From Desulfobaccales bacterium (GTDB lineage Bacteria > Desulfobacterota > Desulfobaccia > Desulfobaccales > 0-14-0-80-60-11), in the NCBI GenBank assembly GCA_037481655.1, contig JBBFLF010000024.1, positions 1 to 37,207 on the forward strand: a stretch of 37,207 nucleotides of DNA, written 5' to 3'. Below the pieces are notes generated by a model. That model did no database searches. It saw only the letters and a list, made by a program, of their open reading frames with translations, and had not been told where the DNA came from. How positions within the stretch are numbered: position 1 is the first letter of the stretch; each line of letters opens with the position of its first letter. This document shows, piece after piece, positions 1 to 37,207 of this stretch. The translations under genes and the position numbers were made by a program.

Positions 1-73
1 CCAATAAGGGGTTGGGGGAGAGGGCTTGGGAGTGGGGGCAGGGGTCTGCGACCCCTGGCCCCCTCTCCCAACC
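1..73 (-). repeat. Two-hairpin intergenic repeat, copy 1 (hairpin A part)
   Basis: This is a GC-rich palindromic block: a GGGGTTGGGGGAGAGGG core, then a hairpin with arms GGGGGCAGGGGTC and GACCCCTGGCCCCC. The same text recurs near 4.4, 9.3, 12.5, 12.9 and 17.3 kb. The window start cuts this copy, so only the core and hairpin A are seen. It lies directly before the epimerase gene. Minus orientation here means core first, then hairpin A. Confidence 0.8.
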
Positions 74-103
74 CAAGTCTCAACTTCCGCGCAGGAGGCG
101 GGT

Positions 104-997
104 ATGAAGGTCTTTGTCACTGGGGGCACCGGGTTTGTGGGAGGTTTTCTCTGTCGTTTTTTGGCGGCGGCCGGCCATGAGGTGACCATCCTCACCCGGC
201 GGGCGGCGCCGGAGGAAGGCTTCCATTACCTCACCGGGGACCCCACCCGGGAGGGTCCCTGGATGGCGGCGGTGCCCGAGCATGACTGGGTCATCAATCT
301 GGCGGGGGCTTCCATCTTCGCCCACTGGACCGAGGAAAAGAAGAAAGTCATCCATGACAGCCGCATCCTCACCACCCGCAACCTGGTGAAAGCCCTGGCG
401 GCGGGGGATCGGCGGCAGCTCTTCTGCAGCACTTCGGCGCCGGGGTATTTTGGCAACCGGGGAGAGGAGATCCTCACGGAAGACTCGCCGCCGGGGGACG
501 GTTTTTTGGGGGACGTGGCCCTGGAATGGGAGGAAGAGGCCTTAAAAGCCCGGGAGCTGGGCCTAAGAGTGGTGATTACCCGCTTCGGTCTGGTATTGGG
601 GCGGGGCGGGGGCATTCTGGGCACCCTGGAGCCCGCCTTCAAGGCCTTTGTGGGGGGGCCGGCAGGGGACGGCCGCCAGTGGATGCCCTGGATCCACCAC
701 GAGGACCTGTGCCGGGCCTACCTCTTCGTGGCGGAGCACCCGGAGATCTCCGGGCCGGTGCACTTCTGTGCCCCCAACCCGGTGCGCAACTGGGACTTCG
801 CCAAGGCCCTGGGCCGGGCTTTGGGCCGTCCCAGCTTCCTCACGGCGCCCGCCTTCATGCTCCGTCTGGTCTTGGGGGAGCTGGCCGAGGCGGTCCTCAC
901 CGGCCAGCGCATGGTCCCCCAGAAGCTCCAGGCGGCGGGCTTTGAGTTCCGCTATCCCACTCTGGAGCAGGCCCTGGCGGCCATTTACGGGACCTGA
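104..997 (+). CDS. TIGR01777-family NAD(P)-binding epimerase-like protein
   Basis: A 297-residue protein of the extended short-chain dehydrogenase type (TIGR01777, YfcH/SDR39U1-like). The Rossmann loop GGTGFVGGF is at residues 7-15, and WVINLAGASI follows near residue 65. The STSAPGYFGNRG segment fits the region between the catalytic Ser and Tyr, and WMPWIHHEDL is a typical late-family motif. The length matches the family (about 300). ATG 104 was chosen over the longer open frame because GGAGG at 94-98 sits five bases upstream and the protein then begins at the Rossmann strand. The substrate of this family is not established; a cytoplasmic nucleotide-sugar or cofactor-related oxidoreductase is only inferred. 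It faces the next gene convergently. Confidence 0.9.
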   Translation: MKVFVTGGTGFVGGFLCRFLAAAGHEVTILTRRAAPEEGFHYLTGDPTREGPWMAAVPEHDWVINLAGASIFAHWTEEKKKVIHDSRILTTRNLVKALAAGDRRQLFCSTSAPGYFGNRGEEILTEDSPPGDGFLGDVALEWEEEALKARELGLRVVITRFGLVLGRGGGILGTLEPAFKAFVGGPAGDGRQWMPWIHHEDLCRAYLFVAEHPEISGPVHFCAPNPVRNWDFAKALGRALGRPSFLTAPAFMLRLVLGELAEAVLTGQRMVPQKLQAAGFEFRYPTLEQALAAIYGT

Positions 998-1026
998 GAC
1001 CGGCCGTGGGGTGAGGGGCTTGCAAG

Positions 1027-1062
1027 CCGCCGGTGGCCCTGAGACCTTCAGGGGACCGGCGG
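1027..1062. terminator. Hairpin between convergent genes
   Basis: CCGCCGGT (1027-1034) pairs with ACCGGCGG (1055-1062), and CCCTGA pairs with TCAGGG inside, leaving a five-base loop. It lies between the ends of two convergent genes, so a bidirectional transcription stop is plausible. No T-run follows on either strand, so it is not a classical intrinsic terminator. Confidence 0.4.
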
Positions 1063-1159
1063 CCCCATCTTAATACAGAGCCGACCGGCAAGCTGCCTCA
1101 GGGAGCGGAGTGCGGGCAGGCGGCTCCGGCAGCGGTGATGCCGCCTTCCCCGCCGGCCC

Positions 1160-1606
1160 TCACGGCTTGAACTGAAAGCCCACGGGGAGGTCGTCCGCCC
1201 GCTTTTTCAATTCCTTCAGCAGCTCGTCCAGCTCCTCCTGGAGTCTCTTGTAAGCCTCCCCGCCGGCGAACTTCAGCTCCTGAAGCTTGCGCCGGGCGGT
1301 CTTCATCCTGGGTTCCAGGGCCTTGAGCTGCTCTGTCACCCGGGCCTTGAGCTCCGGAGAGAGCTTTTCCAGCCGCTCCTGCATGTCGGCCACCAGCCGC
1401 TGCACTTCCTGCAGTTGGGCCTCCGCCTGCCGGAGATAGTCCTCCCGCCCCAGGGGCTGGGCCCTGAGCTCCGGGGTAACAGGCTTGCTTTCCCTGAGCG
1501 CGGGTTCCCGGGGGGCGGCTGCCTTGGGGGCGGGTTCCTCCCCCCGGCCACAGCCCCACAGCAGTAATAACAGCAGCATCGGCCACAGCAGACTCCACTT
1601 TCTCAT
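1160..1606 (-). CDS. Small coiled-coil lipoprotein, unknown function
   Basis: A 148-residue protein with a lipoprotein signal: MRKW, a run of leucines (residues 11-16), then LLWGC with the lipidated Cys at 19. After a Pro/Ala-rich linker (about 20-50), residues 52-140 are highly charged and helical with heptad-like spacing (EAQLQEVQRLVADMQERLEKL), consistent with a coiled coil. I do not recognise a named family. Membrane anchoring and a periplasmic, possibly structural, role are inferred from the signal and coiled coil. It is the last gene of a minus-strand string, 103 bases after the histidine kinase. Confidence 0.75.
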   Translation of the reverse strand: MRKWSLLWPMLLLLLLWGCGRGEEPAPKAAAPREPALRESKPVTPELRAQPLGREDYLRQAEAQLQEVQRLVADMQERLEKLSPELKARVTEQLKALEPRMKTARRKLQELKFAGGEAYKRLQEELDELLKELKKRADDLPVGFQFKP

Positions 1607-1664
1607 ACGCTCATGCCCTCTGAGTCATTGTGAAAATAGGCACAGACATCGAGGCCAGCCTAAT

Positions 1665-1680
1665 AAATCCCGGGGGATTT
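1665..1680 (-). terminator. Small hairpin after the histidine kinase
   Basis: AAATCC (1665-1670) and GGATTT (1675-1680) form a six-base stem with a four-base loop, between the histidine kinase stop and the lipoprotein start. There is no clear T-run, so termination is only a possibility. Confidence 0.2.
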
Positions 1681-1709
1681 GGCAAGAGGGGGATTGCCCT
1701 CAAGGCGGT

Positions 1710-2882
1710 TCAAGGGGAGGTGGGAGGAGTGTCGGAGCCTGCCGACGGCGCCGGACCGGCCGGAGCCGTCGGGGGGCAGGTGTCTTCGGAGACGCCCGGC
1801 GCTTCGCCGAAGAGCAGGGCCAAGCGGATGGTGACGGTGGTGCCCACCCCCACCTGGCTGTCCAGGGTGATGACCCCTCGGTGCTCATCCACAATCTGGC
1901 GCACAAAGACCATGCCCAGGCCGGTGCCGCCGATCTTGGTGGTGTAAAAGGGCACAAAGACCTTGTCCACCACGTCCGGCGGCATGCCCCGACCGGTATC
2001 CTTGATCACGATGACGGCGTAGTGTTTCTCCACGGAGGTCTTGACGGTGATGGTGCCGTGGGGGCTGGTGGCCTCGATGGCGTTCCGGAGGAGGTGGGCC
2101 AGGGCCACCTTGAGGAGGTGGGCGTTGAGGCGGCCCACTATGGGCTCCGGGTGGAGTTCCGTGACCAGCTTCAGGCGCTTGGCCCGGATCTCCGGCATGA
2201 TGAGGTCCAGGGTGGTGCGCACAATGTCATTGAGATCCACCTGGGTAAAGAAGGAGGACTTGCGCCGGGCCAGGTTCTCGAAGCGCTCCACCATCTGCTC
2301 GATGCGCTTGGCCTCCTCGGCGATGGCCTGGAGCCAGGAGCGGGTGGGGTCGGCGGGGTCCGTCTTTTTGAGCAGACGGTGGCTGAAGCCGCCGATGACG
2401 TGCAGGGGGTTGCGGATGCCGTGGGCCATCCCCAAGGCCATCTCGCTCATGGTGCGCTCCATCACCAGGGCCTCCATCTCCCGGTTGAGGGCCAGGATCT
2501 CATGGCTGGTGGCCTCCAGCTGGTGATGGTCCTCCTGCATGCGCCGATAGACCCGCTGCAGGTGATGGAAGAAAAAGGTGACGGTGGCGATGACCACGTA
2601 AATGATGCTGTCAAAGCCGCCGAAGATGCGCCTGAGTTGCCCCCGGAGGGCGGTGGCCCCATGAAAGGTGATGACGTCCTGGATGAGATGCGAGATGGCG
2701 TGGGACCAGGCAAAGAGGAAAAAAGCCAGGGTCAGCCAGTTCAGAAACAGTCCCAGGGGGTTGTCCGGGTCCCGAGCCATCAGGCGGCGGCTGTGCCGGA
2801 AGGCCAGGCCGGTGAAGAGCAGGGTCACCAGGGCGCTGACCACCTCCACCAGCCAGATGGGCCATAAGGGAAGGCTGATCAT
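1710..2882 (-). CDS. Membrane sensor histidine kinase
   Basis: A 390-residue kinase. The N-terminus has three hydrophobic spans (about residues 9-28, 46-67 and 92-107), then a helical linker (108-145). The H-box MALGMAHGIRNPL carries the phospho-acceptor His154. The ATP-binding domain has N267 (LLRNAIEA), the G1 box DTGRGMP (D295, G297, G299), an F-box FVPFYTT and the G2 motif GGTGLGM near 318-324. It should autophosphorylate and signal to a response regulator, but none lies next to it. Its ATG overlaps the stop of the upstream membrane-protein gene by four bases (ATGA), so the two are almost certainly co-translated and may share one sensing task. The signal is unknown. Confidence 0.93.
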   Translation of the reverse strand: MISLPLWPIWLVEVVSALVTLLFTGLAFRHSRRLMARDPDNPLGLFLNWLTLAFFLFAWSHAISHLIQDVITFHGATALRGQLRRIFGGFDSIIYVVIATVTFFFHHLQRVYRRMQEDHHQLEATSHEILALNREMEALVMERTMSEMALGMAHGIRNPLHVIGGFSHRLLKKTDPADPTRSWLQAIAEEAKRIEQMVERFENLARRKSSFFTQVDLNDIVRTTLDLIMPEIRAKRLKLVTELHPEPIVGRLNAHLLKVALAHLLRNAIEATSPHGTITVKTSVEKHYAVIVIKDTGRGMPPDVVDKVFVPFYTTKIGGTGLGMVFVRQIVDEHRGVITLDSQVGVGTTVTIRLALLFGEAPGVSEDTCPPTAPAGPAPSAGSDTPPTSP

Positions 2883-3355
2883 GACTCCTTCTCCCCTTCC
2901 CCGGCCTTGCGGGCGAACGCTTCCATGGCCCGGAACACCAGATAAAAAGCCGGGATGAGCCAGAAGAAGTGGTTGAATTTAAAGAAATAAAACAGCCAGG
3001 TGTGCAGGTCCTCCATGAGGAGGCGCCGGGAGACACCCTCCCCCAAAATCACGGGATTGGCCAGGGACCACTCCACCGTGTGCCCGATGATGGCGTCCAC
3101 ATTCCAAAAGACCAGAATCCAGCAGGCCCACCACAGATAGTTGAACCCGGGCTGAACTCGGTATTCCCCCCGGTGGATCTCCCGCAGGAAAAAGAGCATG
3201 GCCAGGGTGAAGAGGAGGTGGGCAAACTGGTGGACATAGGAACCCTGGGTGCCCCACTGGAACCAGCCCACCCAAGCCTCGGCCCACGCCGGCGTGGGGA
3301 AAAACGCCGCGGCGATTACCAAGCTGACGCGGCCAAGGAGGGGAGAAATCCGCAT
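2879..3355 (-). CDS. Small membrane protein paired with the histidine kinase
   Basis: A 158-residue membrane protein of no family I can name. From ATG 3355 it begins with a good signal peptide ending PTPAWA before EAW (cleavage near residue 25). Three hydrophobic spans follow (about 40-56, 73-92 and 118-140), rich in Trp and Phe. Histidines sit in or beside the spans (QFAH, IIGHTVEW, DLHTW, FNHFFW), which could bind a metal or heme; that is inference. A TTG 39 bases upstream would add 13 residues but would spoil the signal peptide, so ATG was preferred although no strong ribosome site precedes it. It overlaps the kinase gene by four bases and may be its sensory partner. Confidence 0.7.
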   Translation of the reverse strand: MRISPLLGRVSLVIAAAFFPTPAWAEAWVGWFQWGTQGSYVHQFAHLLFTLAMLFFLREIHRGEYRVQPGFNYLWWACWILVFWNVDAIIGHTVEWSLANPVILGEGVSRRLLMEDLHTWLFYFFKFNHFFWLIPAFYLVFRAMEAFARKAGEGEKES

Positions 3356-3401
3356 GGTACTTTGATTATGGCAGAGGTTTTGGAGGGTTGTCAATTAGTG
3401 C

Positions 3402-4289
3402 TCAGTAGCCCAGGCGGCGCACCGCCTTGGGGTCCCGGCGCCAGTTTTTCCACACCTTGACCCAGAGCTCCAGGAAGACCTTGCTCTCCAGGAGCCGTTC
3501 GATGTCCTCCCGGGCCTCCTGGCCGATGATTTTCAGCAGCTTGCCGCCCTTGCCGATGACGATGCCTTTCTGGGATTCCTTTTCCACGTAGATCACCGCC
3601 CGGATGCGCACCAGCTCCGGGCGCCGGCTCTCGTCGAACTCCTCGATGGCCACCGCCACCGCGTACGGGATCTCCTCCCCGGTGTGATGGAAGAAACGCT
3701 CCCGGATGATCTCCGCCACCAGGAAGCGCTCGGACTGGTCGGTAAGCTGGTCCTCAGGAAAGAGGGGCGGGGCCTCGGGCAGGCGCTGGACAATCTCCTG
3801 CACCAGCTCCTCCACCCCGTCGCCGGTGAGGGCGCAGATGGGTACGATGGCCGCTTTAGGGAAGCTCTCATGCAGGGCGGCCATCAGGGGCAGGAGTTCG
3901 GGTTTTTTGACGAGATCGATTTTATTCACCGCCACCACCAGGGGCTGCCGCAAGGCTTGCAGGCGGGGCATCAGCAGGCGGTCCTGGGGGTCAAGGGGCC
4001 GGGGCTCGGTGAGCCAGACCACCACGTCGGCGTCCTCCAGGGCGCCCAGGGCCGCCTCCAGCATGGCGGCGTTGAGGGGCCCTTTGGGCTCCAGGATGCC
4101 GGGGGTGTCCAGGAGCAGGAGCTGGGCCCCGGGCCGGTGGACGATGCCCAGAAGGCGGTGGCGGGTGGTCTGGGGTTTGGGCGAGGTGATGGCCAGCTTC
4201 TCCCCCACCAGACGGTTGAGAAGGGTGGACTTGCCCACATTGGGAAAGCCGATGAGGGCCACATAGCCGCAGCGGCAGGGAGCTTCCAT
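3402..4289 (-). CDS. era: GTPase Era
   Basis: A 295-residue GTPase for 16S rRNA and 30S subunit maturation. The P-loop GFPNVGKST is at residues 14-22, the PQTTRH effector (G2) region at 39-44, DTPG at 61-64 and NKID at 122-125. The C-terminal KH RNA-binding domain holds GIVIGKGGKLLKIIG near 242-256. Length and order match Era from other bacteria. It acts in the cytoplasm, partly membrane-associated. It lies in the minus string after lnt, separated by a repeat element, and 46 bases before the small membrane protein. Confidence 0.97.
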   Translation of the reverse strand: MEAPCRCGYVALIGFPNVGKSTLLNRLVGEKLAITSPKPQTTRHRLLGIVHRPGAQLLLLDTPGILEPKGPLNAAMLEAALGALEDADVVVWLTEPRPLDPQDRLLMPRLQALRQPLVVAVNKIDLVKKPELLPLMAALHESFPKAAIVPICALTGDGVEELVQEIVQRLPEAPPLFPEDQLTDQSERFLVAEIIRERFFHHTGEEIPYAVAVAIEEFDESRRPELVRIRAVIYVEKESQKGIVIGKGGKLLKIIGQEAREDIERLLESKVFLELWVKVWKNWRRDPKAVRRLGY

Positions 4290-4321
4290 GCCTATATGAT
4301 GACACCGGGGCCAGGCTTTGT

Positions 4322-4443
4322 CGAGAGGAGGGCCGGGGGAACCTGGCTACCTAGACTTTACTCACCACCCCCCGATAAGGGGTTGGGGGGAGAGGGTCTG
4401 GGAGAGGGGGCAGGGGCCTTTGGCCTCTGGCCCTTTCTCCCAG
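4322..4443 (-). repeat. Two-hairpin intergenic repeat, copy 2
   Basis: A decayed left arm of hairpin B (GAGGAGGGCCGGGGGAACCTGG) at 4325-4346 is followed by the core GATAAGGGGTTGGGGGG and hairpin A, with arms built on GGGAGAGGGGGCAGGGG and the matching pyrimidine arm. It has the same order and orientation as the copy at 9271 and sits between lnt and era. Confidence 0.75.
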
Positions 4444-4560
4444 AAATTAACCTCATTATAAGGCACCGCTGGGGTGTCTGCCAGGCAGACTGACCGAGGC
4501 TGACGCCGGGAAAGCAAATCACCTGGCTGATGAGATAAAGGCCGGGGACCAGAGGGGGGT

Positions 4561-6111
4561 CTATGAGCGCCGGCGGCGGCGGAGAAGTGGAGCCAGGCAG
4601 ACGCCGGCCAGGCAGAGCCAGGCTAAGACGTCCCCCACCCGGGTATAAAGGGTGCCTCCGGGCATCAGAGGCAGCTCCAGGGTGTGGGCGGCGGTGGTGT
4701 TCAGGGGGGAGGTCCAGAGGATCTTGCCCTCCGGCCCGACGAAGGCGGAAATGCCGGTATTGGCGGCCCGGGCCAGGGCCACCCGGCCCTCCACAGCCCG
4801 GAAGACCCCCCAGGCCAGGTGCTGGTAGGGGGCGCTGGTCTCCCCGAACCAGGCGTCGTTGGTGATGGTAACGAGCAGCCGGGCACCGTTTTTCACCTGG
4901 GCCCGGGAGAGATAGGCGAAGATGGACTCAAAGCAGATGAGCGGCCCCACCGGCGCCTCGGGCAAGTGCACCACCGCGCCCACCGGCCCCTCGGCGAAGT
5001 CCCCCACCATGGGCACCATCTTGGGGACGAAAAACAGGATGCGCTGCAGGGGCACATACTCCCCGAAGGGCACCAGGTGGGCCTTGTCGTAATACCCCGC
5101 CACCTGGCCCTCGGGGTCCAGGAGATAGGCCCGGTTGAAGAAGCGGTCCCCTGCCGGGGTGAGTTCGTAGGCCGGAGCCCCGAAGAAGAGATAAGCCCCA
5201 CTCTGGCGGCCGATCTCCTGCACCCGGGGGGTGAATTCCGGGTTGCGCAGGAACAGGAAAGGCGCGGCGGTCTCCGGCCAGATGATGAGCCGAGCCCCCT
5301 TCAGGCGCCGGGTGAGCTCGGCGTAGCGGTCCAGGGTGGCCACCACCATCTTGGGGTTCCACTTCTCCCCCTGCTGGATGTTCCCCTGGGTGACCCCCAC
5401 CGCGAGTTTGGGGGCGGCGGCGGCCTGTTTGCCCACCGCGTCCAGGCGATAGGCGCCGTAGCCCACCCAGAGCATTAAAAGGGTCAGGGCCAGGGCTTCC
5501 CGGCGCCGCTCGTGGCGCACCGCCTGGAAGCGGGGAAAGCCGGTAAGGAACAGCCAGGTGCCGGCCAAGGCCAGGAGAAAGGAGACCCCGTAGACCCCCG
5601 CCAGGTCCGCCACCTGAATGAACAGCGGAAAGCGATAGAGGCCGGTGCCCAACAGTCCCCAGGGAAAGCCGCTGAAGAGATACGTCTGGATGTACTCCAG
5701 GGCCACCCACAGGGCCGGCCCGAACCATAAGGGGCTGATGCCGGCGGCCCCCGCCCGGGCCACCCCCCAGGCCCACAGCGCTCGGTAAAGGGCCAGATAG
5801 GCGGCTAAAAGCAGCATCACCCCCACGGCCAGGGGCACCGGCAGGCGGCCGAAGACATGGGTGACGTAAACAATCCAGTAAAGCAAGCCGGCATTGGCCA
5901 CCAGCCCGGCCAAGAAGCCCAGGCGGAAGGCCCGCCCCGGGGAGACGTCCTTGATGGCCCAGTAGAGGAAGGGGAGCGCCAGGGGCAACAGGAAGGTGTA
6001 GTCCCACTTGGGGAAGGCGGCAGCGTAAAAGAGGCCGAAAACTCCGGCGGCCGCCACCGGCCCCCAGCCGCCCCGGGAGCGGGAGGCGGTAAAGGAGAGG
6101 CCAGGGCTCAC
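4561..6111 (-). CDS. lnt: Apolipoprotein N-acyltransferase
   Basis: A 516-residue inner-membrane enzyme that adds the third acyl chain to the N-terminal Cys of lipoproteins. The N-terminal half carries several transmembrane spans; the C-terminal nitrilase-like domain has the catalytic triad in its expected settings: E280 (WPETAAPF), K343 (YDKAHLVPFGEYVP) and C393 (GPLICFES). The frame is open to an ATG at 6225, but that would overlap the upstream gene by 62 bases. GTG 6111, with GGGAGG about six bases upstream, gives a normal N-terminus just before the first membrane span. It follows the CorC-like gene in the same string, an arrangement common in proteobacteria. Confidence 0.95.
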   Translation of the reverse strand: MSPGLSFTASRSRGGWGPVAAAGVFGLFYAAAFPKWDYTFLLPLALPFLYWAIKDVSPGRAFRLGFLAGLVANAGLLYWIVYVTHVFGRLPVPLAVGVMLLLAAYLALYRALWAWGVARAGAAGISPLWFGPALWVALEYIQTYLFSGFPWGLLGTGLYRFPLFIQVADLAGVYGVSFLLALAGTWLFLTGFPRFQAVRHERRREALALTLLMLWVGYGAYRLDAVGKQAAAAPKLAVGVTQGNIQQGEKWNPKMVVATLDRYAELTRRLKGARLIIWPETAAPFLFLRNPEFTPRVQEIGRQSGAYLFFGAPAYELTPAGDRFFNRAYLLDPEGQVAGYYDKAHLVPFGEYVPLQRILFFVPKMVPMVGDFAEGPVGAVVHLPEAPVGPLICFESIFAYLSRAQVKNGARLLVTITNDAWFGETSAPYQHLAWGVFRAVEGRVALARAANTGISAFVGPEGKILWTSPLNTTAAHTLELPLMPGGTLYTRVGDVLAWLCLAGVCLAPLLRRRRRS

Positions 6112-6163
6112 CGGGGCCCTCCCGAGGAGGGGAGAAAGGGGTGGGGAGGGGCCGCGCCGGGCT

Positions 6164-7021
6164 TCATGACGCCTGCTCCCGGGTGGCCAGCGGCCGGATG
6201 CGCACCTGCTTGGCCCGGCGTTCATCCGCGGCCACCACCAGAAATTCGTAGCCCCCCAGAATCACCCGGTCATTGACCTGGGGGACCCGGCCCAGGAGGT
6301 GGATGAGGAGGCCGCCCACCGATTCAAACTTGCCCTCCGGCCGGGTGAGGGGCAGGTGCTCCAGGAGGTCCTCCACGTTGAGGCGGGCATCCACCAGGAG
6401 CGAGCCGTCCTCCTGGGGCAGGATGCGGGCTTCCTGGCGGTCGTATTCATCGTAGATCTCCCCCACGATCTCCTCGATGATGTCCTCCAGGGTGACCAAC
6501 CCGGCGGTGCCGCCATATTCGTCAATGACGATGGCGATCTGGATCTTGCGCTCCACGAAATCCCGCAGCAGATCGCTGATCTTTTTGCTTTCCGGGATGA
6601 AATAGGGGGGCCGCAGGACTTTTGCCAGGTCGAAGGCCTCCGGGGGGGTCTGCCAGAAGACCAGCAGGTCCTTGGCCAGGAGGATGCCGATGACGTGGTC
6701 GATGCTCCCCTCGAAGACCGGCAGGCGGGAGTGGCCTTTTTCCAGCACCAGGGCGATGATGCGGTCCAGGGGGGTGGTGCGCTCCACCCCCACGATCTCC
6801 AGGCGGGGCACCATGATCTCCCGCACCAGGGTGTCCCGGAACTCAAAGATGGACTCAATCAGCTCGCCTTCTTCGCGGCTGAGTAAGCCCCGTTCCTCGC
6901 CCACGGTGATGATGTTTTGGATCTCCCGCTCGAGGTCTTCCGGTTGGGACAGGGTGCGGCGGACCAACCGCTGCCAGAGACGTTGGAGCAGGCCTGGCCG
7001 GGGACTGTCGCCCTCGCCCAT
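6164..7021 (-). CDS. CorC/HlyC-type CBS-domain protein
   Basis: A 285-residue cytoplasmic protein. Two CBS domains span about 65-190 (IMVPRLEIVGVE, GHSRLPVFEGSIDHVIGIL, AIVIDEYGGTAGLVTLEDIIEEIVGEI), followed by the CorC_HlyC transporter-associated domain (about 200-280; ESVGGLLIHLLGRVP). In E. coli the homologue (CorC/YbeX) is linked to magnesium/cobalt efflux and ribosome maturation, and its gene precedes lnt as here. There is no transmembrane segment, so it is the short CorC form rather than a CNNM/HlyC membrane protein. It starts three bases after the speH stop. Confidence 0.92.
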   Translation of the reverse strand: MGEGDSPRPGLLQRLWQRLVRRTLSQPEDLEREIQNIITVGEERGLLSREEGELIESIFEFRDTLVREIMVPRLEIVGVERTTPLDRIIALVLEKGHSRLPVFEGSIDHVIGILLAKDLLVFWQTPPEAFDLAKVLRPPYFIPESKKISDLLRDFVERKIQIAIVIDEYGGTAGLVTLEDIIEEIVGEIYDEYDRQEARILPQEDGSLLVDARLNVEDLLEHLPLTRPEGKFESVGGLLIHLLGRVPQVNDRVILGGYEFLVVAADERRAKQVRIRPLATREQAS

Positions 7022-7024
7022 GCA

Positions 7025-7462
7025 TCAGCCTCGCATTGACTTGCGCTCTTCCCGGAGAAACCGTTCCACCGCCTTGACATTCCGGGGAAATTCCAGGCCC
7101 CGGTCCAGCAGGTGGATTTCGTGGCGTCCGATACCGAAGGTCTCAGTGGCGTAGGCCGCCGCCTTGAGATGATCAAAGTCCTTGCAGGAGAAGATGTCCA
7201 GGCTGAGGTAGGCCCGTTCCGGGTAGGTGTGGATACTGATATGGCTCTCGGCGATGAGGACGAAGCCGGAGACCCCCCAGTCTTCCGGCACCTGAGCCCG
7301 GTACTTGAAGACATACGGGGGCATGATCTTGGTCATGTGAATCAGGGTGGGACACCGATCCAGGAACTCATAGATCACGTCCAAATTGGCCAGCCGCTCC
7401 GGATCGCAGTCGTACCCGTCCAGGGTGAGGTGCAACCCGTAGCCGAGAGCAAGGTTTTGCAA
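7025..7462 (-). CDS. speH: S-adenosylmethionine decarboxylase proenzyme (SpeH type)
   Basis: A pyruvoyl-dependent enzyme that makes decarboxylated SAM for spermidine synthesis. The self-cleavage motif AESHISIHTYPE is present; cleavage before Ser (residue 73 from the chosen start) would generate the pyruvoyl group. His74 and Cys93 (FSCKDF) fit the processing and catalytic residues. The start is uncertain. An open frame extends to a GTG at 7555 (176 residues), but TTG 7462 lies about seven bases after GGAGGAGG and gives 145 residues, close to the usual 120-140. The N-terminus then aligns with the family's start just before GYGLHLTLDGYDC. It heads the minus-strand string. Confidence 0.92.
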   Translation of the reverse strand: MQNLALGYGLHLTLDGYDCDPERLANLDVIYEFLDRCPTLIHMTKIMPPYVFKYRAQVPEDWGVSGFVLIAESHISIHTYPERAYLSLDIFSCKDFDHLKAAAYATETFGIGRHEIHLLDRGLEFPRNVKAVERFLREERKSMRG

Positions 7463-7713
7463 GTTCCCATCCTCCTCCAACCAGGCATGCGGTCCCCATG
7501 GGGATGACTTGAGTCGCCGGCCGGCCGTGGGCGCAGCTTTCACCCTGCCGCCCACCCGGCCGTCAGCCTGGTGGCCTTGGCCGCGGCCCTTAAACGGAAA
7601 TTACCCTTCCCTCAAGGAAAGGGTAGCCGCCTGCCAACGCCCCGCCAGAAGCGGTGATTCAAGTCAAACTTATATAACTTGTCGCTCTCCCCGGGTCAAT
7701 AGTTTTTTTCATC

Positions 7714-7736
7714 CCCCCGGTGCCCCCGGGGGTTTT
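7714..7736 (+). terminator. Hairpin with T-run
   Basis: CCCCCGG (7714-7720) pairs with CCGGGGG (7726-7732) around a five-base loop, followed by TTTT. The shape fits a short intrinsic terminator on the plus strand, but no plus-strand gene precedes it, so its role is unclear. Confidence 0.35.
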
Positions 7737-7749
7737 CGGCCCCATGCTC

Positions 7750-7777
7750 TTGACGGCGGCCAGTGAAGTGGTAAATT
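7750..7777 (+). promoter_or_regulatory. Sigma-70-type promoter for the DUF1015 gene
   Basis: TTGACG at 7750-7755 and TAAATT at 7772-7777 are separated by 16 bases, with five and four of six matches to the consensus. Transcription would begin near 7784, leaving a short leader before GTG 7810. This supports the shorter start of the downstream gene. Confidence 0.5.
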
Positions 7778-7809
7778 ATGCCGATATGCAAGGGGAAGGA
7801 GGAGCGCCC

Positions 7810-9177
7810 GTGGCCTACGTCGCCCCATTCCGGGGCCTCTATTTCAACCCCGCCAAGGTCCCGCAGCTCTCGGAGGTGGTGACGCCTCCTTATGACGTCA
7901 TCCGACCGGAGGAGCGGGAGGCCTTCGCCGCCCGCCACCCCTATAATATGGTGCACCTCATCTTACCGGAAGCCCTGCCCGGGGATGGCCCCTTGGAGAA
8001 CCGCTACACCCGGGCCGCGGCCCGCTTCCGCCAATGGCTCACGGAGCAGGTCTTCCTGCGGGATGAGACCCCCGCCTTCTACTATTGGGAGACGGACTTC
8101 CAGTCCCGGGGCCAAAGCCTCACGCGGCGGGGCTTTGCCGCGGTGGTGCGCCTGGAACCCTTCAGCAAGGGGATCATCCTCCCCCACGAACAGACCTTCT
8201 CCGCCATCAAGGCCGACCGCCTGGAACTGTTCAAGCACTGCCGGGCCCATTTCTCCCCCATCTTCACCCTCTTTCCCGATGAGAGCCGGCAGATTCTGGA
8301 GCGGCTCAGGAATGCCGCGCCGGCAAAGCCCCTGCTTGACTTCACCGATGTGGAGGGCCGGGGGCAGCGCCTTTACCGGGTGACGGACCCAGACTGCCTG
8401 GCCGAGGTGCACCGCGCTTTGGCGCCTTTGCAATTCTTCATCGCCGACGGCCATCACCGCTACGAAACCGCCCTGGCCTTCCAGAAATGGATGAAGGAGC
8501 GCTATCCCAACGCCGGTCCCGACGCGCCCTTCAACTTCATGCTCATGTATCTGGCCAACCTCTATGACCCGGAGCTCGTCATCCTCATGGCCCACCGCCT
8601 GCTGGGGGGCCCCCGGCTCCGGCGCCTGGATGAGGCCTGGTTTCTGGGTCGGCTGGAAGACTACTTCGAGGTGACGCCCCTGGAGCGCCCCGGCGGCGAT
8701 CTCGCCGCTTATGCCGCCTTCCTGCAGGACGAGCTGAACCACGCTCCCGCCGGCCGCACCGTCTTCATCCTCGTGGGGGCCCATGCCCGGGCCTGGCGCC
8801 TGGAGCTCCGGGAGGAGGTGCGCCGCCGCCTCCTTTCCCGGGAGATGCACCCGGCCCTGGCGCAACTGGACGTCTCGGTGCTCAACTACCTCGTGTTCGA
8901 CAAATGCCTGGGGCTGGACGCCAAGGCCCAGGATGATCCCGACACCTGCTTCTACTCCAGCCAGGTGGAGGAGGTGCTGGCCACCGTGGCCCAAGGCCGG
9001 GCCCGGATGGCCTTCCTCCTCAACCCCACCAAGATCGAGCAGGTGCAGCGGATCGCCCGGGAAGGGCTCATCATGCCCCGCAAATCCACCTACTTCTACC
9101 CCAAGGTGATGACCGGCCTCATCCTCAATCCCATCCACCCAGAAGAGCGCATCATCGTGCCCGGGGTGGAGGGGTGA
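7810..9177 (+). CDS. DUF1015 family protein
   Basis: A 455-residue cytoplasmic protein of the DUF1015 family. The diagnostic N-terminus (PFRGLYFNPAKV, then VVTPPYDVI) and the central DGHHRYETALAF motif are present. GTG 7810 was chosen because GGAAGGAGG ends about seven bases upstream and a promoter lies just before it; an ATG at 7786 and a farther start at 7720 are alternatives. The family is widespread in anaerobes and is sometimes found near amino-acid metabolism genes, but its reaction is unknown to me. The gene stands alone on the plus strand, divergent from the speH string. Confidence 0.88.
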   Translation: MAYVAPFRGLYFNPAKVPQLSEVVTPPYDVIRPEEREAFAARHPYNMVHLILPEALPGDGPLENRYTRAAARFRQWLTEQVFLRDETPAFYYWETDFQSRGQSLTRRGFAAVVRLEPFSKGIILPHEQTFSAIKADRLELFKHCRAHFSPIFTLFPDESRQILERLRNAAPAKPLLDFTDVEGRGQRLYRVTDPDCLAEVHRALAPLQFFIADGHHRYETALAFQKWMKERYPNAGPDAPFNFMLMYLANLYDPELVILMAHRLLGGPRLRRLDEAWFLGRLEDYFEVTPLERPGGDLAAYAAFLQDELNHAPAGRTVFILVGAHARAWRLELREEVRRRLLSREMHPALAQLDVSVLNYLVFDKCLGLDAKAQDDPDTCFYSSQVEEVLATVAQGRARMAFLLNPTKIEQVQRIAREGLIMPRKSTYFYPKVMTGLILNPIHPEERIIVPGVEG

Positions 9178-9765
9178 GGGCCAGTGGGTTAAGCAGGCCG
9201 GCCGAACCGTTGAGTTCGCAGTTGCCTTCCTGTCTCCCGGGGGATAAAATGGGGCTGACCTGAAAATTTGTGAGGGGAGGGCCGGGGGACCTTGGACCCC
9301 CCGCCCTCCCCTCACACACCCCACCCCACCCCCCTTATCAGGGGTTGGGGGAGTGGGTCTGGGAGAGGGGGCAGGGGTCTGCGACCCCTGGTCCCCTCTC
9401 CCAGGATTACCAGAAAGGGGGTGAGTCCGGGTGTCTGCACCCAGCTTTCCCAGGAAGTCCTGAAGCCCGCTCCTGGTGAGGGCCTTGGCAAGGCCCGCCA
9501 ACCGGCGTCGGTGCCAGTGGCCGGGAAGGGCATCCGGAGCAGGACACTCCTGTTATACCCCGCTTCGCTTCTGATTCCCCTTTTCCCGCCTTTTTTCGCC
9601 TCGCTGGGATTTTCCTGACACCGTCGCCGGCATTATCCAGGGTGGTGGCTGACTCCGGACGGGTGCGCCCTGTGGCGTGCCGTTGCGGAAGGCTCCTGCT
9701 GTGGCCTGGACCTGGTCCGCGGGGAGCGCGGTCACTTCCAGCTCAATCAAGGAGGGTAAGGCTTA
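9178..9765. other. Gene-free stretch before yedE
   Basis: This 588-base stretch holds repeat copy 3 (9271-9403) and otherwise no supportable gene. Open frames across the repeat encode low-complexity Pro/Gly text and are not credible. No convincing promoter was found, although yedE must be transcribed from within this interval. Confidence 0.5.
9271..9403 (-). repeat. Two-hairpin intergenic repeat, copy 3 (complete)
   Basis: A complete copy. Hairpin B (arms TGAGGGGAGGGCCGGGGGACC and its complement ending CCCTCCCCTCA) occupies 9271-9314, then the core CTTATCAGGGGTTGGGGG, then hairpin A (arms GGGAGAGGGGGCAGGGGTC and GACCCCTGGTCCCCTCTCCC) to 9403. The order B-core-A defines minus orientation; copies 4, 5 and 7 read A-core-B. 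Confidence 0.9.
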
Positions 9766-10860
9766 ATGACGACGGTGCGGGAATTCTTTGCCTCCCGGCT
9801 GGGCATCATCAGCGCGGGGGCCTTTATCGGCATCTTCGCCGCCCTGCTGCAGTATTGGGGCAATCCCGGCAACATGGGCATCTGTGTGGCCTGCATGGAG
9901 CGGGACATTGCCGGCGCGCTGGGCTTCCATGGGGCGGCGGTGGTGCAGTACGTGCGGCCTGAGATTCTGGGCTTTGTCCTGGGGGCCCTGGCGGGGGCCT
10001 ATGCCTTCGGGGAGTTTCGCCCCCGGGCCGGTTCGGCCCCCATTGTGCGCTTTATTTTGGGCATGATCGCCATGATCGGCGGCCTGGTCTTTCTGGGCTG
10101 TCCCTGGCGGGCGTTGCTTCGGCTGGCCGGCGGTGATGGCAACGCCATCTTCGGGCTATTGGGTCTGGTCGCCGGCATCTGGATGGGCACCCTGTTCTTC
10201 AAAGGCGGCTACAACCTGGGGCGCAGCCAGCATACCTACCCCTCGGTGGGGTGGCTATTGCCCCTCCTGTTTTTCGGCCTGCTGATTCTGCGTCTGGTCT
10301 TCCCACCCCTGCCGGACAAGGAGCTGAGCGGCATCCTCTTCTATAGCCTGAAGGGGCCGGGGTCCCAGCGGGCGGCCCTGCCCCTGTCGTTGGGAGTGGG
10401 GCTGGCGGTGGGCTTCCTGGCCCAGCGCACCCGCTTCTGCACCATGGGCGCCATACGGGACCTCATCCTCTTTCGCCAGATCCATCTCTTCCTGGGGATC
10501 GCGGCCTTGCTGGTGGCCGCCTTCGCGGCCAACCTGGCCCTGGGGCAGTTCAAGCCCGGCTTCACCGGCCAGCCCGTGGCCCACACCATGTCCCTGTGGA
10601 ACTTTGCCGGCATGGTGGTGGCGGGTCTGGCCTTCGCCCTGGCGGGGGGCTGTCCCGGGCGCCAGCTCTTCCTGGCCGGGGAAGGGGATGGGGACGCGGC
10701 GGTCTTTGTCCTGGGGATGATTGTGGGCGCGGCGGTGTCCCACAACTTCGGCCTGGCCAGCTCCCCCGCCGGCATCGGCCCCTATGGGATGCACGCCGTC
10801 ATCATCAGCCTGCTGGTGCTGGTCTTCATCGGCTACACCATGCGCCAGAAGCTGTCCTGA
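9766..10860 (+). CDS. yedE: YedE-type selenium/sulfur transporter
   Basis: A 364-residue membrane protein of the YeeE/YedE (sulphur transport, DUF395) family with about ten hydrophobic spans in two related halves. Each half carries family Cys motifs: GICVACMERD and LGCPWRALLRL in the first, TRFCTMGAIRDL and GGCPGRQLFLAGEGD in the second. In the YedE subgroup these are proposed to move a selenium or sulfur compound, and the gene is commonly paired with a TusA-like yedF, as here. The start is fixed by AAGGAGGG about eight bases upstream. The next gene begins 13 bases after its stop. Confidence 0.92.
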   Translation: MTTVREFFASRLGIISAGAFIGIFAALLQYWGNPGNMGICVACMERDIAGALGFHGAAVVQYVRPEILGFVLGALAGAYAFGEFRPRAGSAPIVRFILGMIAMIGGLVFLGCPWRALLRLAGGDGNAIFGLLGLVAGIWMGTLFFKGGYNLGRSQHTYPSVGWLLPLLFFGLLILRLVFPPLPDKELSGILFYSLKGPGSQRAALPLSLGVGLAVGFLAQRTRFCTMGAIRDLILFRQIHLFLGIAALLVAAFAANLALGQFKPGFTGQPVAHTMSLWNFAGMVVAGLAFALAGGCPGRQLFLAGEGDGDAAVFVLGMIVGAAVSHNFGLASSPAGIGPYGMHAVIISLLVLVFIGYTMRQKLS

Positions 10861-10873
10861 AGGAGGACCTGAC

Positions 10874-11092
10874 ATGCGCGAGATGGTGGACGCCCGGGGG
10901 CTCTCCTGCCCCCAGCCGGTCCTGTTGACCGTGGAAAAGCTCAAATCCCTGAATCAGGGGGAGGTGGTGGTGCTGGTGGACACCGACACCTCCCGGGAGA
11001 ATGTGCAGCGGGCCGCAGCCAGCCTCGGCTGGGAGGTGGCGGCGGTCTCGACCGAGGGCTCAGATTACCGCCTGACCCTGAAGAAGGGCTGA
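10874..11092 (+). CDS. TusA/YedF-like sulfur or selenium carrier
   Basis: A 72-residue TusA-fold protein with the signature LSCPQPV (Cys12, Pro13, Pro15), the Cys that carries persulfide or perselenide in this family. The rest (VVVLVDTDTSRENVQRAAASLGW) fits the second half of the fold. ATG follows AGGAGG by seven bases. The location between yedE and a DUF3343 gene supports a role as a thiol-bound carrier that hands on the transported element. Which element is carried cannot be read from sequence. Confidence 0.92.
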   Translation: MREMVDARGLSCPQPVLLTVEKLKSLNQGEVVVLVDTDTSRENVQRAAASLGWEVAAVSTEGSDYRLTLKKG

Positions 11093-11100
11093 GGCGGGCC

Positions 11101-11652
11101 ATGGCCTTCTGGACATTCTGGCGCCGCAAGGCCGAAGCGGCCTCGCCCTCGGCCCCGGTGGAGGACGGCCTCCTCGTCTTTGCCCACACCAGTGAGGTGA
11201 TCCGGGCCGAGGCGGTGCTGCAGGAGGCGGGCATTACGGTGGCGGTCATGGGCCCGCCTCCGGAAATCCAAAGCGGCTGCGATCTGGTGATCCGGTTTCC
11301 GCTCATGCGGCAGCTGGAGATCCTGCGGCTGCTGGAGGAACGGGGCCTCGCGCCTTTGGAGGCGGTGCCGGTGCGCGGACCGCTCCTTAAGCCGGTGGAC
11401 CTCTTCCAGGTGACGGACTTTGGCCGCTATCTCATGGTGAGGGCCGCCAACATGAAGCTCACGGTGGACAAGGAGACCCGGGAGATCGTCAACGTCTCCG
11501 GGGGCGGCTGCCCCGATGTCCCCTATCTGGCCGCCCGGCTGGTGGGGCGGCGCCTGGATGAGGCCCCTCGGCCTCGGGAGCTGGGCCATACCCTGTGCGG
11601 CTACGCCCTGGAGCTGGCCTTCACGAAGCTAAAGCGCCGATGCTCCTGGTGA
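11101..11652 (+). CDS. DUF3343 (Se/S carrier-like) protein with a C-terminal extension
   Basis: A 183-residue protein. Residues 22-90 match the DUF3343 pattern (LLVFAHTSEVIRAEAVLQEAGI, then a hydrophobic strand around C60), a family described as putative Se/S carrier-like. A second part (about 100-180) has conserved-looking Cys sites: SGGGCPDVPYLAA (C137) and HTLCGYALELA (C166). I do not recognise that part with certainty. It starts eight bases after the TusA-like gene and overlaps the next start by 13 bases, so the three are very likely one transcript. A carrier or release function is inferred from neighbours. Confidence 0.75.
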   Translation: MAFWTFWRRKAEAASPSAPVEDGLLVFAHTSEVIRAEAVLQEAGITVAVMGPPPEIQSGCDLVIRFPLMRQLEILRLLEERGLAPLEAVPVRGPLLKPVDLFQVTDFGRYLMVRAANMKLTVDKETREIVNVSGGGCPDVPYLAARLVGRRLDEAPRPRELGHTLCGYALELAFTKLKRRCSW

Positions 11653-12497
11653 TCGGCACCCTGCCGGAGCCGGACCTGCCGGTGGTGGCCGGCCCCGTGG
11701 CCCTCACCCCCGGTGGCCTGGCCGTGGATCGGCACCTCTTCCCGGTGACCCGGGGCACCGCGGCGCTTTTGGCCGCGGCCGCCCGGGCTCTGGAGTTCCT
11801 GGGCCGGCCGCCGCCCGTGGCCTTCTTGGCGGGAGACATCGGCCTGGGGGAGGGGAGCCGCCGGCTATATGAATATGCCGCCAACCATCTGGGGGAGCGG
11901 CCCTGGACGGCGGTGGCGGGCCATTACATCCTCCCCCTGGTGGACGGCCACAGCCGGGTGCTCATGGCCTGGGAGGAACTCTCCCCCCGGCCCAGGCTCA
12001 TCGCCGATGCCGGCTTCATGTATGTGGCCAAGATGAGCGGCTATGCCCCGGCCTACGATCTCTTCACCCCCGACGCCGGGGAGCTGGCCTTTCTGGCGGA
12101 TGAGCAGGCTCCGCACCCCTTCTACACCCGGGGTTTCATCCTCAAGGAGGAAGAGCGGGTGCCGGAGCTCATTGAACGGGCCTATGCCCACGACAACGCT
12201 CCCCGGTGCCTCTTGGTGAAGGGGCAGACGGACTATGTGGCCTGCCGGGAGGGCATCCTGGCCACGGTGGCCGAGCCCACGGTGCCGGCCCTGGAGGCCA
12301 TGGGCGGCACCGGCGACACCCTCACCGGACTGGCCGCCGCCCTCGTGAGCGCCGGCTGGGAGGTCTGCGAGGCGGCGCACCTGGCAGCCTGCCTCAACCG
12401 CCTGGCAGGCGCCTTGGCCCGGCCCACCCCGGCCAGCCAGGTGATGGAGCTCATCGCCCACATCCCCGCCGCCTTGGCGGAAACACTGCAACCCTGA
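11640..12497 (+). CDS. NnrD-like (NAD(P)H-hydrate dehydratase/ribokinase fold) protein
   Basis: A 285-residue protein with the ribokinase-like fold of ADP-dependent NAD(P)H-hydrate dehydratases. The nucleotide-site motif GGTGDTLTGLAAAL holds the expected Asp226, and LFTPDAGELAFL fits the NPxxGE-type region. It lacks the YjeF N-terminal epimerase domain. Since it is embedded in a Se/S carrier cluster, overlapping the DUF3343 gene by 13 bases, a specialised kinase or dehydratase role in that pathway is possible. Plain nicotinamide-hydrate repair is the conservative reading. ATG 11640 was chosen over an earlier in-frame start because it reduces the overlap. Confidence 0.75.
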   Translation: MLLVIGTLPEPDLPVVAGPVALTPGGLAVDRHLFPVTRGTAALLAAAARALEFLGRPPPVAFLAGDIGLGEGSRRLYEYAANHLGERPWTAVAGHYILPLVDGHSRVLMAWEELSPRPRLIADAGFMYVAKMSGYAPAYDLFTPDAGELAFLADEQAPHPFYTRGFILKEEERVPELIERAYAHDNAPRCLLVKGQTDYVACREGILATVAEPTVPALEAMGGTGDTLTGLAAALVSAGWEVCEAAHLAACLNRLAGALARPTPASQVMELIAHIPAALAETLQP

Positions 12498-12503
12498 TAT
12501 ATG

Positions 12504-12626
12504 GTGGGAGGGGGCCAGGGGCCAAAGACCCCTGCCCCCTCTCCCTAAGCCCTTTCCCCAACCCCATAATGGAGGTGAGGAGGGGAGCCTGAGGGGAGGG
12601 GGGCCATTGGTCCCCCCTCCTCTCAG
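12504..12626 (+). repeat. Two-hairpin intergenic repeat, copy 4
   Basis: Order A-core-B. Hairpin A uses GGGAGGGGGCCAGGGG and CCCCTGCCCCCTCTCCC arms, the core is CCCCAACCCCATAATGG, and hairpin B uses TGAGGGGAGGGGGGCC and a pyrimidine arm ending CCTCTCA. It lies between the NnrD-like gene and the DUF1858-like gene. Confidence 0.85.
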
Positions 12627-12658
12627 AAAATCCAAATGGCACTGAAGGGGTGCTGAGG

Positions 12659-12892
12659 ATGACCACTGAACCCCTGACCCCGGACCTCACCCTGCTGGAG
12701 GTCCTGAGCCGCTGGCGCCAGACCGAGGCGGTGTTCCGCCGCTTGGAGGAGGAGGCCGGGGTGTGCCTCCTGTGTCATGCCCTGTTTGACACCCTGGCGG
12801 AGGCTGCGGAAAAGTACAAGTTGGACCTGGAAAGGCTGCTGACGGAGCTGCAGGCGGTGGCGGAGGCCACTGAGAAGGAAGAAGAAAAATAA
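12659..12892 (+). CDS. DUF1858-like small protein with a CxxC motif
   Basis: A 77-residue cytoplasmic protein. It opens with LTPDLTLLEVLSRWRQTEAVFRRL and a CLLC pair (C36, C39), the pattern of DUF1858 (the small domain with a disulfide-like CxxC found with hybrid-cluster and ScdA-type proteins). A charged helix ends it. ATG 12659 was preferred to GTG 12650; GAAGGGG precedes it by eight bases. A redox or metal-related role is inferred from CxxC only. It sits between two repeat copies and may be the last gene of the Se/S cluster. Confidence 0.7.
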   Translation: MTTEPLTPDLTLLEVLSRWRQTEAVFRRLEEEAGVCLLCHALFDTLAEAAEKYKLDLERLLTELQAVAEATEKEEEK

Positions 12893-12893
12893 T

Positions 12894-13025
12894 GGGAGAG
12901 GGGACCAGGGGTCACAGACCCCTGCCCCCTCTCCCTAAGCCCTCTCCCCCAACCCCATAAAGGGGGTTGGGAGGGGAGCCTGAGGGGAGGGCGGGGGAGC
13001 CACCGCTCCCCCGGCCCTCCCCTCA
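12894..13025 (+). repeat. Two-hairpin intergenic repeat, copy 5 (complete)
   Basis: Order A-core-B: arms GGGAGAGGGGACCAGGGGTC and the matching CCCCTGCCCCCTCTCCC, core CCCCCAACCCCATAAAGG, then hairpin B with arms TGAGGGGAGGGCGGGGGAGC and GCTCCCCCGGCCCTCCCCTCA. It fills the space between convergent genes and ends seven bases from the hsp20 stop, so it could act as a stop for both. Confidence 0.9.
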
Positions 13026-13031
13026 ATCGTC

Positions 13032-13481
13032 TCAGGCGGTCTTGATCTCGATGGCCTTGGGTTTGACCTCTTCCTTTTTCGGGCAGGTGATGGTCAGGAC
13101 GCCGTCCTTGTAAGTGGCCTCGATCTTGTCCGGGTCCACCGGTGCCGGCAGGCGGATGCCCCGGGAGAAGGAGCCGTAGCTGCGCTCCACCAGGTGGTAA
13201 CTTTCGCCCTTCTCCTCCTTTTCCGCCTTCTTTTCGCCTTTGATGGTGAGGAGGTCGCCCACCAGGGAGATGTCAATGTCCTTGACGTCGATGCCGGGGA
13301 CCTCCGCTTTGATGGTGATCTTGTCGGCGGTCTCGGAGACATCCACCGCCGGGGCCCACACCTGCTCGAAGGGTTCCAAAGCCCGCCGGCTGGGGCCAAA
13401 GAAGTCCTCCCACAGACGGTCCATCTCCCGGCGCAGCCGGGCCACTTCCCTAAAGGGGCGCCATTCCATGATATCGGCCAT
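13032..13481 (-). CDS. Small heat-shock protein (Hsp20 family)
   Basis: A 149-residue ATP-independent holdase chaperone. An N-terminal arm (MADIMEWRPF, MDRLWEDFF) precedes the alpha-crystallin domain (about 43-135; AVDVSETADKITIKAEVPGI, GSFSRGIRLPAPVD and YKDGVLTITCPK), with a short C-terminal tail (VKPKAIEI) for oligomer contacts. ATG 13481 was chosen because GGAGGAGGTG lies six bases upstream; a GTG six codons earlier would overlap that site. A good sigma-70-type promoter is upstream. The gene is convergent with the DUF1858-like gene. Confidence 0.95.
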   Translation of the reverse strand: MADIMEWRPFREVARLRREMDRLWEDFFGPSRRALEPFEQVWAPAVDVSETADKITIKAEVPGIDVKDIDISLVGDLLTIKGEKKAEKEEKGESYHLVERSYGSFSRGIRLPAPVDPDKIEATYKDGVLTITCPKKEEVKPKAIEIKTA

Positions 13482-13520
13482 GACTTTCACCTCCTCCACG
13501 TCGTTTAATTTTTCACAAAT

Positions 13521-13549
13521 CTGTTAATTCTGCGCCAGTGGCCTGTCAA
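13521..13549 (-). promoter_or_regulatory. Promoter of hsp20
   Basis: On the minus strand TTGACA (13549-13544) and TAACAG (13526-13521) are separated by 17 bases, with six and three of six consensus matches. It lies 40 bases before the hsp20 start. No CIRCE-type operator was seen. Confidence 0.6.
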
Positions 13550-13601
13550 GGGTCGGGGGAAACTTTTCCTTGCTTTTCTGGGGTGGCTGATGGTAGAACA
13601 G

Positions 13602-13618
13602 AGGCACCCGAAGGTGCC
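13602..13618 (+). promoter_or_regulatory. Leader hairpin upstream of pyrB
   Basis: GGCACC (13603-13608) pairs with GGTGCC (13613-13618) around a CGAA loop. It precedes the candidate leader ORF at 13621 and overlaps its possible ribosome site (AAGGTG). It may be the first element of a regulatory leader. Confidence 0.4.
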
Positions 13619-13620
13619 CC

Positions 13621-13719
13621 ATGAGTCGCCAGAGGACATGTTTTTGGAGCCCCCGCCTTCCTGCATCCAGGGAGGCTTTTTTTTGCCGGGATTGTAAGGT
13701 GAGGCGCTTATGCGACTGA
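13621..13719 (+). CDS. Candidate leader peptide for pyrB (pyrL-like arrangement)
   Basis: A 32-codon frame starts at ATG 13621 four bases after AAGGTG, runs straight through the terminator hairpin and its T-run, and ends at TGA 13717, ten bases inside pyrB. In enterobacteria, pyrBI is controlled by a leader peptide translated across a U-rich pause and a terminator; this layout resembles that. The peptide itself has no recognisable similarity to PyrL, and its codon use is unremarkable. It may be chance, since any 100-base frame of this GC content can be open. Confidence 0.3.
13655..13684 (+). terminator. pyrB leader: Intrinsic terminator in the pyrB leader (probable attenuator)
   Basis: GCCTTCC (13655-13661) pairs with GGGAGGC (13670-13676) and is followed by eight T residues (13677-13684), 25 bases before pyrB. 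No plus-strand gene ends upstream (hsp20 runs the other way), so its natural role is attenuation of pyrB. A T-run at 13640-13645 upstream could be a pause site. Confidence 0.7.
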
Positions 13720-14630
13720 AGCGCAAGGACCTGGTGGGCCTCGCTGACCTGGCCCCCGAGGAGATCACCCTGATTCTGGACACCGCCGCCTCCCTGAAGG
13801 AGATCTCGGCCAGGCCCATTAAAAAGGTGCCGACGCTTCGGGGCAAAACGGTGGTGACGCTCTTTTATGAGCCCTCCACCCGGACCCGCATGTCCTTTGA
13901 GATTGCCGCCAAGCGCCTGTCCGCCGACACGGTGAATCTCACCGTGGCGGCCTCCAGCGCCGTCAAGGGGGAGACTTTGGCGGACACCGCCGCCAATCTG
14001 GAGGCCATGGCCCCGGATCTCCTCATCATCCGGCACCAGGCCTCAGGCGCCCCCCACTTCCTGGCCCGGCGCCTGGCCTGCGGCGTGATCAACGCCGGCG
14101 ACGGCACCCACGAGCATCCCACCCAGGCCCTCCTGGATATGCTCACGGTGAGGGAGGCCAAAGGCACGCTTTCCGGCCTCAAGGTGGCCATTGTGGGGGA
14201 TATCCTCCATTCCCGGGTGGCCCGTTCCAATGTGCACGGCTTCCTCAAGATGGGCTCCGAGGTCTGGCTGGCGGGCCCGGCCACCATGCTGCCGGCGGGT
14301 TTGGCGGCCCTGGGCGCCCGGCTCACCACCTCCATGCGGGAGGCCCTCAGCGGGGCCGATGTGGTGATGATGCTGAGGCTGCAGCTGGAGCGCATGGGGC
14401 AGCATTTCTTCTCCACCCTGAGGGAGTACAGCCGCACCTACGGCCTCAACCCCGAGACCCTGGCCTGGGCCAAGGAGGATGCCATCGTCATGCATCCGGG
14501 ACCCTTGAACCGGGGGGTGGAGATCGACCCGGCGGTGGCGGACGGCCCCCGGGCGGTGATCCTGGAGCAGGTGGCCAACGGCGTGGCGGTGCGCATGGCG
14601 GTGCTCCTGCTTTTGAGCGGCGGGGAATGA
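13710..14630 (+). CDS. pyrB: Aspartate carbamoyltransferase catalytic subunit
   Basis: A 306-residue enzyme that condenses carbamoyl phosphate and aspartate in pyrimidine synthesis. Key motifs are in order: [13 protein letters not shown] (carbamoyl-phosphate loop, residues 52-64), [26 protein letters not shown] and [12 protein letters not shown]. Length is typical. No pyrI gene is next to it. It is followed by pyrC after 140 bases, so the two probably form a pyrimidine operon under the leader attenuator. Confidence 0.97.
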
Positions 14631-14770
14631 AGCCGGCCGAAGCAGGCGGGAAGCGGCCTGGGATGTGACCACGGCCCGAGGTCCCTCCTCTTGGGCAGAG
14701 GCGCCGGGCAGAGCCTGATGGAACCCGCTCCCTTAGACAATCTGGACAACAGCCATAGGGGTTTTCTCAT

Positions 14771-16081
14771 ATGAGTCTCCTCATTGCCGGCGGGGTGGTG
14801 GTGGATCCGGCCCAGGGGTTGGAGGAGCCCCGGGACCTGCTCCTGGAGCATGGCCGGGTGGCGGCCCTGGAGCCGCCGGGGGTCATCCCCCGGGAGGGCC
14901 GCCGGGTCATCGACGCCACCGGGCTTTTCGTCTGCCCCGGGCTCATCGACATGCATGTGCACCTGAGGGAGCCCGGGGAGGAGTACAAGGAGACCATCGC
15001 CAGCGGCACCCTGGCCGCGGCCCGGGGGGGCTTCACCGGGGTGGCCTGCATGCCCAACACCCGGCCGGTGAACGACCAGGCGACGGTGACCCGCTTCATC
15101 CTGGAGCAGGCGGCGAAATCCGGCCGCGCCCGGGTCTATCCGGTGGGGGCCATTACCCTGGGCTCCAAAGGCGAGGCCCTGTGCGAGTACGGCGAGCTCA
15201 AGGCCGCAGGCTGCGTGGCCCTCTCCGATGACGGCCGGCCGGTGATGAACTCCCTGGTGATGCGCCGGGCCCTGGAGTATGCCCGCACCTTTGACCTGCC
15301 GGTCATCTCCCATGCCGAGGACCTGGAGCTGAGGGCCGACGGGGTGATGCACGAAGGCGAGGTGGCCCACCGCCTGGGGCTGAAGGGCATTCCCGCCGCC
15401 GCCGAGGAGGTCATGGTCTACCGGGACATCCGCCTGGCACGGCTGGCCGGGGCCCGCCTGCACCTGGCGCATTTAAGCACCGCCGGCAGCGCGGCCATCG
15501 TGCGGGAGGCCAAGATGGCCGGGCTGGCCGTCACCTGCGAGACCGCGCCCCATTATTTCACCCTCACCGACGAGGCGGTGGCCGGCCAGGGCCCGGAGGC
15601 TCTGGTGCGCCCCGTCTTTGACACCCACGCCAAGGTGAACCCGCCCTTACGGAGCCGCTTTGACCGGGAGGCTATCCTCGCCGGGCTGGCCGACGGCACC
15701 ATTGACGTCATCGCCTCGGACCACGCCCCCCACAGCGTGCTGGAGAAGGACGTGGAGTTCAATGCCGCGGCCTTCGGCCTCATCGGCCTGGAGACCTCCC
15801 TGGGCCTGAGCCTGAGGCTGGTGCATGAGGGAGTGATTTCCTTAAGCCGCCTGGTGGCCCTCATGTCCACCAATCCGGCCCGCATCCTGGGCCTGCCGGG
15901 GGGCACTCTGGCCGTGGGCGCGCCCGGGGACGTGACGATCATTGACCTCTACCGCCCCTGGACGGTGGACGTGAATCTCTTCGCCTCCAAATCCCGCAAC
16001 TGCCCCTTCCACGGCTGGCTCCTCAAAGGCAAGGCGGTGACGACCATCCTGGGGGGCGAGGTGGTGTGGCAGGAGGAGTGA
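14771..16081 (+). CDS. pyrC: Dihydroorotase (class I)
   Basis: A 436-residue amidohydrolase that closes N-carbamoyl-aspartate to dihydroorotate. The metal motif DMHVHLREPG is near residues 60-69, CMPNTRPVND binds substrate, SHAED and LAHLST carry later metal His residues, and ASDHAPH holds the catalytic Asp. The length and the sequence around HVHLREPG mark the class I (Bacillus/Aquifex-type) enzyme, which often pairs with PyrB, as it does here. No strong ribosome site precedes ATG 14771 (only GGGG about nine bases upstream). Confidence 0.96.
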   Translation: MSLLIAGGVVVDPAQGLEEPRDLLLEHGRVAALEPPGVIPREGRRVIDATGLFVCPGLIDMHVHLREPGEEYKETIASGTLAAARGGFTGVACMPNTRPVNDQATVTRFILEQAAKSGRARVYPVGAITLGSKGEALCEYGELKAAGCVALSDDGRPVMNSLVMRRALEYARTFDLPVISHAEDLELRADGVMHEGEVAHRLGLKGIPAAAEEVMVYRDIRLARLAGARLHLAHLSTAGSAAIVREAKMAGLAVTCETAPHYFTLTDEAVAGQGPEALVRPVFDTHAKVNPPLRSRFDREAILAGLADGTIDVIASDHAPHSVLEKDVEFNAAAFGLIGLETSLGLSLRLVHEGVISLSRLVALMSTNPARILGLPGGTLAVGAPGDVTIIDLYRPWTVDVNLFASKSRNCPFHGWLLKGKAVTTILGGEVVWQEE

Positions 16082-16093
16082 GGCGGTAATCGC

Positions 16094-16165
16094 TCCCATG
16101 AAGGGGGTTGGGAGGGGTGTCTGAGGGGAGGCGGGGGAGCCACCGCTCCCCCGGCCTCCCCTCAG
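16094..16165 (+). repeat. Two-hairpin intergenic repeat, copy 6 (core plus hairpin B)
   Basis: Only the core (CCCATGAAGGGGGTTGGGAGGGG) and hairpin B (arms CTGAGGGGAGGCGGGGGAGC and GCTCCCCCGGCCTCCCCTCAG) are present; hairpin A is missing. Hairpin B is nearly identical to that of copy 5. It lies just after pyrC. Confidence 0.85.
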
Positions 16166-16197
16166 AAATATTCCTTTGGAGAACATATAGGTGAACT

Positions 16198-17316
16198 ATG
16201 CCGAGTACCGTGTATTTCATGGATCTGAGGGCCTCCCTGAAGGAGACCAATTTTCAGAAGTTCGGCAAGCTGCTCAAGGCCCTGGAGGTCAAGCGCATCA
16301 TCCAGCGCAAGAAGAAGCGGCCCTTGATTGCGGTGAAGCTCCACTTCGGCGAGAAGGGCAACACCAGCTACATCCGCCCCAATTTCGTGCGCCTGGTGGT
16401 GGATGAGCTGTGGGCCGGCGGCGCCAACCCCTTCCTCACCGACTCCAACACCTTATACATCGGCACCCGCCTGGAGGCGGTGAGCCACCTCACCACCGCC
16501 ATCGAAAACGGCTTTGCCTATGCCGTCACCCGGGCCCCCATCATCATCGCCGACGGGCTCACCGGCAAATCCGAGGTGGAGGTGGAGATCAACCAGGAGC
16601 AGTTCCGCACCGTGTTCATCGCCGAGGCCATCCATGAAGCCGAGGGCCTGGTGGCATTGAGCCACTTCAAGCTGCATGAGATGGCGGGCTTCGGGGGGGC
16701 GCTCAAGAACCTGGCCATGGGCGGCGCCTCCCGCAAGGGCAAGCTGGCTCAGCACAGCAACATCGCCCCGGTGGTGACGGAGAAGAAATGCACCGGCTGC
16801 GGGGAATGTGTGGTCCACTGCGCCGCCGAGGCCATACATATCAACCCGGAGACGGAAAAGGCGGTCATTGATCCGGCCAAGTGCGTGGGCTGCGCCGAGT
16901 GCATTTCGGTCTGCCCCTACGGCAACATCCAGATCCAGTGGAACGAAGCCATCCCGGTGTTCCTGAAGAAGCTGGTGGAGTATGCCTACGGGGTGCTCCT
17001 GAACAAAAAAGACCGGGCCCTGTTCATCAACTTCATCACCCAGGTCTCCCCGGCCTGCGACTGCTACGGCTTCAACGACTTCCCGGTGGTGAGCGACATC
17101 GGCATTCTGGCCTCCCATGACCCGGTGGCCATCGACCAGGCCAGCGCCGATCTGGTCATCCAGGCGCCGGGGCTGCCGGGCGGCCAGCTCAAGGACCTGA
17201 GCCCCGGGAGCGACAAATTCCGGGACATCTACCCCCAGATCGACTGGCCCCTGCAACTGGAATACGCCGAAAAATTGGGCCTGGGCACCCGGGAGTACGA
17301 ATTGGTGAAGGTGTGA
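16198..17316 (+). CDS. DUF362 protein with two [4Fe-4S] sites
   Basis: A 372-residue protein. The N-terminal DUF362 part (about 40-190; KLHFGEKGNTSYIRP, then LVALSHFKLHEMAGFGGALKNLAMG) is followed by a ferredoxin insert with two clusters: C198, C201, C204, C208 and C229, C232, C235, C239. The C-terminal DUF362 part resumes with CDCYGF and ILASHDPVAIDQAS. Proteins of this layout are common in anaerobes and are presumed electron carriers or iron-sulfur oxidoreductases; the substrate is unknown. It is soluble with no signal peptide. It lies alone between two repeat copies. Confidence 0.92.
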   Translation: MPSTVYFMDLRASLKETNFQKFGKLLKALEVKRIIQRKKKRPLIAVKLHFGEKGNTSYIRPNFVRLVVDELWAGGANPFLTDSNTLYIGTRLEAVSHLTTAIENGFAYAVTRAPIIIADGLTGKSEVEVEINQEQFRTVFIAEAIHEAEGLVALSHFKLHEMAGFGGALKNLAMGGASRKGKLAQHSNIAPVVTEKKCTGCGECVVHCAAEAIHINPETEKAVIDPAKCVGCAECISVCPYGNIQIQWNEAIPVFLKKLVEYAYGVLLNKKDRALFINFITQVSPACDCYGFNDFPVVSDIGILASHDPVAIDQASADLVIQAPGLPGGQLKDLSPGSDKFRDIYPQIDWPLQLEYAEKLGLGTREYELVKV

Positions 17317-17318
17317 AT

Positions 17319-17449
17319 TGGGGGAGGGGGCTAAGGGCCACAGGCCCTTACCCCCTCCCCCAAGCCCCCACCCCCAATCCCATATGGGGTTGGGAGGGGG
17401 GCGTGGGGGGAGGGCAGGGGACGGTGTTCCCTGGCCCTCCCCCCACCCC
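17319..17449 (+). repeat. Two-hairpin intergenic repeat, copy 7
   Basis: Order A-core-B. Hairpin A has arms GGGGGAGGGGGCTAAGGGCC and GGCCCTTACCCCCTCCCCC, the core is CCCCCAATCCCATATGGGG, and hairpin B has arms GTGGGGGGAGGGCAGGGGAC and a pyrimidine arm to 17449. Compensating changes keep both hairpins paired although the sequence differs from copies 4 and 5. Confidence 0.85.
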
Positions 17450-17461
17450 AAGGAGGATTCC

Positions 17462-18034
17462 ATGCAGCCCATCGGGCCGCTGATGGCGGAGCATCGGTTG
17501 ATTGAGCGCCTGGTGCAGCTTCTGGCCCAGGAGCTGGAACGCCTGAAGAGCAATGTGGCGGTGGACCCGGAATTCGCCTTTGTGGACCCGGTCTTCATTG
17601 ACATGGCGGTGGATTTTTTCCGCACCTATGCCGACCGCTGCCATCACGGCAAGGAGGAGGACCTCCTCTTTGCCGAGCTGGCGAAAAAGGCGCTCACTCC
17701 GGAGCATCGCCGCCTGTTGGAGGAGCTCACCCAGGAGCATGTCCGGGCCCGGGAGCTCACTCGGGGGCTCCTGGAGGCCAAAAAAGCCCACCTGCGCCAG
17801 GAGCCCGGCGCCCTGGAGCGGATTCTGGAGCACCTGGAGGCCCTGGTGGCGCTCTATCCCCGGCACATCACCGCCGAGGACCGGGACTTTTTTCCGGCGG
17901 CCATGGAGTATTTCAGCCCGGCGGAGAAGGAGTCGCTGCTCTCCCGCATGGCGGAGTTCGACCGGCAATTGATCCATGAAAAATACCGGGGCATTGTTGA
18001 GGCCTATGAAAGCCGCCGGGCCTGCCAGCTCTGA
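17462..18034 (+). CDS. Hemerythrin-domain protein
   Basis: A 190-residue all-helical protein with the diiron ligand pattern of the hemerythrin HHE type: LMAEHRLIERL (His near 11), CHHGKEEDLLF (His and Glu near 61-66), LTQEHVRAREL, and YPRHITAEDRDFFPAAMEYF. Such proteins bind oxygen or NO, or serve in iron and redox sensing; the exact job here is unknown. ATG 17462 follows AAGGAGG by six bases; upstream open frame runs through the repeat and is rejected. The next gene, a ferritin-like protein, is also diiron-type, suggesting an oxygen or iron stress theme. Confidence 0.9.
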   Translation: MQPIGPLMAEHRLIERLVQLLAQELERLKSNVAVDPEFAFVDPVFIDMAVDFFRTYADRCHHGKEEDLLFAELAKKALTPEHRRLLEELTQEHVRARELTRGLLEAKKAHLRQEPGALERILEHLEALVALYPRHITAEDRDFFPAAMEYFSPAEKESLLSRMAEFDRQLIHEKYRGIVEAYESRRACQL

Positions 18035-18108
18035 GAGCCGGCCTTGACAAGAATGCCCGGGATGGTGAGCATAATTTCAAAGTCCATCACGGATCCGGGG
18101 GAAAGTCC

Positions 18109-18558
18109 ATGAACGAGGAGCTCAAGACCCTCATCGAGCAGGCCATCGCCCAGGAGGAGCTGTCCCACGATTTCTACCGGCGCATGGCTGAGCTGGTCAC
18201 CCACCAGGACACCAAGGACACCTTCCTCTATCTGGCCAAAGAGGAGATCGAGCACAAGCACTTCCTGGAGCAGTGCCTCACCCCCCAGGGCTGTCCTTTG
18301 GCCGGTCATCCCCAGGACACCAAGCTGGCGGAATACATGCAGGCCCCGCTGATCACCCCGGAGATGACCCCCAAGGAGGCCCTGCTGGTGGCCATGAAGC
18401 GGGAGGAGGCCTCCTACAACTTCTACCGGCACCTGGCCAGCCTGCAGCCGCCGGGGGAGGCCAAGGCCTTCTTGGAGAAAATGGCCCAGGTGGAGCTGGG
18501 GCACAAGGAGAAGGTGGAATACCTTTACGACAACGTCGCCTTCCCTGAGGTCTGGTAG
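18109..18558 (+). CDS. Ferritin-like/rubrerythrin-type diiron protein
   Basis: A 149-residue four-helix protein with the carboxylate and ExxH pattern of the rubrerythrin superfamily: QEELSHDFYRRMA, KEEIEHKHFLE, REEASYNFYRHLA and VELGHKEKVEYLYD. It lacks the C-terminal rubredoxin domain of true rubrerythrin, so it needs an outside electron donor. A role in peroxide reduction or iron handling is inferred from the family. It starts 74 bases after the hemerythrin gene and ends nine bases before tmk. Confidence 0.9.
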   Translation: MNEELKTLIEQAIAQEELSHDFYRRMAELVTHQDTKDTFLYLAKEEIEHKHFLEQCLTPQGCPLAGHPQDTKLAEYMQAPLITPEMTPKEALLVAMKREEASYNFYRHLASLQPPGEAKAFLEKMAQVELGHKEKVEYLYDNVAFPEVW

Positions 18559-18567
18559 CCGCGGGGG

Positions 18568-19212
18568 ATGGGGCGGGGCTTTTTCATCGTCCTGGAGGGG
18601 ATAGACGGCAGCGGCAAAACCACCCAGGCTTGGTTGCTGGCGGAGGCCCTGCGTCTCAAGGGCTATGAGGTGGTCCTGACCCGGGAGCCCTCCGACGGCC
18701 CCTTGGGGAGGTGGCTCCGGCGCTATCTGGCGGCCAGCCCGCGGCGCCTGAGCCCGGAGCTGGAGCTGGCCTGGTTCCTGGCAGACCGCTGCGAACATGT
18801 GGCAAACCTCATCCGGCCCGCCCTGGAGCAGGGGAAGATCGTCATCAGTGACCGCTATTATTACTCCTCCGCCGCCTACCAGGGGGCCCGGGGGCTGGAT
18901 CCCGAGGCTATCATCGTTCTCAACGAAGCCTTCGCCCCTCGGCCGGACCTGGTCTTTCTTCTGGAGCTGCCGGTGGCCGAGGCTTTGAGGAGACGGCAGC
19001 AGTCGGCAGGCGTGCGCCAGCTCAGTGAGGCCCGGGAGTATCTGGAGCGGGTGCAGGCTTGCTACGAGCGATTTCAGGGGCCGCACTTGGTCCGCCTTAA
19101 TGCCGCCCTGCCCCTGCAAGTGCTGCATTGCCACGTGATGTCCCTTAGCCTGACGGCTCTGGAGCGGGCCGGGGTCTCCCCTGTGGCTGGGACTTGGGAG
19201 GAATCCCCATGA
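18568..19212 (+). CDS. tmk: Thymidylate kinase
   Basis: A 214-residue dTMP kinase for dTTP synthesis. The P-loop EGIDGSGKTTQ is at residues 11-21, TREPSDGPLG is the dTMP-binding region, DRYYYSSAAYQG is the central motif, and RRRQQSAG is the LID. The TREPSDGPLG form departs from the usual TREPGGTPLGE of many bacteria. The C-terminal part (about 180-214) is less conserved. It begins nine bases after the ferritin-like gene, with an AUG reached from GCGGGGG, and its stop overlaps the next start (ATGA). Confidence 0.93.
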   Translation: MGRGFFIVLEGIDGSGKTTQAWLLAEALRLKGYEVVLTREPSDGPLGRWLRRYLAASPRRLSPELELAWFLADRCEHVANLIRPALEQGKIVISDRYYYSSAAYQGARGLDPEAIIVLNEAFAPRPDLVFLLELPVAEALRRRQQSAGVRQLSEAREYLERVQACYERFQGPHLVRLNAALPLQVLHCHVMSLSLTALERAGVSPVAGTWEESP

Positions 19213-19478
19213 GCATGTGGTTTTTCGATGACTTTCCGGACCTGGCGGATTACCAGGCCCTGCGCAAAGAGATGCGGGCCCTGGAGCGGGAATACCTGGA
19301 GGTGCGCCAGCTTTTGGCCCAGGCGGAGGAGGACCTGCGGGAGAAGCCTGGCGATGTCTATCTCACCGCCCGGGTGGCTTACTATGCCAAGCGCCGGAGG
19401 GGTCTGGAGGCCCTGGCGCCACGCCTGGCGGACGAGTATCCCCTGGAGGTGGCGCTGTTTCTGCCGCCCCACGGCTGA
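19209..19478 (+). CDS. Small protein translationally coupled to tmk
   Basis: An 89-residue protein of no family I know. MSMWFFDDFPDLADYQ is followed by a long charged helix (about 20-75; LRKEMRALEREYLEVRQLLAQAEEDL) that could form a coiled coil, then LADEYPLEVALFLPPHG. Its ATG overlaps the tmk stop by four bases and GGGAGG is inside tmk, so translation is coupled. No membrane span or signal peptide is seen, and no function can be given. Confidence 0.6.
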   Translation: MSMWFFDDFPDLADYQALRKEMRALEREYLEVRQLLAQAEEDLREKPGDVYLTARVAYYAKRRRGLEALAPRLADEYPLEVALFLPPHG

Positions 19479-19790
19479 GGGCCGGCACCGGAGCAAGGCC
19501 AGGAGAAAGAGGGCCATAAAGCTGAGGAGCGGGAGTCGTTGGCTTCTTATAGATTTCCTGGGTCAGAGGCCTGCACCTCCGGATTTCCCCACCTGAGCGG
19601 TAACCGGGTTAGGGGAAAGGGCGTGGAGAGGTGTAGGGTCTTTGGCCCTACCCCCTAATTCGCCAGCCATCCCATCACTCCCGAGGCAACCGGACTTGGC
19701 CGGATCTCCCCGCGTCCCCGGGCGAGGCCCAGATGAAATTCGTGGCCCGCCTTGACAAGGCCGGGCCTTGAGGTTAGAAATTAACGGTAC
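19479..19790. other. Intergenic region before the tRNA genes
   Basis: No gene is supportable in these 312 bases. A decayed hairpin resembling hairpin A of the repeat family lies at about 19608-19655 (TAGGG/CCCTA arms). The tRNA promoter is at its end. Confidence 0.5.
19752..19780 (+). promoter_or_regulatory. Promoter of the tRNA-Lys/tRNA-Glu unit
   Basis: TTGACA (19752-19757) and TAGAAA (19775-19780) with a 17-base spacer, starting ten bases before the first base of tRNA-Lys. Confidence 0.7.
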
Positions 19791-19866
19791 GGGCCGTTAA
19801 CTCAGCTGGTAGAGTATCTGCCTTTTAAGCAGAGAGTCGTTGGTTCGAATCCAACACGGCCCACCA
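19791..19866 (+). tRNA. tRNA-Lys(UUU)
   Basis: A complete 76-base tRNA. The acceptor arm GGGCCGT pairs with ACGGCCC, the anticodon loop has TTT within CCTTTTAAGC, the T-arm is GTTGGTTCGAATCCAAC, and CCA is encoded at 19864-19866. Confidence 0.96.
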
Positions 19867-19919
19867 CCGCCGGGTTGGGGGGCAAGGAGAGACCCCTGAG
19901 AGGCCACGCACCGAATGAC

Positions 19920-19945
19920 CTGCCGGGGTAAGACACCCCGGGCAG
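19920..19945 (+). other. Hairpin in the spacer between the two tRNAs
   Basis: CTGCCGGGGT and ACCCCGGGCAG pair with one bulge and a five-base loop. It may help tRNA processing or act as a weak stop; no T-run follows. Confidence 0.3.
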
Positions 19946-19990
19946 CGGGCGACAAAGCGCCTGGCGGCAGCACGTCCGACACACCCACGC

Positions 19991-20068
19991 GTCCCCATCG
20001 TCTAGCCTGGTCCAGGACACCGGCCTTTCACGCCGGCAACCGGGGTTCAAATCCCCGTGGGGACGCCA
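19991..20068 (+). tRNA. tRNA-Glu(UUC)
   Basis: A complete 78-base tRNA. The acceptor arm GTCCCCA pairs with TGGGGAC, the anticodon loop CTTTCAC gives TTC, the T-arm is CGGGGTTCAAATCCCCG, and CCA is encoded at the end. It follows tRNA-Lys by 124 bases, probably on one transcript. Confidence 0.95.
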
Positions 20069-20078
20069 TTAATTTCAG

Positions 20079-20096
20079 GGGCTTAGAAAGCTCTTT
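20079..20096 (+). terminator. Possible terminator after tRNA-Glu
   Basis: GGGCTT (20079-20084) pairs with AAGCTC (20088-20093, one G-U pair) with an AGA loop, followed by TTT and a longer T-run at about 20109-20115. Confidence 0.4.
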
Positions 20097-21328
20097 CCAC
20101 TTTATTCCTTTTTTTCCAACCCTATTTCCAACCTGAATTTATTTTCCTCCAGGAAAGGCTGCGGCAGAGCAAGTCGGCAGGGCCAAGGCCTGGCCTATTT
20201 CTCGCCAAGGCCAGGTGCATCAAAAAGGCCATGGAAAGGGGCGGGAATTCCCCCTGGGTCCGGGCGGAGATGTGGCACACTCTTCTAAGGGACACCTCTC
20301 AATCATGTAGAGGCAATGATCCTGCCCCTGGGGGTTTTCTTGCCTGAGGGGCATGAAGGCGGGGTTCCTTGGCGGCATCGTTTTCCAACCCATGAAAGCG
20401 GTCAGGGATGCCGGGTCTCGGAAAGCGGCAGCAAATTTCGTCTCCTCCTGCCTCCTAAAACCGGGGTCAGAGGTTCAAGGATGCCCTCGAAATTCAACTT
20501 CCTCCCTAAAATCGAAAGGATAAATGCTCATGTAACCGCCCACATCGTCCACATCGTCCAGGCCCGCATGAATGAGGACTTTCCGGGCGGACGGTCTGAG
20601 ATCAGGGATCGCCCAGCCACCCGTCTATAGTCCGAGCTTCGAGTGCAAGGAAAGGGTGGATTGTCTATATGTGTTTAAGCAATCCTGCGAGGCACCTCCC
20701 CCGCACCCCTGCTTACGGTCTTCCTTTGAGGGTCGGTAAGAAGTCTGAGTTTGACCTGCCCGCTCAACTTCAGACCCAATTCAAGATCGCCTATTTTCCA
20801 ATTGAGGGCCGCGAAAAAGCAAAACCGGGGGATGGCACCCCTCCCCCCGGGTTAATTATGACGGGTAGGGAAATTTTGCAAAATTCGTTTTTCCGGGGGA
20901 AAGGGGCGGAGGGAACCAGGGGATTCTTGGTGCCCGGTGGGCTAGGCATCCATTTGCCACCTCGGAGGAATTTCACAGGCTGGGTAGGTGCCATGGCCCT
21001 GGGTTCCCTATGGGCCAAGTTTCCCTTACAGGCAGGGGGCAGGGCGCTTCATGGAGCGCCACCTCGGCGGAGTTTTCCTCCCAGACAGGGGTGAGGGGCT
21101 CTCCGTCCCCACTATCACCACCGCGATCAGAGTTCTTTTCCTGATTGACTTTAGTGGGACCTCGGAGCCTCCAATGAGGGTTCGGATAAATCCTCCCCGC
21201 CAGCCAAGCTCTCCTTGAAGGCAAGAGAATGACCGTGGGTATGGCCTATGGGGGGAACAGGATGATGGGCTTCTCCCCCTCATTTCCCCGCCCATTCCCT
21301 CCACCTAGGCCGTGTCCCAGACATCCAG

Positions 21329-21361
21329 GAGAGGGGGGCTTGGGAGAAGTCCCCCCCTCTC
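21329..21361. other. Strong GC hairpin upstream of the MerR gene
   Basis: GAGAGGGGGG (21329-21338) and CCCCCCTCTC (21352-21361) form a ten-base perfect stem with a 13-base loop. It is not clearly a member of the two-hairpin repeat family. Confidence 0.5.
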
Positions 21362-21505
21362 GACTCTGCCCTTATATTCGGGCAAGAGTTCCCGGAGAAC
21401 ATCAGCTTCCAGGCCACCTGCCGGAGAATGCCCGGTCCTCTGACAAATCATCGGTCCGACGGTTTCCGGTTGCACGGTATGATGAACCAAGATGCCATTT
21501 TATGC

Positions 21506-21533
21506 TTGACAATATGACAGTAGATGCTATATT
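21506..21533 (+). promoter_or_regulatory. Promoter and candidate operator of the MerR gene
   Basis: TTGACA (21506-21511) and TATATT (21528-21533) are 16 bases apart. An imperfect dyad lies across the spacer (AATAT at 21511-21515, ATATT at 21529-21533), a position where MerR-type regulators bind. The start codon at 21544 is only ten bases after the -10 box, so the transcript would have almost no leader. Confidence 0.55.
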
Positions 21534-21543
21534 ATGAGCAATC

Positions 21544-21951
21544 ATGGCCGAAAGGGAATACAGCATCGGGGAGCTGGCCGCGCAGGCCAAGGTGAGCCGA
21601 CGCACGGTGAGGTTCTATGTGGCCCTGGGGCTCATCTCGCCGCCCACCGGGCGGGGCCGGGGCCGCCATTACACCGACCGGCATCTGGAGGAGATCCTGG
21701 CCATCCGCACCCTGCAGGATAGGGGGTTATCCTTGGCGGAGATCCAGGCCCGCAAAGAGACCGAGGGCCTGACGGCCCTCCTGGCCGCCACCGGCCCGCC
21801 GGAGTTGCGCCCCGAGCTCTTTACCAAGATCGGGCTTGCCCCCGGGGTGTGGCTGGAGTTTTGCCATGAGACCGCGGCCTTGACGCCGGGGGAGATGCTG
21901 GAGCTTGCCCGCCGCTGTCGGGAGATCATCACCAGCCAGGGGAGGAAATAG
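21544..21951 (+). CDS. MerR-family transcriptional regulator
   Basis: A 135-residue regulator. The N-terminal winged-helix domain (residues 6-75) has YSIGELAAQAKVSRRTVRFYVALGL split as the usual helix-turn-helix, then GRGRHYTDRHLEEILAIRTLQDRGLSLAEIQ. The C-terminal half (76-135) has a single Cys and no metal-site pattern of the MerR/CueR kind, so the signal is unknown. No ribosome site precedes the ATG; translation may be leaderless. The stop is three bases before the VIT/vWA gene, so it probably controls that gene and itself. Confidence 0.93.
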   Translation: MAEREYSIGELAAQAKVSRRTVRFYVALGLISPPTGRGRGRHYTDRHLEEILAIRTLQDRGLSLAEIQARKETEGLTALLAATGPPELRPELFTKIGLAPGVWLEFCHETAALTPGEMLELARRCREIITSQGRK

Positions 21952-21954
21952 CCT

Positions 21955-24222
21955 ATGGGAGAGATGGCTGCTGCCGGTTTGGCCACCGCCGCCGGGGAAC
22001 CGGTGCCGCTTCGGGGGGTCGCCATTCATGTGGCCGGACGGGGGCCCGCCGCCCGAGTCACCGTGGCGCAAAGCTACGTGAACGACGAGGCCCAACCCGT
22101 GGAAGCGGTCTATACCTTCCCGCTGCCGGAGGAGGCGGCGGTGGCCGGTTTTCAGGTGGAGATCCACGGCCAGGTGCTTACGGGCCGGGTGGAGGAGCGG
22201 GAAAAATGTGTGGAGGACTATGACGCCGCCCTCTCCCGGGGAGCCGGGGCCTTCATGCTGGACCAGGACCGCCCCAATGTCTTCACCGCCTACGTGGGGA
22301 ACCTGAAGCCCCAGGAGGAGGTGGTGCTGCGCCTCACTTATGTCACGCCCCTGACCTGGGGGCCGGAGGGCCTGCGGGTGGCGGTCCCTACGGTGGTCTC
22401 GCCCCGCTATCTCCCCCCCGAGCACGTGCGCACCCTGGACCCGGCGGAGCTCTTCCACCTCACCCCACCGGCGGTGCTGGGGCCTTTGCCCTATGGCTTC
22501 ACCCTCACCCTGGATCTCACCCTCCCCGGCCGGGTGGCGGCGGTAGAGTGCCCCTCCCACCCCTTCCGCTTTGAGCTGGCCGACGGTCACCTGAAAGGCG
22601 CGGTGGCCGGGGTGGCCCGCATGGACCAGGATTTTGTCCTGCAGGTGCGGGTGGAGGGCGGCCACGAGCCCTTTTGCCTGGCGGCCCGGGAGCCCGACGG
22701 CGCCACGGTGCTTATGGTGGGGCTCAACCCGGAGTTTCCGAAGTCCAACCCCCGGTCACCTCTGGAGGTCATCTTCCTGGTGGACTGCTCCGGCTCCATG
22801 GCGGGGGAAAGCGCCGCCCAGGCCCGCAACGCCCTAGACCTGTGCCTTCGGGCCCTGGAGCTGGGCGACACCTTTAACATCATTGCCTTCGGTTCAGATT
22901 ATCAGGCGCTCTTTCCTGAGGCCCGGCCCTTTGGCGAAGACACCCTGGCCCAGGCGAACCGCCTGGTGCCCACCCTGGACGGCCACCTGGGCGGGACGGA
23001 AGTCTTGGCCCCGCTCCAGGCCGTGCTGGCGCAGCCGCCCGCGCCCGGGCGCCTGCGGGAGATCATTCTCCTTACCGACGGCCAGGTGGGCAACGAGGCG
23101 GAGATCCTGACCCTGGCCAAGCGGCACCGGGGGCAGGCGGCCATCTACCCCGTGGGCCTGGGCCGGGGTCCCAACGCCCACTTCATCCGCTCCCTGGCCC
23201 GGGTCTCCGGCGGGGTGGCCACCCTGGTGCATCCCGGGGAGCGCCTGGAGCCAGTGATGGTGCGCCTGCTGGAAAAGCTCGCCACCCCGGCCCTCAACCC
23301 CGTGGAGGTGGACTGGGACGGCCTGACCCCGGAACTCCAGACCCCGCAGAACCTGCCGCCCCTCCATCAGGGGGAGCCGCTCCTGGTCCTGGCGCGCTTT
23401 GCCGGCCCCGCCCCCGGGCGGGTCACGGTCCGGGCGGGAGGCCACACCTGGGAGCTGATGCCTGCTGCCGCCGGGGAGGATGACGTTTTGTCCCTGCTCC
23501 TGGCCCGGGAGGCCCTCCGGGAGCTGGAGGACCGCCTCCTGGGCGGCCGCTGGGCCTTGTCTCCCCAAGAGGAACGGGAGCTCAAGGCGCAGATCCTCTC
23601 CTTGTCCCGGCGCTATGGCCTCCTCTCCTCCCTTACCAGCTTCCTGGTGGTGGCCGAGCGCCCCGGCGAGGAGGCGGGCGACATCGTCATGAGGCGCATC
23701 CCGGTGGCCCTGACCCAGGGCTGGGGCGGCCGGGAGTGGGTAAGCAGATCCACCGTCAAGAAGCCTCGCATAGTTTATTGCAAGTTATTAGACGTTTCCG
23801 AAAAACCTTCAGCTTTTTATGAGTTCTCCCACATCCCGGTGAGAGAGAAAAAATTACCTACCGGGGTGGATCAGGACGAACAGGACTTCCGGTGCCTCAT
23901 CCGGGCCCAGCGGGTCTCCGGCTTCTGGCAATTGCCCCCGTGGCTGGCCCAGCTGGCCGGCATCAGCATCAATAAGGTGCGGAAACTGGCCCGCCAGCTT
24001 CCCCTGCCCCGGGAAGAGGCGGAGCAGCTGCTGGCCACCCTCCTGGCCTGGTATCTCCTGCACACCCGCTTTCAGAAGTGGCAGGCGGAATGGGCCTTGG
24101 TGGCCGCCAAGGCGGAACGCTGGCTTGAAAGGCACAATCTCACGCCGCCTCCCCCGGGCTCCGAGGTCCTCCCCTGGCTTATAGAGGCCCTAGCAGGCTT
24201 GCTTTCCTTTTCAGTTCAGTAA
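21955..24222 (+). CDS. VIT and von Willebrand factor A domain protein
   Basis: A 755-residue protein with no signal peptide. An N-terminal VIT domain (about 12-140; VTVAQSYVNDEAQPVEAVYTFPLPEEAAV) is followed by a vWA domain (about 268-440) with a complete MIDAS metal site: D277-x-S279-x-S281, T348 and D375. A C-terminal part (about 520-755) resembles the VWA5A-like tail. Such proteins bind partner proteins in a metal-dependent way; the bacterial role is unknown. Composition falls sharply near 23755 (35% G+C over 23761-23820), so the last fifth may have a separate history. It lies 3 bases after merR and 22 before the HATPase gene. Confidence 0.9.
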   Translation: MGEMAAAGLATAAGEPVPLRGVAIHVAGRGPAARVTVAQSYVNDEAQPVEAVYTFPLPEEAAVAGFQVEIHGQVLTGRVEEREKCVEDYDAALSRGAGAFMLDQDRPNVFTAYVGNLKPQEEVVLRLTYVTPLTWGPEGLRVAVPTVVSPRYLPPEHVRTLDPAELFHLTPPAVLGPLPYGFTLTLDLTLPGRVAAVECPSHPFRFELADGHLKGAVAGVARMDQDFVLQVRVEGGHEPFCLAAREPDGATVLMVGLNPEFPKSNPRSPLEVIFLVDCSGSMAGESAAQARNALDLCLRALELGDTFNIIAFGSDYQALFPEARPFGEDTLAQANRLVPTLDGHLGGTEVLAPLQAVLAQPPAPGRLREIILLTDGQVGNEAEILTLAKRHRGQAAIYPVGLGRGPNAHFIRSLARVSGGVATLVHPGERLEPVMVRLLEKLATPALNPVEVDWDGLTPELQTPQNLPPLHQGEPLLVLARFAGPAPGRVTVRAGGHTWELMPAAAGEDDVLSLLLAREALRELEDRLLGGRWALSPQEERELKAQILSLSRRYGLLSSLTSFLVVAERPGEEAGDIVMRRIPVALTQGWGGREWVSRSTVKKPRIVYCKLLDVSEKPSAFYEFSHIPVREKKLPTGVDQDEQDFRCLIRAQRVSGFWQLPPWLAQLAGISINKVRKLARQLPLPREEAEQLLATLLAWYLLHTRFQKWQAEWALVAAKAERWLERHNLTPPPPGSEVLPWLIEALAGLLSFSVQ

Positions 24223-24244
24223 ACCGGCGGGGAGGACGGCACGC

Positions 24245-27200
24245 ATGGGAAACTCGATAAAAGAAAAAATTGAGATGGTTTTGGAAAAACGAGCCCAGGT
24301 CTACCGGGTTGACCCGGACCGCATTGTCCAGGATGCCCGAGGGGCGCGACGGGCCGCCCAGGACTACCGGGGCCGCTGGCTGCTGGAACTCCTCCAGAAC
24401 TGCGAGGACGCCCAGAGCCCCCTGGTGCGCCTGGTGGCCCGCAATAACACCATTTATGTGGCGGACCGGGGCACAGGATTTGTTGCCACCGCCGTGGAGG
24501 CCATCAGCGGCTCCGATTTTTCTGATAAACCTGAAGGCACTATTGGCCGCAAAGGGGTGGGCTTCAAGGCAGTATTCGAAATCACCGACAACCCTCAGAT
24601 TTTTTCGAAAAATAACGACGGGTTGGAGTTCAATCCCCAAAAGGCGAGGGAATGGCTGGAGGCCAGAGATTTTCCTGCCAACGAGGAAATTCCCTTTCAG
24701 TGGCTCCCTTTCTCCCTGCACCGGGGCCAGGCTGCGGCGCAGGATCCGGTCCTCTCCCGCCTGCACGGCTTTGCCACGGTCATCAAACTGCCGCTGACAC
24801 CGGCGCTGAGGGCAGAGGAGGAACTGGCCGACGCCTTGCAAGAACTCAAGCCGGAAAATTTCCTGCCTTTTACCCATTTCCGGGTGCTGCAGGTATTCCT
24901 GGAAGACCAGAAATGGATCTGGAGTTGGCGCAAAATCCAGGAGAAGGGAAAAGAGGAGACACTTTGCCGCATCAAGATTTATGAGACAGGCCAGCTCACG
25001 GAGCAGAACTGGCGGGTTTTGCGACGGGAACTTGAGACTCCCAATCACCTGCTGCAGCATCTCAGTCCCCAGGACCGGAAACATGCTAAGAAAGTCACTT
25101 GGCTGGTGGCCGCGCCTGTGGAGGAAAGTCTGGTGGGGCCCACAGAGGAATATCTGCCAATTCAGGTGTTCTATCCCACCGAGGTGCCTTCCCCGGTGCC
25201 TCTTCTCTTGCACGGCGAATTTCTGGTGAATACCGAGCGCACCGCCATCATCCCCGATCACCCTTTCAATGACTGGGTGGCGACGGAACTGGCCGGTCTG
25301 GTAGTGGAATTTGTCCAGGAGTGCTATCACCCGGAGGCGCCGGCGACCTTCCTGCAGCTTCTGAGGCCATACGAGCACCTCACCGCCCATGACTACACCC
25401 GAAAACTCTGGCATGGCATTACCACGGCAGCAAAAGAACAATTGAGACTCCCCGATCTTGAGGCTGTTCCCCGTCTGCATTGCAAGGAAGCCCTAGTCTC
25501 CCCGGCCTCGGAGCTCGCCCACGAGCTTCTCTCCCATACTGACCTCCGGTCCCGGTTGGTGCACCGGGAAGTCAGCCGGGATAAGGAAGTAGTGGAGAAG
25601 GTCCTGAAGCCCTTGGGTGTGGAAGTATGGGGATCAGAGAATCTCCTCCGGTGGCTCCATGAGAACGGAAGAGATTACGGAAGCGACCCGGAGTGGCTCT
25701 GGCTGGCCTGGCAGTGGCTGGCGGAGTGGGTAGGCGAAACAAAGAAATGGTCAGAAGAAAGGAAGGACCGGGTGCAGCGGGTCAGATCCCTGGCCCTGCT
25801 GCCAGTGAACGGGAATCTCAAAAGTGTTGCGGAGTTGGAAGACCGGTTCATCACCTGGAAAGATGAAGAAACTCCGGAATTGCCTGACTGGCTGCCCCTG
25901 GCCTTCCTGGATTCCTGGTTTGCCGACAGAATCAAAGAAATTATTAAGGAGAAAGAGAACCAACTCATGGAGTTGTTGGGTCTCAGCGGCAGTGGTGACA
26001 CCCACCTGGGGATCAGGAGACCCAACAGAGATCTATGGCGCCAGGCCCTGGAGCAGGCCATTGAGGATTTTTGGCAGAAACCACGGGGGAAGAAAAAGAG
26101 ATTTCTCGAGTTTCTCCTGGCCTCCGGGTGGCATGAGGCCTTTGAGGCCACAGACCGACTAAAACGCTGTCCCATCCCAGTGGTGCGGGGAGGGAAACCG
26201 GAATTTGAAGAGGCCGGGAAGGCTTATTTCTCCTCCTCCTGGGGTGGCGGGGAGCTCCTGGAGCAACTGTGGGGCGATGATCCCCGCATCCCCTGGGCCC
26301 AGCCTTTTGCTAACCTTGACCGGGAAAAGCAACGAGAGGTCTACCGGTGGTTGGGGGTCAATTTTTTTCCACAATTAGGTGATGAAGAGGAGTATAAAAT
26401 AGAAATTCTTAAAAATATAAATGGGAAATATCATGATTATGTTTATAAGGAGACCGAATGGGAAAGAAAATATATAAATATTAGATTTATAGAATTTATT
26501 AATTTTTCGCAACAAGATTATAACAATTCGAAAATATTGCTTATTTTACTTGCAAAATATTGGGATAATTATTATAAAAGGTACGCATACACGAGGGCCT
26601 ATTATCTACCTTATAGATGTTGGAAATCTCGATCGGCTGAGGTGGACAATTTCTGGTGGTTTCAGGTAAAAAATGAACTCCGGGTTCCGGTCACCCACCC
26701 CAAGTTTGCTGGAACACCCCTCAGCCAATGCTGGCTTCCTGATGCGCAAGCCCAGAAAAATTTGGGGCAATTCCTTCCCATAATTGATCTCGAGGCTTTT
26801 CCGGAAGAATATCGGCAAGAGGTGGCTGAGTGGCTCCGATATGAGCTGAGACTCAGGGAGCGTCTGGACCAAGTGAAGCTGGAGGAATGGCAGGAAATCC
26901 TCCAGACCTTGCCAGAGAGATATCCTCCCGACCGATGCGCGAAGTATGCTGGAGCTAGAAATGCCGTGGGCGCCATTTACCGGACCTTTCTGGAATCAAG
27001 CCATGATCCTGCGAATCTGAGGGAAGTGGCCTGGCTGAGCCGCAAAGGGGAGCAATGGGATTACCGTGAGAACTGCTGGCTCGATGACGACGAAGATGTC
27101 GCCCAGGCCTTCTCCCAGGATATCTGGCTGCTGCTCCATCCGGGCAGCGATCAGGAGGCCAGGGCCGCCAAGCTTCCGGGGGTGAAACGCCTATCCAGGC

Positions 27201-28375
27201 ATTCTCACATCGAGGTTCTGCCCGGAGGCGAAATTGAGGCAGAGTCCCAGGAAATCAGTCAAAGACTTCACGAAGTCCTCCCTTTTATCTACGTATGGCT
27301 GCGGGACCAAGGAAAAATAGACGAAAAAGAGAGGGAAAAACTGCGGACTTTGACTGTTAAGGTAGTGGACTCCCTCAAACTCATGGTTGCTCTTAATGGC
27401 GTAGGCGAGCGAACCATCTCCAAGAGTTGGGCCCTGGATAAGAATCTCATCTTCCTTTCCGTAGAGAGCCTCCGGAACCGGAGCTGGCAGTCAGACCTTT
27501 CCCAAGGATTGGCTAACTTTTTGCGGCGCAAGGCGGAGCAGGAATTTTATGAGATTCTCCTCCGCTGTGAAAATGAGGAGGAACGCCGGGCAAAATTACG
27601 CCAAAAAGGAGTTCGAGATGAAGGTATTGGAATGTTTCTGGAGGAATATTATGGGACCGCCCTTCCTCCGTCAGAACCCCCTTCGGAGCCCAGGAGTTCC
27701 GGGACCTCTACCAGCATAATTCTCGAGAGAATATCGCCTGCAGAGAAAACGGGGGCCGGGCCATCTCAAGAACCGGTAGTGGAATCACCACCCAAACAAG
27801 AGACCTCTCCCCAGGTCAGTCTCGTTGATCCTAAAAAAATTTCATGGCAGCAAATCAAATCAACGGGAACTACTACTACCATAGAAACAGATGATTCTTT
27901 TAAGTATGCTCCAACTTCGCCAAATAGCGAGACCTTTAGCGGAACGTCCTCACTCTCTCAGGAAGAACGGAGGAGAATCGAGAAAGTTTCCCGGCAGGTC
28001 TGCCGAAAAAGACTGGAGGAAGAGGGCTATGTGGTGGAGGAGATGCCGGAGGACCACCCCGGCTTTGATCTGAAGGCTTCCAAAGACGGGCGGACCAAAC
28101 TCATTGAAGTGAAAGGACATGCAGGCTCTGCGGCTAAGGTGGAGATCTCCATCAGGCAGATAATGGCTTACTTGAAGCCAGAAACACACGGCGGCGACTC
28201 TTGGGAACTATGGAATGTGGAACATCTCAGGGTAAATGGCAGGCCCCCGGAGATTCAAATATTCACCACACTGAACCTTGACCAACTTGAAGCGAAATCT
28301 TTTTATGTGGATATAAGGGAACAACGGCCTGCAGAAGTCTGGAGGGGGATTATGGGGGACCAGCTGGAGAATTGA
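24245..28375 (+). CDS. Sacsin-type HATPase protein with C-terminal DUF3883 domain, candidate defence factor
   Basis: A 1376-residue protein. The N-terminal GHKL ATPase has E48, N52 and D55 (LLELLQNCEDA), D74-R-G76-x-G78 and G101-RKG-VGFK, the layout of sacsin and related ATPases. A long central part (about 200-1090) has no motif I recognise. Residues about 712-798 come from an extremely AT-rich stretch. A Pro/Ser/Thr-rich linker (about 1135-1235) leads to a DUF3883 (NO VEIN C-terminal) domain at about 1240-1350, with D1275 (GFDLKA) and E1288-V-K1290 (LIEVKG), matching a PD-(D/E)XK nuclease-like site. It directly precedes cas3. An ATP-gated nuclease role in phage defence is inference. Confidence 0.85.
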   Translation: MGNSIKEKIEMVLEKRAQVYRVDPDRIVQDARGARRAAQDYRGRWLLELLQNCEDAQSPLVRLVARNNTIYVADRGTGFVATAVEAISGSDFSDKPEGTIGRKGVGFKAVFEITDNPQIFSKNNDGLEFNPQKAREWLEARDFPANEEIPFQWLPFSLHRGQAAAQDPVLSRLHGFATVIKLPLTPALRAEEELADALQELKPENFLPFTHFRVLQVFLEDQKWIWSWRKIQEKGKEETLCRIKIYETGQLTEQNWRVLRRELETPNHLLQHLSPQDRKHAKKVTWLVAAPVEESLVGPTEEYLPIQVFYPTEVPSPVPLLLHGEFLVNTERTAIIPDHPFNDWVATELAGLVVEFVQECYHPEAPATFLQLLRPYEHLTAHDYTRKLWHGITTAAKEQLRLPDLEAVPRLHCKEALVSPASELAHELLSHTDLRSRLVHREVSRDKEVVEKVLKPLGVEVWGSENLLRWLHENGRDYGSDPEWLWLAWQWLAEWVGETKKWSEERKDRVQRVRSLALLPVNGNLKSVAELEDRFITWKDEETPELPDWLPLAFLDSWFADRIKEIIKEKENQLMELLGLSGSGDTHLGIRRPNRDLWRQALEQAIEDFWQKPRGKKKRFLEFLLASGWHEAFEATDRLKRCPIPVVRGGKPEFEEAGKAYFSSSWGGGELLEQLWGDDPRIPWAQPFANLDREKQREVYRWLGVNFFPQLGDEEEYKIEILKNINGKYHDYVYKETEWERKYINIRFIEFINFSQQDYNNSKILLILLAKYWDNYYKRYAYTRAYYLPYRCWKSRSAEVDNFWWFQVKNELRVPVTHPKFAGTPLSQCWLPDAQAQKNLGQFLPIIDLEAFPEEYRQEVAEWLRYELRLRERLDQVKLEEWQEILQTLPERYPPDRCAKYAGARNAVGAIYRTFLESSHDPANLREVAWLSRKGEQWDYRENCWLDDDEDVAQAFSQDIWLLLHPGSDQEARAAKLPGVKRLSRHSHIEVLPGGEIEAESQEISQRLHEVLPFIYVWLRDQGKIDEKEREKLRTLTVKVVDSLKLMVALNGVGERTISKSWALDKNLIFLSVESLRNRSWQSDLSQGLANFLRRKAEQEFYEILLRCENEEERRAKLRQKGVRDEGIGMFLEEYYGTALPPSEPPSEPRSSGTSTSIILERISPAEKTGAGPSQEPVVESPPKQETSPQVSLVDPKKISWQQIKSTGTTTTIETDDSFKYAPTSPNSETFSGTSSLSQEERRRIEKVSRQVCRKRLEEEGYVVEEMPEDHPGFDLKASKDGRTKLIEVKGHAGSAAKVEISIRQIMAYLKPETHGGDSWELWNVEHLRVNGRPPEIQIFTTLNLDQLEAKSFYVDIREQRPAEVWRGIMGDQLEN
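26401..26580 (+). other. Extremely AT-rich patch inside the HATPase gene
   Basis: Counting by hand, 37 of 180 bases are G or C (about 21%), while line 25081-25140 of the same gene has 36 of 60 (60%). The reading frame stays open and encodes a Tyr/Asn/Ile/Lys-rich segment. Confidence 0.9.
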
Positions 28376-28400
28376 TTTTGACCTAATAGTTTATTATAGC
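28372..28400 (+). promoter_or_regulatory. Possible promoter of cas3
   Basis: TTGATT (28372-28377) and TATAGC (28395-28400) with a 17-base spacer; four of six matches each. It overlaps the HATPase stop codon and would start transcription near 28407, just before the cas3 ATG. Confidence 0.4.
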
Positions 28401-28414
28401 GGGTTAGATTTTTG

Positions 28415-31210
28415 ATGCATCATCTTATCTGGGCGAAAAGACGAAAACTGCCACCTGGAGAGGAACCATCCTCCTCTTATCATCCCTTTATTTGCCATTG
28501 CATTGATGTGGGTGCGGTTGCCGAGCTTTTATGGAAAGAGGTCCTAAAGCCGCATTTTAGGGAGGAGATGAGCCGAGAATTGGGGCTTGAGTCGGATTTG
28601 GCCGGGAAATGCCTGGCCTATCTGGCCGGCCTGCACGATCTCGGGAAAGCCACACCGGTTTTCCAGGGGCAATGGGAGGAAGCCAGGCAGTGGCTAGAGG
28701 CGGCAAGGCTCAGTTGTCCTCTGCCCTTTTCGCAAGTTCATCATGGTATTCTGACAACCTGTCTCCTTGAAGAGCTGTTTCCCAGCCATCTCCCCTCCTT
28801 CCCTTCGCCTGTTATCAGACAGCTGGCTTTTATTTTGGGAGGTCATCACGGAATATTTCCGCGGCAAACTGATGTGAACCATGTTACCACCAAGATAAAG
28901 GGAGGAAAAAGGTGGGAAGAATTGCGGGCAGGGTTAGTCAAAAGGTTTACCGAGTTGTGGGATGTCGGCAACCTGCCTTTGCCTCGAACTTCTAATATTT
29001 CTTGGGCTTGCCTCCTGAAGCTGGCCGGATGGGTGAGCGTGGCGGACTGGATCGGCTCCAATGAAGAGTATTTCCCCTTTGCTTCTCCTGAAATAGACCT
29101 CGAAGATTATCGCGAAAAAGCTCGTTATCAGGCCCAGAAGGCTTTGCAGGGCTTGGGCTGGTTAGGTTGGAAAACCCCTTCCACCTTTGTCACCCTACCA
29201 GAACTTTTCCCCGTCATTCGTTCCCATGGGCTGAGGCCTTTGCAACTAACGGTTTCGGAACTCGGAAAAAAAATGACCGAACCGGGCTTGGTCATCGTGG
29301 AAGCTCCCATGGGGGAGGGGAAAACCGAGGCCGCCATGTATTTGGCGGACCGCTGGGCCGTAATACTGGGCCAGAAGGGCTGCTACTTTGCTTTGCCCAC
29401 CATGACCACCAGCAATCAGATGTTCAGCCGGGTAAAGGAGTTTCTTGGGCAGCGGTATTCTGAGGAGATGGTTAATCTCCAGCTTCTGCATGGACATGCC
29501 TCCCTGGCGGCGGAATTTCAGGCCCTGCGGCGACGGGCGGAGCAATTCTTTATGCCTGCCAATCTGGAAGCAGATGAGGGGGGCTGCCAGGCCAAGCTTC
29601 CAGGAGAGATCATTGCCGCAGAATGGTTTACCCACCGAAAACGGGGTCTTTTGGCCCCCTTCGGAGTGGGCACCGTGGATCAAATACTCTTGGCCGCCCT
29701 GCATACCCGGCACTATTTTGTGAGGCTCTTTGGTCTGTCTCATAAGACTGTGATCGTGGACGAAGTCCATGCCTATGATGCCTACATGGTGAAGCTCCTG
29801 GAGCGCCTGCTGGAATGGCTGGCCGCCTTGGGCTGTTCGGTGGTGCTGTTGTCAGCTACCCTGCCACAACAGCGGCGACTGGCCCTGATGAAGGCTTTTT
29901 GCCGGGGTCTGGGAAGGCCCTGCCCCCAGATACCAAGAAGTCCCTATCCTCGGGTTTCATGGATTACCCCTTCAGGTGAGGGAACCCGGGGATTTGAGGT
30001 GAGTTCTCTCTCTTCCAGAAAATTAAGATTATGGTGGCTTGCACCTCAAAATTCTGAGACTGACACCCCCTATTCCCAATTGAGGCAAGAGTTTCAGAAG
30101 GCTCTAGCGGAGGGCGGCTGTGCTGCGGTCATCTGCAATACCGTGGGCCGGGCTCAGGAAATATACACGGCCCTAAAAAAATTTTTCCCTTCACCCGACG
30201 CGGGCGATGGGTTTCCGGAACTGGATTTGTTTCATGCCAGATACCCCTTTGGAGACCGAGAGGAAAGAGAAAGGCGGACCTTGCAGCGCTTCGGAAAGCC
30301 AGGTTCCGGGGTTAGCAGGCCTCACCGCGCCATCCTGGTGGCCACTCAGGTCATCGAACAGAGCCTGGATTTGGACTTTGACCTGATGGTCACGGAGATG
30401 GCCCCGGTAGATCTCCTGTTACAGCGGGCCGGCCGGCTGCATCGTCATCAGCGGACCCGGCCGGCAAATCTGCAGGAACCAACCCTGATGCTTCTGACCT
30501 CGGAATTGCAGGGGGAGGTCCCACGCTTTGATCCAGGCACTGAGAGCGTATATCACCCCCATGTGCTTCTCAGAACCTGGTGGGCCCTCAGAGGGCGGCA
30601 AACTATCGCCATACCTGAGGATGTGGAAGAGTTGATCGAGATGGTTTATGAAGATGTAACTCCAACGGGAGAGCTTCCTCAGGGTTTGTTACGGGTCTGG
30701 GAGGAGACCTGGAAAGATCTGCAAAGGAACCAGCAGGAGGAGGAGAACCAGGCCCGCCTAAGATATATTTTACCTCCTTACTTTCCCGATGATATTTGGG
30801 AGCATCCCAACCTTGGACTGGAGGAGGATGACCCTGCAGTGCATCGCTCTCTGCAGGCCCTCACCCGCTGGGGTGATCCATCCGTATCCCTGGTCTTATT
30901 ATATGAAAAGGGAGATAAGGTCTTACTTGACCCTGAGGCTGAGCGACCGGTGGCCTTGGAAACAAAGCCGGAGGGGGATTTAGTCCGGGGGCTGTTGCAG
31001 CGCTCAGTGACTATAACTCACCGTCGTTTGGTTCCCTGGCTCCTTAAGGAGGGCGAAATCCCGACAGGTTGGCGCCGACATCCTTTGCTTTGCCGCCACC
31101 GCCTTATCCGCCTGAATCCCGAGAGGCGTTGGCAAGGCGCAGGCTATGAACTTTCTTTGGATCCCGAACTCGGGGTGGTCATCACCTCCATGAAAAAGGA
31201 GTCGCCATGA
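28415..31210 (+). CDS. cas3: Type I-E CRISPR nuclease-helicase Cas3
   Basis: A 931-residue protein that degrades DNA marked by Cascade. The N-terminal HD nuclease domain has H28 (ICHCIDVG), H74-D75 (GLHDLGK), VHHGI and GGHHGIFP. The SF2 helicase part has Walker A APMGEGKTEA near 300, DEVHAYD near 448, LLSATLP, TQVIEQSLDLD and QRAGRLHRH. The length is typical for type I-E. ATG 28415 follows a TTG codon in frame; no strong ribosome site is present. Its stop overlaps casA (ATGA), so they are co-translated. Confidence 0.97.
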   Translation: MHHLIWAKRRKLPPGEEPSSSYHPFICHCIDVGAVAELLWKEVLKPHFREEMSRELGLESDLAGKCLAYLAGLHDLGKATPVFQGQWEEARQWLEAARLSCPLPFSQVHHGILTTCLLEELFPSHLPSFPSPVIRQLAFILGGHHGIFPRQTDVNHVTTKIKGGKRWEELRAGLVKRFTELWDVGNLPLPRTSNISWACLLKLAGWVSVADWIGSNEEYFPFASPEIDLEDYREKARYQAQKALQGLGWLGWKTPSTFVTLPELFPVIRSHGLRPLQLTVSELGKKMTEPGLVIVEAPMGEGKTEAAMYLADRWAVILGQKGCYFALPTMTTSNQMFSRVKEFLGQRYSEEMVNLQLLHGHASLAAEFQALRRRAEQFFMPANLEADEGGCQAKLPGEIIAAEWFTHRKRGLLAPFGVGTVDQILLAALHTRHYFVRLFGLSHKTVIVDEVHAYDAYMVKLLERLLEWLAALGCSVVLLSATLPQQRRLALMKAFCRGLGRPCPQIPRSPYPRVSWITPSGEGTRGFEVSSLSSRKLRLWWLAPQNSETDTPYSQLRQEFQKALAEGGCAAVICNTVGRAQEIYTALKKFFPSPDAGDGFPELDLFHARYPFGDREERERRTLQRFGKPGSGVSRPHRAILVATQVIEQSLDLDFDLMVTEMAPVDLLLQRAGRLHRHQRTRPANLQEPTLMLLTSELQGEVPRFDPGTESVYHPHVLLRTWWALRGRQTIAIPEDVEELIEMVYEDVTPTGELPQGLLRVWEETWKDLQRNQQEEENQARLRYILPPYFPDDIWEHPNLGLEEDDPAVHRSLQALTRWGDPSVSLVLLYEKGDKVLLDPEAERPVALETKPEGDLVRGLLQRSVTITHRRLVPWLLKEGEIPTGWRRHPLLCRHRLIRLNPERRWQGAGYELSLDPELGVVITSMKKESP

Positions 31211-32757
31211 CCCCGTATTTCAACCTGGTTGACGAACCCTGGATTCCCTGTCTGATGCCGGATAATCGCCTGCAGGAATTCGGCCTCCTAGAGGTTCTGG
31301 TGCGGGCTCCGGAAATTCGGGAAATTTTTCACTCGTCGCCTTTGGTCGTGACCGCAGTGCATCGGCTGCTCTTGGCCATCCTGCACCGCAATTTCGGCCC
31401 GGAAAGTTTAGCCGCCTGGAAGGAGCTGTGGGAGCGGAGGAGTTTTGATGCCCAGGCGTTGCAGGAGTATTTTGACCGCTGGCGGGAGCGGTTTTTCCTG
31501 TTCCATCCGGAGCGGCCCTTTTATCAGGTGCCGAGGATGGAAGATGCCAGGGTGCATCCGGTGCAGCTTCTGGCCCTGGAGGCTGCTGCGGGAAACAATG
31601 CCACCTTGTTTGACCATCATTTCAGTGAGCATCCGGCAACCTTTAGGCCCGCCCAGGCCGCCTGTTATCTGGTCGCCCGCCAAGCGTACTCCATCGGGCT
31701 TGGCAAAAGCCACCCTTTTTATTTTTCCGATTCCCCGCTTATTCGCGGCTACACTGTTCTTGTTTTGGGGAAAAATCTCTTCCAGACCCTTGCCTTGAAC
31801 CTCCTCCCCGTACATCAGGATCGCCCCATACCCCGAATAGATGAGGATCTGCCTTCCTGGGAATTGCCCTCTCTCCCCGAGCCTGATCCCAGGGGCAATT
31901 TGATAACTGGTTACATTTCCTATCTTACGTGGCAAAGTCGGAGAATTCACTTGATTGCTGAGGGTAATTCGCCAGTAGTACGTTTCTGCCAGATCCAGCA
32001 GAATTGGAAGTTACCAGAACCGACCCCTTTGGATCCCTTCAAGTCCTACCGGCGGTTGGAAAAAGAAGGTCTGGTTCCCCGGGGCTTGTCCCCCGAAAGG
32101 GCGGTTTGGCGTGACTGCCATGCACTTTTGGAATTACAAGGGAGACCTGAAGTATTAGCTTCTTTAGCCCAGAAAAAGGCCATCTTGCGAGATAGAAAAG
32201 ACTGCCAGTTTTCCATTACCGGTGCAGCAACTGAGGGTGGAAAAGCTGCTCAACTCATACTCTGGCGCTACGAGCGTCTCCCTCTGCCCCTGGACTATCT
32301 GGAAGATGAAAACCTTTTGGGGGAATTGCGGAATGCTTTGGAGGTGTGTGAGAGAGCTCATGATTGCCTCAATCAGCATATGAGGAACCTGGCTGCCCTG
32401 GTGCTTGCCCCGCCCGTTGGGGGGCAAAAGCGCCAAGCCGATCCGCAGGAAGTGGCTCGTCTGGTCCAATCCTGGGCCCCCGGCCGCCGCTACTGGGCCC
32501 GTCTGGAGGCCCCTTTTCGGCATCTGATGGCAGAGTTGCCGGCAGACCAGGTGGAAAATGAAGAGGGCGAGGTGGTTTATGGCACTCGTTTGCTGCCGGA
32601 ATGGCGCCGCACAGTTTATAAGGCGGCGCGACAAAGCTTTCAGGAGGTGGCTAAGAGCCTGGAAAATTCGCTGCGCTCTTTGAAGGCCTTGGCCCAGGTG
32701 GAGGGGCGGTTTTTTGCCGCTCTGAAAAAAGAACTTCTTCCGGAGGAGCAAACATGA
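31207..32757 (+). CDS. casA: Cascade large subunit CasA/Cse1
   Basis: A 516-residue Cse1 protein, which recognises the PAM and recruits Cas3. The N-terminal signature FNLVDEPWIPCL is present, followed by family features such as HPERPFYQVPRM and a helical C-terminal bundle (about 380-510). Its start overlaps cas3 and its end overlaps casB, each by four bases. Confidence 0.95.
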   Translation: MTPYFNLVDEPWIPCLMPDNRLQEFGLLEVLVRAPEIREIFHSSPLVVTAVHRLLLAILHRNFGPESLAAWKELWERRSFDAQALQEYFDRWRERFFLFHPERPFYQVPRMEDARVHPVQLLALEAAAGNNATLFDHHFSEHPATFRPAQAACYLVARQAYSIGLGKSHPFYFSDSPLIRGYTVLVLGKNLFQTLALNLLPVHQDRPIPRIDEDLPSWELPSLPEPDPRGNLITGYISYLTWQSRRIHLIAEGNSPVVRFCQIQQNWKLPEPTPLDPFKSYRRLEKEGLVPRGLSPERAVWRDCHALLELQGRPEVLASLAQKKAILRDRKDCQFSITGAATEGGKAAQLILWRYERLPLPLDYLEDENLLGELRNALEVCERAHDCLNQHMRNLAALVLAPPVGGQKRQADPQEVARLVQSWAPGRRYWARLEAPFRHLMAELPADQVENEEGEVVYGTRLLPEWRRTVYKAARQSFQEVAKSLENSLRSLKALAQVEGRFFAALKKELLPEEQT

Positions 32758-33305
32758 ACCTGGAAGAACGCTTTATTGGCTATCTGGAAAGTCTTGTGAA
32801 AAACCAGGATCGGGGAGCCCTGGCGCAGCTGCGCCGGGGCTTAGGGAAACCCCCCGGGGCGGCCCCGGAAATGCACCGCTATGTGGTACCCTTTCTTCCG
32901 GCTACGCCGTCACCTACTCTGGAAGAAGCCTATTACCTTATCGCCGCACTGTTCGCCTTCTGGCATCAAGGGAAAGACACAGTGGCGTCGAACGCGCCTC
33001 CCAATTTGGGAGCATCCCTGGCCTGTATGGTGACCAAGGACAACGAAGACAGTATAGATCGCCGCTTTACCGCCCTGCTGAAGAGCCACCCGAGGGATTT
33101 GTCGCACCACATGCGGCAGGCGATCGGCTTTCTCAAATCGAAGGAGGTGCCAGTGGCTTGGCAGCAATTATTGCGGGATATTCTGAACTGGGAGCACCCT
33201 GAGGGCTTTGTCCAACGGGACTGGGCCCGGGCCTTCTGGGGCCGCCGGGCAGTATGGGCGCCCCCTGCACTGCCTGAAACCCCTGAAGAAGAAATTACTG
33301 CGTAA
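32754..33305 (+). CDS. casB: Cascade small subunit CasB/Cse2
   Basis: A 183-residue basic helical protein of the Cse2 family. The early GALAQLRRGLGKPP and the late pattern QAIGFLKSKEVPVAWQQLLRDILNWEH are characteristic. Two copies usually line the Cascade belly and hold the displaced DNA strand. It overlaps casA by four bases and ends 19 bases before cas7e. Confidence 0.94.
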   Translation: MNLEERFIGYLESLVKNQDRGALAQLRRGLGKPPGAAPEMHRYVVPFLPATPSPTLEEAYYLIAALFAFWHQGKDTVASNAPPNLGASLACMVTKDNEDSIDRRFTALLKSHPRDLSHHMRQAIGFLKSKEVPVAWQQLLRDILNWEHPEGFVQRDWARAFWGRRAVWAPPALPETPEEEITA

Positions 33306-33324
33306 AGAGAAAGGAGGCCGCCTT

Positions 33325-34482
33325 ATGTTCGTGGAATTGCATATGTTGCAAAATTTTGCCCCGTCCTGCCTGAACCGGGATGACACCAATTCCCCCAAAG
33401 ACTGTGAATTCGGGGGCTATCGCCGGGCCCGCATCTCCAGCCAGTGCATCAAGCGGGCTATCCGCAGGCATTTTCAGGATTACCCCCGTTTATCGCAAGC
33501 CCATTTGGCTAAAAGGACGAAGCTGCTCGTAGACATGCTCACCGATAAATTGGCCGCTGCTGGGAAAGACCTGGAGACCGCCAAAGCAGTAGCCGAAACG
33601 GCTTTGCGCAGTTGTGGCTTGGGAATCAAAAGCGACGGCAAAACTGAATACCTGGTGTTTCTGGGTCAAGGTGAGGTAGCCGCCGTGGCTGAGGCGTGTA
33701 TTCAACATTGGGACGAACTGGCGGCGGCCGCTGGGGAAACCGAGGTCGAAGGCGATAAAAAGGCCAGAAAAAAGGCGAGCAAGGCCGCAGTGCCGGAGGA
33801 ATTCCGGAAAAAAGTGGACACCCTCCTTGATGGCGGCAAAGCCGCGGATCTGGCCCTCTTTGGCCGGATGCTGGCCGATCTGCCGGACAAAAACATCAAC
33901 GCCGCCTGCCAGGTGGCCCATGCCATCTCCACCAACGAAGTCTCCATGGAATTCGATTTCTACACCGCGGTGGACGACCTGCAGCCCCGGGAAGAGACCG
34001 GGGCCGGCATGATGGGCACGGTGGAGTACAACTCGGCCTGCTTTTACCGCTATGCCAATATTGACTTCAAACAACTCGTCAAGAACCTGGGGAACGACCA
34101 GGAGCTGGCCCGCACCGCAGTCCAAGCCTTTCTCACTGCGGCGGTTAAGGCAATCCCCACCGGCAAGCAGAACAGCATGGCGGCCCACAACCCTCCCTCT
34201 CTCGTCTTTGCGGTGGTGCGGGAGCATGGTCTGTGGTCGCTGGCCAACGCTTTTGTGGAGCCGGTGCGCCCCTGGAGGGACGGGAACCTAATACAGAAGT
34301 CCATCACCGCACTGGAAAATTATTGGCAGCGACTGACCACCGCCTTCGGAGATGAGGGTATCAAAGAGAAAGCGGCTCTGGTAGTGGACGGCAAGTTGTC
34401 CTCCCCTCAAATTGCGCAGGTCGATAATCTCGCAGACTTGATTAACAGAGTCATGTCCGCCTTGCCCGGAGGCCAGCCATGA
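33325..34482 (+). CDS. cas7e: Cascade backbone subunit Cas7e (CasC/Cse4)
   Basis: A 385-residue RAMP-type protein, present as six copies along the crRNA. The signature N-terminus MFVELHMLQNFAPSCLNRDD and RARISSQCIKRAIRRHF are clear, followed by the family motif ISTNEVSMEFDFYTAVDD. ATG 33325 follows AAAGGAGG by nine bases; the frame is open upstream into casB but that is overlap. It overlaps cas5e by four bases. Confidence 0.96.
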   Translation: MFVELHMLQNFAPSCLNRDDTNSPKDCEFGGYRRARISSQCIKRAIRRHFQDYPRLSQAHLAKRTKLLVDMLTDKLAAAGKDLETAKAVAETALRSCGLGIKSDGKTEYLVFLGQGEVAAVAEACIQHWDELAAAAGETEVEGDKKARKKASKAAVPEEFRKKVDTLLDGGKAADLALFGRMLADLPDKNINAACQVAHAISTNEVSMEFDFYTAVDDLQPREETGAGMMGTVEYNSACFYRYANIDFKQLVKNLGNDQELARTAVQAFLTAAVKAIPTGKQNSMAAHNPPSLVFAVVREHGLWSLANAFVEPVRPWRDGNLIQKSITALENYWQRLTTAFGDEGIKEKAALVVDGKLSSPQIAQVDNLADLINRVMSALPGGQP

Positions 34483-35258
34483 GCACCCTCCTTCTCCGTC
34501 TGGCCGGCCCCCTGCAATCCTGGGGCATCCAGAGCCGCTTCACCGTCCGGGACACAGCCCTGGAACCTTCCAAAAGCGGCGTGGTGGGATTATTGGCCGC
34601 GGCTTTGGGCCGCCCTCGCCATGCCTCCCTGGAAGACCTAGCCGCGCTTAAGATGGGCGTGCGGGTGGACCGTCAGGGGACCGTGAAAATGGATTTCCAC
34701 ACCGCCGGAGGCACCCACCGCCGGGATGAAGATTATGGGGTGGCCCTGGCCGACGGCAGTGGCAAACGGGCCATCACCTCCCAGCGCTTTTATTTGGCCG
34801 ATGCCGATTTTCTGGTGGGTCTGGAAAGTGACGACGAAGAATTCCTCTGCCGGCTGGACGCCGCCTTAGCCCGGCCACGCTGGCCCTTATATTTGGGGCG
34901 CAAAGCCTTTGTCCCGGGGCGCCCCATTCGCATCACCTATCGGCCACCCCACTTGCCTGGTCCGGAGGGAGTCCCTGGAGTGGTGCGTCTTCCTCTCACT
35001 GAGGCCTTGTCTCAATACCCCTATCTGGCGCGCTCCCCCAAGGAAAAGGACCGACTTCAAAAACAGGGGGAACTTCGCCTGCGCCTGGTGCTGGAAGCCG
35101 AACCCGGCAGCACTTCGGAGGTGCGCCCGGACCAGCCGCTATCCTTTGCCATTCTCGAGCGCCGGTATTTGTTGCGCTATGTCCAGACCACCTTTGTCAG
35201 TCTGCCCGTGGACCTGATTGAGGAGGACCCCCATGTATCTTTCCCGTCTGCTGCTTAA
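34479..35258 (+). CDS. cas5e: Cascade subunit Cas5e (CasD)
   Basis: A 259-residue Cas5 protein that caps the 5' handle of the crRNA. LLRLAGPLQSWGIQSRFTVRDT and EPSKSGVVGLLAAALGR are typical of the family N-terminus, and later YLGRKAFVPGRPI fits. It overlaps the cas7e stop by four bases; its 3' end overlaps the cas6e start by 26 bases. Confidence 0.96.
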   Translation: MSTLLLRLAGPLQSWGIQSRFTVRDTALEPSKSGVVGLLAAALGRPRHASLEDLAALKMGVRVDRQGTVKMDFHTAGGTHRRDEDYGVALADGSGKRAITSQRFYLADADFLVGLESDDEEFLCRLDAALARPRWPLYLGRKAFVPGRPIRITYRPPHLPGPEGVPGVVRLPLTEALSQYPYLARSPKEKDRLQKQGELRLRLVLEAEPGSTSEVRPDQPLSFAILERRYLLRYVQTTFVSLPVDLIEEDPHVSFPSAA

Positions 35259-35997
35259 TCCCAAAAGCCGCAGGGTGGTCCGGGACCTGGCTGACTGCCA
35301 GGAATTGCACCGCACCATTATGTCCGCCTTCCCTTCCGCCGCTTCCCCAGAGGGGGCACGAGCCCAGTTTGGCGTTCTTTACCGACTGGAGCAGGACCGC
35401 CGACACCATCGCCTGATTCTGCTGGTGCAATCATTGGTTTCCCCCGACTGGTCCCGGTTGCCCCAGGATTACTTGGCAGCAGTACCCGGTCTGGAGAATC
35501 CGGCGGTTAAACCGGTGGCCCATCTCTATGAGAGCATCGCTCCTGATACGGTCCTGGCTTTTCGCCTGCGGGCCAACCCCACCCGGAAGATTGACACCAA
35601 AACCGGCCCCGACGGCCGAAGACGACACGGCCGCCGGGTGGAGCTGGTGCGGGAGGAGGACCAGGTGGCTTGGCTTAAACGGAAAGCCCAGGAGGGAGGC
35701 TTCGAGCTCTTGGCTGTCCAGGTACGGGGGTTCACCAAGGAAGAGGGCAGAAAACCGGGGCCTTCCGGCTCTGCCCTGACCGTGGCCGGCGTCCTCTTTG
35801 AAGGTTATTTAAGAGTGACCGATCCCCAGAAATTCCGGGAGCACAGCCTTGTGCGGGGAGTGGGTCCCGGCAAGGCCTACGGCATGGGGCTTTTGTCCTT
35901 GGCGCCCCCTGAGGGAGGTCGTGATGCGGGTCAAAGATCTGCACCTGTTACCCAAGTTCCGGGACGCTCTAACCTATCTCTATGTGGAACATTGTAG
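35233..35997 (+). CDS. cas6e: CRISPR RNA endonuclease Cas6e (CasE)
   Basis: A 254-residue RNA endonuclease that cuts the repeat hairpin. H26 (ELHRTIM) is in the place of the known catalytic His of the family, and the Gly-rich loop GVGPGKAYGMGLLSLAP is at about 209-225, where the family usually ends. About 28 further residues (PEGGRDAGQRSAPV...) are encoded inside cas1, which starts 74 bases before this stop. ATG 35233 follows AGGAGG by six bases. The extended tail suggests loss of an earlier stop codon. Confidence 0.94.
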   Translation: MYLSRLLLNPKSRRVVRDLADCQELHRTIMSAFPSAASPEGARAQFGVLYRLEQDRRHHRLILLVQSLVSPDWSRLPQDYLAAVPGLENPAVKPVAHLYESIAPDTVLAFRLRANPTRKIDTKTGPDGRRRHGRRVELVREEDQVAWLKRKAQEGGFELLAVQVRGFTKEEGRKPGPSGSALTVAGVLFEGYLRVTDPQKFREHSLVRGVGPGKAYGMGLLSLAPPEGGRDAGQRSAPVTQVPGRSNLSLCGTL

Positions 35998-36883
35998 GGT
36001 GGAGCAGGACGACCGGGCCATTGCCCTATGGCAGGCCCAGGGCAAGACCCCGGTCCCTTGCGCCAGTCTGTCCCTTTTGATGCTGGGTCCCGGTACCTCC
36101 ATCACCCATGCCGCCGTGGCCACCCTGGCAGATAACGGCTGCCTGGTGCTGTGGTGCGGCGAAGAAGGCGTCCGTCTTTACGCTCATGGTCTGGGCCTCA
36201 CCCGCAGCGCCGCCTACCTGCTACATCAGGCCCGCCTCTGGGCCAACCCGCGCACCCGGCTCCAAGTGGTATTACGTCTTTACCGGATGCGCTTCGAGGA
36301 ACCCTTGCCTGATACCCTCACCCTGAAACAGATTCGGGGCAAAGAAGGGGTAAGGGTCCGGGAAGCCTATGCCCGGGCTAGCCGGGAAACCGGGGTTCCG
36401 TGGCATGGCCGCGCCTATCGGCGGGACTCCTGGCAGGCTGCCGACCCGGTCAATCGGGCCTTGTCCGCCGCCAACAGTTGTCTTTATGGCATCTGCCATG
36501 CTGCCATCCTGGCCCTGGGCCTGTCCCCCGCCCTGGGCTTTATTCATACCGGCAAGATGCTTTCTTTCGTGTATGACGTGGCCGACCTCTATAAAACCCG
36601 CCTCTCCATCCCCCTCGCCTTTCGGGAGACCGCGGCTGGCCTCCAAAACTTAGAGAGCCGGGTACGTCAAGCCTGTCGGGATGAATTCCGGCGCATATTT
36701 TTCCTCAAGACCATTATCCAGGATTTGCAAGCCCTTCTTGACCTGGAAGCGTTGGCTGATAGTGAAGATTGGGAGAAATATCACCAGGATGAAGCCCTGC
36801 CCGGGGGGTTGTGGGATCCCGAGGAAATGGAGACCGTGGCCGGAGGCCAAAATTTTGCTCCTGACCGGGAGGAGGAAACTTAG
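35924..36883 (+). CDS. cas1: CRISPR integrase Cas1 (type I-E)
   Basis: A 319-residue integrase for new spacers. E141 (RGKEGVRVRE), H208 (GFIHTGKMLS) and D221 (VYDVADLYK) are the metal ligands, at the same numbers as in the E. coli enzyme. ATG 35924 follows GGGAGG by about six bases, with the N-terminus RVKDLHLLPKFRDALTYLYVE of the family. It overlaps cas6e by 74 bases and ends two bases before cas2. Confidence 0.97.
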   Translation: MRVKDLHLLPKFRDALTYLYVEHCRVEQDDRAIALWQAQGKTPVPCASLSLLMLGPGTSITHAAVATLADNGCLVLWCGEEGVRLYAHGLGLTRSAAYLLHQARLWANPRTRLQVVLRLYRMRFEEPLPDTLTLKQIRGKEGVRVREAYARASRETGVPWHGRAYRRDSWQAADPVNRALSAANSCLYGICHAAILALGLSPALGFIHTGKMLSFVYDVADLYKTRLSIPLAFRETAAGLQNLESRVRQACRDEFRRIFFLKTIIQDLQALLDLEALADSEDWEKYHQDEALPGGLWDPEEMETVAGGQNFAPDREEET

Positions 36884-36885
36884 CA

Positions 36886-37161
36886 ATGGTGGTGCTGATC
36901 CTGGAGAAGGTGCCCACATCCCTGAGAGGGGAATTGAGCCGCTGGTTTCTGGAACCCAAGACCGGCGTATTTGTCGGCAAGGTGTCAGCCTTGGTGCGGG
37001 ACCTCCTTTGGGACAAGGTGTGTCGTGGAAAAGGCCAGGGTGCCGCCCTGATGATTTACAACTCCAACCGGGAGCAGGGATTTGACATCCGCAGTCATGG
37101 CGAGACCTCTCGGCAGGTCGTGGACTTCGAGGGCCTTTTGTTGATTCGCATCCCGCAATGA
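36886..37161 (+). CDS. cas2: Cas2 of type I-E
   Basis: A 91-residue Cas2e protein that forms the adaptation complex with Cas1. VVLILEKVPTSLRGELSRWFLE and AALMIYNSNREQGFDIRSHG are hallmarks of the I-E version, which lacks the usual N-terminal catalytic Asp of other Cas2. It ends about 16 bases before the CRISPR repeat. Confidence 0.96.
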   Translation: MVVLILEKVPTSLRGELSRWFLEPKTGVFVGKVSALVRDLLWDKVCRGKGQGAALMIYNSNREQGFDIRSHGETSRQVVDFEGLLLIRIPQ

Positions 37162-37170
37162 TGCGGTTTT
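37153..37170 (+). terminator. Weak terminator-like hairpin overlapping the cas2 stop
   Basis: CCGCA (37153-37157) pairs with TGCGG (37162-37166) around ATGA and is followed by TTTT. The stem is only five pairs, so termination would be weak. Confidence 0.3.
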
Positions 37171-37177
37171 GGGAAGT

Positions 37178-37206
37178 GTTGTCCCCACGCACGTGGGGGT
37201 GAACCG
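37178..37206 (+). CRISPR. First repeat of a type I-E CRISPR array (cut by window end)
   Basis: A 29-base unit starting GTTGTCCCC and ending GGGGGTGAACCG. A perfect stem CCCCACG/CGTGGGG with a CA loop is the type I-E repeat hairpin, and GAACCG-type ends form the crRNA handle in this family. Only one copy is visible, so repeat limits and array size are not proven. Orientation is the same as the cas genes. The repeat could be one or two bases longer on the left. Confidence 0.85.
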
Positions 37207-37207
37207 A

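Follow-up and report, generated by a model that had tools for sequence, protein, structure and literature searches.

The open reading frame at positions 24245 to 28375 of a Desulfobaccales contig probably encodes a divergent TmtA, that is, a predicted single-protein anti-phage effector of the Tiamat type, and its position in a cas directon headed by genes for a MerR regulator and a VIT/VWA protein is a new context for this known kind of protein. The stretch analyzed (the window, 37,207 nucleotides) is the whole contig, G000:C24. Tiamat (TmtA) was reportedly introduced by Millman et al. in 2022 as a single-protein anti-phage system; its mechanism is called unknown in later papers. The reading frame starts with ATG, has no internal stops over its 1376 codons and is hence intact, and a search of the source genome finds it as a single copy. 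The gene and its parts are as follows:

24245..28375, + strand: tmtA-like gene, 1376 aa (GHKL ATPase, central region, PD-(D/E)XK DUF3883)
24362..24934, + strand: GHKL/Bergerat ATPase domain, about aa 40-230, sacsin SR1-like by profile and model
26345..26734, + strand: AT-rich patch inside tmtA, aa 701-830, GC3 0.35, near the frameshift site of the copy in genome G005
27953..28351, + strand: DUF3883, a PD-(D/E)XK nuclease-like domain, about aa 1237-1369, by Pfam NOV_C, model and Hjc fold

The case for Tiamat comes from two PADLOC TmtA profiles, PDLC03964 (1e-86, aa 3-1121) and PDLC03972 (1.9e-58, aa 44-1302 on profile positions 43-1249 of 1302), so that the similarity reaches far beyond the ATPase head, in which the GHKL ATP-binding motifs are intact. 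It should be noted that these profiles have a wide reach: scores of 1e-47 to 1e-49 are also obtained by a paraMORC-type restriction-modification (R-M) protein from an Arthrobacter plasmid and by a GHKL-helicase, both of which match with their N-terminal 400 residues alone, and it is therefore coverage, not the E-value by itself, that supports membership. The match nearly end to end also overturns the statement, made in a sequence-only reading of this DNA, that no validated system with this exact build could be named. Like Tiamat, the protein has a sacsin-type GHKL head, and its C-terminal DUF3883 recurs in several PADLOC TmtA models and annotated TmtA-type proteins; it differs in its divergence (290 bits with its best TmtA model versus the 1667 bits that a TmtA from a Sphingobium plasmid reaches with its own model) and in its place within a cas directon behind MerR-VIT, and its anti-phage role is a predicted one. 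TmtA relatives have no constant adjoining partner; here the gene is co-directional with MerR-VIT and cas. Its distribution is patchy: among 395 genomes searched in the phylum, four have matches at E 1e-20, and the close subfamily comprises copies in three genomes of the source family plus one C-terminal relic elsewhere among the 395. Searches of plasmids returned just distant TmtA-type proteins, and a scan of viral contigs and phages found no relatives.

The GHKL residues E48, N52, D74, G76 and G78 and the motif GRKGVGFK (101-108), as well as D1275, E1288 and K1290 of the C-terminal domain, all stand where the earlier reading had put them, and the build that it proposed, a GHKL ATPase with a nuclease-type DUF3883, is borne out by matches above curated cut-offs to P_loop_sacsin (NCBIfam, 62.3 bits versus 50), SACS (Pfam, 33.1 versus 32.8) and NOV_C (Pfam, the same family as DUF3883; aa 1245-1309, 31.1 versus 22.1). 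Both by sequence and by modeled fold, the ATPase head is sacsin SR1-like. A profile built from five relatives finds sacsin SR1 (5v47, of the set 5v44-5v47) in the PDB with E 3.6e-6, and in a moderately confident AlphaFold model of aa 1-720 (pLDDT 60.5, pTM 0.55) the head matches 5v47 best after VIA re-alignment (Z 7.4 over 132 aa), followed by Hsp90, GyrB, MORC and MutL. Foldseek by itself found nothing significant for this N-terminal model, unlike the VIA re-alignment, which agrees with the sequence profile. Sacsin itself is a eukaryotic chaperone with DnaJ and HEPN domains and without a PD-(D/E)XK domain, whereas Pfam finds only SACS and NOV_C in the present protein. MutL, MORC and paraMORC likewise couple a GHKL ATPase to nucleic-acid work, but sacsin SR1 matches the head better, and the nuclease fold of MutL differs from the PD-(D/E)XK-like fold of DUF3883. 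The central region contains long stretches for which AlphaFold gives no confident model.

The DUF3883 tail is well supported as a PD-(D/E)XK nuclease-like domain, and its active site is complete as judged from alignment and model. In a model of aa 640-1376 the chain is largely poorly defined, but aa 1237-1369 (model residues 598-730) have pLDDT values of mostly 70-90 and show the alpha-beta-beta-beta-alpha-beta order of the PD-(D/E)XK core. The best structural match is the archaeal Hjc resolvase 2wcw (Z 12.3, 113 aa, 2.8 Å), and the matches as a group, namely Hjc, the SPARDA effector nuclease (Z 11.5), NhoI, DpnI and EcoRV, span Z 6.6-12.3; Foldseek on the same domain gives E 2.6e-4. In a profile search with the relatives' alignment, EcoRV appears at E 1.8, which is not significant by itself. 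E1246, D1275, E1288 and K1290 are invariant in an alignment of six relatives, which is the pattern of a PD-(D/E)XK active site, and their spacing of 29/13/2 is close to that of S. solfataricus Hjc, which we take to be 30/13/2. E1246 is a residue of the active site that the earlier reading had overlooked. Fold and E-D-ExK pattern are thus shared with Hjc and other PD-(D/E)XK nucleases; Hjc is a stand-alone resolvase, whereas DUF3883 here is one domain within a large ATPase. The ExK site, whose loss in most family members would have counted against the proposal, is present in nearly all DUF3883-bearing relatives examined, a simple-pattern scan having missed it in one relative only, the short plasmid protein L054. 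DUF3883 has been published as a novel REase domain fused to SNF2 helicases (PMC3710099, Table 1); this is the same Pfam family, and the nuclease reading agrees with ours, the difference being a fusion to a GHKL ATPase here instead of an SNF2 helicase.

Downstream of tmtA lies a complete type I-E set, in order, and the contig breaks off within the first repeat of I-E type:

28415..31210, + strand: cas3 (type I-E; PADLOC Cas3e 2.7e-207)
31207..32757, + strand: cas8e (profile matches)
32754..33305, + strand: cse2 (profile match)
33322..34482, + strand: cas7e (profile matches; start approximate)
34479..35258, + strand: cas5e (profile match)
35233..35997, + strand: cas6e (profile match; start approximate)
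35945..36883, + strand: cas1e (profile match; start approximate)
36886..37161, + strand: cas2e (profile match)
37176..37206, + strand: first I-E-type CRISPR repeat, at the contig end (sequence)

With the cas3 start at ATG 28415 (an in-frame TTG lies at 28412), the gap between tmtA and cas3 is 39 bases, just as had been claimed together with the shared strand and the place ahead of an I-E operon. No terminator was found between the two genes, and the same-strand directon MerR-VIT-tmtA-cas3 has gaps of 3, 22 and 39 bases. We infer from this arrangement that tmtA is co-transcribed with the I-E cas genes from a predicted promoter upstream of MerR. The third-position GC content (GC3) of tmtA (0.60) is like that of cas3 (0.59) and cas8e (0.60) and unlike that of MerR (0.88) and VIT (0.84).

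The linkage of tmtA to CRISPR loci is real, local and optional, and is not specific to type I-E. The order (MerR-)VIT-tmtA-cas3 recurs within the family of the source bacterium: tmtA precedes I-E in three genomes, intact in the source genome G000, interrupted near aa 750 by a frameshift in G005 (another genus, with a complete I-E set within ~60 bases of tmtA) and eroded in G001 (same genus), where a remnant of aa 1-231 lies directly before an intact cas3. With two of the three I-E-linked copies damaged, selection for tmtA in that place does not seem strong. In a fourth family genome, G011, tmtA follows MerR and a VIT remnant and precedes type I-C (cas3c, cas5c); this copy is divided over two contig ends (C308 and C267), which presumably join. 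The same genome carries a second MerR-VIT followed by I-E cas3 without tmtA (G011:C271, L055), and G009 has I-E loci without tmtA, so that type I-E does not in general contain or require it. This optional linkage implies that tmtA is not a Cas component. Relatives outside the family, at 31-34% identity (Phycisphaerales, Planctomycetota and Chloroflexi, on short contigs), have no adjoining I-E genes; more distant TmtA-type genes adjoin R-M, HerA-SIR2, DISARM-like helicase and CRISPR loci. The suggested association with defense genes is thereby upheld, the contexts of the relatives not being mainly housekeeping ones. The proposed joint function with I-E fares less evenly, in that the family has kept the linkage, but tmtA also stands before I-C, and I-E exists without it. 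A literature search found nothing on sacsin-type genes adjoining type I-E.

The shared leader is the part of the locus that a specialist would not expect. In the window it consists of three elements:

21506..21535, + strand: promoter-like dyad element (TTGACAATATGACAGTAGATGCTATATTAT), probably a MerR operator that drives the entire directon, 11/12 sigma-70 match
21544..21951, + strand: MerR-family regulator (Pfam MerR_1 2.8e-20)
21955..24222, + strand: VIT + VWA domain protein (Pfam VIT 1.1e-30, VWA_3 9.1e-27)

Close copies of VIT number seven in four genomes, and every one of them lies directly before a same-strand defense operon:

G000, G001 and G005: before tmtA/I-E
G011:C271: before I-E alone
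G011:C308+C267: before tmtA/I-C
G000:C14: before BREX (brxA, brxB, brxC, pglX)
G005:C58: before III-A (cas6, cas10, csm5)

In both G005 cases the contig begins inside VIT, so that no MerR can be seen; in G001, VIT is cut by a contig boundary, the leader lying on C25 and the tmtA remnant with cas3 on C7, two contigs that we presume to be continuous; and in the BREX and I-C cases MerR is intact and VIT is a remnant. The MerR before the BREX operon of the source genome is a paralogue with 90% identity. Directly upstream of MerR, 30 bases are conserved in every one of the five readable leaders, the DNA beyond them being far less so, and this segment holds a -35, a -10 and, in each of the five, a dyad of 7-10 out of 12 pairs with a common centre. 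When 12 genomes were searched for the element with up to three mismatches, it was found only before MerR-VIT, and the reversed control gave zero matches; compared with the query, five bases are different in the BREX copy and four in that of G011:C271. The GC3 of MerR and VIT is near that of the neighboring tmk (0.81), and tmtA and the cas genes are lower (0.59-0.74), which fits a resident leader with exchanged cargo. MerR-VIT/VWA and its dyad promoter thus look like a shared leader for exchangeable defense cargo, with a putative regulatory role. More tentatively, and with somewhat less than an even chance of being right, we propose a dedicated, previously undescribed control cassette in which one MerR-sensed signal, possibly transduced by VIT/VWA, would co-induce I-E, I-C or III-A, BREX and TmtA within a single bacterial family. 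Outside the family, MerR-VIT pairs occur in G137 and G303, where the cargo is ambiguous or lies past the contig end. Plasmids yielded just VIT relatives of a distant, sortase-target-like kind, and a literature search for a MerR-VIT defense leader found none.

We read TmtA as a predicted stand-alone ATP-gated nuclease effector and not as a Cas subunit; the relatives that lie elsewhere in defense islands without Cas speak for stand-alone action. A phage cue would be sensed via the central region, ATP binding would close the N-terminal heads into a dimer, by analogy with MutL, MORC and Hsp90, and dimerization of the heads would bring together two nuclease domains, which may then cut DNA as their presumed substrate. 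TmtA would act alone, yet share a transcript with the type I-E Cas proteins, which would begin at a promoter ahead of MerR-VIT that is controlled by MerR.

Whether tmtA gains anything from its place beside cas is a matter on which the chances are not far from even: tmtA may be just one of several unrelated modules behind MerR-VIT, tied to Cas by shared transcription alone. This account overlaps with a Tiamat effector under a shared leader and differs from it solely in denying a benefit of the tmtA-cas pairing. The same leader also heads I-E alone, III-A and BREX, and of the three I-E loci with tmtA two carry it in an eroded or frameshifted form, as would be expected of such a passenger, but adjacency to cas in three genera and two cas subtypes exceeds the expectation from free shuffling, in what is a small sample. 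A dedicated CRISPR accessory, aiding type I interference or spacer acquisition, for example by processing DNA opened by Cas3, would account for the position next to cas3 in four genomes and two subtypes (I-E in G000, G001 and G005; I-C in G011) and for the cas-like composition of tmtA, but we consider it improbable in view of the I-E loci without tmtA, the intact cas3 beside the remnant in G001 and the closest relatives outside the family, which lack adjoining I-E genes.

The activated nuclease might instead be an abortive-infection toxin that degrades the DNA or RNA of the host and so halts the cell, in place of selectively cutting phage DNA. No cognate methylase or immunity gene adjoins tmtA within the window, and DUF3883 resembles the SPARDA effector nuclease, which degrades DNA indiscriminately; the closest fold, however, is that of Hjc, a structure-selective resolvase, and we regard a toxin as rather unlikely. 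That the protein is a housekeeping sacsin-like chaperone lying beside CRISPR by chance is hardly credible: the ATPase is indeed closest to sacsin SR1, but the nuclease-type C terminus has an invariant active site, the distribution is patchy and relatives sit in defense neighborhoods. Distribution, synteny and context led us to reject a housekeeping chaperone as well as a purely accidental adjacency.

As a divergent TmtA, the protein would offer a concrete, mutable model of Tiamat, with an ATP-gated head, a resolvase-like nuclease tail and seven named residues that bear on the mechanism (E48, N52, D74, E1246, D1275, E1288 and K1290). If the proposed role of the leader is true, one bacterial family keeps a single regulator-promoter cassette and swaps the defense operon behind it, and the co-induction of adaptive and innate defenses would become testable.

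Seven defence operons in four genomes of one family are each headed by the MerR + VIT/VWA cassette, for which, besides the window, loci L056, L055, L059, L019 and L061 were taken. The dyad promoter of the cassette is conserved, and the cargo behind it varies in type (I-E, I-C, III-A or BREX), with tmtA present or absent. Upstream of both cassettes in genome G011 lie an ARPP-1 (PF20208) gene and, likewise, a divergent WYL-WCX regulator.

Window 21506-24222: MerR + VIT/VWA cassette with dyad promoter
L019 1066-3429 and L055 3855-5971: surroundings of the G011 cassettes
L056 14883-15584: HEPN gene (RiboL-PSP-HEPN, PF18735)
L057 7840-10005 (G000:C31): Cas3c gene (type I-C)
L087 8833-9093 (G163:C88 52832-53092): tmtA C-terminal relic
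L048 7043-10324, with L088: GHKL-DUF3883 gene of G295, 1093 aa

In the window's genome, the BREX operon contains the HEPN gene, flanked by brxC on one side and pglX on the other, and a type I-C Cas3c gene is also present, with neither MerR-VIT nor tmtA upstream of it.

Within tmtA itself, an AT-rich patch (window 26345-26734; GC 0.35, as against 0.53 for the whole gene) is poorly conserved, and the G005 homologue is frameshifted near this position. A relic of the C-terminal domain stands alone in G163, from a different family of the same phylum (E 1.8e-34, 97-aa frame), immediately preceded by an ORF6N-like gene. In G295, a long CRISPR array of I-E type has at its distal end the gene for the 1093-aa GHKL-DUF3883 protein, and type I R-M genes adjoin that gene; this is an independent instance of the pair near I-E.
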